From assembly GCA_013203955.1 (NCBI GenBank), contig JABMOY010000126.1, positions 42,003 through 106,002 on the forward strand: 64,000 nucleotides of DNA, read 5' to 3'. The number at the start of each line of letters is the position of its first letter. The first letter of the stretch is position 1. Position numbers and translations under genes: made by a program. The notes under the pieces are model-generated. The model made no database searches and was not told where the DNA came from. It saw only the letters and a program-made list of their open reading frames with translations. Shown in pieces: positions 1 to 64,000 of the stretch. Origin of the DNA: Rhodospirillales bacterium. Its GTDB lineage: Bacteria > Pseudomonadota > Alphaproteobacteria > Rhodospirillales > Casp-alpha2.

Positions 1-403
1 TCAATTGGCCGTTTTCGGCCCCTGCCTGGCCGCCCGACACGGGGCCGTCGAGGAAACCGATGCCCATGTCGCGGGCCTTGGCGTCGATTTCACGCGCGAC
101 GATGGCCGATGCCGTCGTGTGGTCGCAGTAAATGGCGCCCTCCTTCATACCGGCAAGGATACCGTCGTCGCCATATACAATGCTGCGCAGGTCATCGTCG
201 TTGCCGACGCAGGAAAAGACCACGTCGCAGCCGTCCGCCGTCTTGGCAGGCGTCGCAGCACTGGCGCCGCCGTGCTCCTTGACCCAGGCTTCGGCCTTCT
301 TGGCGGTGCGGTTGTAAACGGTGACGTCGTGGCCTTGGCTAACCAGATGACCGGCCATGGGATAACCCATGACGCCCAAACCGATAAATGCTGTTTTTAC
401 CAT
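1..403 (-). CDS. NAD(P)-dependent 3-hydroxyisobutyrate dehydrogenase-family protein (5' part, runs off window)
   Basis: Only the first 134 codons are inside the window; the gene continues past base 1. The protein begins MVKTAFIGLGVMGYPMAGHL, which carries the GxGxMG Rossmann motif of beta-hydroxyacid dehydrogenases. It later shows the family substrate motif DGPVSGGQAGAE. Members oxidise 3-hydroxyisobutyrate, tartronate semialdehyde or similar 3-hydroxy acids with NAD(P). The start is supported by AGAGGGGA seven bases upstream, which overlaps the stop codon of the gene before it, so the two are co-transcribed and probably coupled. It is a close paralogue of that upstream gene. The exact substrate cannot be read from the sequence. 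Confidence 0.85.
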   Translation of the reverse strand, partial: MVKTAFIGLGVMGYPMAGHLVSQGHDVTVYNRTAKKAEAWVKEHGGASAATPAKTADGCDVVFSCVGNDDDLRSIVYGDDGILAGMKEGAIYCDHTTASAIVAREIDAKARDMGIGFLDGPVSGGQAGAENGQL

Positions 404-416
404 TTTTCCATCCCCT

Positions 417-1292
417 CTAGGCTTCAGCCAAAAGCTTGAACAGCGCCGAATTATCGAGCCGCCCGCCGCCCTGGGCTTGAATGCGGGCATAAAAGCTTTC
501 GACCAGGGCGGTTAGGGGCAGCTGCGCGCCGTTAGCCCGGGCTTCGTCCAAGCAGATATCCAGGTCCTTGCGCATCCAGTCGCAGGCGAAGCCGAAATCG
601 AGCTTGCCGTCGACCATAGTCTTGCCGCGGTTTTCCATCTGCCACGATTGCGCTGCGCCCTTGGAGATCACATCAACGACCTGATGGGCATCAAGGCCGG
701 ATTTAAGGGCGAAATTCATGCCCTCGGCCAAGGCCTGAATTGAGCACGCGCAACAGATCTGGTTGACCATCTTGGTCAGCTGTCCGGAGCCCACCGGGCC
801 CATGTGCGTCACTGCCTTGGCGAAGCTCTGCATTGCCGCCTCGCCGCGGGCGAAGTCTTCTTCGCTGCCGCCGACCATGACCGTCAATTGGCCTTTTTCG
901 GCGCCTTCCTGGCCGCCGGAAACCGGCCCGTCCAGGAATCCAACGCCCTTTGCGGCGGCCGCTTCGGCAATTTCACGCGCGGCGATAGCCGACGCCGTGG
1001 TGTGGTCGATAATCAGACTGCCCTTTCCTGCCCCGGCCAGAACCCCGTCATCGCCCAGCATGATGGACCGCAGGTCGTTGTCGTTGCCGACGCAGGTGAG
1101 GATGATGTCGGCACTTTCGGCGGCTTTCGCAGGGGTTTCGGCACTCGTGCCCCCGTGTTCCTTGACCCAGCCTTCGACCTTCTTGGCGGTGCGGTTGTAG
1201 ACGGTGACGTCAAAGTCTGCCTTGGCCAGGTGGCCCGCCATGGGATACCCCATGTTGCCGAGCCCGATGAAGGCGGCTTTTGTGCTGCTCAT
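417..1292 (-). CDS. NAD(P)-dependent 3-hydroxyisobutyrate dehydrogenase-family protein
   Basis: This 291-residue protein has the usual length of the beta-hydroxyacid dehydrogenase family. The N-terminal AFIGLGNMGYPMAGHL is the dinucleotide-binding loop. DGPVSGGQEGAE near residue 120 is the substrate-binding signature, and GSGQLTKMVNQ near residue 170 contains the catalytic lysine region. The ORF track extends 28 codons upstream, but that stretch is unlike the family, so I start at MSSTKAAF. The next gene downstream is a near-duplicate. Candidate substrates are 3-hydroxyisobutyrate (valine breakdown) or 2-hydroxy-3-oxopropionate; the sequence does not decide between them. Confidence 0.9.
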   Translation of the reverse strand: MSSTKAAFIGLGNMGYPMAGHLAKADFDVTVYNRTAKKVEGWVKEHGGTSAETPAKAAESADIILTCVGNDNDLRSIMLGDDGVLAGAGKGSLIIDHTTASAIAAREIAEAAAAKGVGFLDGPVSGGQEGAEKGQLTVMVGGSEEDFARGEAAMQSFAKAVTHMGPVGSGQLTKMVNQICCACSIQALAEGMNFALKSGLDAHQVVDVISKGAAQSWQMENRGKTMVDGKLDFGFACDWMRKDLDICLDEARANGAQLPLTALVESFYARIQAQGGGRLDNSALFKLLAEA

Positions 1293-1453
1293 GATGGATG
1301 TTTCCGTTTGCTTTGGATGAAAACTCAGAATGTGTCTTTGCGACCGGATTATAGGTATCCCACACAGCAAAACCAAGGGGCCTGTCAGGGCCGCTTTTCA
1401 GGGCAGAGGGCAACGGATATAGTCGCCCTGGACAGGGGCCGGAAGACCAAGAA

Positions 1454-2488
1454 ATGAACGAAATTCCCGATTTGATAATTGGCGGCAAGACGCACCGCAC
1501 GCCCTTTCGCGGGGACGATCTTCCCCTTGTGGCGCGGCTTTGCCGGGCTGCCTTTCATGTCTACAAGCGCCGATGGGCGAAACGGCTGTTTAAGAAGCCG
1601 ACCCGGATGTTTTTTGATTTTTGCCATCAGGTGTTGAAATTGGGTGGGCGTGGGCAAATGGTCTTGGAACGGCCCGACGGGCCCGTGCGCCTGGGTTTCG
1701 ATGCTCATCATATCCATTTCCGTGGCGTTTATGACGGTAACCCGGACGGCAACGAGCCGGAAGTGACGACGTTTATGGAAACCATGCTGCGCGGCGACCG
1801 CGTTTTATTCGATATCGGGGCAAATTTCGGCTACCTGACCCTTTATGCCGCCACCATTGAAGGGTATTCGGGGGCTATCCATTCCTTCGAGCCCATCGAC
1901 AATACCTTTAAGGACCTGAATGACCTTGTCACCCAGGCCGGTTATGAAGGCCGGGTCACATGCCACCAGATCGCGCTTTCAGATCACGACGGGACGGCGA
2001 AGATGGCTTTCGATCCGGTTAATACGGGGCTTTCGCGTTTGGATGGCGACACCAGTGGCGGCAAGGAAGTGGCATTGGCCAAGCTCGACAGCCTTGACCT
2101 GCCGGCGCCGTGGCTGATGAAGGTGGATGTTGAAGATCACGAACTTAAGACTTTTCAGGGGGCGGAGGCCTTGCTCAAAAAAGAAAAGCCGTTTCTGATT
2201 TTCGAAAACTGGATTTCCAAGACCGAACCGCAGACGACCCTGGGGCCGCTTCGCTATTTGGAAGGGTTGGGATACGTCCTTTACAACCCTTTGTGGCGAA
2301 TTTCCGATCAGGCGGGGAGCTATATTTGGCCCACTCCATCTCCGCCTTGGCCCTATGAAACCCGGGCCCTTGCCTTGGTCCGGTTCCCGGCTGAAGGACG
2401 TTTTCCGTTTGCCGATCAAATCAATGTCGTTGGCTGCCACAGAGACCGCATTGTTGAATTGCAGGAAGAATTTTCAAGCTGCGACTGA
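1454..2488 (+). CDS. FkbM family SAM-dependent methyltransferase
   Basis: This 344-residue protein has a class I methyltransferase core of the FkbM type. DIGANFGYLTLYAA near residue 120 is the SAM-binding glycine motif, followed by SFEPIDNTF, the acidic ribose-binding region. LMKVDVEDHELKTFQGA near residue 225 is the characteristic FkbM segment. FkbM enzymes O-methylate hydroxyls on sugars or polyketides, and many sit in surface-polysaccharide loci. That suits this site, which opens a block of glycosyltransferases and radical SAM genes on the same strand. No clear ribosome binding site is visible before the ATG. The acceptor is unknown. Confidence 0.85.
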   Translation: MNEIPDLIIGGKTHRTPFRGDDLPLVARLCRAAFHVYKRRWAKRLFKKPTRMFFDFCHQVLKLGGRGQMVLERPDGPVRLGFDAHHIHFRGVYDGNPDGNEPEVTTFMETMLRGDRVLFDIGANFGYLTLYAATIEGYSGAIHSFEPIDNTFKDLNDLVTQAGYEGRVTCHQIALSDHDGTAKMAFDPVNTGLSRLDGDTSGGKEVALAKLDSLDLPAPWLMKVDVEDHELKTFQGAEALLKKEKPFLIFENWISKTEPQTTLGPLRYLEGLGYVLYNPLWRISDQAGSYIWPTPSPPWPYETRALALVRFPAEGRFPFADQINVVGCHRDRIVELQEEFSSCD

Positions 2489-2590
2489 GCCGCTGGCCAG
2501 ACGGAATACAACCACCGCTTGGGCTGCGCAAATTAGAATGTTTTAGAAATCGTTCCATGACGAAGAACATTTACGAGGGTATCTTATGGG

Positions 2591-2609
2591 CGGCAAAAAC
2601 TTTTTGCCG
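2591..2609 (+). repeat. 9-bp inverted repeat in leader of DUF6165 gene
   Basis: CGGCAAAAA and TTTTTGCCG form a perfect inverted repeat around one central base. It lies five bases before the GAGGAGA ribosome binding site of the following TTG-started gene. It could fold in the mRNA or act as a protein site. It is not a classical terminator, because no T-run follows. Confidence 0.55.
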
Positions 2610-2626
2610 ATCTGAGGAGAAAGGCA

Positions 2627-3019
2627 TTGGCAGCAAGCATTTCCGTTGAGGTTTCCGCCGGGGAATTGATCGACAAGATTACTATTCTCGAGATCAAGCT
2701 TGAGCGGATTAAAGATTCCAGCAAGCTTGAAAACGTGAAGCGGGAGTACGAAACCTTGACGGCTTCCCGGGACGGCGCCCTTGAAACTTCCGGAGAGCTG
2801 AATGGGTTGACGGCGAAATTAAAGGCCGTTAACGAACGCCTTTGGGAAATCGAGGACGATATTCGCCAGTGCGAGCGCGATAAGGATTTCGGTGAAAAAT
2901 TCGTCGAGCTGGCGCGTGCCGTTTACGTGACCAATGACGATAGGTCCCGTTTGAAACGGGAAATAAACGAGCTTCTGGGCTCTGCCTTGATCGAAGAAAA
3001 ATCTTATGCCGCCTACTGA
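2627..3019 (+). CDS. DUF6165 family protein
   Basis: This small acidic, highly charged protein of 130 residues begins AASISVEVSAGELIDKITIL and matches what I know of the DUF6165 family, which has no established function. It is probably largely helical, with a heptad-like central part (ITILEIKLERIKDSSKLENV). The start is TTG, chosen because GAGGAGA lies six bases upstream and the family N-terminus begins here. The next gene starts at the base after its stop codon, so the two are translationally coupled. Members I am aware of lie beside glycosyltransferase genes, as here, which suggests an accessory role in surface glycan synthesis (inference). Confidence 0.75.
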   Translation: MAASISVEVSAGELIDKITILEIKLERIKDSSKLENVKREYETLTASRDGALETSGELNGLTAKLKAVNERLWEIEDDIRQCERDKDFGEKFVELARAVYVTNDDRSRLKREINELLGSALIEEKSYAAY

Positions 3020-4159
3020 GTGCGGAACGCCGTGATAAAATTTTACCGCATTCTCGACTGGTGGCTGAACCGAAAACGCCGCCAACAGCCGCGCTCGGGC
3101 AAGGCCAAGGGTGTCCTGTTGATTTCAAGTGGCGGGCTGGGCGATACGGTCCTGTTCGCCCATGTCATCGAACGTTTCCTCGGATGTGCGGAAAAAGACG
3201 AACCGGTAACGGTGTTGCTCCGGTCCGATGCCATGAAGATGGCGTTCCTTCTGCCCCAGGGTGTTCAGGTCATCGGTGTCGATTTTTATCGCTTGCGCAA
3301 GGATCTGGGCTACCGGCGGGAAATCACGGATAGTTTTTTCAGCGCCCATTACCGTCTCGTCGTTCATACGGATTACCTTCGCCACCCGGATTTGGACGAA
3401 GCCCTTGTTGCCGCGGCCATGGCCGCGGAGGCCGTCGCCATGAAGCCTCGGCCTTGGCGCAAATATGACGCCCGGCTCAACCAAAACCGACGGCTGTATG
3501 GGCGGCTTTATGACAGTGGCGCGCCGAATATGGATAAGGTCCTGAGGTGGTCACGGTTCGCGGATTGGCTTTTGGATATGGAGCGCACCCCGCCCATCGC
3601 CGCCCTAGACCCGGCGCAGTTGCCACCGGCCGCCCAAGAAGGGCCTGAAGTCGTCATCCAACCTTTTTCGGCGGTAAAGGCCAAGCAAAGCCCCCCTGCC
3701 CTGTATCGGCGGATAATCGATGCTCTGCCGGAAGGCACACGGGTTGCCATTACCGGCACTCAGCGCGACCTTGAAGACAACCCGGAATTCAAGAGTCTTT
3801 TGGACTTGGCCGGAGTTGAGTTCGACGCATCAAGCTTCGCCGAATTGGTCCCCATATTGCTGTCGGCGAAATTAGTGATCTCGGTCGATACCGCCTTGAT
3901 GCATTTGGCTGTCGCGGTCGGCGCGCCGACGTTGTGCCTGGCCAGCGCCGCCTATGTTGGAGAAATAGTCCCTTATGATCCAGCCATTACGCCCGAAAAT
4001 GCCCATTTCCTTTATACATCGATGTCCTGCGAGGGATGTTTGGGGGACTGCATTCATCCCTTCCAGAACGGCATGTTCCCGTGCGTTGCAAAATTGGACA
4101 AAAACCAAGCCGTAAAGAAAGCGAGAGAAATTATGTCAATGACCGGGGGTCACGTTTGA
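3020..4159 (+). CDS. Glycosyltransferase family 9 (heptosyltransferase-like)
   Basis: This 379-residue GT-B fold protein is of the heptosyltransferase type. The N-terminal GVLLISSGGLGDTVLFAHVI is the acceptor-side glycine loop. In the C-terminal half, VISVDTALMHLAVAVGAPT corresponds to the conserved D(T/S)xxMHLA nucleotide-sugar site. A cysteine-bearing segment, CEGCLGDCIHPF, near the C-terminus recalls the Cys-rich tail seen in some GT9 proteins. GTG is the likely start, directly after the preceding stop. The 3' end overlaps the next ATG by one base (TGATG). It probably adds a heptose or related sugar to a lipid-linked or LPS-core acceptor at the inner membrane face. Confidence 0.85.
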   Translation: MRNAVIKFYRILDWWLNRKRRQQPRSGKAKGVLLISSGGLGDTVLFAHVIERFLGCAEKDEPVTVLLRSDAMKMAFLLPQGVQVIGVDFYRLRKDLGYRREITDSFFSAHYRLVVHTDYLRHPDLDEALVAAAMAAEAVAMKPRPWRKYDARLNQNRRLYGRLYDSGAPNMDKVLRWSRFADWLLDMERTPPIAALDPAQLPPAAQEGPEVVIQPFSAVKAKQSPPALYRRIIDALPEGTRVAITGTQRDLEDNPEFKSLLDLAGVEFDASSFAELVPILLSAKLVISVDTALMHLAVAVGAPTLCLASAAYVGEIVPYDPAITPENAHFLYTSMSCEGCLGDCIHPFQNGMFPCVAKLDKNQAVKKAREIMSMTGGHV

Positions 4160-5679
4160 TGCCAACCTCTTCTGTTTGGTCGAAGACGACAGGTTTCTTC
4201 TTTAAAAATAGGATTTGGATTTTGGGCGCGATGGGAGCGCTGTGTTTCCTGGATGTGGCTGGAATGGGGCTGGCTTACCTAATGTATCCCGGCTATTTGG
4301 ACCATGGCGAACCCAGCCTAGCCATGATTTCCTGGCGGCTTCTGGATGGATTTCCCGCCTATCCCGGTTTTGATGATCCCGGTCGGATCAGCAACGTATA
4401 TGGCCCCCTTACATTTCTTCTTCACGCCATTTCCTTTTACTTTGCCGGACCTTTCGTGGCGACGGGAAAGGCGTTGTCGATTGTGGCGGCATTGTTAATT
4501 CCGGTCTTGATGTTCATGGACCATCGGCGCCACGGTTTCAGTGTTGGCGCGGTCGCGATGATCTTTGGCACCGCGTTCGTTTTGTTCACGCTTCCTATTT
4601 CCATTTTGAATCGGCCGGATTCCTTCATTGCTCTTTTGGCCGTGATAACGGTTTGGGCAAAGAATGCCAGCTTGCCGGGTCGCCCAGAATGGGGAAAGAC
4701 GATCCTGATTGGCGTTTGCGGCGGGCTTGCTGTTGGGTTCAAAATTCACGCGGGCATTTTTCTGGCGCCTGTGGCCTTGTTTCATTGCTTGGATCGGGAA
4801 AACGGCCTTAGGCCTTTTTTTGCGGTAGGGGCCGTAGGTATTTTTGTAGCTTTGCTGCCTTTCGCCCTGCCCGTTTTCCCGCTTGCGGATTATTTGTCGT
4901 GGTTCGGTCCGCTATTGGGCAAGCAGGCTCCCGTGAATTCCTACGGAAAGCCTTTCCGTTACGCCCTTCTTTATTTGGTTCCAGTGCTGTTGCTTTTTGC
5001 CTTGTCCCGGAAGCAAGAAACAGTTCCTTCCAGGCTTGCCGAAAGGGCTTATCTTGGGGCCTATCTTGTGTGCCTGGGGGCCGCCATTTATGTCGGCTCA
5101 AAACCGGGCGGCGGTATCCGTTACATGTTTCCCTTTATGCCAATGACGGTTGATTTCATCCTCGGCCACGGTCGCAGGGTTGAAAAACGCTCCAGACTTG
5201 CCTGGTCTGCGATTGGGGTGTTCATGGCCATTATGTTGGCGATAAGCTTGCCGACTCAAAAACGCTTTCAACGCACCCTTCATTGGGACGAAGCGCAACA
5301 GGTCAGCCGTGAAGTTCGGCAAATCATGGCGGCTTATCCCGGTAAGACAATGGAAATGGGCTTGGGAGAAAATGACATCAACTACTGGAGGACGTATTTC
5401 AAGACGTTGCTGGTTCTAAACGGAAACCCCTACAGTTTGGATTCGGCGGTCGTCATGGAAACGTCTTATCTTAAAATTCCCCTGACGAATGCCGATTTAG
5501 AAATGATCCGCAGGTGCGCTACCGATATATGGCTTATTCCGAAGGGCGAACGGCCTTTCGAAATGATCGGATATTACGGCGTTCCCGTTTATGACGGGGC
5601 CTTTAAGAAGGTTTTTGTTGACAGTTATACGAAATCCCGGAGTTTAAAATTTTTCGATATCTGGGCCTGCAAAAAGTAG
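4159..5679 (+). CDS. Multi-pass membrane protein, GT-C glycosyltransferase-like
   Basis: This 506-residue protein has about ten hydrophobic segments (for example IWILGAMGALCFLDVAGMGL and LLYLVPVLLLFALS). A luminal loop after the first segment contains LDHGEPSLAMISWRLLDGF, resembling the acidic catalytic loop of polyprenyl-phosphate-sugar-dependent GT-C enzymes. A soluble tail of roughly 130 residues follows the last segment. The ATG overlaps the previous stop, so I reject the longer ORF-track start inside the GT9 gene. The family assignment rests on topology and context rather than on a recognised signature. It ends two bases before the convergent radical SAM gene. Confidence 0.65.
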   Translation: MPTSSVWSKTTGFFFKNRIWILGAMGALCFLDVAGMGLAYLMYPGYLDHGEPSLAMISWRLLDGFPAYPGFDDPGRISNVYGPLTFLLHAISFYFAGPFVATGKALSIVAALLIPVLMFMDHRRHGFSVGAVAMIFGTAFVLFTLPISILNRPDSFIALLAVITVWAKNASLPGRPEWGKTILIGVCGGLAVGFKIHAGIFLAPVALFHCLDRENGLRPFFAVGAVGIFVALLPFALPVFPLADYLSWFGPLLGKQAPVNSYGKPFRYALLYLVPVLLLFALSRKQETVPSRLAERAYLGAYLVCLGAAIYVGSKPGGGIRYMFPFMPMTVDFILGHGRRVEKRSRLAWSAIGVFMAIMLAISLPTQKRFQRTLHWDEAQQVSREVRQIMAAYPGKTMEMGLGENDINYWRTYFKTLLVLNGNPYSLDSAVVMETSYLKIPLTNADLEMIRRCATDIWLIPKGERPFEMIGYYGVPVYDGAFKKVFVDSYTKSRSLKFFDIWACKK

Positions 5680-5680
5680 A

Positions 5681-7246
5681 TTAAGAGCCCGGTCGATTTT
5701 CCGGCTGGTCGTATGTGTCGCCCTTCTTCCATTCCGCGTTCCAATCGATAAGACCCGTCGGTTTGGCGAAAACTTCTTTTGCCGAATATTCGACGCCTTC
5801 CTCATCGCGGTAGATGTCCGTTTGACCCTTGGCCATGCCGCCAATGAAAACGTCACGAGAACTCCAGAAGTACTGCAGGGACTGCCAAAAGGGGATGTCG
5901 AAGAATCTAATATCTTCCCAATGATTCAGGTATTGAAGCGGCATTAATATTTTAGCCCACCGGCTGGATAATATGTTTTTTGCGAACCTGAGACAGAATG
6001 GAAACCTGCCGAACATGGTGGCGGCCCAATTCATGTTGGCGATTTTGTCGAAATCGCCGTGGATGTCTTTGGCCTTGTAAGTGAACTCCCCGGTTCCCTC
6101 GCTCAAATCGTTTCTGATGGCATAATTCGCCAACTCGGTCCCCTTATACATCTTTAGGATGCTTACTCTGATGCCGTAAGGTTTAAGCGAACTGCCGAAA
6201 CGGACGCTTTCGATGGCTGCTTCCAAGGATTCATTGGGCAGGCAGAACATGATGTTCATAATGAATTTGAATTTGTGTTTTTTGAGAAGGTCTGTGACCT
6301 CGACGTATCGGGCATTGGTGATTTTTTTGTTGAGCATGTTGATGCGGGTTTCCTCTACCCCGCATTCCAACCCGAAGGTCCCGCCACGGCAACGTCCGTC
6401 GACCATTGCTTCAATTATTTCCTCGTCCAGGCTGGTGACTTCTATATTGCACGACCAGTCCAGGTTGAATTGTTTCTTGTAGCGCTTTGAAAATTCCTTC
6501 ACCCAGTTTTTATCCAAGTTGAAGATGTCGTCGCAGAAATGGACGCGCCGGGTCGGGTATTTCTCAAGAACCCGTTCAACCTCTTCCAAGGCATATTCGA
6601 TGCTGTGGCGGCGGAAGACCTTGCCCTTGCCTTTGTACATGTCGAAATAGGTGGGCTCGAAACAATAAGCGCATTTATAGGGGCAGCCGCGGGTAGTGAT
6701 AAATCGCTTGACGGCGAAATTCGCCATGAGCGGATATTTGTCATAGTACAAACTGCGGTCCGGAAACGGATACTTATCCAGATTTTCCTCGGGCGGCAGC
6801 AATGAGTTGCGCATCCATCCCTTTTCCGTTTTCACCAGCAGGCTATTAACGTCGGAATAATCCTCGCCGGCTTCAATTCGGTCCATAAGCGTCAAAAGCG
6901 CTTCTTCTCCGTCTCCCATGCAGATGATATCGGTGCACCCGTATTTCATGACGTCTTCTTGCATAAACATGCAATGCGGTCCGCCCCAGATAACCTTGCG
7001 GGTGGTTTTTTCCTTGATGAGTTTGGAAACGGGGCGGAATTGCTCAACTTGGGGCGTCATCACCGAAAAGCCGACGAGGTCCGGGTCAGCCGCTTCGATA
7101 TAATCGATAAGTTTATCGAAGCGATTGAAATCCTGGAGAAGCGTAAGGTCGACCTCATGCCCGTTCGCTTTCAAATACGAACTCAGGTACATGATGCCCA
7201 AGCCTTCGTTCAGGAAATTGTCGCTAACGAAAAGTATCTTGGCCAT
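5681..7246 (-). CDS. Cobalamin-binding-type radical SAM protein (A)
   Basis: This 521-residue protein has three visible parts. The N-terminal Rossmann-like domain of about 160 residues is of the B12-binding type (ILFVSDNFLNEGLGIMYLSS), but I see no classical DxHxxG motif. The radical SAM core follows with TTRGCPYKCAYCFEP near residue 190, giving the CxxxCxxC iron-sulfur ligands, and then the SAM-contact region GGTFGLECGVEE. An extended C-terminal domain of about 130 residues completes it. It is paralogous to the upstream gene: both continue after the cluster motif with MYKGKG. The family methylates or rearranges unactivated carbons. The substrate is unknown; the surrounding glycan genes suggest a sugar or lipid. 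Confidence 0.88.
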   Translation of the reverse strand: MAKILFVSDNFLNEGLGIMYLSSYLKANGHEVDLTLLQDFNRFDKLIDYIEAADPDLVGFSVMTPQVEQFRPVSKLIKEKTTRKVIWGGPHCMFMQEDVMKYGCTDIICMGDGEEALLTLMDRIEAGEDYSDVNSLLVKTEKGWMRNSLLPPEENLDKYPFPDRSLYYDKYPLMANFAVKRFITTRGCPYKCAYCFEPTYFDMYKGKGKVFRRHSIEYALEEVERVLEKYPTRRVHFCDDIFNLDKNWVKEFSKRYKKQFNLDWSCNIEVTSLDEEIIEAMVDGRCRGGTFGLECGVEETRINMLNKKITNARYVEVTDLLKKHKFKFIMNIMFCLPNESLEAAIESVRFGSSLKPYGIRVSILKMYKGTELANYAIRNDLSEGTGEFTYKAKDIHGDFDKIANMNWAATMFGRFPFCLRFAKNILSSRWAKILMPLQYLNHWEDIRFFDIPFWQSLQYFWSSRDVFIGGMAKGQTDIYRDEEGVEYSAKEVFAKPTGLIDWNAEWKKGDTYDQPENRPGS

Positions 7247-7284
7247 GGGCTTCTTTCAGAAGGCTTATGAGTAAAACGGTTTCG

Positions 7285-7334
7285 GGCCAACAAATCATAT
7301 ACGATTTATTTTTTTATGTTTGGGTTTGTTGGCC
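7285..7334 (-). repeat. 10-bp inverted repeat between paralogous radical SAM genes
   Basis: GGCCAACAAA (7285-7294) and TTTGTTGGCC (7325-7334) are perfect inverted copies separated by 30 AT-rich bases. The element fills most of the gap between the two minus-strand radical SAM genes. It could be an RNA stem that adjusts the ratio of the two products, or an operator. No U-run follows it in the direction of transcription, so a simple terminator is unlikely. Confidence 0.6.
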
Positions 7335-7351
7335 AAATGCCGTATTGAGAT

Positions 7352-8806
7352 TTAGTTCCGGTGCGCCGACGTCAGAATCTTGTACCCCGTCCATGCCAGA
7401 AGCTTGAACGGGACTGGGGCCGGATAGATCCGGCGGTGAAGCATCCACCCATAGGTGAACCGGTAGACAAGGCCGAGAAATTTTTTGCCTAAACTTTTCT
7501 TGTAGATTTTCTCGATCAGCTCGATATGACGCTCCAACCAAGGAAATTCGACGAGCAAGGGAAAGACGACCTGATAACTGTGCAGGCGGTCCTTTAGTTT
7601 CTGTGGGAAATTGAGGACGGTTTCCGAATACTGCCCGCCCCAATTTTCATTCTCCTCATCCAGGTAGCCGTTATCCCGCGCGTACTTTGTCAAGCCGACA
7701 CCGGGATAGGGCTGGAAGATGGAGGCATCCGCGTAATCGACCTTGCAATCCTGATTAATGCGGACGGTTTCTTTGAAGGTTTCTTCCGATTCGCCCGGCA
7801 ACCCCAGCATGTTCAGGCAGTACGATTTGATGCCGTGCTTGCGTAGGATGTCGAACGTTTCGTAAATTTGCTCGTCCTTCATGCTGCGCAGCATGACCTT
7901 ATTGCGGATATCGGCGTTGCCCGATTCGATGGCGATGCAAACGGCGTGAGCGCCGGATTTTTTCAAAGTCTTGGCGTATTCTTCATCGACCATGTTGGGC
8001 CGAACAAGGGCGACATAGGGAAGCCCGACTTCTTTGGGGTAGACTTCGGCGAATTCTTCCAGCCATTCCCGCTTGATACCGAAAACGTCGTCATGGAATT
8101 TAAGAAATTTTGACGGATAACGGGCGATGGTGGTCTGGATTTCCTTGATCATGTAGGGCACGGATTTGGTACGGACGATATCACCCTTGCCCTTGTACAT
8201 TTCATTGAAGGCATGATTGAAACAATAGGTGCATTTATAGGGGCAGCCGCGACTGGCGAAAAAGCCCCGGATGGGCATGTTTTTAAGCCCGTAACTTTCT
8301 TCATACATCAGGGCTTTGTCCGGCGGCGGAAGGGTATCCAAATCATCAATCAGGCGGGTAATGCCGTTTTTCTTAATGGACCCGTCGTCGAGCTTGAAAT
8401 GCATATTCGTGGTATCAAGCATCTTGTCGCTGCCGAAGTTATTCAGGAAATCCCTGATCGCCATGTCCCCTTCGCCGACGCAAATGGCATCGACACCGTC
8501 TTTGTTGATGTACTCCTGGAAAAAGGTCGGGTGCACCCCGCCGAAAATGGAATAAGCGCCGGATTCTTCCTTCAGGTGTGAATTAATTTCCAGAAACTTA
8601 GCCGCGTCCGGCGACATCACCGAATAGGCCAGGACATCAGGCTTGAAGTCCTTAAGCTTTTTGACCGCTTTTTTTGGGTCCTTTTCATATTCGATAAGGA
8701 TGACCTCGTGCCCGGCTTCTTTCGCGGAGGCCGATATCACGGGGATGGAGTAGCTTTCAACGACACCGATGCGGTCGGTGACCATGGCAACGCGAACCTG
8801 ACTCAA
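7352..8806 (-). CDS. Cobalamin-binding-type radical SAM protein (B)
   Basis: This 484-residue protein has the same architecture as protein A. It has an N-terminal B12-type domain (VAMVTDRIGVVESYSIPVIS), the cluster motif ASRGCPYKCTYCFNHAF near residue 175, then MYKGKG, and later the SAM-contact segment AVCIAIESGNADIRNKVM. The C-terminus is shorter than in protein A. The gene precedes protein A on the same strand and diverges from a third radical SAM gene across about 230 bases. A canonical DxHxxG cobalamin ligand is again missing, so base-off binding without a protein histidine is likely (inference). The reaction is unassigned. Confidence 0.88.
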   Translation of the reverse strand: MSQVRVAMVTDRIGVVESYSIPVISASAKEAGHEVILIEYEKDPKKAVKKLKDFKPDVLAYSVMSPDAAKFLEINSHLKEESGAYSIFGGVHPTFFQEYINKDGVDAICVGEGDMAIRDFLNNFGSDKMLDTTNMHFKLDDGSIKKNGITRLIDDLDTLPPPDKALMYEESYGLKNMPIRGFFASRGCPYKCTYCFNHAFNEMYKGKGDIVRTKSVPYMIKEIQTTIARYPSKFLKFHDDVFGIKREWLEEFAEVYPKEVGLPYVALVRPNMVDEEYAKTLKKSGAHAVCIAIESGNADIRNKVMLRSMKDEQIYETFDILRKHGIKSYCLNMLGLPGESEETFKETVRINQDCKVDYADASIFQPYPGVGLTKYARDNGYLDEENENWGGQYSETVLNFPQKLKDRLHSYQVVFPLLVEFPWLERHIELIEKIYKKSLGKKFLGLVYRFTYGWMLHRRIYPAPVPFKLLAWTGYKILTSAHRN

Positions 8807-9036
8807 CTGCTCATCCTTTTTCTTTTCTTTGGGCTAAATACCCAAGAAGGTTGTTTAATTAGAGCCTCATATTACCTAACCTAATTACTCAGAAAAACCC
8901 TAAACTTGTTCGGGTTCAAAGCATGGGCCTTTCGGGGGCCTGGGGCTTGAGTTTTTCGAATAGCCGCCATCCCGGAGATGTTGTATACGGCTGGCAAGAC
9001 ATCTTTTCCAGAATTTTTCGGAATCTCCTTTATTTC

Positions 9037-10551
9037 ATGGCAAAAAACAAGGCAATGACGACGGAGCGTCTGGATCTTCTGCTAGTTAATCCGGGCGGTC
9101 GCGGGAAGATTTACCAGGAATTGGGCGACGAACTGTCGGCGGTGGAACCGCCGCTTTGGTGTCGGCTGATCGGGGGCTATGTCCGTGACCAGGGCTTTAA
9201 AATCGAAATCCTCGATTCGGAAGCCCTAAACCTCCCCCCCGCCGCCATTGCCGACAAAGTAGCCACTTTGAACCCACGTCTGGTGGCGATGGTCGTTTTT
9301 GGTCATCAGCCCTCCGCCTCAACCCAGCAAATGATGGGCGCCGCCGAGGCCTGCCGGGCGATCAAGGCCGAAACCGAAGATATCCCGATCATTATGGTCG
9401 GCGGACACGTGTCGGCCCTGCCCGAGCGCACCCTTGACGAGGAGCCTGTTGACTTCGTTTGCAAGGGAGAAGGCCCGGTGACGGTGGTGCAGCTTCTCGA
9501 AGCCATGTCCCAGGAAGGCGAAATCGATTTTGAGGCCATTGAGGGCTTGGTGTGGATGCGTGACGGCAAACCGGTGGTAAATCCATCACCGCCCTTGATC
9601 AAGGATTTGGACGCAGACCTTCATGGAAACGTCTGGGAACTGTTGCCGATGGACAAATACCGGGCCCATAACTGGCAATGTTTCGGCGATCTGGAGTCGC
9701 GGGAACCTTATGCCTCGATTTATACGTCCTTGGGGTGTCCCTATAAATGCGCGTTTTGCTGCGTTAATGCGCCGTTTGACGTCAATCGCTACCGCATGCG
9801 GAGCCCGGAGGCCGTCGTCAAGGAAATTGATTTTCTCCATGACACATACGGCATCAAGACCTACAAAATTATCGACGAGATGTTCGTGCTTAACGAACGT
9901 CATGTTCTGGATATCTGCAATCTTCTGATCGAACGCAATTACGGCCTCAACATCTGGGCCTATGCCCGCATCGATACCGTCAAGCCGAAGATGCTGGATA
10001 AGCTGAGGGACGCCGGCATCCGCTGGTTGGCGCTGGGGATCGAATCCGGGTCCGAGCATGTGCGTGATGGTGCCGAAAAGGCCTTCAGCCAGGAAGACAT
10101 CACCGACATCGTCCGCGACATCCAGAAAGCCGGCATCAAAGTCATCGGCAATTTTATTTTCGGCCTACCCGATGATAATCAGGAAACCATGCAGCAGACC
10201 CTCGACTTGGCGATTGAGCTCAACTGCGAATTCGTCAACCTGTACTCAGCCATGGCTTATCCGGGTTCTCCCCTTTATGTTGACGCGGTGACTAAGAACT
10301 TGCCCCTGCCGGATCAATGGTCCGGGTTTTCGCAACATAGCTTTGACTGTCAGCCCCTGCCGACCGATCACCTGAGTGCCGGCGAAGTCTTGAAGTTCCG
10401 GGATGACGCTTTTCACACCTATTTCTCCAACCCACGGTATCTGGACATGGTGACACAGGCTTTCGGTTGGGAAACCCGCCGCCATATCGAGGATATGGCC
10501 AAACACCGCCTTAAACGGAAAATTCTGGATGAACTTGATGCGGCGGAATAA
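9037..10551 (+). CDS. Cobalamin-binding-type radical SAM protein (C)
   Basis: The protein has 504 residues from the ATG at MAKNKAM. The ORF track begins 38 codons further upstream, and MTTERLDL, six codons later, is another possible start. The B12-type domain shows LLVNPGGRGKIYQELG and VGGHVSALPERTL. The radical SAM cluster motif is TSLGCPYKCAFCCVNAPF, and the SAM-contact region includes RWLALGIESGSEHVRDGA. It is less similar to proteins A and B than they are to each other. Its stop is three bases before the sugar-kinase ATG, so the two form an operon. That links the chemistry to an activated sugar pathway (inference). Confidence 0.88.
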   Translation: MAKNKAMTTERLDLLLVNPGGRGKIYQELGDELSAVEPPLWCRLIGGYVRDQGFKIEILDSEALNLPPAAIADKVATLNPRLVAMVVFGHQPSASTQQMMGAAEACRAIKAETEDIPIIMVGGHVSALPERTLDEEPVDFVCKGEGPVTVVQLLEAMSQEGEIDFEAIEGLVWMRDGKPVVNPSPPLIKDLDADLHGNVWELLPMDKYRAHNWQCFGDLESREPYASIYTSLGCPYKCAFCCVNAPFDVNRYRMRSPEAVVKEIDFLHDTYGIKTYKIIDEMFVLNERHVLDICNLLIERNYGLNIWAYARIDTVKPKMLDKLRDAGIRWLALGIESGSEHVRDGAEKAFSQEDITDIVRDIQKAGIKVIGNFIFGLPDDNQETMQQTLDLAIELNCEFVNLYSAMAYPGSPLYVDAVTKNLPLPDQWSGFSQHSFDCQPLPTDHLSAGEVLKFRDDAFHTYFSNPRYLDMVTQAFGWETRRHIEDMAKHRLKRKILDELDAAE

Positions 10552-10554
10552 TAC

Positions 10555-11559
10555 ATGATTATCAGCCGCACCCCTTTCCGCGTGTCGCTTTTCGGCGGTG
10601 GTTCTGATTATCCGAAATGGTACCTGCAACACGGCGGCGCTGTTTTCGGCTTTGCCATCAATAAATATTGTTACCTTTCTGTCCGTCCCTTGCCGCCGTT
10701 TTTCGAGTATCGAAACCGGATAGTCTATTCGAAAGTCGAAATGGTGAATGAAATTTCCGAAATCGAGCATCCCGCCGTCCGGGGAGTCCTCGAAGATATG
10801 GGAATCAAAATCGGTCTTGAAATCCACCACGACGGTGACCTTCCTGCGCGTTCCGGGCTGGGCTCATCCTCATCGTTCACGGTCGGGCTTCTCAACACCC
10901 TATCGGCGATGAACGGAAAAGAATTAAACAAAAAGACCCTGGCTCAGGAAGCGCTGCGCATCGAACAACAAGTGATTAAGGAACATGTCGGCTCGCAAGA
11001 CCAGATCTGGGCGTCATATGGGGGAATCAACCGCATCGAGTTTTTAAAGAACGGCGATTTTGAGGTCCAACCTGCGGGCATTTCGGAAGCCCGGCAGAAA
11101 ATTCTTTTGGATCATCTGCTTTTGTTTTTCACGGGCTTTTCACGATTTGCGCCGGAAATTGCAAAAAAGCAGATCGAAAATCTCGATAAGCGCGAAAAGC
11201 ATTTGCAAGCCATGACCGGCCTCGTCGATGAAGCTTTGGGCGTGGTTAAGTCCGATACCCGCCCGATCACCGAAATCGGCGAAATGCTTCGTGAAACGTG
11301 GCGGCTCAAACGGGAGTTGGCGGATAACGTTTCGACGCCTGAAATCGACGAAATCTATGACGCCGCCCTGGAAGCGGGCGCCATTGGCGGGAAGCTGCTG
11401 GGCGCGGGCGGCGGTGGTTTCATGCTTTTGTTCGCTAAGCCGGAAAATCAACCGGCCGTTATTGAAAAGCTGAAAGGCTTAATCCGCGTAAAATTCGGTA
11501 TTGATGATGTGGGTTCAAAGATTGTCGTCTTTGAGCCGGCGGGACTGGAAAACCGCTAG
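10555..11559 (+). CDS. GHMP-family sugar kinase, HddA-like
   Basis: This 334-residue protein is a GHMP kinase. The N-terminal TPFRVSLFGGGSDYPKWY is typical of the D-glycero-alpha-D-manno-heptose 7-phosphate kinase branch. DLPARSGLGSSSSFTVG near residue 100 is the ATP-binding motif 2, and GGKLLGAGGGGFMLLF near residue 280 is motif 3. It would phosphorylate the anomeric carbon of a sugar phosphate before nucleotide activation. Heptose 7-phosphate is the best guess and agrees with the GT9 heptosyltransferase-like gene upstream. No isomerase, phosphatase or nucleotidyltransferase partner lies in the window. Confidence 0.8.
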   Translation: MIISRTPFRVSLFGGGSDYPKWYLQHGGAVFGFAINKYCYLSVRPLPPFFEYRNRIVYSKVEMVNEISEIEHPAVRGVLEDMGIKIGLEIHHDGDLPARSGLGSSSSFTVGLLNTLSAMNGKELNKKTLAQEALRIEQQVIKEHVGSQDQIWASYGGINRIEFLKNGDFEVQPAGISEARQKILLDHLLLFFTGFSRFAPEIAKKQIENLDKREKHLQAMTGLVDEALGVVKSDTRPITEIGEMLRETWRLKRELADNVSTPEIDEIYDAALEAGAIGGKLLGAGGGGFMLLFAKPENQPAVIEKLKGLIRVKFGIDDVGSKIVVFEPAGLENR

Positions 11560-11593
11560 CCCTTTCGCTAACGTCTATCCCTGAAGGAACTTC

Positions 11594-12565
11594 ATGGCGA
11601 AACAAACCGCACCGGCGAAATCAAATAAGAAACCAACGTCCAAAAAGGCGCTGGTTTCCGTCGTCCTGTCATTCCGCAATGAAGAAGACGTTATCCCGGA
11701 ATTGATCAGGCGGCTGGAAACAGTTCTTAAAAAGGAATCGGTCGATTACGAGCTGATATTCGTCAATGACGATTCCACGGATGGGTCCTTGTCGCTGTTG
11801 AAAAAAAACGCGGCAAAAAACAAAAACATTAAGATCATCAATATGTCGCGGCGGTTCGGGGTTTCTGAGTGCGTCTTCGCGGGCATCGCCCACGCATCCG
11901 GCGACGCTATCATTACCATGGACGCCGACTTGCAGGATCCACCCGAGGTCATGCCCGAATTGATCGCCAAATGGCGGGACGGCGCCGAGGTGGTGTACAC
12001 CGTTCGCACCCATCGGGACGGCGAAAAGCCCCTGAAGATGTGGCTGACGCGCATGGCTTACCGGGCCATCAATGCGTCTTCTGAAGTCGATATGCCGGTT
12101 AACGCCGGCGATTTTAGGCTGCTCAGCAGGATGGCCTGTGAAAAATTGCTGGAATTGGGGGAACTTGACCCCTATCCCCGCGGATTGGTTCCGTGGATCG
12201 GCTACCGCCAGGAACCTGTCTATTACCGGCGCGAAGCCCGGGTCGCGGGAACCGCCCATTTCTCGCTTTTCGGTAGCCTCAACCCCTACAAGACTTTCAT
12301 TTCGGGCCTGACATCGTTTTCCATGGCGCCGATCTTCCTAATCTTTTTGATCGGCGGCGGCATTTCCGCCCTTTCTTTGGCCGTCATGGTTTTTTCGTTT
12401 GTTTTTGGCGATGGATCGTCTTTGTGGGCAACGTTCTTAGTTTTTATGTGGGGCTCATTGCTTTTTGCCATCGGTTTCGTCGGCATCTATGTCGGGCGCA
12501 CATACAAAGACGTTCGCGGCAGGCCGCGCTATATCGTCAAGGATACCATCGGTTTTGGGGAATGA
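11594..12565 (+). CDS. Glycosyltransferase family 2, polyprenyl-phosphate sugar transferase type
   Basis: This 323-residue protein has a lysine-rich start, then the GT-A domain with SVVLSFRNEEDVIPELI, the metal-site region ITMDADLQDPPEVMPEL near residue 115, and GDFRLLSRMACEKL. Two hydrophobic helices near residues 235-300 anchor it in the membrane. This layout is that of the dolichyl/undecaprenyl-phosphate mannosyl- or glucosyltransferases (DPM1, GtrB, ArnC). It probably charges a polyprenyl phosphate with a sugar used by the GT-C-like protein of this block. GAAGGA lies six bases before the ATG. Confidence 0.85.
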   Translation: MAKQTAPAKSNKKPTSKKALVSVVLSFRNEEDVIPELIRRLETVLKKESVDYELIFVNDDSTDGSLSLLKKNAAKNKNIKIINMSRRFGVSECVFAGIAHASGDAIITMDADLQDPPEVMPELIAKWRDGAEVVYTVRTHRDGEKPLKMWLTRMAYRAINASSEVDMPVNAGDFRLLSRMACEKLLELGELDPYPRGLVPWIGYRQEPVYYRREARVAGTAHFSLFGSLNPYKTFISGLTSFSMAPIFLIFLIGGGISALSLAVMVFSFVFGDGSSLWATFLVFMWGSLLFAIGFVGIYVGRTYKDVRGRPRYIVKDTIGFGE

Positions 12566-12590
12566 CCCGGTCGGACATATCGGCCGGGTC
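12564..12590. terminator. Stem-loop between convergent genes
   Basis: GACCCGG and CCGGGTC pair over a 13-base loop, and further inner pairs are possible. The stem begins on the stop codon of the GT2 gene and ends just before the stop of the convergent phosphatase-like gene. No T-run is visible on either side, so it is a possible bidirectional pause or mRNA-end hairpin rather than a standard intrinsic terminator. Confidence 0.45.
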
Positions 12591-12598
12591 CGTGGGTA

Positions 12599-13144
12599 TC
12601 AGCCTTTGGGCTTCGGCATTGGCGCCAAGCCCAGCAGGTTTCTGACGGCCCCTTCACGGCTTGCCTTCAGGCCCAACGTTCTTCCCTCTTCAATGGCGAA
12701 TTCGCCGGGAACACCCTTGGCCGCGCGGTACATGGCCCACAGGGCGCCCGCCCGGTTTGCCGTCTTGCAATAGACCAACAAAGGATAATTACTCGGGTCC
12801 TCGACGATGGCGGTGAATTGCTTCACCTGGTCGAGTGTCGGCGCACGGGTCACCACCGGAATATTGAAGAACGCCAAGCCTACGCTTTCCAAATCGGTTT
12901 TAGCCTTGGCGACGCCTTCCTTGAGGCCGCGAATATCCAAAACGGCCTTGAAGCCAAGCGCCTTAAGTTCGGAAGCTGCGCCGGGCTTGAGCGCACCTGA
13001 TGTGGCAACGAACGGCGTTGCGCGGTTGTAATAGGTGATGGCCGGGCTGACCTTGTCGCCGAAGGGCGCCTGATTAGGGCCGGCCTGGGCCGGAAGTGAC
13101 AGCCCCAACGCCAGGGCCAGAACTATTAATGCCAGAGATTTCAT
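12599..13144 (-). CDS. Exported DSP/tyrosine-phosphatase-like, Blh-type sulfur transferase domain protein
   Basis: The protein has 181 residues. MKSLALIVLALALGLSLPAQAG is a Sec signal peptide, so the product is periplasmic. The mature part contains AVLDIRGLKEGVAKAK and the loop VYCKTANRAGALWAM. The latter has the C-x4-R spacing of the beta-lactamase-hydrolase-like (Blh/DUF442) domain rather than the C-x5-R of true phosphatases. I start at the ATG because the longer TTG ORF would contain the GGAGG ribosome binding site. It diverges from a BigR/SqrR-type regulator. Blh domains in the BigR regulon take part in sulfide and persulfide handling, which is the probable role here. Confidence 0.75.
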   Translation of the reverse strand: MKSLALIVLALALGLSLPAQAGPNQAPFGDKVSPAITYYNRATPFVATSGALKPGAASELKALGFKAVLDIRGLKEGVAKAKTDLESVGLAFFNIPVVTRAPTLDQVKQFTAIVEDPSNYPLLVYCKTANRAGALWAMYRAAKGVPGEFAIEEGRTLGLKASREGAVRNLLGLAPMPKPKG

Positions 13145-13224
13145 AACCTTATCCTCCAATTTCTAACCCCCCTGACGGGAAGCCCCTGTGGCCGGATGGA
13201 CCGGTTTTGTATTTATTGTTGATT

Positions 13225-13245
13225 ATTATATCTAAGTATCATAAT
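13225..13245. promoter_or_regulatory. Candidate operator of the BigR/SqrR-like repressor
   Basis: ATTAT and ATAAT are inverted arms around ATCTAAGTATC, a 21-bp AT-rich dyad. It lies 10 bases before the ArsR-type gene and about 80 before the divergent Blh-like gene. The position is right for a site controlling both genes. The arms are short, so confidence is moderate. Confidence 0.45.
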
Positions 13246-13255
13246 ATACGCAAGT

Positions 13256-13615
13256 ATGAATTTAAAGAGCATGCATAAAAACGCCGACAAGGCGACGGAC
13301 CTTTTGAAGGCGTTGGCGAGCCGCAACCGGCTGTTGATTCTTTGTCATCTTTTGGATGGGGAAAAAACCGTCGGTGAGCTTGCCGGCTTGTTGGAGTTGC
13401 GTCATGCCGCCGCCTCGCAACAACTTTCCTTGCTACGTAAAGACGGCCTGGTTACAGGGCGGCGGGACAAGCAAACAATTTATTATTCCCTGGCTTCCGA
13501 TGAGGCTGAACAGGTGTTGGCTGTCTTGCATAAGGGGTTTTGCGAGCCGCCGAAAAAGAAAAACAGAAAATCCGGAAACCCACGAGCAAAACCTTTCCCC
13601 TGCTTCCCTGTCTAG
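13256..13615 (+). CDS. ArsR-family repressor of BigR/SqrR persulfide-sensor type
   Basis: This 119-residue winged-helix protein has LLKALASRNRLLILCHLLDG (helix 2), HAAASQQLSLLRKDGLV (recognition helix) and RRDKQTIYYSLA (wing). Cysteines occur at residues 30 and 96, exactly 66 apart, the same spacing as the two persulfide-sensing cysteines of BigR and SqrR (41/107 in SqrR). The CxC metal motif of arsenic or cadmium sensors is absent. A lysine-rich tail follows the last helix. The divergent neighbour encodes a Blh-like periplasmic protein. I infer reversible repression relieved by sulfane sulfur. Confidence 0.82.
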   Translation: MNLKSMHKNADKATDLLKALASRNRLLILCHLLDGEKTVGELAGLLELRHAAASQQLSLLRKDGLVTGRRDKQTIYYSLASDEAEQVLAVLHKGFCEPPKKKNRKSGNPRAKPFPCFPV

Positions 13616-13640
13616 GAAATAAGTTCGAAATTCGCCGTTC

Positions 13641-13910
13641 TCAGGCCGAATGAAATTCCCGGTCGCGGTGATAAGCGGCCGTGAAATCGTCAAGCATCCG
13701 GGCGGCCTGGGCGTCGAAATCGGCGCGCTGGACAAGCGCCCGGATGATGAAGGCGGCAAAGGTCACGGCTTCGCCTTTACCGCGAAGTTGGAACGCGCCG
13801 GCGAAATCATCCAAATCCTCATGAGTTTGTTTTCTAGCCATCACGTTTAGCTGGCTTTTCACCAACCGGTGCTTGTCGCGCCATTTCTTTTGGATGGTGG
13901 CCGTGGCCAT
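13641..13910 (-). CDS. Small probable ribbon-helix-helix protein behind hflX
   Basis: The protein has 89 residues and I do not recognise a named family. A basic start (QKKWRDKHRLVKSQLNVMAR) is followed by a short strand-like stretch, then a helix (HEDLDDFAGAFQL) and a second helix opening with GKGEAVTFAAFIIRAL. This order resembles the MetJ/Arc ribbon-helix-helix fold of antitoxins and small repressors. AAGGA lies eight bases before the ATG, so the gene looks real. A promoter and a perfect 34-bp palindrome lie immediately upstream, suggesting autorepression. No toxin gene adjoins it. The DNA-binding role is inference. Confidence 0.65.
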   Translation of the reverse strand: MATATIQKKWRDKHRLVKSQLNVMARKQTHEDLDDFAGAFQLRGKGEAVTFAAFIIRALVQRADFDAQAARMLDDFTAAYHRDREFHSA

Positions 13911-13927
13911 GGGTCATTTCCTTCTAC

Positions 13928-13961
13928 GGATAGAATAATCTACTAGTAGATTATTCTATCC
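13928..13961. promoter_or_regulatory. Perfect 34-bp palindrome (operator candidate)
   Basis: GGATAGAATAATCTACT is followed directly by its exact reverse complement, giving a 34-bp palindrome centred on CTAG. Each half contains a smaller dyad, TAGAATAATCTA on one side and TAGATTATTCTA on the other. The site therefore looks like two 12-bp binding sites flanking CTAG. It overlaps the -10 box of the small gene downstream. There is no T-run, so it is not an intrinsic terminator. Confidence 0.8.
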
Positions 13962-13976
13962 ATTTCACAAAGTCAA
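13948..13976 (-). promoter_or_regulatory. Sigma70-type promoter of the small RHH-like gene
   Basis: On the minus strand, TTGACT (13971-13976) and TAATCT (13948-13953) are separated by exactly 17 bases. The -35 box overlaps the hflX stop codon, and the -10 box lies inside the 34-bp palindrome. Initiation would fall near 13941, leaving a leader of about 30 bases to the ATG at 13910. Confidence 0.65.
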
Positions 13977-15316
13977 TTCCGCCTTTGGAAACGTTCCAAG
14001 TCGGCTTCATCCAGACGGACCTTCACATGTATGGCATCGGCTTCGTCACGCCGGTCGACGACTTCCCCGTGTTCATACAGCCATGCCAGGGAGGCTCCGT
14101 CGCCGTGTTTAAGGGATACCTCAAAAAGCTGGAAGTTTGCGGTGATCTGATCATCAATGACGGACGCGAGATCTTGGCAGCCTTCGCCCGTAATCGCTGA
14201 TACAAGAACTGCGGGGATATTGCTGCGCTTGGCTTGATTGGCCAACACGATTTTGTCCTCCCCCGGCAAAAGGTCGATTTTGTTCAGCACTTCGGTCAAG
14301 GTTAATTCGACACCTTCCCCCAACCCGATTTCCCTCAAGACTTCCAGAACGTCCGCTTTTTGCGCTTCCGTATCCTCATGGGCGGCGTCTCGGACATGAA
14401 GGATAACGTCCGCTTCAATAACTTCTTCAAGGGTCGCGTGAAAGGCCTGGACGAGCTCGTGCGGCAGTTGAGAGATAAACCCAACGGTATCGGACAGGAT
14501 CACTTTCCGCCCCGACGGGGTTTCCAGGCCGCGCATGGTCGGGTCAAGGGTAGCAAAAAGTTGGTCCTCGGCCTTGACCTTGGCCTTCGTCATTCTGTTG
14601 AACAACGTCGATTTTCCGGCATTCGTATAACCGACCAGGGCGACCACCGGATAAGGAATGCGCCGGCGCGCCTGGCGGTGCAAATCGCGGGTACGCTTGA
14701 CGTCTTTCAGCTCACGTTTGAGCCTGGTGATCCGCTTGCCGATAAGACGGCGGTCGGTTTCGATTTGGGTTTCGCCGGGGCCGCCCATAAAACCGGCGCC
14801 GCCCCGTTGGCGTTCCAGATGGGTCCAGCTTCTGACCAGCCGACTTCGCTGATAATCAAGGGCCGCCAGTTCGACCTGCAGGCGACCTTCGCGGGTTCGG
14901 GCCCGAGCGCCGAAAATTTCCAAAATCAGGCCTGTGCGGTCAATGACCTTGCATTGCCATTCTTGCTCCAGATTGCGCTGCTGTACGGGTGTTAAGGAAG
15001 CATCGACGACGGCAACGGATATTTTTCGATTGCCGGTTTCTTTGCCTTGGATGATGTCACCCAACCGACCAAGGACCCCAGTACCGAAAAGTGTCGCCGG
15101 CCGGCGCCGGCCCATGCGAACGACTTCCGAATGGGCGACCTCAAGATTAATGGCCTTGGCCAAGCCGACGGCTTCGCCCAGGAGCGATTCTTCCTTCCTT
15201 GCAGATGAAGATGATTTTAGGCGTGGATGAACAACAAGACAGGCTTCTCCGCCCTGGTTACCCGGGGGATTTTGTTGTTCGGGTGGGTGTAGGCCTGTCA
15301 ATTTCCCGGCCGACAA
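13973..15316 (-). CDS. hflX: GTPase HflX
   Basis: This 447-residue ribosome-associated GTPase rescues or splits stalled ribosomes after stress. The N-terminal HflX domain includes MGRRRPATLFGTG. The glycine-rich linker GGAGFMGGPGETQIETDRR is diagnostic. G1 is ALVGYTNAGKSTLFN, G3 is LSDTVGFISQLPHELVQAF, and G4 is NKID. The start is TTG, three bases beyond the hfq stop, giving the classic hfq-hflX order. The first 30 residues are unlike the family, so translation could also start a little later. It ends beside the palindrome-controlled small gene. Confidence 0.93.
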   Translation of the reverse strand: MSAGKLTGLHPPEQQNPPGNQGGEACLVVHPRLKSSSSARKEESLLGEAVGLAKAINLEVAHSEVVRMGRRRPATLFGTGVLGRLGDIIQGKETGNRKISVAVVDASLTPVQQRNLEQEWQCKVIDRTGLILEIFGARARTREGRLQVELAALDYQRSRLVRSWTHLERQRGGAGFMGGPGETQIETDRRLIGKRITRLKRELKDVKRTRDLHRQARRRIPYPVVALVGYTNAGKSTLFNRMTKAKVKAEDQLFATLDPTMRGLETPSGRKVILSDTVGFISQLPHELVQAFHATLEEVIEADVILHVRDAAHEDTEAQKADVLEVLREIGLGEGVELTLTEVLNKIDLLPGEDKIVLANQAKRSNIPAVLVSAITGEGCQDLASVIDDQITANFQLFEVSLKHGDGASLAWLYEHGEVVDRRDEADAIHVKVRLDEADLERFQRRN

Positions 15317-15319
15317 TAA

Positions 15320-15622
15320 TTAGGCCTCGACCTCCGCCTCCGCCTCCGCCTCCGCCTCCGCTTCCGCTTCCGCTTCCGCATCCCCGTCTTTATCAGGATC
15401 GAATAATTGGATCGGCACAGAAGGCATGACCGTCGAAATAGCATGCTTGTAGACCAACTGCGTGTGTCCGTCCCGGCGCAATAACACCGAAAAATTATCA
15501 AACCAAGTCGCGATTCCTTGAAGCTTGACCCCGTTGACCAAAAAAACGGTCACGGGCGTCTTTTGTTTCCGGATATGATTTAGAAAGACGTCTTGGACGT
15601 TTTGTGACTTTTCGGACGACAT
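15320..15622 (-). CDS. hfq: RNA chaperone Hfq with Ala-Glu repeat tail
   Basis: The protein has 100 residues from the ATG (MSSEKSQ) preceded by GGGGGTGA; the ORF track uses a GTG three codons earlier. The Sm1 segment reads [23 protein letters not shown], and Sm2 has [12 protein letters not shown], the conserved YKHA motif that contacts RNA uridines. The core ends near residue 77, and the rest is an acidic alternating Ala-Glu tail encoded by a hexanucleotide repeat. Hfq hexamers pair small RNAs with mRNAs. Acidic Hfq tails compete with RNA for the core and speed release, so the repeat length may tune this (inference). Confidence 0.95.
15331..15378 (-). repeat. Hexanucleotide microsatellite in the hfq 3' end
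   Basis: Eight tandem 6-bp units are present, five CCTCCG and three CTTCCG as read on the plus strand, encoding alternating Glu and Ala in Hfq. Unit gain or loss would change the tail by two residues without a frameshift. Confidence 0.9.
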
Positions 15623-15760
15623 TGTTGTCACCCCCTTTATTTTTGAACCCGATCGATCAGGAGATGGACCGCGGGTTTCTCCCTGTTATCAATAACTTAT
15701 TTTATTTCCCCTGCTTCCCTGCGGCTCTTGCAGAGAAGCCCCAAATACCGACATTTTAGC

Positions 15761-16417
15761 TTACAGGTTAATAACAAACTTGCAAAGCGCGTCACAGTCG
15801 AAAAAATGTCGGGCCGGAGGATGGGCGGAGAGTTCCCCTGGTTTGGGGGCTTGGTCGCGGACCAGGATGGGCGTGCAACCGGCGTTATGAGCGCATTCCA
15901 GGTCGATGTCCGCATCGCCGGCGATCCACACCCCGGGGCCTTTTTCTATTCCACTTGGCGCCAATGCCATATCAACCGGTTCTGTTGCCGGTTTATCCTT
16001 ATTCGCGTCCAAAGCGCCGATCATGGCGCCGAAAAATCGATCCCAACCCAGATGCTTTGCTTCAAGGCGCAGTAAATCGCCTTTTTTGTTACTGATGACG
16101 CTTAAGTGAATTCCCGCTTCCGCCAAGGTGACCAACATGTCCTCGGCGCCGGCTAAGGGTTGCAGTTTTTCAACATGGATGGCGCCATAACGTTCATAGA
16201 AAACATTGCCCGCCTCCCGCCAGCGGTCACCAAAAAGATCCGGAAAACTGTTGCGGAGAGATTTCCGGACACGGCCCCTCGTTTGATCCAATGTCCAAGG
16301 AGATTGGCCGAAGGCTTCAAGGGTGGCGTTCAGGGCATCGTGAATGACCGGCCATGAATCCACCAACGTGTTATCCCAATCGAAAAGGATGGCCCTGGGT
16401 TTTGTTTTAAGGGGCAA
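15761..16417 (-). CDS. HAD-superfamily phosphatase, phosphoglycolate phosphatase-like
   Basis: This 218-residue HAD subfamily IA protein has motif I AILFDWDNTLVDSW with the nucleophilic and acid/base aspartates, a helical cap, motif II HLSVISNKKGDLL, and motif IV WIAGDADIDLECAHNAG. The length and cap suit small phosphate esters such as 2-phosphoglycolate. It lies between hfq and an aminotransferase gene, nine bases past the latter's stop, so it is probably the next gene of that operon. The true substrate is unknown. Confidence 0.85.
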   Translation of the reverse strand: MPLKTKPRAILFDWDNTLVDSWPVIHDALNATLEAFGQSPWTLDQTRGRVRKSLRNSFPDLFGDRWREAGNVFYERYGAIHVEKLQPLAGAEDMLVTLAEAGIHLSVISNKKGDLLRLEAKHLGWDRFFGAMIGALDANKDKPATEPVDMALAPSGIEKGPGVWIAGDADIDLECAHNAGCTPILVRDQAPKPGELSAHPPARHFFDCDALCKFVINL

Positions 16418-16426
16418 GATGGCTAC

Positions 16427-17308
16427 TTAGTTCCAGATGGATGTATTGGCGGGGCCGCCCTTGGCTTCGATGAAATCGACGTAAAGGTCCAGCAACTGGC
16501 CCGTTAATTCGCCGACATGGCCGTTGCCTACAGATTCGCCGTCAATGCTGGTCACTGCCTTGACGTGGGACGTGGAACTGGTGACGAAGGCTTCCTTGGC
16601 CTCCATGGCCTCGGCAACCGAAAACGGCCTTTCTTCGAAACTCAGGCCCGCCCCCGTGGCGGCCTCTAGGACAGAAAGCCGGGTAATGCCATTGAGGATG
16701 GCGTGTGAGACGTTGTGGGTTACCAGTTGCCCGCTTTTAGTGACGATCCAGGCATTCGTCGATGTTCCTTCCGTCACCATGCCGTCCTCGCTGACCATCC
16801 AGGCTTCATAGGCACCGGCTTCACGGGCCTGCTGTTTTCCAAGGATATTTGGCAGCAGTGAAACGGACTTAATATCGTGGCGCTTCCATCGGATATCGGG
16901 AATGGTAATGACGCCAACGCCCTGGCGAAGGGCTTCCTTGTCAAGAGGCGGAAGCTGGCGGGCCGTCACCACCAGGGAACTTTCGCAATCCTTAGGAAAC
17001 GGATGATCGCGCCTGGCGACGCCCCGGGTAATTTGCAGGTAGACCAAACCGTCTTTTACGCGATTGCGGCGCGCTACCTCACGGATGATGATGGCGAGCG
17101 CCCGGCGTGAAATCGGCCAATCAATGCGTAGTTCGTTAAGCGAATGGGTTAGCCGTTCCATGTGCCCCTTTTCGCCCACCATTTGCCCGCGATGAAGGGC
17201 GAAGACTTCATAAACGCCGTCGGCGAATTGATAGCCCCGGTCTTCGATATGGACGGCGGCTTCACTGTGGAGCAGGTATTGGCCGTTGACGTAGGCAATC
17301 CGCGACAT
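16427..17308 (-). CDS. dat: D-amino acid aminotransferase (class IV, PLP)
   Basis: The protein has 293 residues from MSRIAYVNG; I reject the 39-codon upstream extension because it lies inside trkA. RGYQFADGVYEVFALHRG near residue 30 and SLLPNILGKQQAREAGAYEAW near residue 145 are signatures of the D-alanine transaminase branch, the latter with the PLP-binding lysine. EGTSTNAWIV contacts the cofactor phosphate. It interconverts D-alanine and D-glutamate through oxo acids, supplying peptidoglycan precursors. Branched-chain or aminodeoxychorismate specificity is possible but less likely. It starts two bases before the trkA stop. Confidence 0.85.
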   Translation of the reverse strand: MSRIAYVNGQYLLHSEAAVHIEDRGYQFADGVYEVFALHRGQMVGEKGHMERLTHSLNELRIDWPISRRALAIIIREVARRNRVKDGLVYLQITRGVARRDHPFPKDCESSLVVTARQLPPLDKEALRQGVGVITIPDIRWKRHDIKSVSLLPNILGKQQAREAGAYEAWMVSEDGMVTEGTSTNAWIVTKSGQLVTHNVSHAILNGITRLSVLEAATGAGLSFEERPFSVAEAMEAKEAFVTSSTSHVKAVTSIDGESVGNGHVGELTGQLLDLYVDFIEAKGGPANTSIWN

Positions 17309-17310
17309 CT

Positions 17311-18687
17311 CTAGAAATACTCCAACTGGACGGAGAATAATTTTTCGACCTTTCTTATGACGTCTTCGGCTGCAAACAAAACCACCCGATCCTTGGCCTG
17401 AACGACTGTCGAGCCACGCGGGCAAATCATTTCACCATCCCTGACGATGGCTCCCAACAGAACGCCCGCCGGCAGCTTCACGTCTCTCAAGGGGCTCCCG
17501 ACCAGTTCCGAAGTTTCCAACGCCTCTGCCTCGATCAATTCCCCGAAACCCTCGCGCAAGGTATGGACGGAATGGATGCGTCCGCGGCGGACATATTGAA
17601 GGATCGTCGAAACGGTGATGTTTCTGGGGCTGACGACCACGTCAATGCCGAGCGAGTTTATCAGCGGCTCGTAAGTTCCTGAATTAATGAGCGTGATGGC
17701 TCTTTTGCAGCCGCTGCGCTTGGCCAGAAGTGAAGCCAGGATATTTGTTTCATCATCGTTGGTTACGGCGACCACCGTTTCGGTAGCGGAAATGTTGGCT
17801 TCTTCAAGGATTTCGGGATCCAGGACATCGCCGTTGATGATCATGGTATTTTCCAACAATCCCGCAATATGCTCGGCGCGGTCTTTGTTGGATTCGATAA
17901 TTTTGGCTTTTACCCAGTCGTGTTCTTTCTCAATTTCCTGGGCAAGGAATAATCCGATATTGCCGCCCCCGAAAATCAACAGACGCCTGGCTTCAGGCTC
18001 CTCATGGCCGAAGGCCGCCATGGCGCGGGAAACTTGTTCGGAATCGACGACGAAATAAACCTCGTCGCCCATCAACATTTGCTCGTCAGAGGAAGGCACC
18101 ATGGGCTTGCCGTTTCGCATCAGACCGACAATGACGATATTGAGTTCCGGAAAAAGTTGGGTCAGCTGGCGAAGCGGGGTGTTGATTAGCGGACAATTGT
18201 CTTCGCATTTGACGCCGATCAATTTTACCTTGCCATCAACCAGGGGAATCATTTCGAAGGCGCCGGGGACTTGAAGCCGGCGGGTTACCGCTCTCGCGAC
18301 CTCTATTTCCGGAGAAATAATAACATCGATCGGCAAATGGTCCCGGGAAAACAAATTCGCATAAATGGGTTGTAGGTAGCTTTGCTGACGGACCCGGGCG
18401 ATTTTGGTTGGCACGCCAAACAACGAATGGGCAACTTGGCAGGCAACCATATTAACTTCATCCGTATGGGTGACGGCGATGATCATATCGGCGTTCGCAA
18501 TGCCGGCTTGTTCCAGAACGTCGGGGTTCGACGCATGGCCGACGACGCCTTGCGCATCCAGGGTATCAATAACCCGGCGGACCAACTTGGACGATTGGTC
18601 GATGACAGTGACATCGTTGTTTTCTAGGGCTAAGTGCCGGGTAATGTTGAAACCGACCTGTCCCGCGCCGCAGACGATAACTTTCAT
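17311..18687 (-). CDS. trkA: Trk potassium uptake regulatory subunit TrkA
   Basis: This 458-residue cytoplasmic protein has two RCK units. The first begins MKVIVCGAGQVGFNI (NAD-binding GxGxxG) and is followed by a TrkA-C domain. The second begins LLIFGGGNIGLFLAQEIE near residue 232 and ends with another TrkA-C domain. It gates the TrkH/TrkG potassium channel, which is not encoded here, in response to NAD(H) and ATP. Placement after ntrX is typical of Rhodospirillales and rhizobia. Confidence 0.95.
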   Translation of the reverse strand: MKVIVCGAGQVGFNITRHLALENNDVTVIDQSSKLVRRVIDTLDAQGVVGHASNPDVLEQAGIANADMIIAVTHTDEVNMVACQVAHSLFGVPTKIARVRQQSYLQPIYANLFSRDHLPIDVIISPEIEVARAVTRRLQVPGAFEMIPLVDGKVKLIGVKCEDNCPLINTPLRQLTQLFPELNIVIVGLMRNGKPMVPSSDEQMLMGDEVYFVVDSEQVSRAMAAFGHEEPEARRLLIFGGGNIGLFLAQEIEKEHDWVKAKIIESNKDRAEHIAGLLENTMIINGDVLDPEILEEANISATETVVAVTNDDETNILASLLAKRSGCKRAITLINSGTYEPLINSLGIDVVVSPRNITVSTILQYVRRGRIHSVHTLREGFGELIEAEALETSELVGSPLRDVKLPAGVLLGAIVRDGEMICPRGSTVVQAKDRVVLFAAEDVIRKVEKLFSVQLEYF

Positions 18688-18723
18688 TGGTTTTGACCTT
18701 TGTTGCCGTCGGCAATCCGATAG

Positions 18724-20115
18724 TTATTGACGATCTTCATTGCGGACGCCAAGGGTTTTCAGTTTGCGGTGTAAGGCAGAACGTTCCATCCCGATAAATT
18801 CAGCCGTCTTGGAGATGTTGCCTCCAAACCGTATTACCTGAGCGACCAGATAATCGCGTTCGAAAATTTCGCGTGCATCGCGCAACGACAGTCCCATGAT
18901 TTCGACATTGCTATCAAGATTTCCAGACACCGGGGCATTGGCGTTTATTTCCGGCGGTAAAATGTCCGTGCCGATCGGCTTGGTGGCATCGTCAGGGGCC
19001 ATAATCAGCAAGCGTTCTATGATGTTCCTAAGTTCCCGGACGTTGCCGGGCCAGGCATATCCCTGAAGCAAGGCCTGGGCGTCGGTGCTGATGGTCCTAG
19101 GGGGTTGCCCGGTCATGGCGGCTGCGTGGTCCATGAAATGCTTGGCTAAATGCGGGATATCGTTCGTGCGTTGTTTTAGCGAAGGGATTTTTAAAGGAAC
19201 AACATTAAGCCGGTAAAAAAGATCTTCGCGAAAACGCCCGGCGTTTATTTCCTCGTTCAAATCCACCGTAGAAGAAGCAATGACACGGACATCAACCTCG
19301 ACTCGAGTTGTTCCCCCGACCCGTTCGAAAATTTGCTCCTGAAGAACCCGGACGATCTTGCCTTGGGTTTCAAGGGGCATGTCGGCGATTTCGTCAAGAA
19401 ACAGGGTGCCGTTGTGGGCGGCTTCGAATGTTCCTACCTTCTGCGGCGTTTCGCCTGGCGCCTCGGCGGTTTCCGTCCCGAATAGCTCAATTTCGACTCG
19501 GTCGGGTAACATCGTCGCGCAATTAACGACAACGAACGGGCCATCGGCGCGTTGAGACAAGGTGTGGATCATCCGGGCCGCGACTTCCTTGCCGGAACCG
19601 GAGGGGCCGGTAATCAGAACCCGGCTGTTTGTAGGCGCCACCCGTTCGATGGATTGTTTGATCTCGCGAATAGGCGGTGTATCGCCGATCAATTCATTAG
19701 CGGTGCCGGCACGAAGCCTCAGATCTTCGTTTTCCCGGCGTAGGCGTGCGGCCTCAATCGCCCGTTCTACCAACATGATCAGGCGGTCCGCTTTGAAGGG
19801 CTTTTCGATGAAATCGTAGGCGCCATCCTTGATGGCTGAAACGGCGGTTTCGATGTTGCCGTGGCCGCTCATCATCAACACCGGGATGGAAGGGTGATCT
19901 TTCTTGAGGGCCTTCAGGATGCCAAGGCCGTCTAATTCGCTTCCCTGAAGCCAAATGTCCAACAATACCAAACTCGGACGTCGGGCCTCGACGGCGCTAA
20001 GGGCTTCGGCGCTGCCGGGCGCTTCACGGGTCTGGTATCCCTCATCTTGGAGGATGCCGGAGGTGAGGACCCGGATGTCGGTTTCATCGTCTACGATTAA
20101 AATATCATATGCCAT
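18724..20115 (-). CDS. ntrX: Response regulator NtrX (NtrC-like, GAFTGA loop absent)
   Basis: This 463-residue protein has a receiver domain (ILIVDDETDIRVL, phospho-Asp in SLVLLDIWLQG), an AAA+ domain with Walker A TGPSGSGKEVAAR and Walker [13 protein letters not shown], and a C-terminal Fis-type helix-turn-helix (NISKTAEFIGMERSALHRKL). Where sigma54 activators carry GAFTGA, this protein has TAEAPGETPQK, so it probably does not remodel sigma54. NtrX with NtrY responds to nitrogen and redox state and in related bacteria controls respiration and the cell envelope. It follows ntrY with a 14-base gap. Confidence 0.93.
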   Translation of the reverse strand: MAYDILIVDDETDIRVLTSGILQDEGYQTREAPGSAEALSAVEARRPSLVLLDIWLQGSELDGLGILKALKKDHPSIPVLMMSGHGNIETAVSAIKDGAYDFIEKPFKADRLIMLVERAIEAARLRRENEDLRLRAGTANELIGDTPPIREIKQSIERVAPTNSRVLITGPSGSGKEVAARMIHTLSQRADGPFVVVNCATMLPDRVEIELFGTETAEAPGETPQKVGTFEAAHNGTLFLDEIADMPLETQGKIVRVLQEQIFERVGGTTRVEVDVRVIASSTVDLNEEINAGRFREDLFYRLNVVPLKIPSLKQRTNDIPHLAKHFMDHAAAMTGQPPRTISTDAQALLQGYAWPGNVRELRNIIERLLIMAPDDATKPIGTDILPPEINANAPVSGNLDSNVEIMGLSLRDAREIFERDYLVAQVIRFGGNISKTAEFIGMERSALHRKLKTLGVRNEDRQ

Positions 20116-20129
20116 TGTCTGGGGCCTTT

Positions 20130-22433
20130 TTACAAACCATGAGCCAATAGGTTTGTGGCGACCTTCATCGGATCAGATTCCTCATCCCCTGCTCCACCCG
20201 GTTCAGTTTTTGGGTCCAAGGGGGGAAAAACCAGGGACACTATCGCGCCGCCGCCTTCACGGTCTTTAAGCAAAATATTCCCCTTATGATCTTCCATAAT
20301 TTTTTTAACAATCGCCAATCCCAAGCCGGTGCCTTTGGTGCGGGTTGTCACATAGGGTTCGGTTAATTGTTCTCGATTTTCGCCTGGCAGCCCGCGACCG
20401 TTGTCCTCGACGTTGACGGTGATGATGGGGGCATTGGCACCTTTGTGTCCAGTTTCCGGTTCTCCTGGGCGAACGTCAATGACGATACGAATTTCCCCTT
20501 TTGGGGCCGAGGAGCCGGTTTCCTCTTGCAAGCCGGCAATCGATTCGGTCGCGTTTTTCAAAAGGTTGGTCAGTGCCCGCGAAACCTGACGATGGTCGCA
20601 ATAGAGCCTAATTTCATCTTTGGAAAGATCGGCGTCATAGTCGATTTCGGGGTGGCGATGGCGTTCCAGGGAAATGGCATTTCGGCAAATTTCCGAAAGA
20701 TTTTCATTCCTTAGCGATAATTCCGGCATTCGGGCAAAGGACGAGAATTCATCGACCATGCGGTGAAGGTCTTCAACTTGGCGGACGATGGTGTCCGTGC
20801 AATTGGCAAATGTTTCGGGATCGCTTTTGATTTCGCTGAAATATTTCCTTTTAAGGCGCTCCGCGGACAATTGGATAGGCGTAAGCGGGTTCTTAATTTC
20901 ATGGGCAATGCGGCGCGCAACGTCCGCCCAGGCGGCCTTGCGCTGAGCCGAAAAAAGTTCGGTCACGTCGTCAAATGTAACGACGTACCCAATGACCTCA
21001 ACACCCAAGCGCTCGGCGGCGACGGTTACCATTAAGGTCTGAAATTGCCCTTCGTGCCCGACTTTGGTTTCGGCTTGCATGGGCCGCTCCGGACGGTCCA
21101 TGGCCTGGGCTAGCAAATCAGCCATTTCAGGGACGGCTGCCGCCAATTTTTGGCCGATGAAAGATTCCAAATCCCTGCTCAAAAGCTCAGATGCGGAACG
21201 ATTTGGCAGATGGATGTGCCCCTCCTTGTCGAGCCCGATAACGCCTGCGGAAACGCCTGCCAAAACCGTTTCCGTGAAGCGGCGGCGCTCATCCAGTTGG
21301 CGGTTCGCGTCAATTAAGCCTTCTTGGGTGCTGTGCAACTGGGACGTCATCGTGTTGAAGGTACGGCTAAGTGTACTGATTTCGTCGGGGCTGTCGGTGG
21401 TGTCGACGCGAACGCTCAAATCACCTCCGCTTATTTTCTCGGCCGCCGAAATCAGGGAGCTGATCGGCTTCGCAAGTTGGGTCGAAACGGTCAATCCGAT
21501 CCAAATAGCCGCCAACAGCAACAGAACCGCGACGACAATGAAGATCATAACAAAGGTGACTTGAATGCCGCCTCGTTTTTTTTCTATCGCTTGATACCGC
21601 CCGACGGCGGCATCAACTTCCTGGATATGTTTTATGACTTGCGGGTCAACATGGCGTTCCACCAACAAATAGGCATCAATAAAACTCGGCAGGCGGACGA
21701 TGGCGCGGATACGCTCATCTTTTTTTCCGCCTAAGATGGTGATTTCCTCACGGCTGGCTTTTTCGAAGGCTTCCTTGGGAATCTGTTGGGCCTTGATGGT
21801 AAAGCTTAATTCAGAACGCGCCATGACTTGCCCGGTTCGGTCAATAACCAGGACCTCCGAAAGTGAGCGTAGCGCCGCGTGGCGGGAAAGAATTCTGTTG
21901 AAACGTTTCTTATTGCCGCCCAGCGCCGGGGCGTTGAAATTCAATTCGCTGGCGATGGCATAGGCGTCGGCGTAAATATTTTTACGGTGTTCTTGAAGAT
22001 ACGCCTCGGCCACCACCCTGGACTGATAAACAGCCGTGTTGACCCGTTTGTTGAACCATTGATTTAGTCCATAGTTGATGAAAATGGCTGAAAAAACGGC
22101 GACCAGGATCGCTGGCGTCACCGCCACCAGGCCGAACAGCATTACCAAGCGAACATGCAACCCGGCACCCGCTTGACCTTTTCGGCGGTCCTGCCAGATC
22201 GTGACCAATCGCTTGGCGACAAACAAACCCAGTAGTAAAAGGATGATGCCATCAATGAAAAGAAGGTTGAGGATCGTCTGAATATCGATTTCCCCACCGC
22301 CGGTCATCGTGGCGACGGTGGCGACCCCCGAAATTACGGCCGCAACGACCAAGGTATAGGTCATCACCCGCTGGACGGCGGGGCTCATTGCCCAGGCTCG
22401 GGCTATATCGAGAATCTGGAGAGGCATATTCAT
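20130..22433 (-). CDS. ntrY: Sensor histidine kinase NtrY
   Basis: The protein has 767 residues. The N-terminal half is membrane-bound, with helices near residues 20-45, 50-70, 90-115 and 295-320 and an extracytoplasmic region of about 170 residues. Then come a HAMP domain ([19 protein letters not shown]), a PAS domain, and the kinase core with H-box [21 protein letters not shown] and ATP-binding motifs [12 protein letters not shown] and [16 protein letters not shown]. It phosphorylates NtrX. The gene overlaps the end of ntrC by four bases. The ligand of the sensing region is not apparent. Confidence 0.93.
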
Positions 22434-23863
22434 TTGACGCCCCTGATGACGGGAATATCCAGGTCTCGGATCTTCTTTCTCAAGGTATTGCGGTTTAGCC
22501 CAAGGACTTCGGCTGCTTTGATTTGGTTGCCGCGGGTCGCTTGCAGAGTGAGCGAAATCAGGGGCCGCTCAACTTCCTTGAGCACGCGCTGGTAAAGCCC
22601 GGCGGCGGGCAGCCCTTCGGCATGGGCGGAAAAATACGTTGCAAGCTGTTGTTCGACGGTTTGCGACAATCCCCTGTCTTCGGCTTCACGGTTATCGGGG
22701 GCGCCGTCGGCCAATTCGGTGCTAATTTCGTTGATGGAAATGACTTCCTGGGAATAAAGCGCCGCCAAACGCCGGACCAGGTTTTCCAATTCACGCACAT
22801 TCCCGGGCCAGTGATGGGTCTTCAAGCGTTCCATGGCGTCAGTGTCGATAACCTTCCACGGCAGCCCTTCCTCGACCACCTTGGTCAGGAAAGAACGGAC
22901 CAGTTCGGGAATATCATCAGTGCGTTCGCGCAACGGCGGCATGCGGATCGGCACGACGTTCAATCGGAAATACAGGTCTTCGCGGAACAAGCCCTGGCGG
23001 ATCAACTGTTTTAGGTCGTGGTGGGTGGCGGTAATGATCCTGGCGTCGGCCTTGATCGGCGCCTGCCCCCCGACGGTGGTGTATTCGCCATCCTGAAGCA
23101 CGCGCAGAAGCCGGGTTTGGGCGTCCGGCGGCATATCACCGATTTCGTCCAGGAAAAGCGTTCCTCCCTTGGCCTGCTCGAACCGCCCGGCGTTTCGTTG
23201 GGTGGCGCCTGTAAAGGCACCCTTTTCATGGCCAAAGAGTTCGCTCTCGATAAGTTCCCTGGGCACGGCGGCCATATTTATGGCAATAAACGGGCCGTCT
23301 TTGCGCTTGCCATAATCGTGAAGCGCATGGGCGACGAGTTCTTTGCCGGTGCCGGATTCTCCGGTGATCGTCACGGTGAGGTCCGTTCCCATCAAACGGG
23401 CTAGGGTCCGGTAAACTTCCTGCATGGCCGGTGTGCGCCCGATCAGCGGCAAGGCTTCTTCTGTCTCGGTGGCAGAGAAACGATCTCCGGCAGAGCGCGG
23501 CGTTTCCAGCCCGCGTCGGACGAGGTTGACCAGCTCATCAATGTCGAATGGCTTGGGCAGATATTCAAAGGCGCCGCGTTCCGTTGCTTTGACCGCCGTC
23601 AACAGGGTGTTTTGGGCGCTCATGACGATGATCCGAAGCTCCGGGCGAATACCGAGTATGCGTGGCACCAGGTCGAGCCCATTTTCGTCCGGCATGACCA
23701 CGTCGGTGATGACCAAATCACCATCTCCGTCGCTGACCCATCGCCACAAAGTCGCCGCGTTGCCGGTGGCGCGGACTTCAAACCCGGCGCGGCTGAGGGC
23801 CTGGGTGACGACGGTGCGAATGGCGCCATCGTCATCGGCGACAAGGATCATCGGCGCCGACAT
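22430..23863 (-). CDS. ntrC: Nitrogen regulation response regulator NtrC
   Basis: This 477-residue sigma54 activator has a receiver domain ([15 protein letters not shown]; phospho-Asp in [13 protein letters not shown]), an AAA+ domain with [16 protein letters not shown], the intact [19 protein letters not shown] loop that contacts sigma54, Walker [14 protein letters not shown], and a Fis-type C-terminus ([20 protein letters not shown]). When phosphorylated by NtrB it activates nitrogen-scavenging genes. It starts immediately after the ntrB stop, so both come from one mRNA. Confidence 0.96.
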
Positions 23864-25003
23864 CTAGGCCTTCTCCTCTGGGACTATTTCGTATTTATTA
23901 TCGACCATCGGCAGCATGACGCGAAATTCCGTTCGCTTGTTCCGGCTTTCGCATTCAATGACTCCCCCGTGATCGCCGATGATTTTGGCGACCAGGGCTA
24001 GGCCTAGGCCCGAACCGTGGGGCTTCGACGTAACGAAGGGATCGAACAGGTAGCTCATGATGTCATCGGGTATGCCTTCGCCGTTGTCCTTGATGCTGAC
24101 CCGCAAAGGCAGGTGCAGGCGGGAGTCGCTTCCGGCAACGGCAAAACGAACGCCTTGTTGATAGGAGGTTTCGAGGATTATTTCTCCGCCTTCCTTGGGC
24201 GCCGCTTCGGCGGCGTTTTTAACTAGGTTAAGGAATACCTGAACCAATTGATCCCGGTGCCCGTAAACCGACGGCAGCGACGGGTCGAATTCCGTGACGT
24301 AACGTAAATGCCGTCCGAAACCGTTTTTCGCCAGTTGGTGAACCCGGTCCAGGACTTGATGGATGTTGACGGCTTCGCGTTCAAGCGGACCGCTGTCTGA
24401 AAAGACCTCCATGCGGTCGACCAGATTGCATATTCGGTCGGCTTCCTCGCGGATCAACATCGTCAGGTTTTTATCATCCGGAGTTGAATTTTGTTCCAAC
24501 AGCTGTGCCGCTCCGCGAATACCTGACAAAGGATTCTTGATCTCGTGGGCTAGCATCGAGGCCATCGCCGTAACCGATCTGGCGGCGCCCCGGTGGGTCA
24601 ATTGCCGCTCGATTTTATCGGCGATGGACCGCTGTTGCAGGGAAACCACCACCGAATTTGCTTCATCCCCCAAGGGCGTCGCTTGTAAGTTGACAAAATG
24701 CTTTCCGATACGGGGCGATTCAAGTGTCACGCCATATTCGGATACGGCGAACCCCTTATCCCTCACCTGCTTGATCAGTGAAAAAATGGGGCTGTCAGGT
24801 GGCAACATTTCCTGAAGCAGGTGGCCATTCAAGTAGTCCGCGCTGCCCTGCAGGAACTGTTCGCCAGCGGTGTTGAGGCTAACGACGGCTCCGGTCTTAT
24901 CAAGGACAAAGACCACGGCGCCTAAGGCGTTGAGGATGCTTTCCGCCGGTATTTCCATTTCGCCGGTCGTTGGGCGAAGGGCGACCACGGGTTTCGCCAT
25001 CAT
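23864..25003 (-). CDS. ntrB: Nitrogen regulation histidine kinase/phosphatase NtrB
   Basis: This 379-residue cytoplasmic protein without membrane helices has an N-terminal PAS domain ([20 protein letters not shown]), H-box [21 protein letters not shown] near residue 150, an N box ([13 protein letters not shown]) and the ATP lid ([30 protein letters not shown]). It phosphorylates or dephosphorylates NtrC according to PII signals. The 5' end overlaps the dusB stop codon by four bases, the usual nifR3-ntrB arrangement. Confidence 0.96.
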
Positions 25004-25986
25004 GCCGCCGCTTGCTGGATTATCGGTTCAAAGAATCCGCGCAGCATGGATTTCACGACTTCAGGGTCTTCCACCCGCATGACCTGAGAACGGAATTCAG
25101 CAGAACGGGGATGGCCTTTGGAATACCAACCCAAATGCTTGCGCGCGATTTTCAGCCCCGAGAGGACGCCGTAATGAGACAGCATGGCGTCGTAGTGATC
25201 AAGGATGATGGCGAGTTGCTCGCTCAAGGCTGGGTCGGCCAGGCGCTCTCCAGTCTTGAGGAAATGCTGAATCTGATTGGGAAACCATGGTTTGCCGTAT
25301 GTGCCGCGCCCGACGAGAAGCCCATCAGTGCCGGAATCGTCAAGGGCTTGCCGGGCGTCTTCGAGGCTATTGATGTCGCCGTTGACGAACACCGGAATGG
25401 ATACCGCTTCCTTGACCTGGCGGACGAATTCCCAATCGGCTTTTCCTTTGTAGAACTGGCACCGAGTGCGTCCGTGAACGGCGATGGCCTGGATGCCAGA
25501 TTCTTCCGCGATGCGGGCAAGGTTGGGGGCATTGCGCGTATTGTCATCCCATCCGGTGCGCATTTTAAGGGTCACGGGGATTTTGACACTCTTGACGGTG
25601 GCCTTGAAGATGCTGGCCGCCAGAGGTTCATCGCGCATCAGCGCAGAACCGGCATCGCCGCTGGTGACTTTCTTCACCGGACAGCCAAGGTTGAGGTCGA
25701 TCAGCGAGGCACCGCGATCTTCATTAAGGCGCGCGGCTTCGGCGATGATGTCAGGTTCACACCCCGCTAATTGCACCGCCATCGGATGCTCATCGGCGCA
25801 ATGGGTGGCCATCTTCAAGGTCTTCCTGGCGGCATAAACCATCGCCTTCGAGGCGATCATTTCGGACACGACCATCCCAACCCCGCAACGCTTGACCAAG
25901 CGACGGAAAGGCATATCGGTTACCCCCGACATCGGGGCCAGGATCACGGGACTATCCAGGCGAACGGTGCCAATTTTTAGTGTCAT
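25000..25986 (-). CDS. dusB: tRNA-dihydrouridine synthase DusB (NifR3)
   Basis: This 328-residue flavoprotein reduces uridines in the tRNA D-loop using NADPH. The FMN-barrel start is [18 protein letters not shown], followed by [20 protein letters not shown] and [36 protein letters not shown] and [15 protein letters not shown] contact the FMN phosphate. It heads the ntr operon, as in Rhodobacter and Azospirillum. The 133-base region upstream is AT-rich, but I see no convincing promoter or sigma54 site in it. Confidence 0.95.
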
Positions 25987-26119
25987 GGTTTGGAGCTTTG
26001 TTTTGTGCCTGTTTGTTAGGCAATTTTTAGGTCAAATACAATGTTTTGCTTGAGGGGTTTGCTTAAAACCCAGGCATTTATAGGATGCCAGGGCCCTTTT
26101 GGCCCGGATTTATGCCCCT

Positions 26120-26920
26120 TCAGCCCAAGATGACATCGGTCACGAATTTAACCCCGGGATAACCTAGCGTTAGAAGAAGATAAGCCAATAAGACAATCCT
26201 GGCCGCTTGGCGCCCGCGAAGACCTGTTTTGTAATGGGCCAATAACAGGGCACCGATCACCACAAAGGTGGTCATGGTCAAAATGGTTTTGTGGTCGAGG
26301 AGCAACAACTTTCCCGTGGCTCCATATTGCAACGCCATGCCGGTAGCTAAGCCCAAGGCCAGAATAACTTCGCCCAGCGCCAAAAGTCGGACCAAGAGCC
26401 CTTCGCAGTCAGCGACCGAAGGCAGAATTCGGGTCAGGGCCGTGGGTTGTTTTCTTTTAAGGGCTCGCTCCTGAAGAAAGGCCCCCAAGGCGGCGACCCC
26501 GGCAAGGGTGATAAGGGCGTAAGTGGCAACGGAGACGACGATGTGAACCCCGATCCACCCGCCCGCAGCGCCGACGGAGATGGGTTCATGGGGCACCTGG
26601 GCCCAAACCATTGCCAAAATCCCCAGCGCCGCCATGTAAGCGGATACCAGCGGGGTCAGCCGCCAGGCCTCGCGCGCCAAAATTGAGATGACGACGAAAC
26701 CCGCCATGGTGGCGGCAACGGTCACCCACAGCGTCGTCGACAAATCGCTCCGCCAGGAACCGGCCATGGTCGCCAAGACCAAAGTCGCGGGTCCAGCCAC
26801 CGCCACCATTAAGACCAGCCAGAAAAGGCCATCTTGTTTGTGGTCGCGGCGAAGGGGAAGCAATATCGACGGCACCAGGGCGACAATGGCCGAAAGGCCG
26901 AGGAACAGGTAATCTGGCAT
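26120..26920 (-). CDS. Cytochrome c assembly (CcsA/YpjD-like) membrane protein
   Basis: This 266-residue protein has about eight hydrophobic segments. WIGVHIVVSVATYALITLAG, near the middle, is the characteristic CcsA/YpjD region with a conserved histidine. Members of this superfamily handle haem (CcmC, CcsA) or are uncharacterised YpjD proteins, often near ffh. The length best fits YpjD. It is divergent from ispDF. Past its 3' end lie two small hairpins, GGCAT/ATGCC and GGGCC/GGCCC. Confidence 0.75.
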   Translation of the reverse strand: MPDYLFLGLSAIVALVPSILLPLRRDHKQDGLFWLVLMVAVAGPATLVLATMAGSWRSDLSTTLWVTVAATMAGFVVISILAREAWRLTPLVSAYMAALGILAMVWAQVPHEPISVGAAGGWIGVHIVVSVATYALITLAGVAALGAFLQERALKRKQPTALTRILPSVADCEGLLVRLLALGEVILALGLATGMALQYGATGKLLLLDHKTILTMTTFVVIGALLLAHYKTGLRGRQAARIVLLAYLLLTLGYPGVKFVTDVILG

Positions 26921-27042
26921 CAGAAGTACGCACCTTTGTTTTTTATGGCCCCCTTGGCAAGCCCATGGGGGAACTCTAAGTTCAGTTCGCGAAGCATAAC
27001 TGATTTGCCCGCAAATAGAAGCAGCCAGGGACCCTATAATCC

Positions 27043-28188
27043 ATGAGCGCTACAGTCGCATTGGTGGTCGGAGCCGGTGAAGGACGGCGTTTCGGCGGTG
27101 AATTGCCGAAACAATATTGCCAGCTTTCAGGCGTACCGGTGATGCGGCGCTCTCTTTTGGCGTTTCTTGACCATCCGGAAATCGATACCGTTCAGGCGGT
27201 TATTCACCCGAACCACGAAGACCTTTATGGCGAAGCTGCCCATGGGCTAACTCTGCCGCCGCCCGTTCATGGCGGTGTGCTTCGCCAAGATTCGGTCGTC
27301 AGGGGGCTGCAATCGCTGATGGACCTTAGCCCCGCGAAGGTGCTTATCCACGACGCCGCCCGCCCCTTGGTTTCCGGTGCTGTTATTTCCCGAGTTCTGA
27401 GGGCGCTTGAGGAATCCCCCGGCGCCGTTCCCGCCCTTCCCGTCGTCGATACTTTGAAACGTGGTGACGGACAAACCATTACCGCCACGGTTTCCCGCCA
27501 AGGCCTGTGGCGGGCGCAGACGCCGCAAGGGTTCCGTTTTGAGGATATTCTTGCCGCCCATCAGAAGGCCGAGGGCGAAGAGTTGACAGATGATGCCGCC
27601 GTCGCCGAGCGCGCCGGCTTTGCCGTCGCCATTGTCGCAGGCGAGGAGGATAATTTGAAAGTGACGACACCCGAAGACCTGACCCGTGCCGAGAGGATAA
27701 TCGGCGGCGGTGAGACCAGAACCGGAATGGGGTTCGACGTCCATCGTTTCGGCGAAGGCAACCAAGTCATGCTTTGCGGCATTGCCATCCCCCATGCCTT
27801 TGGGTTGGAGGGTCACTCGGACGCCGATGTCGGACTCCACGCGGTGTGTGATGCCATCCTGGGCGCCATTGGCGCCGGTGATATCGGCAGCCACTTTCCA
27901 CCCGCCGATCCGCAATGGAAGGGCGTGTCGTCCGAAGTCTTTCTGCGCCACGCCTCTGAATTATTAGCGGCCAAAGGCGGCAGGATATCCAACATCGACC
28001 TAACCCTAATTTGTGAAGAGCCCAAGATCGGGCCCCGCCGCGAAGCGATGACGCAAAAGATCGCTGAAATATTGGGTATTCCTTCGGGCCGTATCGGGGT
28101 CAAGGCGACAACGACGGAACGTCTGGGATTTACCGGGCGGGGGGAAGGCATTGCCGCACAGGCCGTGGCGACGATCTGCCTTTTTTGA
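27043..28188 (+). CDS. ispDF: Bifunctional IspD/IspF enzyme of the MEP isoprenoid pathway
   Basis: This 381-residue fusion is typical of Alphaproteobacteria. Residues 1-225 form the 2-C-methyl-D-erythritol 4-phosphate cytidylyltransferase, with VGAGEGRRFGGELPKQY for CTP binding and WRAQTPQGFRFE. Residues 226-381 form the 2,4-cyclodiphosphate synthase, with TGMGFDVHRFGEG (metal ligands Asp and His), LEGHSDADVGLHAVCDA and GIAAQAVATICLF. The two domains catalyse steps 2 and 4 of the pathway. It stands alone, convergent with cutA. Confidence 0.97.
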   Translation: MSATVALVVGAGEGRRFGGELPKQYCQLSGVPVMRRSLLAFLDHPEIDTVQAVIHPNHEDLYGEAAHGLTLPPPVHGGVLRQDSVVRGLQSLMDLSPAKVLIHDAARPLVSGAVISRVLRALEESPGAVPALPVVDTLKRGDGQTITATVSRQGLWRAQTPQGFRFEDILAAHQKAEGEELTDDAAVAERAGFAVAIVAGEEDNLKVTTPEDLTRAERIIGGGETRTGMGFDVHRFGEGNQVMLCGIAIPHAFGLEGHSDADVGLHAVCDAILGAIGAGDIGSHFPPADPQWKGVSSEVFLRHASELLAAKGGRISNIDLTLICEEPKIGPRREAMTQKIAEILGIPSGRIGVKATTTERLGFTGRGEGIAAQAVATICLF

Positions 28189-28209
28189 GACTGGACTTGA
28201 GTCTAGGGC

Positions 28210-28527
28210 CTAAGCCGTCTCAGTGTTGATCCAGTTCAGGAACGCCGGATTGCCGCCAGTTATGGGCACGGCGACGACACAGGGGCAATCGTAGCTGTGT
28301 AATTCCTTGACCTTGGCGACGACTTTTTCCACCAAGTCGTCTCGAGTTTTTAGCAGAACCGAAACTTCTTCATCTTCCTGAACGGCCCCTTCCCACCAAT
28401 AAAATGACGTGGTGGGACCAGGTAAAATATTGGCACAAGCGCATAGCCGACTTTCAACAAGCGCCTTCCCTATTTCAGCCGCCTCTTCGCGAGTTCCAAC
28501 CGTGACGTAGATCAGTGTCTGACTCAT
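28210..28527 (-). CDS. cutA: Divalent-cation tolerance protein CutA
   Basis: This 105-residue protein matches the small trimeric CutA family. VTVGTREEAAEIGKALVESR, LCACANILPGPTTSFYWWEG and KTRDDLVEKVVAKVKELHSY are the conserved blocks, ending in the PCVVAVPITGGNPAFLNWI strand-helix. CutA has been tied to copper tolerance in E. coli, but its molecular task is unsettled. It stands alone between ispDF and a conserved small gene. Confidence 0.94.
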   Translation of the reverse strand: MSQTLIYVTVGTREEAAEIGKALVESRLCACANILPGPTTSFYWWEGAVQEDEEVSVLLKTRDDLVEKVVAKVKELHSYDCPCVVAVPITGGNPAFLNWINTETA

Positions 28528-28635
28528 TTTTGGCCCTCATCATTCCTATGCACTGCAATAGCTCCTTGGCCAAGGAGCTGAACTACCGTACCATTGGCTG
28601 AGGAAATTGTCTTTGAAACCAAGGCTCGTTGATTT

Positions 28636-28926
28636 ATGTCATCAACCATGATTCAAGATTTAGATTCCGAAAGGTCAGCCACGGAAAGTAAACCCGGCAA
28701 GCCGGCTCCGTCTGATCAGCAATTGAAGTGGCTTTCCCGTGGCCTGGGGCAACCGGGGGGCAAGCTTCCTCTTTTCGATGATGAAGGCCAAAAGATCAGC
28801 GGGCGAACGGTCAAAAGTTGCATCGAAAAGGGTTGGGCGGAACCTTGGTTTGACAATCCCATCAAGCCCGATTGGCATATCTGTAAGCTGACGGAGGCCG
28901 GTCACAACCTATTAACCGGCACCTAG
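28636..28926 (+). CDS. Conserved hypothetical protein, 96 residues
   Basis: I know of no function. After a polar, probably disordered start of about 25 residues comes SDQQLKWLSRGLGQPGGKLP, then ISGRTVKSCIEKGWAEPWFDN and a tail PDWHICKLTEAGHNLL. The pattern of short helices ending in KLTEAG resembles a winged-helix wing (compare L-T-xx-G in MarR-type proteins), so nucleic-acid binding is possible but unproven. I believe similar proteins occur in other Rhodospirillales. There is no clear Shine-Dalgarno sequence. Confidence 0.6.
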   Translation: MSSTMIQDLDSERSATESKPGKPAPSDQQLKWLSRGLGQPGGKLPLFDDEGQKISGRTVKSCIEKGWAEPWFDNPIKPDWHICKLTEAGHNLLTGT

Positions 28927-29025
28927 CCAAAAGTAATACCTCCCCTACGTTTAAGCGACTTTACCACTACAATTTGTCGGGGTTTCGGTCATAATAGCCG
29001 TGACGTTTCTCAACATGGAATTCCA

Positions 29026-29367
29026 ATGACAATGGAACATACAATCACGGAAGACGGGAGTTTGACTGTTATCTCTCTCGAAGGCGAAATCGACCTGGAA
29101 TATTCTTCCCAAGTTCGTGAAATCCTACTGGGAACATTCGGCGAAAATAACCGCGCCATCATTGTTGACCTGTCCGGGGTTTTGATGATCGATAGCTCGG
29201 GTGTCGCCAGCCTTCTCGAAGGTTTTCAAAGTGCTAAAAAACGGGGAAAGGAATTCATCCTTGCCGGTCCCGGTGAATCGGTCTTAAGGGTGCTTAAACT
29301 GGCCCGTTTGGACACGGTTTTTACACTTGCCGATGATGTGGACTCCGCGAAAAGCGCTGCTGGGTGA
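29026..29367 (+). CDS. STAS-domain protein (anti-sigma-factor antagonist type)
   Basis: This 113-residue single STAS domain has VISLEGEIDLEYSSQVREIL, the phosphorylatable loop VLMIDSSGVASLLEGF, and the C-terminal helix ESVLRVLKLARLDTVF. SpoIIAA/RsbV-like proteins bind an anti-sigma kinase when the loop serine is unphosphorylated. No kinase, phosphatase or sigma factor lies nearby, so the partner must be elsewhere. An alternative is a lone STAS protein of the MlaB type. The gene is monocistronic, with the candidate small RNA downstream. Confidence 0.88.
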   Translation: MTMEHTITEDGSLTVISLEGEIDLEYSSQVREILLGTFGENNRAIIVDLSGVLMIDSSGVASLLEGFQSAKKRGKEFILAGPGESVLRVLKLARLDTVFTLADDVDSAKSAAG

Positions 29368-29487
29368 CCATTTTCAATTTAACCTATTGAAAAGTAACAT
29401 TTTTTCTTTCCGGCGCCCTCTTTTATTATCCCCCGAAAAAAAACCAATTAAAACCGGCCATAGTGACAACGGTCACATCCCGAGTGC

Positions 29488-29593
29488 TTAAGTTTGTGCA
29501 GAATTAGGGCGTAGGATGGATTTCGCGAAAGCGGATCCTCCCTTCCCTCAAGAGCACAAACTAAAGGCCGGGTTTCCCCCCGGCCTTTTTTTT
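29488..29593 (+). ncRNA. Candidate structured small RNA with intrinsic terminator
   Basis: AGTTTGTGC (29491-29499) pairs perfectly with GCACAAACT (29554-29562), closing a domain of about 54 bases. Inside, AGGAT/ATCCT flank TTTCGCGAAA, and an unpaired stretch TCCTCCCTTCCCT follows. A strong terminator stands three bases after the closing stem. There is no ORF. The pyrimidine stretch is complementary to Shine-Dalgarno sequences, as in anti-SD small RNAs of Alphaproteobacteria. The 5' end is a guess, because I find no good -35/-10 pair. A long 3' UTR of the STAS gene is the alternative. Confidence 0.6.
29563..29593 (+). terminator. Rho-independent terminator
   Basis: GGCCGGG and CCCGGCC form a seven-pair GC stem, extended by A-T pairs, over a short loop and followed directly by eight T's. 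It ends the candidate small RNA and any read-through from the STAS gene. Confidence 0.9.
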
Positions 29594-29613
29594 GTGGGTA
29601 ATTAGCGGAAAAA

Positions 29614-29690
29614 TGGTCGGAGCGATAGGATTTGAACCTACGACCCCTTCACCCCCAGTGAAGTGCGCTACCAGGCTGCGCCACGCTCCG
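29614..29690 (-). tRNA. tRNA-Pro (GGG anticodon)
   Basis: This 77-base tRNA has a CGGAGCG/CGCTCCG acceptor stem, a D-arm GCGCAGCCTGGTAGCGC, anticodon loop CTGGGGG with GGG at positions 34-36, a T-arm GGTTCAAATCC, and an encoded CCA end. It reads the CCC and CCU proline codons. It sits downstream of the ihfA-merR region, a common place for tRNA-Pro in this order. Confidence 0.96.
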
Positions 29691-29732
29691 TCCATGTTGT
29701 CCCCGGCAATGGTCTTTTGCGCGGGAAGGCGC

Positions 29733-29761
29733 ACTATACTGATGCGTCCACCCGCGGGCAA
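29733..29761 (-). promoter_or_regulatory. Promoter of tRNA-Pro
   Basis: On the minus strand, TTGCCC (29756-29761) and TATAGT (29733-29738) are separated by exactly 17 bases. Initiation would be near 29726, about 36 bases before the mature 5' end. The -35 box lies just past the stop of the upstream methyltransferase gene. Confidence 0.65.
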
Positions 29762-29771
29762 CTAAAGTAGC

Positions 29772-30548
29772 TTACTTGCGACGGGCTAAGATCATGCCGA
29801 AATCGGGCTTTATTTCCGGGCCCCGGGGGATGGTCGGTATCGTTTCGACGATTTCGAAGCCGATATCTTCAAAATACCCTTCAAAATAATGGCTGAAATA
29901 GATTTGTTTACCTTCGATGAAATAATCAAAAATTACGGGGTTTTCCTTATCAAATTCTCCATTGATGTTCTGCAGATTGTCGCCGAGTAAGATGGTGTTC
30001 GTCAATTGCGCCGCCCGTTTGAGAACCTCCCTGACCTCCGAGGGTTTGATCAGATAAAGTACATGGGACGAAAAAAATACGTCAAAGGGCTTTTCTCCGA
30101 GGGCGCTGTCTTCCATTTTGGCGAACTGTACGGAATCGGCAGTGATGGCGTGTTGATTGGAAAAGATGGCTAAAAAGTCATCGACGAATGGCTTGTAGGG
30201 CTCGACCAAAACATACCGAAGGGTTGCCTCGTCGAATAATTCCTTCATGACATAATAGATCGATCCGCTGGCGCCGCCGAAATCGATCATCGAAAAGGGC
30301 TGCTCTGGGGTCCGTTCCTTGTCCCCGTAAAGTTCAGAAACCTTGTTCCGGATATCTTCCATTGAGGCGTGGAAATTTCCCTGCCGATAACCCTGGATGA
30401 CGGCTTTTATTTCTTCATCTTTTTTGTCAGTACGGTTCGTCCAAAAATCCTTGATGATTTCATAGATTCCGTCGGCATCGGCTTCACTGACCGAGAAGTA
30501 GCGGTGGTGTTCCCCGCCGCCGCCCAGAAATTTCGCCTGGAAATCCAT
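29772..30548 (-). CDS. SAM-dependent methyltransferase-like protein
   Basis: The protein has 258 residues. PFSMIDFGGASGSIYYVMKEL near residue 85 is a class I SAM-binding loop, followed by YVLVEPYKPFVDDFLAIF (acidic ribose contact) and FDVFFSSHVLYLI (motif 4 region). The acceptor is unknown. The coding sequence looks more AT-rich than its neighbours. The gene separates merR from tRNA-Pro, which otherwise tend to be close in this order, so it may be a lineage-specific insertion (inference). The ribosome binding site is weak; CAGGAG lies 14 bases upstream. Confidence 0.7.
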   Translation of the reverse strand: MDFQAKFLGGGGEHHRYFSVSEADADGIYEIIKDFWTNRTDKKDEEIKAVIQGYRQGNFHASMEDIRNKVSELYGDKERTPEQPFSMIDFGGASGSIYYVMKELFDEATLRYVLVEPYKPFVDDFLAIFSNQHAITADSVQFAKMEDSALGEKPFDVFFSSHVLYLIKPSEVREVLKRAAQLTNTILLGDNLQNINGEFDKENPVIFDYFIEGKQIYFSHYFEGYFEDIGFEIVETIPTIPRGPEIKPDFGMILARRK

Positions 30549-30622
30549 CTATTCAACTCACTCCTGGAGAACCCATGAGGCAGAGTCCAAATTGTTAGGT
30601 TATTTTGTCAGGTCGGGGCGCC

Positions 30623-31057
30623 CTAAAGTAATGAGCGGATGTCTTCCAGTTCGGTAACGATGCTTTCAAGTTCTGCCTTGAACGCAGACGCTGGAGCGCC
30701 GGCTTCGACTGCGACCGGAGTGGCTGATTTCTCAGCTGAAGGCCTAGGTGTTTCTGCCTTGGCTTCTGAAACCCTTCCTCCACCTTCGCGAAAAAGCTTT
30801 TGCACGCCTTTTATCGTGTAACCATCGGTATAAAGAAGGTCACGTATACGCTTTAAAAGGGCGACGTCTTCCGGTCGGTAATAACGCCGCCCGCCGCCCC
30901 GCTTCATGGGCTTGATGGCAATGAACTTGGACTCCCAGAAACGCAACACATGCTGGGCAATATCCAACTCGCTGGCGACTTCACTGATTGTTCTGAAAGC
31001 GACGGCGGATTTGGCAACCCGCCCTGGCGTGGAAGGACTGTCAGCCGTGGCGGCCAT
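30623..31057 (-). CDS. MerR-family transcriptional regulator
   Basis: This 144-residue protein has an N-terminal winged helix [22 protein letters not shown] followed by [20 protein letters not shown], the MerR wing, and a short helical region ([14 protein letters not shown]). The C-terminal 50 residues are Ala/Glu/Pro-rich and end in a helix. No metal-binding cysteines are present, so it is not a metal sensor. It starts two bases after the ihfA stop, an arrangement conserved across Alphaproteobacteria. Its target is unknown. Confidence 0.9.
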
Positions 31058-31059
31058 CC

Positions 31060-31374
31060 CTAGGTCGTTTCTCCGGGACGCATTCTTTCGTTGATGCGGC
31101 TTTTCAGGACTTGCGAGGGACGGAATACTAATACCTTGCGAGGCAAGATCGGCACTTCCTCCCCGGTTTTGGGATTGCGCCCGATCCGTTGTCCTTTTTG
31201 GCGAACGGAAAAACTGCCGAAGGAAGATATCTTGACCGTTTTTCCGCGAGCCAATGCGCCCGACATTTCGGAAAGCACGGTTTCGAGAAGTTCGGCGGAT
31301 TCGTTTCTGGAAAGGCCGACTTCCTGGTAGACAGCCTCACCCAATTGCGCACGCGTTATTGTTTTACCGGTCAT
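31060..31374 (-). CDS. ihfA: Integration host factor alpha subunit
   Basis: This 104-residue protein is of the HU/IHF fold. [21 protein letters not shown] forms the dimerisation helices, [25 protein letters not shown] leads into the beta arms that enter the minor groove, and [15 protein letters not shown] is the C-terminal helix. With IHF-beta it bends DNA at specific sites and so assists sigma54 promoters such as those driven by NtrC. It is co-transcribed with the downstream merR gene. Confidence 0.95.
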
Positions 31375-31534
31375 GCAAACGACCCCCCTGTTACGAGTTA
31401 TACGAGAGGGTATCGTTAAGGGAGAAATCCGTCAATATCAAAGAGTTGCGGGAAACCGCTTAATTTTACACAAAATTTCCGAGAAGTCGAAACCAGGGAC
31501 TGTCTTTTTGGGGAGAAGGAGGTAAAGAAAAACC

Positions 31535-32533
31535 CTACCAGCGCACCATTGCGGCGCCCCACGTAAGCCCGCCCCCCATGGCTTCCATGAGGACCAGGTC
31601 GCCGCGTTTGATGCGTCCATCGCGGACGGCTTCATCGAGCGCAAGAGGTATGGAGGCCGCCGACGTGTTGGCGTGGCGGTCAACGGTGACCACCATTTTC
31701 TCAACAGGCAGTCCGAGCTTGCGTGCGGTCCCATCCAAAATGCGTTTATTGGCTTGATGGGGAACAAGCCAGTCAATGTCTTCCGCTGCCAGCCCATTGG
31801 CTTCAAGAGCTTCATCGACAATTCCCGCCAGATTGGTAACGGCGTGGCGAAAAACCTCACGCCCTACCATTCTCACGTGACCAACGGTTTGGGTCGATGA
31901 AGGCCCGCCATCGACGTAAAGCAAATCGTTGGTGGAACCATCAGAATGAATATGGGTGGATAATATACCCCGCCCCACGTTATGGCCGGTTTCACCGGGG
32001 GGGGAATCGGGCCCCCCTTCGCCTGCGCGTATCACCACCGCACCGGCCCCATCTCCAAACAAGACGCAGGTCGTGCGGTCCTCCCAATCGAGGATGCGGG
32101 AAAATGTTTCGGCACCAATCAATACGACGGTTTTGGATTGACCGGCCTTAATGAAATTGTTGGCGATCGCCATGCCGTAGACGAAACCGGAACAGACCGC
32201 CTGTATATCGAAGGCGGCGCCGTTAACCATGCCGAGCTGGGATTGAACCTTGGTCGCGGTGGCCGGAAACGTATTGTCGGGCGTTGTTGTCGCCAAAATC
32301 AGCAAGTCCACCTCGGCGGCGGTTATGCCGGCATGCTCAAGGGCATTGTTGGCCGCCTTGAGGGCCAAATCAGAGGTTAATTCACCGTCCGCGGCGATAT
32401 GGCGTTGGCGGATTCCGGTGCGGGAAAAAATCCATTCGTCGGTGGTATCCACCTTTTTTGAAAGCTCTGCGTTTGTGACCAGTCGTTCGGGCAAATAAGA
32501 CCCGCAACCAATTATTTCAGAGCGAATGGTCAT
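31535..32533 (-). CDS. fabH: 3-oxoacyl-[ACP] synthase III (FabH)
   Basis: This 332-residue thiolase-fold enzyme starts fatty acid chains by condensing acetyl-CoA with malonyl-ACP. The catalytic cysteine is in [17 protein letters not shown] near residue 113, the histidine in [15 protein letters not shown], and the asparagine in [16 protein letters not shown]. It overlaps the plsX stop by four bases, so the two are coupled. The order rpmF-plsX-fabH-ihfA is conserved in the class. Confidence 0.96.
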
Positions 32534-33582
32534 TCCTCGCCTACGGCCTTTTTCTTGTGGGACGCACTGTTAGAAAGCTTTGCGTAGTCTTCTTTTATGC
32601 CTTCATTGAAAGAATTTTCAATCAATTCGATGGCGACATGGATGGCATTGGCAAACCCGATAGCATCGGCGCCGCCGTGGCTTTTGATGCAAATACCGTT
32701 CAGGCCCAAAAACATGGCTCCGTTATAGCGGCGCGGGTCGACACGCATTTTGAACTCTTTCAAGGCCTTATGGGCGAACAGGGCGCCAATTTTTGACATC
32801 AGGCTCCCCAAAAGCGCTTGCTTCAGAAAAGTCCCGAACATATTGGCGGTACCTTCGGCGGTTTTCAGGGCGATATTGCCGGTAAAACCATCCGTGACCA
32901 CGACGTCTACCGTGCCCGCGCCGATATCATCGCCTTCGACAAATCCGTAAAACTTTATCGGCAGTGGCGTTTCCTGAAGGATCAGGGCGGCCTTTTTCAC
33001 GGCCTCATTGCCCTTCAGGTTTTCGGCACCGACATTGAGAATGCCGATGGAAGGGTTTTTCAAGCCTAAGACGTTGCGGGCAAATACCTCGCCCATGACG
33101 GCAAATTGAACGAGATTATCGGCATCGCAATCGACGTTGGCGCCCAAGTCGAGCATGACGCTTTCACCGCGCAGTGTCGGATAATAGGCGGCAATGGCGG
33201 GGCGGTCGATGCCGGGCAACGTTTTAAGCACAAATTTCGCCATGGCCATCAAAGCGCCCGTATTCCCGGCCGAAATCACCCCAGAGGCTTCGCCGGACCC
33301 GACCGCGTCGATGGCTAGGCGCATGCTAGAATTCCTTCCGGAACGAAGCGCGATACCGACCTTTTCCTCATTGGTGACTACGTCCTTGGTGTGGCGAATT
33401 TCCGAAACGGTGGCGGCGAGGGAATGTTTTTCCAAAAGCGGCACAAGCTTGGACTCGTCGCCGAACAGGAGGAATTTTGTTCCTGAAAGGTGCGCAAGCG
33501 AAGCTTCGATGCCCTCGATTATCATTTGCGGTGCGTTGTCACCGCCCATGGCATCAATGGAAAGCGTTAAACGCTCTGTCAA
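32530..33582 (-). CDS. plsX: Phosphate acyltransferase PlsX
   Basis: This 350-residue protein makes acyl-phosphate from acyl-ACP for the PlsY route to phosphatidic acid. Conserved blocks are [18 protein letters not shown] at the start, [20 protein letters not shown], and [17 protein letters not shown]. It follows rpmF with a 51-base gap and overlaps fabH, joining phospholipid and fatty acid initiation in one operon. Confidence 0.96.
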
Positions 33583-33633
33583 TGGACCCTACCCCCGGTC
33601 GAATTATGGAATTTTAGTCTACCTGATAAAATG

Positions 33634-33819
33634 TCAGGCGGCGTCCCCTGATTCCACAACTTCCCTGCCATTATATTGCCCACACGCCTTGCAGACATGG
33701 TGGGGGCGTTTTAATTCGCCACAATTGGGGCATTCCTCGTGAACGGATGCCGCCAGGGAATCATGGGCTCGGCGCATATTACGGCGAGATTTTGAAACTT
33801 TCTTTTTTGGAACTGCCAT
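33634..33819 (-). CDS. rpmF: 50S ribosomal protein L32
   Basis: This 61-residue protein begins [19 protein letters not shown] and contains a zinc ribbon with CPNCG and CKACG pairs, so it is the zinc-bound (C+) form. It is the first gene of the rpmF-plsX-fabH set. A 95-base gap separates it from the yceD-like gene upstream, which in many bacteria shares its operon. Confidence 0.97.
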
Positions 33820-33914
33820 ATTTAGTTACCTCGTTGAACGCGCCCTCGGTGGCCGGGCGAATACTTAGACTGATTGACCCTTCGGGGCAAGAAACTTACC
33901 ATTCTTATTTTCGG

Positions 33915-34478
33915 TTATTTAGAGACCTTTTTAAGCTTTTCCAGGGCGGCAAAGGGGCCAGATTTTGGCTTATTTTCTTCTTTTTCATCGTTGCCCCCGA
34001 CTTCTCCACCCTTAGGCCCAGCGGAATAGCCTTTAAAATCAATTTCTTGCTTGCGCGGAAAGGGATCAATTTCAAGGCCCAGTTGTTCGGCAACCGCTTC
34101 ACCGATGTCGATTACCCCCTTCGTCGCGGGGTCCGGGGGGTCTTTGGACAGGGTTTCGAAGGTTTCCGGATCCTCTCCGCCAATGGTGTCATAAAGGCGC
34201 TCCAGGGTTCCCGCGATATTGAAATCCAAAGCCTCAAGGGTGACCACACAGGATTGAGAGACTTTTGCTTGAAGGACGCCGTTGAGCCTGATCAGGCGGC
34301 CCCCCTTTTTGGGGGTTAAACGAATTTCAGCCGTCAAGCTATCCAGGCCAAGAAGATTAAATCTTTTTGCCAGCAGGGAACGTTCATCCTTGTCGGCTGT
34401 GATGTTTTTGATTGTCCCTTTATTACCAATAGAATCCAGGGGAATGATTCGGGAAAATTCTGAGGTCGGATTATCCAT
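33915..34478 (-). CDS. DUF177/YceD family protein
   Basis: The protein has 187 residues from MDNPTSEFSRIIPL. GGRLIRLNGVLQAKVSQSCVVTLEAL is the core DUF177 motif with its conserved cysteine, and DIGEAVAEQLGLEIDPFPRK is the acidic C-terminal signature. YceD-type proteins are linked to 23S rRNA or L32 accumulation and are found next to rpmF, as here. I reject the ORF-track start, 11 codons earlier, because it lies inside the upstream gene; the chosen ATG overlaps that gene by eight bases. Confidence 0.88.
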   Translation of the reverse strand: MDNPTSEFSRIIPLDSIGNKGTIKNITADKDERSLLAKRFNLLGLDSLTAEIRLTPKKGGRLIRLNGVLQAKVSQSCVVTLEALDFNIAGTLERLYDTIGGEDPETFETLSKDPPDPATKGVIDIGEAVAEQLGLEIDPFPRKQEIDFKGYSAGPKGGEVGGNDEKEENKPKSGPFAALEKLKKVSK

Positions 34479-35043
34479 TATTCCCCTCTTCCGTCTCTGG
34501 TTCGTTAACATCGGGGGCTGGCCCGAAAACGACTTTCCCGTCGATCAAGTCCTCGACATTCAATTTATCCAAACGCTTGGCCTCGCGGCCCATATAGTCG
34601 GCGATGGTGGAAACTTGTGTGCTATCCGGTTCGGTTTTACGAAATAAGTTACGACGCAAAGCCTCGCTCAACTTTCCCTGTGCGCCGTCCAAGCCTTCGT
34701 CATATACGGAAATGCGCCCGTAAAAGGCGCTGGCCATGGCCTTAATGCGTAAACCCACGCCAATATCACCGATCCCCATTTCTCGAAGGTTTTGATCCAT
34801 ATCGGCAAACATTAAATCGAAAACCGCTTGGCCCAAGTCGGCGGTACGGTCGTGGTCGCGTTTTAGCCTCCTCAATACCAGGAAAGCATGCAGCATAATC
34901 ATATCGAACCGTCCATCGGGGGTGTCCGGCACCCCGCAGAAAAGGTAAAAACCGGGCTGTCGAGCTTGCTCAACCAGCGAAATGTAGATTTTCCGGGCGG
35001 CTTTTTCAAACGGCTTGGGGGTAAGGATATTTGGTAATTTCAT
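34471..35043 (-). CDS. Ubiquinol-cytochrome c chaperone (CBP3-like)
   Basis: The protein has 190 residues if started at MKLPNILTP; an ATG 22 codons earlier is also possible because neither has a good ribosome binding site. The family motifs are YISLVEQARQPGFYLFCGVPD, GRFDMIMLHAFLVLRRLK and MGIGDIGVGLRIKAMASAFYGR. In mitochondria, Cbp3 promotes cytochrome b translation and bc1 assembly. It is divergent from bamE and overlaps yceD, the standard alphaproteobacterial order. Confidence 0.88.
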   Translation of the reverse strand: MKLPNILTPKPFEKAARKIYISLVEQARQPGFYLFCGVPDTPDGRFDMIMLHAFLVLRRLKRDHDRTADLGQAVFDLMFADMDQNLREMGIGDIGVGLRIKAMASAFYGRISVYDEGLDGAQGKLSEALRRNLFRKTEPDSTQVSTIADYMGREAKRLDKLNVEDLIDGKVVFGPAPDVNEPETEEGNNG

Positions 35044-35220
35044 TTTTCTAAGGGCCTGTCTAAGTGCCCGTGGGCCTTTTTTCATGGGGCCTGTTAAGGG
35101 GAAATCCATTGGAATTTGACATTCATCGTAAAGCGGTGCAATTCTGCCGCTAAGCTCTTAATCCAATCAACGCCCCAGGTGTCGTGTTCTTTCCAACTGC
35201 GGTTAGGGTGGAGTCCCGTG

Positions 35221-35709
35221 ATGCTTTTGCAGATTTTCAAACCGAAATCTTGGCTAAAAGTCTTGGTCGCCCTGGCCTTGTCCTTGGGCGTGTCCGCTTG
35301 CGAAAGCCGATTGGATACGCGTGGCAACCTTCTCGATCCGGACAAAGTGATTGCAGTTAAACCGGGCAAACATACCAGGGAAGACGTAGCGGAAATTCTT
35401 GGATCGCCCTCCTCCATTACGACTTTCGGCAGTGATACCTGGTATTACATTGCCAAGCGGACCGAAACTTTTGCTTTTTTCGCGCCTAAGGTCACGGAAA
35501 GGCAAATTCTTGTTGTCCAGTTTTCCAAAGACGGCAAGGTCTTAAATGTGGAGTCCGTCGCCTTGGAAGAAGGCCGTGTCATCGAGCCGGTGGAACGGAA
35601 AACGCCAACCCACGGCAATAAAATAACCGCCTTGGAACAGTTGATCGGAAACCTCGGGCGTTTCAAAAAGAAAAATGAGAAAAACTCTGCTTCCGAAAAA
35701 CCAAACTAA
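35221..35709 (+). CDS. bamE: Outer membrane assembly lipoprotein BamE (SmpA/OmlA)
   Basis: The protein has 162 residues from the ATG after GGAG. ILVV-type strands follow a lipoprotein signal LVALALSLGVSAC, with the lipobox VSAC giving an acylated Cys near residue 27. KPGKHTREDVAEILGSPSSI is the SmpA/OmlA signature. The C-terminal 40 residues are lysine- and glutamate-rich. BamE stabilises the BamA-BamD complex that folds outer membrane proteins. The ORF track extends 35 codons upstream, before the signal peptide, and I reject that. Confidence 0.92.
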   Translation: MLLQIFKPKSWLKVLVALALSLGVSACESRLDTRGNLLDPDKVIAVKPGKHTREDVAEILGSPSSITTFGSDTWYYIAKRTETFAFFAPKVTERQILVVQFSKDGKVLNVESVALEEGRVIEPVERKTPTHGNKITALEQLIGNLGRFKKKNEKNSASEKPN

Positions 35710-35780
35710 ACGGTCGTTTCGTCTTGGCTGGGATGATCCCCTGCCCCAAATAAATCCTTCAAGCTCCAGTTAGCCCCAGA

Positions 35781-37874
35781 TTAAGCCAAGATCGCCAGCA
35801 TCAGGATGGCGACGATGTTGATGATCTTGATCATCGGGTTGATCGCCGGCCCGGCCGTGTCCTTGTAGGGATCGCCGACCGTATCGCCGGTGACGGCGGC
35901 CTTATGGGCTTCCGATCCCTTTCCGCCGTGATTGCCGTCTTCGATGTATTTCTTGGCGTTATCCCAGGCACCACCACCTGATGTCATCGAAATGGCCACG
36001 AACAGGCCGGTGACGATGGTCCCCAAAAGCATCGCGCCAAGGGCTGAAAAGGCCGCAGCCTGTCCTGCAATGACGTTGATGACCGCGTACATGATCACCG
36101 GCGCCAAAACCGGCAGCATCGACGGCACCATCATTTCCTTGATCGCCGTTTTCGTCAGCAAATCGACACAAGTGCCGTATTCAGGCTTCGCCGTGCCTTC
36201 CATGATGCCGGGGATTTCCTTGAATTGGCGGCGAACTTCGATCACCACCTGCCCGCCGGCTCGACCGACGGCCATCATACCCATGGCGCCGAAAAGAAAC
36301 GGCAGCATGCCGCCGATAAATAACCCGATCACCACAAAGGGATCTTGCAGGATGAAGGTGACGGTTAATTTCGGAAAATAATGGGCTAGGTCTTCCGTAT
36401 AGGCGGCAAACAACACCAATGCGGCCAAACCCGCAGAGCCGATGGCATACCCTTTGGTGACGGCCTTGGTCGTATTGCCGACCGCGTCCAGGGCATCTGT
36501 GGTCTTGCGCACGTCTTCGGGAAGTTCCGCCATTTCGGCGATGCCGCCGGCGTTGTCGGTAACGGGGCCGAAGGCGTCAAGGGCGACAACGATACCGGCC
36601 AACGCCAACATCGTGGTTGCGGCCACGGCCAGGCCAAAAAGTCCGGCTGCCAGGAACGCAACAACGATGCCGGCACAGATCACGACAACCGGCAAGGCCG
36701 TCGATTCCATGGACACCGCCAAGCCTTGGATGACGTTGGTTCCGTGCCCCGTGGTCGCGGCCTGGGCGATGCTTTGCACGGGCCGGTGTTCGGTGCCGGT
36801 ATAATATTCGGTGATCCAGACGATCAATCCGGTTACGCCCAAGCCGGCTAAGGCGCTGATATAAAGCTGGGTGCCGGTAATCGTTCTCCCCGCCGCTTCA
36901 AACACGGAATCCCATCCGACCAGCATCGAAATGACACCACCGATAAGAATGGCCGAAATGACGGCACTGGCGATGAAGCCTTTGTAAAGCGCGCCCATAA
37001 TGCTCTGGCTGGGCCCGAGCTTGACAAAAAACGTCGCCACGACCGAAGCAATGATACACACCCCGCCAATTACCAGCGGTAAGGTCATCATCATTTCCTG
37101 GGCCGGGCCGGTGAAAAGTATGGCGCCCAACAGCATGGTCGCGACCACGGTTACCGCATAGGTTTCAAAAAGGTCGGCCGCCATGCCTGCGCAATCGCCG
37201 ACATTGTCGCCGACGTTATCGGCAATAACCGCAGGATTGCGGGGATCATCCTCAGGAATGCCGGCTTCGATTTTGCCGACCAGGTCGGCGCCGACGTCGG
37301 CGCCTTTGGTGAAAATGCCGCCACCCAGACGGGCGAAAATGGAGATCAAGGATGCCCCGAAACCAAGTGAGACAAGGGCTTCCATGATATGGCGAAGACC
37401 TTCCGGAGAGCCGGGATCGCCGATGGTGCGAAGAACCATGTAATAACCGGTGACGCCCAAAAGAGCCAAACCGACGACCAGCATGCCGGTGACGGCGCCT
37501 GATTTGAAGGCGATTTCAAGCCCGCCGGCGAGTCCCGTAGTACGGGCCGCTTCGGTGGTGCGGACGTTGGCGCGGACGGATACGTTCATGCCGATGTACC
37601 CGGTCAGGCCCGAGAGAAAAGCGCCAATGAAAAATCCGATCGCCGCAGTTATGCCCAAAGTGAGCCCCAGTATGATCCCAATGACCACGCCGGCGTAGGC
37701 GATCGTTTTGTATTGACGGTTAAGATAGGCATTGGCGCCTTCTTGGATCGCAGCAGCGATTTCCTGCATTCGTTCGGTCCCGGCGGGGGCCGCCAACACG
37801 GACCGGATCGCATAAATGCCATACAATAAAGCTAGGAAACCACAGAGAATTACCAACAAGAACACGCTCGACAT
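35781..37874 (-). CDS. hppA: K+-independent H+-translocating membrane pyrophosphatase
   Basis: This 697-residue protein with about 16 membrane segments couples PPi hydrolysis to proton export. Active-site runs are [44 protein letters not shown] and [40 protein letters not shown] carries the lysine typical of potassium-independent proton pumps, where potassium-dependent ones have alanine. It is convergent with bamE. The upstream 165 bases are AT-rich and hold its promoter, which I cannot place. Confidence 0.95.
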
Positions 37875-38039
37875 GCCTGAAAGTCCTTTTGTTTATGAGA
37901 CTCGTATAAGGGATATTTCTCGTATTTTAATTCGTGCCAACTGGAACAATTAATACCCCACGGATTTGGGCGAAAAATGCCAGAAGGCGAGCCATAAAGC
38001 AACAGCCGTTCCCCCTGGGATCACCATGGACCAGGAGCC

Positions 38040-38495
38040 TCAACGGGGCTGATCGATGACCGATTGAACGAGAACGTTTTTAATCAGCCCCTTTCCCGCG
38101 ACCTTGTCACTTATATACTGTAGGCGTTGTTTAAGGATCAGGACATCCACCCGTTCCTTGGCCTTCAATAATCGGGGCATGAAGCTATGAAGGTCGCGGA
38201 TAAAAGCGTCCGTGAGGACAGGCATAATGCTCTTAATTTTTTTAGCGTCGCCCTCTCCATTGGCTTCCAGCTTGACCTGAATCTGGATCGTTGCGGCCAC
38301 CCTGTTGGCTTGAAAAATGGGAATCCCAAGCGGTTCCATGTCGATGAAAACCGCTGTGTCTTTCAGCACTTTCTTGACGGCCTTTGCGACTTTGCCCTTT
38401 TGCTCGAAGGGGCCGAGTTCAAGCCATTGGAGAAGACCGGCCGTACCGCCGCACAGCATCATCATCAGGGCGAAAAGCAGAATGAGTTTTTTCAT
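38040..38495 (-). CDS. Membrane-anchored FliL-like hypothetical protein
   Basis: The protein has 151 residues. An N-terminal membrane helix, KKLILLFALMMMLCGGTAGLL, is followed by FIDMEPLGIPIFQANRVAATIQIQVKLE and RDLHSFMPRLLKAKERVDV. The single helix followed by an alpha/beta periplasmic domain resembles FliL, and VLVQSVIDQP resembles its C-terminus. No flagellar gene is adjacent; thiL lies upstream and hppA downstream. I treat it as a conserved FliL-like protein of unknown task. Confidence 0.6.
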   Translation of the reverse strand: MKKLILLFALMMMLCGGTAGLLQWLELGPFEQKGKVAKAVKKVLKDTAVFIDMEPLGIPIFQANRVAATIQIQVKLEANGEGDAKKIKSIMPVLTDAFIRDLHSFMPRLLKAKERVDVLILKQRLQYISDKVAGKGLIKNVLVQSVIDQPR

Positions 38496-38615
38496 GGTAT
38501 GGGCGCGGCCTTCCTAGCCTAAAAACTTCGTCCCGAATTAGAGGCATTATCAAGGCTTATGCCATTTTTGGAAATGGTCATTGTCTACTTCAACCCCTTG
38601 GTGGCGGAAGGTCCC

Positions 38616-39617
38616 TTAAAAATGACGATAACCATCCCTTATTAAAGTTAATTCCTTGCCCGATTCACCAACAACCTTGACGCTACCGGCGTCACCCGCC
38701 ATTTCACCAATCCCGCCGATCAGGGTCAACGCCAGCCTGAGTTCTTTAGACAAATCCCCGATGTCTTCCGCCGAGGATGGCGGGGCGGTGAACAACAGTT
38801 CGTAATCATCCCCTCCGGTAATGGCTGTTTCCTTAAGCGCCCCGTCCAGGTCAAAGGCGGCGCGGGCGGGTTCGGAAAAAGGAACCTGGGCTATGTCGAT
38901 TGTGGCGTCGCACTTTGAGGCCCTGCAAATATGGCTCAAATCCGCAACCAAGCCGTCTGAAATGTCGATAACACCATGGGCCAATCCCCAAAGCCGACCC
39001 CCCAATTGAACCCGGGGAATAGGCTGGTGAAAGCGCGCTAAAAGGGCTGTGCTGTGTTTTTCCGAAAGGCCCGGGATTTCCCCTTTTTGGACTTTTAGGC
39101 CCAGAGCGGCGTCTCCGATGGTTCCCGAGACATAGATATCATCGCCCTGTTCAGCGCCGCTGCGCCTAAGCTCTTGGCCTTTCTGGATGTGGCCAAGGGC
39201 CGTAAGGCACACCGTCAGCGGGCCGGGGGTGGCGACGGTGTCGCCGCCGACGAGGGATATCGAGAAAGCTTCTTGGGCCCCCGCAAGGCCCCCGACGAAG
39301 CTATCTAGCCATTGGATGTCCCAATTTTCAGGCAGGGCGATGGAAAGGGTATATGCCCAAGGCTTGGCCCCCATCGCGGCCAAATCGGAAAGGTTGACGG
39401 CAAGAAGCCTGGAGGCGATTAAATCCGGAGATTCGTCAATTGGAAAATGAACGCCGGCAACCAGTTTGTCCGTCGTCACGACGATGTCGGCGCCCTTTTC
39501 CGGGGACAACACCGCACCATCATCCGTTAATCCGAAAGCGCCCGGTGCATTTTCCGCCAAGGGGGCGAAGAACCGAGAAATTATTTCGAATTCATCGGGT
39601 TTTTTCACCTGGTTCAC
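38616..39617 (-). CDS. thiL: Thiamine-monophosphate kinase ThiL
   Basis: This 333-residue protein converts thiamine monophosphate to the diphosphate cofactor with ATP. GLTDDGAVLSPEKGADIVVTTDKLVAGVHFP holds metal ligands, VNLSDLAAMGAKPW and SLVGGDTVATPGPL the nucleotide site, and GVIDISDGLVADLSHI the substrate site. The nusB gene ends 15 bases upstream, matching the nusB-thiL order of many Proteobacteria. No TPP riboswitch is visible. Confidence 0.95.
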   Translation of the reverse strand: MNQVKKPDEFEIISRFFAPLAENAPGAFGLTDDGAVLSPEKGADIVVTTDKLVAGVHFPIDESPDLIASRLLAVNLSDLAAMGAKPWAYTLSIALPENWDIQWLDSFVGGLAGAQEAFSISLVGGDTVATPGPLTVCLTALGHIQKGQELRRSGAEQGDDIYVSGTIGDAALGLKVQKGEIPGLSEKHSTALLARFHQPIPRVQLGGRLWGLAHGVIDISDGLVADLSHICRASKCDATIDIAQVPFSEPARAAFDLDGALKETAITGGDDYELLFTAPPSSAEDIGDLSKELRLALTLIGGIGEMAGDAGSVKVVGESGKELTLIRDGYRHF

Positions 39618-39632
39618 CGATCACCCTCACAG

Positions 39633-40151
39633 TTAGTCTTTTCGGATTTCGTGAGCGACTTTATCGAGGACGCCGTTGACCAGGTTTGGTTCGTTGCCTT
39701 CAAAAAAAGCATGGGCGACGTCCAAGTATTCATTAATCACCACGGCCGCGGGTATGTTCCGCTTTGTCGATAGCTCATACGCCCCGGCCCGAAGGATGAC
39801 CCTGATCAGGGATTCCAGCCGTTCCAGCGTCAAATCACCCTTCAGCGCGGGTTCAATCAAACTGTCTAGTTCCAGGTGGCGTTTGGTGACCCCGTGGACC
39901 AGTTCGGAAAGCCATTCCTTATCGGGCTCGACCAGCGGTTCCGCGGCATTTTCCGGATTTCCATCGCTATCCCTTAGGCTTGTTTCGGAGCTGTCAGCCT
40001 TTCGCCACCGATTCAATAAAAACTCTTCGAGTACCGAATTGGCCTTGGCCCCGACCATGTCCATTTCGTAAAGCGCTTGGACGGCGGCTAGGCGGGCGGC
40101 ACTGCGCTCCCTTCCCGTCTCCTCGGGCTTATCCGGTTTCGGGGATGTCAT
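39633..40151 (-). CDS. nusB: Transcription antitermination factor NusB
   Basis: This 172-residue protein begins RSAARLAAVQALYEMDMVGAK, the RNA-binding arginine-rich helix. The C-terminal half has LESLIRVILRAGAYELSTK, IPAAVVINEYLDVAHAFFEGNEPNLVNGVLDKV, the classic NusB signature. It binds boxA with S10 (NusE) during rRNA transcription. A polar insert near residues 50-80 makes it longer than E. coli NusB. The ATG overlaps the ribH stop by four bases. Confidence 0.95.
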   Translation of the reverse strand: MTSPKPDKPEETGRERSAARLAAVQALYEMDMVGAKANSVLEEFLLNRWRKADSSETSLRDSDGNPENAAEPLVEPDKEWLSELVHGVTKRHLELDSLIEPALKGDLTLERLESLIRVILRAGAYELSTKRNIPAAVVINEYLDVAHAFFEGNEPNLVNGVLDKVAHEIRKD

Positions 40152-40612
40152 CGTTGCGCGAGGCGAAGGTCTTTTTTCACCTCCATCATCCTCAAACAGG
40201 CATTGGCCGCGTCGGCGCCTTTATTTCCTTGATCCACTGCGGCCCGGGTCCTGGCTTGTTCCTGGTTCTCGCAGGTTAAAATACCGAATCCCATCGCCAC
40301 GCAATTCTGCACGGCGAGGTCCATAAGCGCTCGCGAAGCTTCGCGGCAAATATGGTCATAATGGTCGGTTTCGCCCCTAATAACAGTGCCTAAGGCTATG
40401 AACCCGGCGTAATCGGATGTCGCCGAATGGACTTCCATGGCGCGAATGGCAAAACGGATGGCGGCGGGAACCTCGAACACACCCGGCACCGCCATCCGGT
40501 CATGGCTAATGTCGGCTTGGTCTAGAACCGCGACGGCACCCTTTACCAGATCGTCGGCTATTTCCTCGTAATACCGGGACTCGACAATCAAAACGCGGGG
40601 GGCTTCGGTCAT
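40148..40612 (-). CDS. ribH: 6,7-dimethyl-8-ribityllumazine synthase
   Basis: The protein has 154 residues from MTEAPRVLIVESRYYEEIAD. VPGVFEVPAAIRFAIRAM and FIALGTVIRGETDHYDHICREASRAL are the conserved substrate loops with the catalytic histidine, and NCVAMGFGILTCENQEQA completes the site. It condenses the RibB product with the ribitylaminouracil. The longer ORF-track start lies inside ribB; this start is two bases before the ribB stop region, so the pair is coupled. Confidence 0.95.
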   Translation of the reverse strand: MTEAPRVLIVESRYYEEIADDLVKGAVAVLDQADISHDRMAVPGVFEVPAAIRFAIRAMEVHSATSDYAGFIALGTVIRGETDHYDHICREASRALMDLAVQNCVAMGFGILTCENQEQARTRAAVDQGNKGADAANACLRMMEVKKDLRLAQR

Positions 40613-40613
40613 A

Positions 40614-41753
40614 TTAAGATGCCTTCGGAGGGGTGATGGGCCGATGTTCGACGACCCGCATACCAAACCCGTCAAGTCCGATCAAAGTGCGCTCAGTATT
40701 GGAAAGAACGATCATATCCTTAACGCCGAGGTCGAGAAGAATTTGCGCGCCGACCCCGTAATCTCGAAGTTCCGGCCCCGGAGGGGCGTCCGACGGCCTT
40801 TTGTCGCCGGAACCATTCAGGGATTTGAGGTGGTCCGTTAGGCTCGATTTCAGGGGTTCGCGGATAAGGATAAGGACTCCCTTTTCGGCGGCGCCGATCA
40901 TTTCCATGGCACCCCTGAGCTCTCCCGCCTTGCCGCTTTGTAAATTGCCCAGAACATCGTCCAAGACATTAAGGGCATGAACCCGAACCATGACCGGCCC
41001 GTCCTTCGACAAATCCCCCTTCACTAAGGCGATATGTTCGCCGTATTCGACCTTGTTGACGTAGACGTACATTTGGAACGGCCCGCCCATGTCGGTTTCG
41101 AGGGTGGTTTCGTGGGTGCGTTCGATAATCTTGTCGTGCTTCAGGCGATAGGCGATCAAATCGGCAATGGTGCCGATTTTCAATCCGTGGAACTGGGCGA
41201 ATTTTACCAGATCCGGCATCCGCGCCATGGTGCCGTCTTCGTTCATAATTTCACAAATCACGCCGGAAGGATTAAGTCCCGCCAACCGTGACACATCGAC
41301 CGCCGCCTCCGTATGGCCGGCGCGGACCAGCACGCCGCCGTCCCGGGCTTCCAAGGGAAAGACGTGGCCGGGGCTGACGATATCGTCCTTGCCCTTGCTA
41401 GCGTCGATGGCGACGGCAACTGTGCGGGCGCGGTCGGATGCCGATATGCCGGTGGTGACACCTTCCATGGCTTCGATAGAAACGGTGAACGCCGTTTCAT
41501 GGCGGGAATTGTTACGCTGCGCCATCAGGGGAAGGTCGAGTGTTCTGAGCCTGTCCGCGGTCAACGTCAGACAAATAAGTCCCCGCCCGTGTTTGGCCAT
41601 GAAATTGATAGCGTCGGGAGTCGCCATTTGTGCCGGAATGACAAGATCGCCTTCGTTTTCCCGCTCCTGGTCGTCGACCAGAATGAACATGCGGCCATTG
41701 CGGGCATCTTCGAGGATTTCGTCGACCGATGATAAGTATTCCGAATAAGACAA
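40614..41753 (-). CDS. ribB: 3,4-dihydroxy-2-butanone 4-phosphate synthase with degenerate GTP cyclohydrolase II domain
   Basis: The protein has 379 residues. The N-terminal 200 residues are an intact DHBP synthase: FILVDDQERENEGDLV (metal site), RHETAFTVSIEA and LVRAGHTEAAVDVSRL. The C-terminal half is homologous to GTP cyclohydrolase II. Where that enzyme has three zinc cysteines (HSECLTGD...RCDC), this one has HALNVLDD...QSGK, so all three are gone and cyclohydrolase activity is unlikely. This matches the RibBX type known in Proteobacteria. A true GTP cyclohydrolase II must lie outside the window. Confidence 0.92.
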   Translation of the reverse strand: MSYSEYLSSVDEILEDARNGRMFILVDDQERENEGDLVIPAQMATPDAINFMAKHGRGLICLTLTADRLRTLDLPLMAQRNNSRHETAFTVSIEAMEGVTTGISASDRARTVAVAIDASKGKDDIVSPGHVFPLEARDGGVLVRAGHTEAAVDVSRLAGLNPSGVICEIMNEDGTMARMPDLVKFAQFHGLKIGTIADLIAYRLKHDKIIERTHETTLETDMGGPFQMYVYVNKVEYGEHIALVKGDLSKDGPVMVRVHALNVLDDVLGNLQSGKAGELRGAMEMIGAAEKGVLILIREPLKSSLTDHLKSLNGSGDKRPSDAPPGPELRDYGVGAQILLDLGVKDMIVLSNTERTLIGLDGFGMRVVEHRPITPPKAS

Positions 41754-41757
41754 CGCC

Positions 41758-42345
41758 TTAACCTTTCTCTAGAAGCCGCGCAACATAGCGCGCAAGCATA
41801 TCTATTTCCAGGTTCACGACGTTTCCGGGCGAAAGTGCGCCCAGAGTGGTGGCCTGTTGGGTATGGGGAATGATGTTGACGCCGAAACGTCTGCCCTCGA
41901 CCTCGTTGACGGTCAGGGACACTCCGTCGATGGTGACGGAGCCTTTTGATGCGATCATCTTGTGCAAGGGGTCGGGGGCTTCGAACGTCAGGCGCCTGGA
42001 ATCTCCATCCTCAGTCACGGAAACGGTTTCCCCTATTCCGTCCACATGCCCTGAAACGATATGACCGCCCATCTCGTCTCCCATTTTGAGGGCACGTTCG
42101 AGATTGACGTTGGTGCCTTCTTTCCAATCACTCATGGTTGTTTTGGCAAGCGTCTCGGCGGAAACGTCGGCGCCGAACCAGCCCTCACCTTTTTCGGTGA
42201 CCGTCAAACAGACGCCGGAACAACAAACCGATGCGCCGATATCGAGGCCCGAGGTATCCATAGCGGTGGCGAATTCAAAATGCTTGTCGCCGCCGGATTT
42301 GATGGCCCGGACTCGCCCTAGATCGATGATGATGCCGCTGAACAT
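41758..42345 (-). CDS. ribE: Riboflavin synthase, alpha subunit
   Basis: This 195-residue protein is built from two lumazine-binding repeats. The first starts MFSGIIIDLGRVRAI and contains VCCSGVCLTVTEKGEGWF; the second contains GHIVSGHVDGIGETVSV and VTIDGVSLTVNEVEGRRFGVNIIPHTQ. It dismutates two lumazines to riboflavin. The start is chosen at MFSGI by family convention; the nine-codon extension overlaps nothing conserved. It lies between ribD and ribB on the same strand. Confidence 0.95.
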   Translation of the reverse strand: MFSGIIIDLGRVRAIKSGGDKHFEFATAMDTSGLDIGASVCCSGVCLTVTEKGEGWFGADVSAETLAKTTMSDWKEGTNVNLERALKMGDEMGGHIVSGHVDGIGETVSVTEDGDSRRLTFEAPDPLHKMIASKGSVTIDGVSLTVNEVEGRRFGVNIIPHTQQATTLGALSPGNVVNLEIDMLARYVARLLEKG

Positions 42346-42361
42346 GTTTAAAATCCGCTGT

Positions 42362-43507
42362 TTAAGGCGCACGCCGATAGGTTTCTAGCACGTCGTTGCC
42401 GGCATCCGATATGGAATCACGGGCAAAGGCCGGCGCTTGGGCCAGGCCGTCAATGCCGAAGGCGGCGACCGCGCCCCGTCCGTCGTCGCCGATAAGTTTT
42501 GGTGACCGGAACCACGCCAGGCGATCAACCAGGTCCTTTTTCACCAGGGCTGCCGCCAACTCGCCACCGCTTTCGACGAGGACCCGGGTCAGGCCCCGCC
42601 GTCCGAGTTCTGCGGCCACCCAATCGAGGTCGGGGCGCCCGTCTCCGTCGGTTTCCGCCTCGATGACCAATACGCCTTTGCCTTCCAGGGCACCCACCTT
42701 GCCCTTATCGGCGCCCAGGACCGTCACCACCCAGGTCGGAACATCGTTTGCCGTTTCAACCAGGGGGCAATCAACGGGCAGGCGCAATTTGCTGTCGGCA
42801 ACGATGCGAACCGGGGACCGCCCTTCTAGCCCGGGCAGGCGGCACGTCAGCGAAGGCGCGTCGGCAAGCGCCGTGCCGATGCCGACCATAATGGCGTCAT
42901 GGTTTCCGCGCATGCCGTGGGCGAAGGCTCTTGCCGGGGCTCCGGTAATCCATTTGCTATCGCCTTCTGACGTCGCCACGCGGCCGTCCAGGGTGGTCGC
43001 CGTTTTAAGGGTAAAAAGCGGTCGGCCCTTGTTGATTCGGGTCAGAAAACCAAGGTTGAGGTCGCGGGCTTGGTCTTCGCAAAGGCCCGTGGAAACGGCT
43101 ATTCCCACGGCTTCCAAGCGTTTTAGGCCCCGCCCTGAAACACGGGGGTCGGGGTCTTGAAGGGCGATGACGCAACGCTTGATACCGGCTGAGATCAGGG
43201 CTTCCGTACAAGGCGGCGTTTCGCCCTCATGATTGCAAGGTTCAAGCGTTACAAAGGCGGTCGATCCCAGGGCCAAATCGCCGGCCCGGGCCAATGCTTC
43301 CGTTTCGGCATGGGGGCGGCCGGACGGCTGTGTCCAGCCGCGACCGACGGTGCGCCAGCCCAAATCCTCGCGAACAAGGACACACCCGACCGCCGGGTTG
43401 GGCCACACAGACCCCAAACCCCGCCCAGCAAGAGACAAAGCCGCCCGCATGGCGTGGTTATCATTGCCGGAGGTGGGTTTCTCTTGGTTGTTAGTCTTCT
43501 TGATCAC
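42362..43507 (-). CDS. ribD: Bifunctional riboflavin deaminase-reductase RibD
   Basis: The protein has about 381 residues. The deaminase domain has [33 protein letters not shown] and [19 protein letters not shown] (zinc His and two Cys). The reductase domain has [14 protein letters not shown] and [16 protein letters not shown]. It performs steps 2 and 3 of riboflavin synthesis. The start is uncertain: the ORF track runs far into nrdR in another frame, which is spurious. I prefer a GTG 17 bases inside the nrdR end, because family members have about 10-20 residues before MRAAL; the ATG at 43450 would truncate a conserved helix. Confidence 0.9.
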
Positions 43508-43952
43508 TTCCCAGTTTGCCCACAAAGGCCTCGAAATCTTTGGCCTCTCGGAAATTTCGGTAAACCGAGGCAAAACGGACAAAGGCGACCTGATCGAGTT
43601 CGGCAAGGGATTCCATGACCATTTCACCGATAACCTTGGTCGGAATTTCGTTCTCGCCCAGGGTTTCGAGGCGACGTTGGATGCCGTTGGCGATGCGTTC
43701 CATTCGGTCTTCTTCGACGGGCCGTTTTCGAAGCGCGATTTTAAGAGAGCGCAAAAGCTTGTCGCGGTCGAAAGGGACTTTTTCCCCGTCGCTTTTGACG
43801 ACCGACAATTCACGAAGTTGCACTCGCTCGAACGTCGTGAACCGCGATGAACATTCAGGGCAAAGCCTGCGCCGCCGGATCGTTGCATTTTCTTCCGTCG
43901 GGCGAGAATCTTTTACCTGGGTGTCTTCGTGACCGCAAAAAGGACAGCGCAT
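43491..43952 (-). CDS. nrdR: Transcriptional repressor NrdR
   Basis: This 153-residue protein has an N-terminal zinc ribbon (MRCPFCG...[18 protein letters not shown]) and a central ATP-cone domain ([28 protein letters not shown]). With bound dATP it represses ribonucleotide reductase genes at NrdR boxes. It lies 19 bases after glyA, and its 3' end overlaps the presumed ribD start, a linkage common in Alphaproteobacteria. Confidence 0.97.
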
Positions 43953-43971
43953 TGCATCAGTTCCTTGTTAT

Positions 43972-45291
43972 TTAGGCCCCGCTATAGATCGGGAATTTCT
44001 CACAAAGTTTCTGGACCTGTTCGCGCGCCGCTTTTTCTGCGGCGCTGTTATCGTCGGGGTTGACCGACAGTCCGTCCAGGACGTCGCTGATCAAGTTGCC
44101 GATCAGCTTGAATTCCTCGACCCGGAAGCCACGGGTAGTCCCCGCCGGGGTTCCGAGCCTGATCCCCGACGTGACCATCGGTTTTTCCGGATCGAAGGGA
44201 ATACCGTTTTTGTTGCAGGTCATGTTGGCGTGTTCCAGGCTGACTTCGGCGTCTCTTCCGGTCAGCCCTTTCGGTCTCAGGTCGACGAGCATCAAATGGG
44301 TGTCGGTGCCGCCCGAAACGATATCGCAGCCCCGTTCCACCAAGACTTCGGCCAATACCTTGGCATTATCGACCACGGCCTGGCTGTATTCCTTGAAGGC
44401 GGGCTGTAGGGCTTCGCCGAAGGCCACGGCCTTGGCCGCGATGACATGCATCAACGGCCCGCCCTGAAGACCCGGGAAGACCGCCGAATTGATCTTTTTG
44501 CCGATTTCTTCGTTATTGGACAGGATCATGCCGCCGCGCGGGCCGCGCAGGGTCTTATGCGTGGTGGTGGTGGTGATATCGGCAATCGGCACCGGGCTGG
44601 GATGGATGCCGGCGGCAACCAATCCCGCGAAATGCGCCATATCGACCATCAACAAAGCGCCGACCTTGTCGGCAATAGCACGGAAACGTTCGAAATCGAT
44701 GATCCGGGGATAGGCGGAACCACCGGCGATAATCAGTTTGGGGGAGTGCTCATCGGCCAGACTTTCGACTTCGTCGAAATCGATCAAGGCGTCTTCCTTA
44801 CGAACGCCATATTGAACGGCGTTGAACCATTTGCCCGACTGGGCCGGCGGGGCGCCGTGGGTCAGATGCCCCCCGGCGGCCAGCGACAGGCCCATAATGG
44901 TATCGCCGGGCTGCAGCAACGCCATCATCACGGCGCCGTTGGCTTGGCAGCCGGAATGGGGCTGGACATTGACGTAGGAACAACCAAAGAGCTCCTTGGC
45001 GCGGTCAATGGCAAGGGTTTCGGCAACGTCGACAAATTCACAACCGCCGTAATAGCGCCGTCCAGAATAACCTTCGGCGTATTTGTTGGTCATGATGCCG
45101 CCCTGGGCTTCCATTACGGCCCTGGAAACAATGTTTTCGGACGCAATCAATTCGATCTGGGACTGTTGACGCGACAATTCGTGGTCTATGGATTTCATTA
45201 AGGCCGGGTCGCGGTCGGAAAGTGATTCCTCGAAAAATTTTTCAAGTTCATCCGAACTGTATGATGAGCTGGATCCTGCTTCTGGGGACAT
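43972..45291 (-). CDS. glyA: Serine hydroxymethyltransferase
   Basis: The protein has 439 residues from MSPEAGSSS; the ORF-track extension into rpiB is rejected. [19 protein letters not shown] and [18 protein letters not shown] contact substrate, and [19 protein letters not shown] holds the PLP lysine. It interconverts serine and glycine with tetrahydrofolate. The serine-rich first 20 residues exceed the usual length. The ATG is four bases before the rpiB stop region, so the two genes are coupled. Confidence 0.96.
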
Positions 45292-45295
45292 TCGT

Positions 45296-45763
45296 TTATT
45301 TTCCTTTTGGGGGGTCTGAGAGTTTATCGACACGGCGGGAATGACGCCCGCCCTTTTCAAATTCGGTTTCCAGAAAAATCTTAAGACAATCGCGGGCGAC
45401 CTCGGGCCCGATGGTTCGGCCACCGAAGCAGACAACGTTGGCGTCGTTGTGCTGTCGCGACAGACGAGTGCCCAGGGCGTCATGAACCAAGGCGGCGCGG
45501 ATTTCCGCATGGCGGTTGGCGGCGATGGAAACGCCGATGCCGCTGCCGCAGATCAGCACGCCGCGCTCGGCCTTGCCTTCTTTCATGGCGCCGGCGAGGG
45601 CGTAGCCGAAATCGGGGTAATCGACGGATTCAAGGCTGTCGGAGCCGAGATCCAGAACGGTGTACCCCATATCCATGAGATCTTTTTTCAACTCGACCTT
45701 GAGTTCATACCCGCCGTGGTCGCTGGCGATGGCGATGGTTTTTGATGGCTCTTTCGATGACAT
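45296..45763 (-). CDS. rpiB: Ribose 5-phosphate isomerase B
   Basis: This 155-residue LacAB/RpiB family protein has [20 protein letters not shown] at the start, [18 protein letters not shown] with the catalytic cysteine, and [20 protein letters not shown]. It interconverts ribose 5-phosphate and ribulose 5-phosphate, the latter being the substrate of RibB in the same gene run. It heads the rpiB-glyA-nrdR-rib series. Its promoter must lie in the 305-base gap upstream. Confidence 0.94.
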
Positions 45764-46068
45764 GGCTTTTTACTATCTATGTGGAAACGCCCAGGCCGCG
45801 AAGTACGCCACGCGACAGCCGGATTAGTACCATATATCGAATCGCTCTGCCAACCTGCCACAAGCACTCGGAGCATGCACCAGGAATAGGATAAGGAAAG
45901 GCCAAGGCTTGCTTGATCTCTGAAAGTGGCAAGAACATTAATACGAAAAAAAATCTCCTCGTGAATGTGGCTTTAGTCGTTGTCAGCCGCGCGGACCTTT
46001 TCTATGATGAGGAAATGCCGAACAACGGCTAATAAAAAAATCAAAGATCAAACGGGAGGATCAGAGGC
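45764..46068. other. 305-base divergent intergenic region between rpiB and mucR
   Basis: No ORF or RNA fold is evident. The mucR-proximal half is AT-rich, with runs such as CGAAAAAAAATC and CTAATAAAAAAATC. MucR-type proteins prefer AT-rich DNA with TpA steps, so autoregulation here is plausible. One good plus-strand promoter is annotated separately, and CGGGAGGATC provides the mucR ribosome binding site. Confidence 0.6.
45980..46008 (+). promoter_or_regulatory. Probable mucR promoter
   Basis: TTGTCA (45980-45985) and TATGAT (46003-46008) are separated by 17 bases and match the sigma70 consensus well. Initiation near 46015 gives a leader of about 54 bases containing an A-run and the GGGAGG ribosome binding site. 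Confidence 0.65.
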
Positions 46069-46488
46069 ATGACCGAAGAAAGCACTGAGGCTGTATCGCG
46101 CCAGGACATATTGCGAATGTCCGTAGATATTGTCTCAGCCTTTGTCTCTCAGAATAAAGTCAATGCTTCTCAAATTCCCGATATCATTCTGCTGGTGACC
46201 GACACTTTGAAAAGGCTTTCCAACGGGGCAGATGAAACCAATGAAAAGGCTGGAAGGCCTGCGGTTTCCGTACGTCGTTCCGTGACCCCCGATTTCCTTG
46301 TCTGCCTGGAAGACGGTCGTAAACTCAAGATGCTGAAACGCCACCTTAGAACCGCCTACAACCTGACGCCCGAAGAATATCGCAGCCGCTGGAACCTTCC
46401 GTCCGACTATCCCATGGTGGCCCCGAATTACGCCAAGCACCGGTCCGAGTTCGCAAAAAAAATCGGCCTCGGGCGCAAAGGGGCCTAG
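46069..46488 (+). CDS. mucR: MucR/Ros-family transcriptional regulator
   Basis: This 139-residue protein has an N-terminal helical oligomerisation region (DILRMSVDIVSAFVSQNKV) and a C-terminal zinc-finger domain: FLVCLEDGRKLKMLKRHLRTAYNLTPEEYRSRWNLP, then YPMVAPNYAKHRSEFAKKIGLG. The finger has Cys-x2-Asp-x9-His, but the usual final His of HLxxHY is Ala (HLRTAY), a variant I believe is common in this order. MucR proteins are H-NS-like silencers that control exopolysaccharide, motility and cell-cycle genes. Confidence 0.93.
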   Translation: MTEESTEAVSRQDILRMSVDIVSAFVSQNKVNASQIPDIILLVTDTLKRLSNGADETNEKAGRPAVSVRRSVTPDFLVCLEDGRKLKMLKRHLRTAYNLTPEEYRSRWNLPSDYPMVAPNYAKHRSEFAKKIGLGRKGA

Positions 46489-46520
46489 CCCCATTTAATT
46501 TCCCCGGTTAATTCTCTCGT

Positions 46521-46751
46521 CTAATTATCGGACTTGTAGTCGTTCGCCATTTTTTTAGCGATGACGTAAGCAAGTCTCCTGGCCGCAATTTTCTTTACAT
46601 CTTCCTGGCTGCCCCTGGACGGGGCCACCATGGTTATTTCGATCGACGTAATGGGGTCGATAGCGGTGACGCGGACACTGTTCCCCACCTGCCGGAATTC
46701 GAACAGGACCTCCGGAAGGTAGACGTAATCTTCGGGTGATTTTTCAGCCAC
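46521..46751 (-). CDS. Small conserved protein, probably DUF6898
   Basis: This 76-residue protein begins YVYLPEVLFEFRQVGNSVRVTAIDPITSIEITMVAP and ends in a helix KKIAARRLAYVIAKKM. The pattern matches small alphaproteobacterial proteins that I associate with DUF6898, which has no known function. It is convergent with mucR and lies 74 bases past the icmF start side, on the same strand as and downstream of icmF, so it may be its last operon gene. Confidence 0.6.
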   Translation of the reverse strand: MAEKSPEDYVYLPEVLFEFRQVGNSVRVTAIDPITSIEITMVAPSRGSQEDVKKIAARRLAYVIAKKMANDYKSDN

Positions 46752-46825
46752 GGTCCCCTGCCAAATACGGGTGTTGGGAAACCCTTATTAACCCGTTTTT
46801 GGAGAAAGGCTCAAGGGGGAGCTGA

Positions 46826-49800
46826 TTACATATTTCGCCGGTATTGGCCGCCGGCTTCGAACAGGGCATCGGTGATTTGCCCAAGTGAACAACACTGGAC
46901 CGCATCCATAAGGACCGCGAACACGTTTTCGTCCTTCATTGCCGCCTCCTTGAGCCGCTTCACCATCGCCGGTTCAGTTTTGACATGACGCTTTTGGAAA
47001 TCCCTTAGCTTTTTGATCTGACCCATCTTTTCGGCTTCCGTTGAGCGTTGGAGATCAGGCGTTTCGGGTCCCTTTCCGGTGTTAGGGTCAAGGAAGGTGT
47101 TGACGCCGATGATCGGCAGCGAGCCGTCATGCTTGCGGGTTTCGTATAAAAGGGATTCTTCCTGGATTTTGCCGCGTTGGTAGCCGGTTTCCATGGCCCC
47201 AAGGACACCGCCGCGTTCCGAGATGTTTTCGAACTCCCGCAACACTGCCTCTTCGACTAGGTCGGTCAGTTCATCGATGATAAAGGCGCCCTGGTTCGGG
47301 TTTTCGTTATTCGACAGTCCCCATTCCTTGTTGATGATCATCTGAATGGCCATGGCGCGGCGCAAGCTTTCCGCCGTCGGCGTGGTGAAGGCTTCGTCGT
47401 TGGCGTTGGTATGGAGGCTATTGCAGTTGTCGTAAACGGCGATCAGGGCCTGCAGCGTGGTCCGGATATCGTTGAAATCCATTTCCTGCGCATGCAACGA
47501 GCGACCGGACGTTTGGATATGGTATTTAAGGCGTTGTGAGCTTTTATTGGCACCATATTTGAAGCGCAAAGCGGTTGCCCAGATGCGCCGGGCAACGCGG
47601 CCCATGACGGTGTATTCGGGGTCCATGCCGTTGGAAAAGAAAAACGACAGGTTGGGTGCAAAATCGTCGATCTTCATGCCTCGGGCCAAATACGCCTCGA
47701 CGAAGGTAAAGCCGTTGGCCAGCGTGAAGGCCAGCTGCGAGATCGGATTAGCGCCGGCTTCGGCGATGTGATAGCCGGAGATGGATACGGAATAGAAATT
47801 TCTGACGTTATGTTCGACGAAGTATTCCTGGATATCGGCCATCATCTTGAGGGCGAATTCGGTCGAAAAGATACAGGTGTTTTGCCCCTGGTCTTCTTTC
47901 AGGATGTCGGCCTGGACGGTGCCGCGAACATTTTCCAGAACGTTTTTTCGGATTTTTTCGACTTCCTTGCCTTTCGGCGCCCGGCCCTTTTGGTTTTTGA
48001 AGGCATCCATCTGCTGGGCAATGGCGGTGTTCAGGAACATCGCCAAAATCGTCGGCGCCGGGCCGTTGATGGTCATGGAAACCGATGTCGATGGGCTTAA
48101 CAGATCGAACCCACCGTAAAGAACCTTCATATCGTCCAACGTCGCCACCGAAACTCCGGAATTCCCAACTTTTCCGTATATATCGGGGCGCTCGTCGGGA
48201 TCGAAACCGTAAAGGGTCACCGAATCGAAAGCCGTGGATAAGCGCTTGGCCTCGGAATGGCGGGACAGCAATTTAAACCGCTTGTTGGTGGCCTTGGGGT
48301 CGCCTTCGCCGGCGAACATACGGGTCGGGTCTTCTTCCTCGCGCTTGAACGGAAAGACGCCGGCCGTATAGGGAAAGAACCCAGGCAAGTTTTCTTTCAA
48401 CAGCCATTTCAGGATTTCACCATCGTCCTCATAAGGCGGCAGGGCGAGGCGCGGGATGGCGGTTCCGGCTAGGGATTTTTTTTTCAGCGGCGTGGCGATC
48501 TCGGTTCCGGCCTTTTTTGTTAAGTGGACATCGCCGGAAAAACTTTTTTTGATCTCGGGCCATTTTTTCAAGAGCTTCGCCGCGCGAGGGTCCAAAGCCT
48601 CTTCGCGGGCGTCGATCAAGATATCCAAATCGCCGGATTTTTTGTTTTCGGCGGCCAGCATTTTTTTGGTGGCCACTAGTTGCTGGCGTTCGCGGGCGAT
48701 GGCGGATTGTTCGACGATGGTCTTGTGGTAATCGCGGACGGTTTCGGAAATTTCCGCCAGATAACGGATTTTTTCGGGTGGGACGATTGCTCTTCCCGGC
48801 TCAGAGGATTTGATGCCGAGCGTTTTGCCTTTAAAAGTCACTTCTTTGATTTTATTGAATTTTTTTACCCCAAATTGTTCCGAGATTTCCTGGTAAAGGG
48901 CGGTCACGCCCAAGTCCGCGAAGCGCGATGCGATGGTCCCGAAAACCGGCATATCGTCGGGGGATTTGGTGAAATCCTTACGGTTTCGCTGCACCTGTTT
49001 GCGGACATCGCGAAGCGCATCGAAGGCGCCGCGCCGGTCCATTTTATTTATCGCCACGACATCGGCGAAATCCAGCATGTCGATTTTTTCGAGTTGGCTG
49101 GCGGCGCCGAATTCAGGAGTCATGACGTAAAGGGATACGTCCGAACTCTCGACGATGGCGGCATCGCCCTGCCCGATCCCCGGAGTCTCGACGATGATTA
49201 AATCGAAGTCCGCCGCCTGGCAGCAGGTAATGATGTCTTGCAAGGCCGCCGGCACCTCGGAATTGGCTTCGCGGGTGGCGAGGCTGCGCATGTAAATGTT
49301 TGGTCCCATTATGGCGTTCATACGGATGCGGTCGCCCAATAGCGCGCCGCCGGTTTTTTTTCGCGAAGGATCAATGGCGATGACGGCGATTTTCGGGTCA
49401 CCGCTGTGCAACCTGAATCTCCGAATCAATTCATCGGTCAACGATGACTTGCCGGCACCGCCGGTGCCGGTAATACCCAATACGGGGGCCGGGTTCTGCT
49501 TTTCGGCGAGTTCCCGAATGGAACTTAAGTGTTTTTTGTCCAGGCGGCCCATTTCGAGGGCCGTTATGATACGCGCCAAATCCTTGAAGCCACCCGTTTT
49601 GAGACTCTTTAGGCTTTTCGGGGTGTCGGTGGCGAGGTCCCGGGCGGCACACGCAATCATGTCTTCGATCATGCCGTCGAGGCCGATTTTTCGACCGTCT
49701 TCGGGAGTATAGATTCTGCTGACCCCATAGGCCTGTAACTCGTTGACTTCCGGGGTGATGATGACGCCGCCGCCGCCGCCGAAAACCTTGATGTCGGGGC

Positions 49801-50131
49801 GCCCGCCCTTCTTCAGGAGGTCGATCATGTACTTGAAGTATTCGATATGGCCACCTTGGTAGGAGCTGATGGCGATGCCGTGGACGTCTTCCTGAATAGC
49901 CGCCGTGACGACCTCGTCGACGGAGCGGTTATGGCCGAGATGAATGACTTCGGCGCCGGCGCCTTGGAGAATGCGCCGCATGATGTTGATGGCGGCATCG
50001 TGGCCGTCGAAAAGGCTGGCGGCGGTAACGAAACGGACGGGAAAACCGGGTTTGCCCTTGTTTGCTGGGCCTTTACGACCCTTTCCCCCGGTTTTTGGGC
50101 GCTTGGTTACGGAAACGGCGTCGTCTGGCAC
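46826..50131 (-). CDS. icmF: Fused isobutyryl-CoA mutase IcmF
   Basis: This 1101-residue three-part protein has a B12-binding domain (residues about 33-165; [20 protein letters not shown] with the cobalamin histidine), a MeaB-like G-protein chaperone (about 205-520; [17 protein letters not shown]-loop and NKMDRRGAF), and the mutase barrel (about 575-1095; [36 protein letters not shown]). It converts isobutyryl-CoA and n-butyryl-CoA reversibly, and some members also accept pivalyl- or isovaleryl-CoA. About 40 lysine/glycine-rich residues precede the first domain. A 24-bp palindrome lies upstream. Confidence 0.95.
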
Positions 50132-50166
50132 GAAAAGAGCTCCTAGTCTTTTGATACTCTGACTGA

Positions 50167-51573
<1,407 letters not shown>

Positions 51574-51575
51574 TT

Positions 51576-51606
51576 GCCCGGCTTAAAAACCTTTCGGGCT
51601 ATTTTT
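51576..51606 (+). terminator. Intrinsic terminator after hemB
   Basis: GCCCG and CGGGC pair around a 14-base loop and are followed by TATTTTT. It begins three bases after the hemB stop and lies between convergent genes. Confidence 0.7.
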
Positions 51607-51612
51607 AGCGGC

Positions 51613-52131
51613 CTATTTTTTGGAACGGATGTCCAACAAGCTGTCGATGTCTAGAACCACCATCAGGTTGTCTTCAAGCCGGAAAACGCCATTTGAAAAT
51701 TCCCGCCACAAGGGATCCAGGGTGCCCGGGTTCTTTTCGTAGCTTTCCTTCGACAGGCCAATGACATCGCCGATCTTGTCCACCAAAAGCGTGTAAAGAT
51801 CGTGCCCCAGTTCCACGGTAACGCCCATGTTTCCCGTTTCGTCTTTTGGGCGGGGCGGAAGACCTAAACGAACCCTGACATCGATGACGGTGACAATACG
51901 CCCGCGCAGATTGATCGAACCTCGGACCTCGGGCGGCGCCAGGGGCACCGGCGCGATCTGGTTGGGTGTCAGGATGTCCTGGACCCTAAGAACAGGGATA
52001 CCGAACATCTGATCGCCAACGTGAAACGTTACATAATCTTCAAGGCTTTCACCCGGATGCGTTGCCAATCCTCGTGGTTCGTTCATCGGCGTCAGTTCCT
52101 GTGATTCGGTGGTTGCTAGGGCTTCCAACAT
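51613..52131 (-). CDS. cheW: CheW-like chemotaxis coupling protein
   Basis: This 172-residue protein is a single CheW domain after a 30-residue polar start. YVTFHVGDQMFGIPVLRVQDIL opens it, VRGSINLRGRIVTVIDVRVRLGLPP is the central signature, and NLMVVLDIDSLLDI closes it. CheW joins chemoreceptors to the kinase CheA. No cheA, cheY or receptor gene adjoins it, so it is a stand-alone copy that may serve a system elsewhere, or act with MotAB encoded 7 kb away. Confidence 0.9.
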   Translation of the reverse strand: MLEALATTESQELTPMNEPRGLATHPGESLEDYVTFHVGDQMFGIPVLRVQDILTPNQIAPVPLAPPEVRGSINLRGRIVTVIDVRVRLGLPPRPKDETGNMGVTVELGHDLYTLLVDKIGDVIGLSKESYEKNPGTLDPLWREFSNGVFRLEDNLMVVLDIDSLLDIRSKK

Positions 52132-52156
52132 TTTTTGGTCTCACTTTTTTAAAGGG

Positions 52157-52537
52157 TTAATTCTCAAAATAAATGACTTCGATCTTGACCATCCGGTGCC
52201 CGCCCATCTGAAAGGCATTAAGGGCGGATTTAAAATCCGCTGTTACCATGGTCCCGTTTCCGCCTTCGACGCGCCAAAGTTCTTCCGGGGGCAAATTTTT
52301 ATAAATAAATGATTCCTGTGGTTCTCCGTTGACGATGCCGTGACGTTCCCGGTCGTGTTCGTTCAAATAAGCGTAGTTCTCATAAACCAGCAGTTTTGAT
52401 TCCGGCATTGGTTTCCAAACTTCCCAACGAGCACCCCGCGAACCCTTTATATTGGTGATTATCTTATCTTCGATTTGTTTCCCGATTATGTCTTGAATGC
52501 GTCCCTGTATGACAAAATGAGCATCCAAGATATTCAT
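52157..52537 (-). CDS. Hypothetical protein, 126 residues
   Basis: I do not recognise it. The protein is soluble and mixed alpha/beta: FVIQGRIQDIIGKQIEDKII opens it, a middle rich in aromatic residues follows (WEVWKPMPESKLLVYENYAYL), and it ends in GGHRMVKIEVIYFEN. There is no signal peptide and no membrane helix. It lies 25 bases before cheW on the same strand, so a shared transcript and a signalling role are possible but unsupported. Confidence 0.55.
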   Translation of the reverse strand: MNILDAHFVIQGRIQDIIGKQIEDKIITNIKGSRGARWEVWKPMPESKLLVYENYAYLNEHDRERHGIVNGEPQESFIYKNLPPEELWRVEGGNGTMVTADFKSALNAFQMGGHRMVKIEVIYFEN

Positions 52538-52585
52538 GCCGCGGGCTAAAAACGTTTTGTTTTCAGATAATTGTGGAGATATGGA

Positions 52586-53803
52586 CTAAACGATCCCGCG
52601 CCCGCGGAGCTTCGCAACTTCATCCGGGCCGAGATCAAGAAGTTCGGCCAAGACCTCTTCTGTGTGCTGGCCCAACAGGGGTGGGCTATACCTGTTGGCG
52701 GTTTCGGTCGCCGACATGCGGATGGGGCTGGCGATCAGGCGTACTGGATTATCGCCGGTCGCCGGATGAGGCATTTCCAATTTCATGCCTCGGGATTTCA
52801 CTTGTGGGTCGTTGAAGACTTGGTCCAGCGTATTGATTGGACCGCAGGTTACATTGACCTTTTCCAAGCCTTCGAGCCAATGTTTCGATGGTTTTTCGGC
52901 CATCAGCGCCGCCAGTTTTTCGATCAAGGCTTCGCGGTTACGGACACGCAGTCCGTTGGTCCGGTATTTTTCGTCTTCGGCCAGTTCCGGAACCCCGGCA
53001 AAATCGCAAAACCGCTTGAACTGTTCGTCGTTGGCGGCGGCGAGGACGATATTTCCATCGGCGGTCGCGAATGCCTGATAAGGGACGATGTTGGGATGGG
53101 AATTGCCGAGCCTTCCCGGGTCTTCTCCGGTCGACAGGTAATTCATACCCATAATTGAAAGCGTCGCCACCATGGTGTCCAACATTCCGATGTCGATATG
53201 CTGTCCTTCGCCGGTTTTTTCGCGGTGGCGGAGCGCCGCATTTATCGAAACGGCGGCGTACATTCCGGCCATTAAATCGGCAATGGGTACGCCCGCCTTT
53301 TGGGGAATGCCGTCCGGCTCACCGGTGATGCTCATGAACCCGCCCATGGCCTGGATCAAGACATCGTAACCGGGGCGCTTGGCATAGGGGCCGGTTTGCC
53401 CGAACCCGGTGATCGAACAATAAATAAGGCCGGGAAAATCGCTTTTAAGCTGATCATGGGAAAGCCCGTATTTTTCCAGCCCCCCGACCTTGAAGTTTTC
53501 GACCAGGATATCCGACTTGGCGATCATTTTAAGGGCCAGTTCCTGACCTTCCGGGCTGGTCAGGTCGAGAGTGATAGAGCGCTTGTTCCGGTTGGCGCTG
53601 GAAAAATAGGCGCTTTCGTTGGTTTCGTTTCCGTCCTCGTCCTTCAAGTACGGCGGCGCGAAGCGGCGGGTGTCATCCCCCTTTCCGGGTTGTTCAACCT
53701 TGATAACGTCGGCGCCGAGGTCGCCCAGAATTTGGGTGCACGTCGGGCCCGCGAGGATACGGGTCAGGTCGAAAACGCGAAGGCCATTCAAAGGACCGGG
53801 CAT
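52586..53803 (-). CDS. CaiB/BaiF family CoA-transferase (class III)
   Basis: The protein has 405 residues. GLRVFDLTRILAGPTCTQILGDLGADVIKVEQPGKGDDTR is the family start. SANRNKRSITLDLTSPEGQ and YCSITGFGQTGPYAKRPGYD bind CoA, and the catalytic aspartate is in VPIADLMAGMYAAVSI. It moves CoA between acids such as formate/oxalate, succinate or mesaconate derivatives; the particular pair is not apparent. The gene is monocistronic and divergent from the acylase gene. Confidence 0.92.
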   Translation of the reverse strand: MPGPLNGLRVFDLTRILAGPTCTQILGDLGADVIKVEQPGKGDDTRRFAPPYLKDEDGNETNESAYFSSANRNKRSITLDLTSPEGQELALKMIAKSDILVENFKVGGLEKYGLSHDQLKSDFPGLIYCSITGFGQTGPYAKRPGYDVLIQAMGGFMSITGEPDGIPQKAGVPIADLMAGMYAAVSINAALRHREKTGEGQHIDIGMLDTMVATLSIMGMNYLSTGEDPGRLGNSHPNIVPYQAFATADGNIVLAAANDEQFKRFCDFAGVPELAEDEKYRTNGLRVRNREALIEKLAALMAEKPSKHWLEGLEKVNVTCGPINTLDQVFNDPQVKSRGMKLEMPHPATGDNPVRLIASPIRMSATETANRYSPPLLGQHTEEVLAELLDLGPDEVAKLRGRGIV

Positions 53804-54031
53804 GGAGTTCCAAAAACCTTGTTATTAGAAGGGGGCTGGAGAAACCTCCCTCGAGAGTCAAAGAAGAATAAAATAAACAGCGGCACCTAATATAAAGGAC
53901 GAAGGCTTGGCGGCAACCCGGTCTTAGTAAATAAGCGCCATCCGCCTGAGAGCTTGGAGAAAAGGCTTTCGCTATTTATAAACGGAATTCGATTACTTTG
54001 CTTTTCCCCTAGGGCGGGAGCGCCGACGTTT

Positions 54032-56428
54032 ATGAAGCGTCCTTTGATTTACGCGGTTTTGGGATTGTTGTCGTTGGTGTTGATCGCCGGCGGCGGGGCG
54101 GCGGCGTGGCTCTTTACGCTCTTTCCCAGCACCGATACGACGATTGAGGTTTCCGGGCTGGAAGCGCCTGTCGAAGTCCTGCGCGACGATGCCGGGGTTC
54201 CCCATATTTTCGCCAAGTCCAGCCGCGATGCCTATTTCACTCTTGGCTTCGTCCATGCCCAGGACAGGATGTGGCAGATGGAATTGATGCGCCGCTTGGG
54301 CGCCGGGCGGCTATCTGAAATCGTCGGGCCTCGGACGCTGAGCTACGATAAATGGATGCGCACATTGGGCCTTTACCGGCTGGCGGAGCAGCAATACCAG
54401 GATTTATCGAAACCCGTTCAAACGGCCTTGAACCTTTACGCGGCCGGGGTCAACGCCCGCATCAAACATTCGAAGCGTTTGCCCTGGGGGGCGGCGGGAA
54501 TGGAATATGTCTTTTCTGGATTTTCCCCCGAACCTTGGCGACCGGCCGATTCTCTGGTCTGGGGAAAAATCATGGCCGGTATTTTAGGCCGTAATTGGGG
54601 TGATGAAATTCTGCGCGCCCGTCTCGCCCGCAAACTGACCCCGACCCAGGTTGGACAATTGTGGCCGGTCTATTCGGAGGATGCTCCAATAACCATCGCC
54701 AAGGCGGCGGCCCTGACCCGTTCTATGGACCTCGACGGGATTTTGGCTTCGGCTCCCCTTCCCGCCGGCCTACCCCAAGGGGCGTCCAACGCCTGGGTGC
54801 TTGGAAATAAAAACACCACTACCCGGGGTGCCATTCTGGCCAATGACCCGCATCTGAGTTTCAGTGCGCCCATCCTTTGGTACTTGGCCAGCATCAAGGC
54901 CCCCGACCTTGATGTCAGGGGCGCAACCGTACCCGGCGTTCCGTTCGTCATCTTAGGCCACAACGCCAACGTCGCCTGGGGCATGACCAGCACTCAAAGC
55001 GATACCCAGGACTTGTATGTTGAACAGGTCGATGAAAGCGGCAAAAAATATATGACCCCCGACGGCTTAAAGCCGTTCGAAACGCGCGAAGAGATCATCA
55101 AGGTCTGGGGTGCCAAATCGGTCAAGTTGACCGTCCGCGAAACCCGCCATGGCCCGGTCATTTCCGACATCCACCAGGAAGTGGCCAAGGCCGTCGGCGA
55201 CAAGGCGGTGATGGCCATGTCGGCGACGTTTTTGGAATCCGGGGACCGAACGGCGGAGGCCTTCTACAATCTGAACCGGGCCGGCAATTGGGAGACTTTC
55301 AAGACGGCGCTGGAGGATTTTCAAGCGCCGCAAAGCAATTTCTTTTTCGCCGATAAAAAAGGCGACATTGGCTTCATCGCCCCTGGCCTTGTGCCGATGC
55401 GCAAACGCGGCTGGGGGTTGGTGCCGGGCCCTGGCTGGGACGGCGAAACGGACTGGACCGGGTACGTTCCCTATAATCAATTGCCGTCGGTCTTGAACCC
55501 GCCCCTGGGACGCATCGTTAACACCAACAACAAAATTACGCCCGATGATTTCCCCCATTTTCTTTCATTCGACTGGGCGCCGGCATTTAGGGCTGGGCGG
55601 ATTATCGAACAATTGGACACGGGCGCCCAATCGGTTCACGCCGCTGGCAGGCTTCAGCTGGACCATGTTTCGGGAATGGCGAAGCTGTTGTTACCGCTTA
55701 TGCTTGACATTGAACCCGACGACGACCTGGGACGAAAAGCCATCACCATGCTTGGTAAATGGAATGCTAGAATGTCTCGCAACAGGGCCGAGCCCCTTAT
55801 TTTCTCGACATGGCTGTTAGAACTCAATGAGGCCCTTTACGCCGACGAATTGGGCGAACTTTATCCTGAATATCTGACCCTTCGGCCTCGTTTCGTCGTA
55901 TCGGTCCTGACCGAGCACAAGGATTGGTGCAACAACGTTAATACCGACGAGCCCGAGGATTGCCAAAACCGGCTTCTGTACTCCCTCAAGCGTGCGCTCG
56001 ACAAGCTCAAGGCCTCCTATGGTCCGAATATGGGCGACTGGCGATGGGGTGATGTTCACCGCGCCCAATTTACCAACAGGACTCTTTCCCACCTGCCCCT
56101 GCTCAGCCGCTTTGTTGACCTTGAAGTTTCAACCGACGGTGGCAATTACACGGTCAACCGGGGGGCCAGCCACATCAATGACGCAAAGCAACCCTTTGCC
56201 CACATCCATGGGGCGGGGTTCAGGGCTGTTTATGACCTGGAAGACCTTAGGCGCTCTCGGTTCATCATTGCCACCGGACAATCCGGCAACCCTTTGTCCC
56301 CTCATTACAAGGACATGTTGGAGGTCTGGCGAGATGGCCGGTACCGGCGCTTGAGCCAGACGGCTTCGGACTTAAAAGGCGCCGATGCCGATATTTTGGT
56401 GCTGACTCCGGTCGCGTCCTCCCGATAA
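54032..56428 (+). CDS. Penicillin acylase (Ntn-hydrolase) family protein
   Basis: This 798-residue precursor starts with a signal/anchor helix, LIYAVLGLLSLVLIAGGGAAAWLF. The alpha part has VEVLRDDAGVPHIFAKSSRDAYFTLGFVHAQDRMWQMEL. Autocleavage is expected before the Ser in GLPQGASNAWVLGNKNT, the N-terminal nucleophile of the beta part, followed by LANDPHLSF and PGVPFVILGHNANVAWGMT. Such periplasmic amidases cleave penicillins, acyl-homoserine lactones or other N-acyl compounds. The natural substrate here is unknown. The ORF-track start 26 codons earlier precedes the signal sequence and is rejected. Confidence 0.9.
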   Translation: MKRPLIYAVLGLLSLVLIAGGGAAAWLFTLFPSTDTTIEVSGLEAPVEVLRDDAGVPHIFAKSSRDAYFTLGFVHAQDRMWQMELMRRLGAGRLSEIVGPRTLSYDKWMRTLGLYRLAEQQYQDLSKPVQTALNLYAAGVNARIKHSKRLPWGAAGMEYVFSGFSPEPWRPADSLVWGKIMAGILGRNWGDEILRARLARKLTPTQVGQLWPVYSEDAPITIAKAAALTRSMDLDGILASAPLPAGLPQGASNAWVLGNKNTTTRGAILANDPHLSFSAPILWYLASIKAPDLDVRGATVPGVPFVILGHNANVAWGMTSTQSDTQDLYVEQVDESGKKYMTPDGLKPFETREEIIKVWGAKSVKLTVRETRHGPVISDIHQEVAKAVGDKAVMAMSATFLESGDRTAEAFYNLNRAGNWETFKTALEDFQAPQSNFFFADKKGDIGFIAPGLVPMRKRGWGLVPGPGWDGETDWTGYVPYNQLPSVLNPPLGRIVNTNNKITPDDFPHFLSFDWAPAFRAGRIIEQLDTGAQSVHAAGRLQLDHVSGMAKLLLPLMLDIEPDDDLGRKAITMLGKWNARMSRNRAEPLIFSTWLLELNEALYADELGELYPEYLTLRPRFVVSVLTEHKDWCNNVNTDEPEDCQNRLLYSLKRALDKLKASYGPNMGDWRWGDVHRAQFTNRTLSHLPLLSRFVDLEVSTDGGNYTVNRGASHINDAKQPFAHIHGAGFRAVYDLEDLRRSRFIIATGQSGNPLSPHYKDMLEVWRDGRYRRLSQTASDLKGADADILVLTPVASSR

Positions 56429-56447
56429 AGGGAATATAAAAAAAACC

Positions 56448-57677
56448 ATGACCGTGACCATCGACGATATCCACGCCGCTGCCCGGCAACTTGAAGGTAA
56501 AGTGATCAGAACCCCGGCCATAACCGCCGTCACCTTGTCGGAACGTTGCGGCGCCGAAATTGCGCTCAAGCTGGAAAACCTGCAGGTCACGGGGTCGTTC
56601 AAGCCGCGCGGCGCTTACATCAAATTGGCTGGGCTAACGGATAAGGAACAAAAAGCCGGCGTCATCGCCGCCTCGGCCGGGAACCATGCCCAGGGCGTCG
56701 CCTATCACGCACGTAATTTAAATATTGCGGCGACCATTTATATGCCCGAGGCAACCCCCTTCACAAAAGTCGGACGCACGGAAGCCCTTGGCGCCAAGGT
56801 GGTGCTTGCCGGTGAAGGGTTGGCCGAAGCCCGGGATGCGGCCTTGAAACAAGCCGAGAAAGAGGGCCGGTCCTTTATCCACCCTTACGACGACGAAAAG
56901 ATTATTGCCGGCCAAGGCACCGTGGGTTTGGAATTCCTGGACGATTTTCCCGATTTGGAGATCCTTGTGGTTCCCATCGGCGGCGGCGGCTTGATGGCGG
57001 GAACGGCCATTGCCGCCAAGGCCATAAACCCTGGGATTGAGGTGGTTGGGGTCGAAGCGGCGCTCTACCCATCCATGCATCAGGCGCTAAAAGGGAACAC
57101 GCCTTCCGGTAAGGGAGCGACCATTGCCGAAGGCATCGCCGTCAAGGTTCCAGGCCTTTTGACCAAGCCCATCATTGCAGAACTGGTTTCGGATATCCTG
57201 TTGGTCGGAGAAGCGGCGCTGGAAAACGCAACTCAAGTCTATCTTGAAGAACAAAAGATCGTCACCGAAGGCGCCGGCGCGGCCTCATTGGCGGCGGTTC
57301 TGGAAAATAAGGAGCGGTTTAAAGGCAAAAAGGTCGGCTTGGTAGTTTCTGGCGGCAATATCGATTCCAGGCTTATGTCGTCGATCTTGATGCGTGGACT
57401 TGTCCGTGAAGGCCGGATGGTGCGTCTTCGCATCGAAATCACCGATGTCCCCGGCGCCCTTGCCAAGGTTTCCGGATTGATCGGGGACAAAGGCGGCAAC
57501 ATTGTCGAGGTCTACCACCAGCGGCTTTTTTACGATGTTCCCGTGAAGCAGACGGAGATCGATATCGCCTTGGAAACGTTGGATTCCCAGCACGTACAGG
57601 AAATCATGAAGGCTTTGGAAGAAGCCGGTTTTTCGGTCCGGCTTCTAGGCGGCACCTCGTCGACCGCCGACAGTTGA
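56448..57677 (+). CDS. Threonine ammonia-lyase with C-terminal ACT domain
   Basis: This 409-residue fold-type II PLP enzyme has LQVTGSFKPRGAYIKLAGL with the PLP lysine, AASAGNHAQGVAYHA, the phosphate loop VVPIGGGGLMAGTA, and IVTEGAGAASLAAVL. A short ACT domain (about 330-409) begins LRIEITDVPGALAKVSGLIG. It deaminates threonine to 2-oxobutyrate and serine to pyruvate. The single ACT domain and length suit the TdcB-like/allosteric short class. It follows the acylase gene by 20 bases. Confidence 0.93.
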   Translation: MTVTIDDIHAAARQLEGKVIRTPAITAVTLSERCGAEIALKLENLQVTGSFKPRGAYIKLAGLTDKEQKAGVIAASAGNHAQGVAYHARNLNIAATIYMPEATPFTKVGRTEALGAKVVLAGEGLAEARDAALKQAEKEGRSFIHPYDDEKIIAGQGTVGLEFLDDFPDLEILVVPIGGGGLMAGTAIAAKAINPGIEVVGVEAALYPSMHQALKGNTPSGKGATIAEGIAVKVPGLLTKPIIAELVSDILLVGEAALENATQVYLEEQKIVTEGAGAASLAAVLENKERFKGKKVGLVVSGGNIDSRLMSSILMRGLVREGRMVRLRIEITDVPGALAKVSGLIGDKGGNIVEVYHQRLFYDVPVKQTEIDIALETLDSQHVQEIMKALEEAGFSVRLLGGTSSTADS

Positions 57678-57683
57678 GGTTTT

Positions 57684-58460
57684 TCAAAACCGCCAGAGGT
57701 AAAGCCGGGTCCGCCGTCCGTCGTCGACTTCGAAGGTTTCATCCGCCGGCACTTCCGGAACTTCGAAGGTGTTGCTGATCAACAGGCTTCCCGGCTTCAT
57801 TTCACGTTTGGCCTTGGCGTACAGGTCTTCCATCGGCACTGGAGACAAGAAACAATAGACGACGTCGTAACTCCCGAGATCGGTCGTTTTGATATCTCCG
57901 TATCGTATTTGAATATTGCTGAGACCGCTTATCGCGCCCCTTATCCGGGAAACCAAGAAAAGCGCCGGGGCCGATTCGATCCCGGTGAAATGCCCGTCAG
58001 GGCGACTTTCAGCAAGGGCCAGAACGGGACCGCCAAGCCCGGTGCCGAGATCCACGAACCGCAACCCGGCCTTTTCAGGCAACAGGGTGGCCAGCGCCGC
58101 CTTAGTTTTGTTGTTGCTCAGATAAAGCGGCACGCCGCCCCGGGCGCTGTTCCAAAAAACCAAAACAAAGCCAATAAAAGCCAGCAGGAAAACCCAGGCC
58201 GGGATCTGCCATAAATAGGCAACGGCGATGGCAGACGGCGCCACCAGTTGGATCGGCACCCACCAGGGCGCCAAGCGTAAGCGCTTTCCCAAAAGCGCCG
58301 CCACGACCCCTTGTGCCGCCAAAAGGGCCATTAAGGGGAAACGTATCCCGGTCAAGGGGGTTAATAGAAATGCACAGCCGAAAACGATCAAGGCGCCGAT
58401 TAACTGGGCTGCCAACGCGCTTAAAAGGGGAATTCGCGGCATGTTCGCCACCGGGTTCAA
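57684..58460 (-). CDS. Membrane-anchored class I SAM methyltransferase
   Basis: The protein has 258 residues from a TTG start, or 252 from the ATG six codons later. The first 100 residues carry three or four hydrophobic helices (LLSALAAQLIGALIVFGCAFLL, FVLVFWNSARG). The catalytic part has LRFVDLGTGLGGPVLALAES (SAM loop), GHFTGIESAPALFLVSRI and YDVVYCFLSPVPMEDLYAKA. Membrane-embedded methyltransferases of this type are not functionally assigned. It follows the flavin reductase on the same strand with almost no gap. Confidence 0.8.
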   Translation of the reverse strand: MNPVANMPRIPLLSALAAQLIGALIVFGCAFLLTPLTGIRFPLMALLAAQGVVAALLGKRLRLAPWWVPIQLVAPSAIAVAYLWQIPAWVFLLAFIGFVLVFWNSARGGVPLYLSNNKTKAALATLLPEKAGLRFVDLGTGLGGPVLALAESRPDGHFTGIESAPALFLVSRIRGAISGLSNIQIRYGDIKTTDLGSYDVVYCFLSPVPMEDLYAKAKREMKPGSLLISNTFEVPEVPADETFEVDDGRRTRLYLWRF

Positions 58461-58463
58461 CTT

Positions 58464-58943
58464 TTACTTCAGGACGCCATTATAGGCGCTTTGGAAATAT
58501 AGTAAGGGTCTGCCTTCGCTGGCATGCTCAATGCGGTCGACTTGGCCCAATACGATGAAATGATCGCCGCCGTTGATGGTTTCGGTTCGGGTACATTCCA
58601 AATTGACGAGGCATCCAGGAAGAATGGGGCAACCGCTTTCCCAGGTATCAAAGGTCCGGTCCTTGAACTTGTGTTCCTGGGGGCCGGCGAAATCTTCGGA
58701 TAAGGCCTGCTGGTCCTCGCCAAGGATATTGACGCAAAATTTGTCCCCTTCGCAAAACGCCCCCAAGCAGCCGGTGGCATTGTCCAGGCAGATAAGAATT
58801 AGCGGCGGGTCCAGGGAAACCGAGGTAAAGGCATTTACGGTGACCCCGACGGGAATGCGTTCTGGGGTCAAGCCGGTGACAATGGTGACGCCAGTGGCGA
58901 AATAACCCAGGGCCTTGCGGAATTTAAGGGGATCGATTGGCAC
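58464..58943 (-). CDS. Flavin reductase (FMN-binding split barrel) family protein
   Basis: This 159-residue protein has LGYFATGVTIVTGLTPERIP, VGVTVNAFTSVSLDPPLILICLD and KFCVNILGEDQQALSEDFAG, the conserved FMN and NAD(P)H binding runs. GDHFIVLGQVDRIEHASEGRPLLYFQ is the typical end. Such proteins give reduced flavin to a monooxygenase partner, which is not encoded here. It is divergent from motA. Confidence 0.92.
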   Translation of the reverse strand: MPIDPLKFRKALGYFATGVTIVTGLTPERIPVGVTVNAFTSVSLDPPLILICLDNATGCLGAFCEGDKFCVNILGEDQQALSEDFAGPQEHKFKDRTFDTWESGCPILPGCLVNLECTRTETINGGDHFIVLGQVDRIEHASEGRPLLYFQSAYNGVLK

Positions 58944-58992
58944 GGACGGAGATCATTCCTTTGGAAAGTGTGGTTAGGCTGTAAAAATAGAA

Positions 58993-59006
58993 GTAAGCAT
59001 TCTTAC
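58993..59006. repeat. Small dyad in flavin reductase/motA intergenic region
   Basis: GTAAG and CTTAC flank CATT, 50 bases before the flavin reductase start on the minus strand and 178 before motA. It could be a regulator site. The rest of the 240-base gap is AT-rich and should hold both promoters; TTATTG-N18-TATAGC near 59080-59120 is a weak motA candidate. Confidence 0.35.
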
Positions 59007-59183
59007 CCATAAATTAGGCCGTTGTCTGGAATGCTTAAAAAACTTAAACATTGGGATAGAAGTTTCAACCATCTTCAAGATAAATTATTGCTCCCTTGGG
59101 CCGCACATTATAGCGTTCAGTTCAGACGGGCCCGGCATGGGCCTCCCGTTTGGTAGAAGAAACATTGAACCGAGAGTTTCCGG

Positions 59184-60044
59184 ATGAATTTCATTATCGG
59201 CTTGGTTGTTGTCGTAGGCTCCGTTTTAGGCGCCTATTCCGTGCATGGAAGTCTCGAACTTTTATGGCAGCCTCTTGAATTCATCATTATTTTCGGCGGC
59301 GCGTTCGGTGCTTTTCTGATTGCAAACCCGATGACGGTGATCAAGGGAGTGGGCAAGTCCCTGGCCAAAGTGGTCAAGGGGCCGAAGTACAACCGGGCCT
59401 CCTATGAAGAGCTTTTGGGTGTCCTTTTTTCCGTATTCAAACTTGCGAAAACCAAAGGCGACCTTGCCTTGGAAAGCCATGTTGAGCATCCTGAGGAAAG
59501 TACGTTGTTTATGAATTTCCCGACCTTCCAGGAAGATCATCATGCGGTCGAATTCTTGTGCGATTATTTGCGTGTCTTGACCCTGGGCGCAAGCAATCCT
59601 CACGAAATCGAATCCGTCATGGAAGCCGAATTGGATCTGCATCACCATGATGACGCTGCGATATCAGGTGCCGTGCTGACCATGGGCGACGCCATGCCGG
59701 CGCTGGGTATTGTTGCCGCCGTGTTGGGCGTCATCGTCACCATGAGCTCGATTACCGAACCGCCGGAAGTCTTAGGCGGGTTGATCGCCGCCGCCTTGGT
59801 CGGAACGTTTGCCGGTATTTTGCTTTCTTATGGGTTTGTAACCCCCATGGGCAAGTCACTGGAAAATACCTTCGGTTCCGAAGCCGCATACTTGAACTGC
59901 GTCAAGGTTGCCCTCATCGGCCATATGCAGGGATATGCACCACAGGTTTCGGTCGAATTCGCCCGTAAGTCCCTAAGCGCTGATATGCGGCCAACCTTCG
60001 CTGAAGTCGAGGAAATGATCGGTAATCTACCAGCCGTCAGTTAA
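59184..60044 (+). CDS. motA: Flagellar motor stator protein MotA
   Basis: This 286-residue protein has two N-terminal membrane helices (IIGLVVVVGSVLGAYSVHG, FIIIFGGAFGAFLIANP), a cytoplasmic loop of about 90 residues carrying the charged rotor-contact region, and two further helices (GIVAAVLGVIVTMSSI and LIAAALVGTFAGILLSYGF) with the conserved prolines around the ion path. Five MotA surround two MotB to form the proton-driven stator. The motB ATG lies 30 bases downstream. Confidence 0.96.
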   Translation: MNFIIGLVVVVGSVLGAYSVHGSLELLWQPLEFIIIFGGAFGAFLIANPMTVIKGVGKSLAKVVKGPKYNRASYEELLGVLFSVFKLAKTKGDLALESHVEHPEESTLFMNFPTFQEDHHAVEFLCDYLRVLTLGASNPHEIESVMEAELDLHHHDDAAISGAVLTMGDAMPALGIVAAVLGVIVTMSSITEPPEVLGGLIAAALVGTFAGILLSYGFVTPMGKSLENTFGSEAAYLNCVKVALIGHMQGYAPQVSVEFARKSLSADMRPTFAEVEEMIGNLPAVS

Positions 60045-60074
60045 ACCTCATTCCCAACCGGATAAAATCAGGGC

Positions 60075-61439
60075 ATGGCCGAACAACAACCGGTAATTAT
60101 TAAGAAGGTTAAAAAGGGTGGCCATGCCGCCCATGGCGGCGCCTGGAAGATCGCCTATGCCGATTTCGTGACGGCGATGATGGCGTTTTTTCTGTTGTTG
60201 TGGCTTTTGAACTCGGTTTCCCAGGAACAACTTGAAGGCATCTCGAACTATTTTGCCCCGGTCAGCGTATCGTCGACACAAAGCGGCGGCGGCTCCATCC
60301 TCGGCGGCGCCACCATTGCCGTTAAAGGGTCCGCCCAAACATCAACGTCGCGTGACAGCGTGACCGTTGAGTTGCCCCCGCCGAAGGCGGGCACCGGCGG
60401 CGAAGGCGAATCGGGGTCAGAAGAAGCAGGCACGCCGGAAGAAAAAGCGGTTGAAGAATTACTCAAAAAAAAGGAAGAGGAGCAATTCGAAAAGGCCAAG
60501 GGGGACTTGGAAAAGGCCATCGAGGAAAAACCGGAGCTCAAGGAGCTCAAAGAAAGCCTTCTTATCAACAACACGCCTGAAGGCATGCGCATTCAGCTTG
60601 TCGATAAAGACGGGCTTTCCATGTTCGCTTCGGGCAGCGCCGAGATGTTTGAACACACCCGCAAGCTTCTTGAACTGGTTTCCATCGTCATTGCCAAAAT
60701 GCCTCAGCAGATTTCAGTTTCCGGCCACACGGATGCGGTCCCTTATGTCACGGATACAGGCTATAGCAACTGGGAGCTGTCTTCCGACAGGGCAAACGCG
60801 GCCAGGCGCGTCGTTGTTGCTTCCCAGGTGCCTTTTGAAAGGATATCCCGGGTTGTCGGCAAGGCGGCGACGGAACCTTTTCTCCCCGAAGACCCGAAAA
60901 ATGCCCGCAACCGCCGACTAAGCATTGTCATGCTCAGGGGCACGGGAAAGGACAACCCCGCCAACCTTGAAGAAGCCAAGAAAAAGAAATTAGAGAAAGA
61001 AAAGAGGCAAAAAGAGAAAGAAAAGAAGATAAGGGAGAATGAAGCGCTTCCCGGCCTTACAGACATCCAAAAACGTCAGTCCGATGAAAATCTAAGCGCG
61101 GTGAAAAAGCCCGAGGTAAAGAAGCCGAAAAAGAAGGTTATCGTGAGACCCAAGGCAACCAAACCCAAGGTGCTTGATTTGAAAGCCAAGGAAGAGGACA
61201 CCGGTGCCGCCTTGCCGGGCCTGGATGCCATCCGCAAGCGCCAAATCAGGGACGGCTTGAACAAACCGAGTAAGCCGGCTCCTGCCGGCAAGCCCGGTGC
61301 CCCACCAGATCTGGAGTCTTTGAAGCCGCTGCTCAAGCCGAAGATAAAAATCGAGACGACGGAAGGCGAATCCCTGCCGGGCTTGGGCGCGATCCGAAAA
61401 CGTCAGCTTCAAAAGGAAAAGTCCACGACCCCGAAATAA
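60075..61439 (+). CDS. motB: Flagellar motor protein MotB with repeat-bearing C-terminal extension
   Basis: The protein has 454 residues, about 100-150 longer than usual. The start is a lysine-rich tail, then one membrane helix AYADFVTAMMAFFLLLWLLN with the proton-carrying Asp30. A flexible acidic plug region of about 100 residues follows, then the OmpA-like peptidoglycan domain (SVSGHTDAVPY, LSSDRANAARRVVV, NARNRRLSIVML; about 200-300). The last 150 residues are charged and disordered-looking. They hold three copies of LPGLxxIxKRQ at residues 325, 380 and 434, spaced 55 and 54 apart. Confidence 0.94.
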   Translation: MAEQQPVIIKKVKKGGHAAHGGAWKIAYADFVTAMMAFFLLLWLLNSVSQEQLEGISNYFAPVSVSSTQSGGGSILGGATIAVKGSAQTSTSRDSVTVELPPPKAGTGGEGESGSEEAGTPEEKAVEELLKKKEEEQFEKAKGDLEKAIEEKPELKELKESLLINNTPEGMRIQLVDKDGLSMFASGSAEMFEHTRKLLELVSIVIAKMPQQISVSGHTDAVPYVTDTGYSNWELSSDRANAARRVVVASQVPFERISRVVGKAATEPFLPEDPKNARNRRLSIVMLRGTGKDNPANLEEAKKKKLEKEKRQKEKEKKIRENEALPGLTDIQKRQSDENLSAVKKPEVKKPKKKVIVRPKATKPKVLDLKAKEEDTGAALPGLDAIRKRQIRDGLNKPSKPAPAGKPGAPPDLESLKPLLKPKIKIETTEGESLPGLGAIRKRQLQKEKSTTPK

Positions 61440-61534
61440 CGGCCCGAATTAATTATCTGAAAAAAAGTTCGGTTGCGGGAAATGCTGGGTTAAAATGGAT
61501 ATGAATTAAAAAATTAACGTTTGTTTCCAGGACT

Positions 61535-62287
61535 ATGAAACACAAACCCGTTCACGATACCCGGTTTTTTTTCGCCACGGCGCCTCTCCCCTGCCCTTAT
61601 CTCCCCGATCGTGTGGAGCGGCGGGTTGTTACCGAGCTGGTGGGCCGGGATGCAAGCAAGTTGCATGATCGCCTGTCGTTAGCGGGTTTTCGTAGAAGCC
61701 ACAATATCGCCTATGCGCCCGCGTGCACCGGTTGCCAGGAATGTTTGGCAGTAAGAATCCGGGCCGAAGAATTCCAGCTTTCTCGGTCATTGCGCCGGAT
61801 TTGGAACCGCAACCGGGGACTGGAAGTTAAAGAAACCAAACCAGTCGCCACGGATGAGCAATTTTCCATTTTCAGCGCCTATCAAGGATCGCGCCATTCC
61901 GGGGGCGAAATGTCGAGAATGGATGCCATGGATTACCAGGCGCTTGTCGAGGACACGCCCGTTGAAACCAAGCTGGTGGAATTTAGCGACCCGACCCTTG
62001 GCCTGGTGGGGTGCTGTCTTATGGACCAGGTCGAAAACGGCCTGTCCGCAGTCTATAGCTTTTTCGAACCGAGTTTGAACCGCCGCAGCCTCGGCACCCA
62101 TATGATTTTGTGGATGATCTACCGGGCTCGGGAATTGGGTCTCGCCCACGTTTATTTAGGGTTCTGGGTCGCCGGTAGCCCAAAGATGTCCTATAAGTCG
62201 AAGTTCCATCCCCTGGAGGCACGATTGGCGGATGGATGGCAGGAGTTATCGAGGGACGAATGCGAAAACGGCCTTCCAAGCGAATGA
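61535..62287 (+). CDS. bpt: Aspartate/glutamate leucyltransferase (Bpt-type N-end rule transferase)
   Basis: This 250-residue protein begins DTRFFFATAPLPCPYLPDRVE and has the cysteine-bearing block FRRSHNIAYAPACTGCQECLAVR of the ATE1-like family. LNRRSLGTHMILWMIYRARELGL and VYLGFWVAGSPKMSYKSKFHPLEA are the C-terminal GNAT-like signatures. Bpt attaches Leu to N-terminal Asp/Glu to mark proteins for ClpS-ClpAP. Arginyl transfer is the eukaryotic variant of the same family. The gene is monocistronic. Confidence 0.93.
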   Translation: MKHKPVHDTRFFFATAPLPCPYLPDRVERRVVTELVGRDASKLHDRLSLAGFRRSHNIAYAPACTGCQECLAVRIRAEEFQLSRSLRRIWNRNRGLEVKETKPVATDEQFSIFSAYQGSRHSGGEMSRMDAMDYQALVEDTPVETKLVEFSDPTLGLVGCCLMDQVENGLSAVYSFFEPSLNRRSLGTHMILWMIYRARELGLAHVYLGFWVAGSPKMSYKSKFHPLEARLADGWQELSRDECENGLPSE

Positions 62288-62355
62288 GGGAACCAAAGGC
62301 CGATCGTTACTAAGAATAATAATATTTTCAATTTGTTGCCGGGGATTCTTGAACA

Positions 62356-63465
62356 ATGTTACGCCGCCGTTTTTTAACCGGGGCCACCAGGGGAATAGCC
62401 GGGGGGTTAGTTGCGACTACCGCCGCTTCTGCTTTTCCCGCACCCGCGCTGGCCCAAGGGGTAAGGCGCTTGAACATGGTGACCACTTGGCCTCGGGATT
62501 TCCCGGGCCTGGGTACCGGCGCCCAGCGACTAGCCGACAGCATCACCTTAATGACCGGCGGAAAACTGTCGGTCAAAGTGTTCGCGGCGGGCGAGCGGGT
62601 GCCGGCTTATGAGGCCTTTGATGCCGTTTCCGCCGGCGCCGCCGATCTCTATCACGGGATCGAGTACTACTGGCAGAACCGGTCGCGGGCTTTCAACTTT
62701 TTTGCCACTGTTCCCTTCGGCCTGACGGCGGGCGAAATGGCGGCATGGATTTACCAAGGCGGCGGCCAGGCGCTGTGGGACGAGCTTTCCCGTGGGTTCA
62801 ACATTAAACCCTTTCAGGTCGGCAATACGGGCGTTCAGATGGGCGGCTGGTACAATAAGGAAATCAACGCGTTAGAAGACTTCAAGGGCCTTAAAATCAG
62901 GATGCCCGGGTTGGGGGGCGAGGTCGTCAAGCGGTTGGGCGCCGTTCCCATCTCCTTGCCGGGGTCGCAGATTTTTCCGGCCCTTACTTCAGGCAAAATT
63001 GACGCCACCGAATGGGCGGGGCCTTGGAACGATCTTACCTTGGGCTTTTACAAAGTCGCCAAGCATTACTATTTCCCCGGCATCCACGAACCGGGTACGG
63101 CGCTTTCTTCCGGCATTAATTTAAAAGTGTGGGAAAGCTTAAGCGCCGATCAAAAAGCCATCGTCACCCAGGCCATGGCGGCGGAAAACATTCTGTCCCG
63201 GTCCGAATTCAGAGCCCGCAACGCAGACGCCCTGAATACCCTTCGCGGAAAACATCAGGTTGATTTTCGACGCTTTTCCGATGATGTCTTGAAGGCCATG
63301 GGTACCGCCGCTGGTGCCGTAGTCGGGGATATCGGCGCCGGAGGGGATCCGCTGACAGGTAAGATTTATGAAAATTTCAAATCTTTCCGTAAGAAAGCCC
63401 TGTCTTGGACACACATCGGCGAACAGACTTTCCAAAACGCCCGCATCCTGCCGTTCAAGTACTAA
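62356..63465 (+). CDS. TRAP transporter substrate-binding protein, TakP-like, TAT-exported
   Basis: The protein has 369 residues. RRRFLTGATRGIAGGLVATTAASAFPAPALAQ is a twin-arginine signal peptide, so it is folded before export. The mature protein has VTTWPRDFPGLGTGAQRLAD, VQMGGWYNKEINALEDFKGLKIRMPG and ALTSGKIDATEWAGPWNDL, typical of DctP proteins of the TakP branch that bind 2-oxo acids with a cation. The DctQ and DctM membrane subunits are not nearby; the next gene is recQ-like. The ligand is inferred from the family only. Confidence 0.88.
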   Translation: MLRRRFLTGATRGIAGGLVATTAASAFPAPALAQGVRRLNMVTTWPRDFPGLGTGAQRLADSITLMTGGKLSVKVFAAGERVPAYEAFDAVSAGAADLYHGIEYYWQNRSRAFNFFATVPFGLTAGEMAAWIYQGGGQALWDELSRGFNIKPFQVGNTGVQMGGWYNKEINALEDFKGLKIRMPGLGGEVVKRLGAVPISLPGSQIFPALTSGKIDATEWAGPWNDLTLGFYKVAKHYYFPGIHEPGTALSSGINLKVWESLSADQKAIVTQAMAAENILSRSEFRARNADALNTLRGKHQVDFRRFSDDVLKAMGTAAGAVVGDIGAGGDPLTGKIYENFKSFRKKALSWTHIGEQTFQNARILPFKY

Positions 63466-63518
63466 GGTCATGTCCTTAATATATATCATCGAAATTAGGC
63501 GATAGTTTACCACGCCCC

Positions 63519-64000
63519 ATGCCAATCCTTCCCGCCAATTCCCCGGCCCGTCGTATCCTTAGTGAGGTGTTCGGCTATTCCTCGTTCCGAACTGGGCAGG
63601 AAGAAGTCATCGCCAATATTCTAGACGGGACCAGCGTGCTCACGGTCATGCCTACGGGGTCGGGTAAGTCGCTGTGCTTTCAAATTCCGGCCCTGGTCCG
63701 GGTCGGACTGACCGTCGTCGTCTCGCCGTTGGTGGCCCTGATGGAGGACCAGGTGGCGGCACTCAAGCTCGATGGCGTCGGCGCCGAGACCATCAATTCG
63801 TCCCGCGACCGCGAAACAAACGTAGACACTTGGCGTCGTGTTGCATCGGGTGCGATCCGCCTGCTTTACATCTCGCCGGAACGGCTGATGACGGAACGCA
63901 TGCTGGCGGCGCTGCAACGTTTGGGCATCGTTCAGATCGCCATCGACGAGGCCCATTGCATTGCGCGCTGGGGGCCGTCTTTCCGGCCCGACTACGAGGC
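63519..64000 (+). CDS. RecQ-like ATP-dependent DNA helicase (5' part, runs off window)
   Basis: The first 160 codons are present. The start is MPILPANSPARRILSEVFGY, then FRTGQEEVIANILDG (Q-motif/motif 0 of RecQ), Walker A VMPTGSGKSLCFQIPAL, VVVSPLVALMEDQVAAL (motif Ia) and IDEAHCIARWGPSFRPDYEA (DEAH and the aromatic-rich loop). RecQ normally reads CISQWGHDFRPEY; here Ser-Gln is Ala-Arg and His-Asp is Pro-Ser. The C-terminal zinc and HRDC domains are outside the window, so RecQ versus a RecQ-related helicase cannot be settled. Confidence 0.88.
   Translation, partial: MPILPANSPARRILSEVFGYSSFRTGQEEVIANILDGTSVLTVMPTGSGKSLCFQIPALVRVGLTVVVSPLVALMEDQVAALKLDGVGAETINSSRDRETNVDTWRRVASGAIRLLYISPERLMTERMLAALQRLGIVQIAIDEAHCIARWGPSFRPDYE

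Follow-up and report, generated by a model that had tools for sequence, protein, structure and literature searches.

Closest described systems

In Campylobacter jejuni, GDP-heptose is modified by HddA, HddC, the C4-dehydrogenase Cj1427, a ColD-type C3-dehydratase and Fcl-type C4-reductases (PMC10680097, PMC10440746). Cj1427 and a C3-dehydratase together yield GDP-3-deoxy-4-keto-heptose in vitro (PMC10680097). A second group of pathways, leading to yersiniose and other C-branched sugars, gives a 4-keto-3-deoxy nucleotide sugar to a ThDP enzyme of YerE-like, α-keto-acid-dehydrogenase or transketolase type; radical SAM enzymes, heptoses and GDP-sugars go unmentioned in the review of these pathways (PMC12247030). 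Cobalamin-dependent radical SAM enzymes that methylate sugar carbons are known from antibiotic pathways, where MoeK5, GenK and GenD1 act on the sugar moieties (PMC8992657). As a class, B12-dependent radical SAM enzymes are abundant, and most of them are uncharacterised.

The window analysed here, a stretch of DNA 64,000 nt long, carries a glycan island (1454–12565) with housekeeping genes on both sides. It holds three such enzymes, named rSAM-A, rSAM-B and rSAM-C. Like the Campylobacter pathways, rSAM-C loci encode a homologous kinase, nucleotidyltransferase, C4-dehydrogenase and C3-dehydratase, and in many loci an Fcl-like reductase. Unlike the rSAM-C pathway, the Campylobacter pathways as described have neither a ThDP enzyme nor a radical SAM enzyme (PMC10680097, PMC10440746). 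The likeness to the yersiniose type lies in the proposed 4-keto-3-deoxy substrate and the ThDP enzyme, of the same three classes; the difference is that relatives of the enzymes found here indicate GDP-heptose and that the gene set also includes a cobalamin radical SAM enzyme. MoeK5, GenK and GenD1 resemble rSAM-C in enzyme class and offer a functional precedent for methylation of sugar carbons, although they belong to antibiotic pathways. In our preferred reading, with a probability of about 0.5, a conserved pathway would make a nucleotide sugar and rSAM-C would supply its radical SAM/cobalamin step.

Organisation of the locus

The features of the island are collected in Table 1. The initial annotation had described three B12-type radical SAM enzymes inside a surface-glycan block, and both parts agreed with the profile searches: the three reading frames scored above the Pfam gathering scores for PF02310 and PF04055, and the FkbM, DUF6165, GT9, GHMP kinase and GT2 genes matched their families.

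Table 1. Genes of the glycan island, with window positions.
Feature	Position	Strand	Remarks
FkbM-family methyltransferase	1454..2488	+	PF05050, TIGR01444
DUF6165 protein	2627..3019	+	PF19662, 48 bits
GT9 heptosyltransferase-like	3020..4159	+	PF01075, 41 bits
GT-C-like multi-TM protein	4159..5679	+	7 hydrophobic segments; kept in relatives' islands
rSAM-A	5681..7246	-	521 aa; B12-binding + radical SAM; genus-restricted
rSAM-B	7352..8806	-	484 aa; B12-binding + radical SAM
rSAM-C	9037..10551	+	504 aa (probable start); B12-binding + radical SAM; conserved family
GHMP kinase, HddA/WcbL-like, anomeric sugar kinase	10555..11559	+	3 nt downstream of rSAM-C
GT2, PgfS/ArnC type	11594..12565	+	two C-terminal TM segments

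The GT-C-like protein gave no family match among the Pfam and NCBIfam profiles and is a probable acceptor-side glycosyltransferase. The GT2 protein reached 208 bits to PgfS (cut-off 500) and is not an equivalog, but its GT2 domain and two TM segments at 247–300 are those of the PgfS/ArnC type, so it is a probable polyprenyl-phosphate glycosyltransferase. In close relatives the GT2 gene also comes after the kinase gene. No cobalamin riboswitch was detected in the window.

Domains and class of the three radical enzymes

All three proteins have the domain order of cobalamin-dependent radical SAM enzymes, a B12-binding Rossmann domain followed by the radical SAM domain, and are assigned to this class by sequence. 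The B12-binding domain (PF02310) scored 62–74 bits and the Radical_SAM domain (PF04055) 66–78 bits, with values of 74 and 66 bits for rSAM-A and 62 and 78 bits for rSAM-B. The CX3CX2C cluster motif reads RGCPYKCxYC in rSAM-A and rSAM-B and LGCPYKCxFCC in rSAM-C, and its three cysteines were invariant across 55 rSAM-C sequences. The lack of an obvious DxHxxG motif, pointed out in the initial annotation, holds for all three enzymes. It is normal for this class and not an anomaly, because the structurally characterised members hold B12 base-off, without a histidine ligand (PMC13331322).

Scores against the HpnJ profile (TIGR03471; equivalog cut-off 577.6 bits) were 181, 118 and 97 bits for rSAM-C, rSAM-B and rSAM-A, and against the AprD4 diol-dehydratase profile (NF033070; cut-off 500 bits) 77, 67 and 61 bits. 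A hopanoid HpnJ function for rSAM-C was rejected, its score being far under the cut-off and no hopanoid genes being noted in the island. HpnJ, AprD4, TsrM, MgmA and OxsB have the same fold and domain order as the enzymes here, but identity to the solved ones is only about 15–22% and the scores lie far under the NCBIfam equivalog cut-offs.

AlphaFold2 models of rSAM-A and rSAM-C had cobalamin-dependent radical SAM enzymes as top PDB matches. The rSAM-C model (pLDDT 90) was nearest to TsrM, AprD4, MgmA, CysS, TokK and OxsB, a comparison that does not tell the methylases apart from AprD4 or OxsB. The rSAM-A model was of moderate quality (pLDDT 69), with TsrM, MgmA and AprD4 as the nearest solved folds; it informs on little beyond the fold class, because the core is confident but the C-terminal 140 residues are not.

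rSAM-A and rSAM-B

The MYKGKG loop was present in rSAM-A, rSAM-B and their orthologues (one reads MYKGLG), and the two enzymes fell in one supported clade. Their earlier description as two paralogues with a shared extension is right in these respects, but rSAM-A is not the nearest relative of rSAM-B, which lies closer to enzymes from other genera, so the pair is not a recent duplicate. Orthologues of rSAM-A occurred in three other genomes of the genus and those of rSAM-B in two genus members; neither was found among 336 other sampled genomes of the class. A search for rSAM-B homologues away from glycan genes, which would have spoken against the glycan context, found all four distant homologues (33–35%) in glycan loci, those of three genomes and of L079.

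The initial annotation treated the three radical enzymes as a single set, and in this form one pathway would use all three, the HddA-like kinase and DUF6165 on a single heptose or on its lipid carrier. The three genes are indeed adjacent and divergent both here and in the relative G003, whose copy of the locus is divided between two contigs. Against this, rSAM-A and rSAM-B were missing from the rSAM-C islands of the relatives G009, G006 and G004 and from all more distant rSAM-C loci, so that other genomes carry rSAM-C without them. In G004, rSAM-A stands alone at a different place from the island. In G008, rSAM-A, rSAM-B and the kinase are retained while only a deletion scar of rSAM-C is left at the same site. 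DUF6165, suggested earlier as a neighbourhood partner, was not conserved with rSAM-C beyond close relatives. A single pathway was therefore rejected on the distribution of the pair and the G008 scar; it is largely refuted, and we hold it very improbable. rSAM-A and rSAM-B form an optional, genus-restricted cassette, and may tailor the glycan further.

The rSAM-C family and its partner genes

The start of rSAM-C is probably ATG 9037 and not 8923, because orthologues begin at an equivalent MTRNQ/MTENQ. The family comprises 342 encoding loci. The best 80 of these encode proteins 54–80% identical to rSAM-C and span Alpha- and Gammaproteobacteria, Nitrospira, Acidobacteria, Chloroflexota and Omnitrophica. 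R203, H205, N206, D274, E275, N299, R305, S426, Q427 and H428 (counted from ATG 9055) were invariant in 55 sequences, and these invariant polar residues suggest a single conserved substrate.

The recurrent partners of rSAM-C were an HddA-like kinase, a sugar-1-phosphate nucleotidyltransferase, a Cj1427-like C4-dehydrogenase (SDR), a ColD-like C3-dehydratase and a ThDP enzyme. Within 9 kb of rSAM-C in the best 80 of 342 loci, we found the kinase in 65, the SDR in 51, the ColD-like gene in 41 and the nucleotidyltransferase in 38; 34 of the 41 ColD-like loci also had a ThDP enzyme. The proposed coupling of rSAM-C to the sugar kinase was borne out by the short gap here and by the 53 of 78 loci that have a GHMP kinase of at least 45% identity no further than 1.5 kb away. 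At its operon position the ThDP enzyme was one of three interchangeable classes, the same as those for which branching of keto-sugars is known or proposed (PMC12247030). In contrast to Campylobacter, the genes for E1 alpha, E1 beta, the ColD-like enzyme, the SDR and the nucleotidyltransferase are separated from the rSAM-C locus in this genome: all five are found 46 kb to its left, beyond the window but still on the same contig (C108:85-5019).

Across 297 genomes of the order, 41 had both rSAM-C and the SDR, 9 rSAM-C alone, 16 the SDR alone and 231 neither, giving an odds ratio of 66 in a test that ignores phylogeny. The SDR was present in 23 of the 24 genomes with a close rSAM-C. Genomic context links rSAM-C strongly to a sugar pathway.

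The partners themselves resemble enzymes of GDP-heptose metabolism. The L053 orthologue of the SDR (71% identical to the copy of this genome) aligned at 387 bits over residues 6–313 with PDB 6vo6, which we take to be Cj1427; this full-length orthology marks the partner as a predicted Cj1427-type GDP-heptose C4-dehydrogenase. The L054 orthologue of the ColD-like DegT protein gave 402 bits to ColD. Its SHHIATMEGG aligns to the same ColD motif, in which His-His replaces the PLP-binding lysine of aminotransferases; the motif is read from L054, to which the copy of this genome is 62% identical. In the kinase, the residues aligned to the catalytic residues of WcbL, R13, D22, S118-120, Q162 and D163, are conserved, and HddA is the best NCBIfam match at 126 bits (NF049969, cut-off 600). 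Because the kinase and the nucleotidyltransferase score far under the HddA and HddC equivalog cut-offs, the assignment to heptose is uncertain. This genome encodes a GmhA-like isomerase, under its own cut-off, but so does a genus member without the pathway, and the isomerase was uninformative as a heptose discriminator.

Proposed pathway and alternative readings

The tie of rSAM-C to the HddA-like kinase and GDP-heptose-type enzymes is best explained by radical modification of a heptose-like sugar. This part of the earlier proposal stands for rSAM-C, although not for the three enzymes as one set. We infer the identity of the sugar, each reaction and the order of steps as follows. The kinase would phosphorylate heptose(-7-P) at C1 and the nucleotidyltransferase would form the GDP-sugar. 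The Cj1427-like enzyme would then oxidise C4, the ColD-like PLP enzyme would take off the C3 hydroxyl, and the ThDP enzyme, which in this genome is of the pyruvate-dehydrogenase-E1 alpha/beta type, would put a two-carbon branch on the C4 ketone. The role of rSAM-C, most likely that of a methylase, would be to modify an unactivated carbon of this GDP-linked 3-deoxy-4-C-branched heptose-type sugar or of a precursor. The GT2 protein may load the sugar onto polyprenyl phosphate, and the GT-C protein may move it to the surface glycan.

The same branched-sugar pathway with a different radical reaction is a less probable but serious contender. rSAM-C could then catalyse an AprD4-like diol dehydration or rearrangement, or an OxsB/HpnJ-like ring contraction or extension. 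The sugar 1,2-diol dehydratase AprD4 is one of the nearest folds, with the top target-normalised TM-score (0.76), and is also the best PDB sequence match, but that match spans the radical SAM half only, whereas the B12-binding domain of rSAM-C is canonical. Among the NCBIfam profiles HpnJ matches best, far under its cut-off as noted above. Methylations are the commonest reactions of the class (PMC11659888), which favours a methylase. It is unlikely, though less so than the single pathway for all three enzymes, that the substrate of rSAM-C is a lipid carrier, a protein or a peptide and that its encoding in glycan islands is due to chance. When rSAM-C homologues were checked for glycan context, 68 of 78 loci had it, but ten had no kinase, dehydrogenase, dehydratase or nucleotidyltransferase nearby. 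Two of the ten keep the thiamine enzyme, and in five a HAD phosphatase alone adjoins rSAM-C, with no sugar-pathway genes, as such a substrate might predict. Operons that combine rSAM-C with a sugar kinase, a nucleotidyltransferase and enzymes acting on sugar nucleotides nevertheless recur across phyla, and the genome-level co-occurrence with the SDR is strong.

Returning to the nucleotide-sugar reading, we suggest tentatively, at somewhat short of even odds, a phylum-crossing pathway whose product would represent a new class among surface monosaccharides. This 3-deoxy heptose, activated with GDP, would carry a ThDP-built C4 branch and a B12-dependent radical carbon modification, and three exchangeable branch-builders would give differing branches by bacterium. 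The view that this gene set was undescribed agrees with our literature search, as we found no description of a radical SAM enzyme in the literature searched on O-antigen, flagellin glycan, heptose and branched-sugar pathways. The rSAM-C pathway is widely conserved and apparently undescribed. A large, strictly conserved family gains a concrete, testable pathway; for the relatives of its partner enzymes, in vitro assays or a close precedent already exist. If the reading is true, radical carbon chemistry becomes part of how bacteria build their surface sugars, and unusual branched heptoses are predicted in Magnetospirillum, Azospirillum, Marinomonas, Alteromonas, Nitrospira and others. The same operon was found on a Solidesulfovibrio plasmid, and Azospirillum plasmids carried an rSAM-kinase-NUDIX arrangement.

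Radical SAM genes of the glycan island

The window (G000:C108:42003-106002) belongs to a metagenome-assembled genome of 3.14 Mb in 245 contigs, and most relatives of this source genome in the named collection were Rhodospirillales and unclassified Alphaproteobacteria. rSAM-A, rSAM-B, and rSAM-C all passed the Pfam cut-offs for the B12-binding and radical SAM domains, and none of the three reached an NCBIfam equivalog cut-off. The start of rSAM-C is best placed at 9037, and its stop is followed by the kinase start after 3 nt.

Features of the glycan island and of the separate pathway operon
Feature	Position	Strand	Remarks
Glycan island	1454 to 12565		In order: FkbM, DUF6165, GT9, GT-C-like, rSAM-A, rSAM-B, rSAM-C, GHMP kinase, GT2
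rSAM-A	5681 to 7246	minus	
rSAM-B	7352 to 8806	minus	
rSAM-C	9037 to 10551	plus	
GHMP kinase, GT2		plus	
Left flank			Long stretch of housekeeping genes (thymidylate kinase, DNA polymerase III delta-prime-like, metG, tatD, mazG) plus two 3-hydroxyisobutyrate-dehydrogenase-like genes; named partly by reading sequences
Right flank			hflX, hfq, trkA, ntr genes; named partly by reading sequences
Pathway operon (L175)	G000:C108:85-5019		Nucleotidyltransferase, Cj1427-like SDR, ColD-like dehydratase, E1 beta, E1 alpha; outside the window

Neighbours of rSAM-C

Among 85,462 species genomes scanned, 342 loci encoded rSAM-C relatives. The best 80 of these (54–80% identical) came from Alpha- and Gammaproteobacteria, Nitrospira, Acidobacteria, Chloroflexota, Omnitrophica, and others. 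Of these best 80 loci, many of which are interrupted by contig ends, 65 had a homologue of the window kinase, 51 an SDR, 41 a DegT-family enzyme, 38 a nucleotidyltransferase, and 23 an Fcl-like reductase. The commonest order was ThDP enzyme, DegT, SDR, sometimes Fcl, rSAM-C, nucleotidyltransferase, kinase, and sometimes NUDIX. A Solidesulfovibrio magneticus plasmid carried the usual gene set, and an Azospirillum lipoferum plasmid carried rSAM-C, kinase, and NUDIX together. Most ThDP enzymes were pyruvate-dehydrogenase-type alpha/beta pairs and others were split transketolases, with an acetolactate-synthase-like protein in three of the best 80 loci; one of these three classes accompanied the ColD-like gene in 34 of 41 loci. 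The same three classes are reviewed as known or proposed keto-sugar branchers (PMC12247030).

At five loci (L083, L090, L092, L097, and L099) a HAD phosphatase adjoined the rSAM-C homologue (67–69% identical) and sugar-pathway genes were not found around it; either the other genes lie elsewhere, or this branch has another function. A second subgroup, 50–56% identical, was seen at L046, L057, L058, L059, L138, and L142. Split transketolase, 2-hydroxyacid-dehydrogenase-like, and IlvD-like dehydratase genes near the homologue in L138 and L142 hint at a different product.

The source genome carries the whole set. The pathway operon, on the same contig 46 kb left of rSAM-C, supplies the other half of the rSAM-C pathway; it stands at the contig end, next to a tRNA truncated by that end. 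Within the genus, the eight genomes with genes of this operon type include all seven with rSAM-C, and the two genomes without them also lacked rSAM-C. Among 297 genomes of the order, 41 had both rSAM-C and SDR, 9 only rSAM-C, 16 only SDR, and 231 neither (Fisher p-value 2e-28, inflated by shared ancestry). The association extends over many genera, and 23 of the 24 order genomes with a close rSAM-C had the SDR. A description of this gene set was not found in the literature searched, most subscription papers being outside its reach.

Partner enzymes and proposed reaction

ColD is a GDP-4-keto-6-deoxymannose 3-dehydratase, and the role of its histidine-for-lysine substitution is established for the family. 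The DegT protein matched ColD with 402 bits and has the ColD histidines at the site of the aminotransferase lysine; on this sequence evidence it is not a typical aminotransferase. The SDR matched PDB 6vo6, which we take to be Cj1427, with 387 bits, well ahead of every other match. Cj1427 is the C. jejuni GDP-heptose C4-dehydrogenase (PMC10680097). The window kinase retains every residue whose mutation kills WcbL, the HddA-type heptokinase; kinase and nucleotidyltransferase scored well under the HddA and HddC cut-offs. One weak point is the heptose assignment, which is drawn from three homologies and not from activity. A GmhA-like isomerase in the source genome does not discriminate.

The parsimonious chain would run from heptose-7-P through heptose-1-P, GDP-heptose, the 4-keto, and the 3-deoxy-4-keto sugar to a 4-C-branched product. 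As far as the ketone it has precedent, because Cj1427 and a ColD-type enzyme made GDP-3-deoxy-4-keto-heptose in vitro (PMC10680097). rSAM-C would act by a radical step somewhere along this chain. GT2, which is similar to polyprenyl-phosphate sugar transferases and ends in two membrane segments at the C-terminus, and the GT-C-like protein, with seven hydrophobic segments, may then pass the sugar to a carrier lipid and on to a periplasmic acceptor.

The confident AlphaFold2 model of rSAM-C (pLDDT 90) was nearest to the solved folds of TsrM, AprD4, MgmA, CysS, TokK, and OxsB; these modelled matches confirm the enzyme class but leave the reaction unspecified. In 55 aligned sequences the cluster cysteines and roughly ten polar residues were invariant or nearly so, as was a GxQPSAST loop, and a fourth invariant cysteine directly follows the cluster motif (CX3CX2CC). 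Compared with rSAM-A, rSAM-B, and three other relatives, this loop adds seven residues behind strand 3; in OxsB and TsrM the corresponding loop provides the residue that faces cobalamin from its lower side (PMC13331322). The radical reaction is most likely methylation, since the class statistics for B12 radical SAM reactions (PMC11659888) favour it and MoeK5, GenK, and GenD1 offer precedent (PMC8992657). Less likely alternatives would be a dehydration like that of AprD4 and a ring change of the OxsB/HpnJ type.

Separate occurrence of rSAM-A and rSAM-B

The initial annotation had treated the three radical SAM enzymes as one set, which the genome comparisons did not bear out. rSAM-A was present in 4 of 61 genomes and rSAM-B in 3 of 61 (source and relatives), all carriers within the genus, and close relatives of either were absent from 336 other genomes of the class. 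The pair forms an optional cassette, because in G009 and G006 the GT-C gene directly precedes rSAM-C (after about 165 and 50 nt, respectively) without rSAM-A/B between them. Genome G004 has a lone rSAM-A on a separate contig. In G008 an internal deletion left only the first 20-odd and last few codons of rSAM-C (L045:12130-12493). This remnant is flanked by rSAM-B and the kinase, both of them intact, as is rSAM-A, so rSAM-A/B are independent of rSAM-C at this site. An rSAM-C relative, 54% identical, lies elsewhere in G008.

rSAM-A and rSAM-B belong to one B12-radical SAM clade, and more distant B-like proteins fall between them. All four of these B-like proteins (G044, G028, G039, and L079) have glycosyltransferases, methyltransferases, or sugar kinases as neighbours; therefore, rSAM-A/B probably act in glycan tailoring.

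The source genome has thirteen more B12-radical-SAM-like ORFs on C149, C42, C123, C182, C194, C72, C74, and C200. Three on C149 adjoin asparagine-synthase-like and carbamoyltransferase-like genes.
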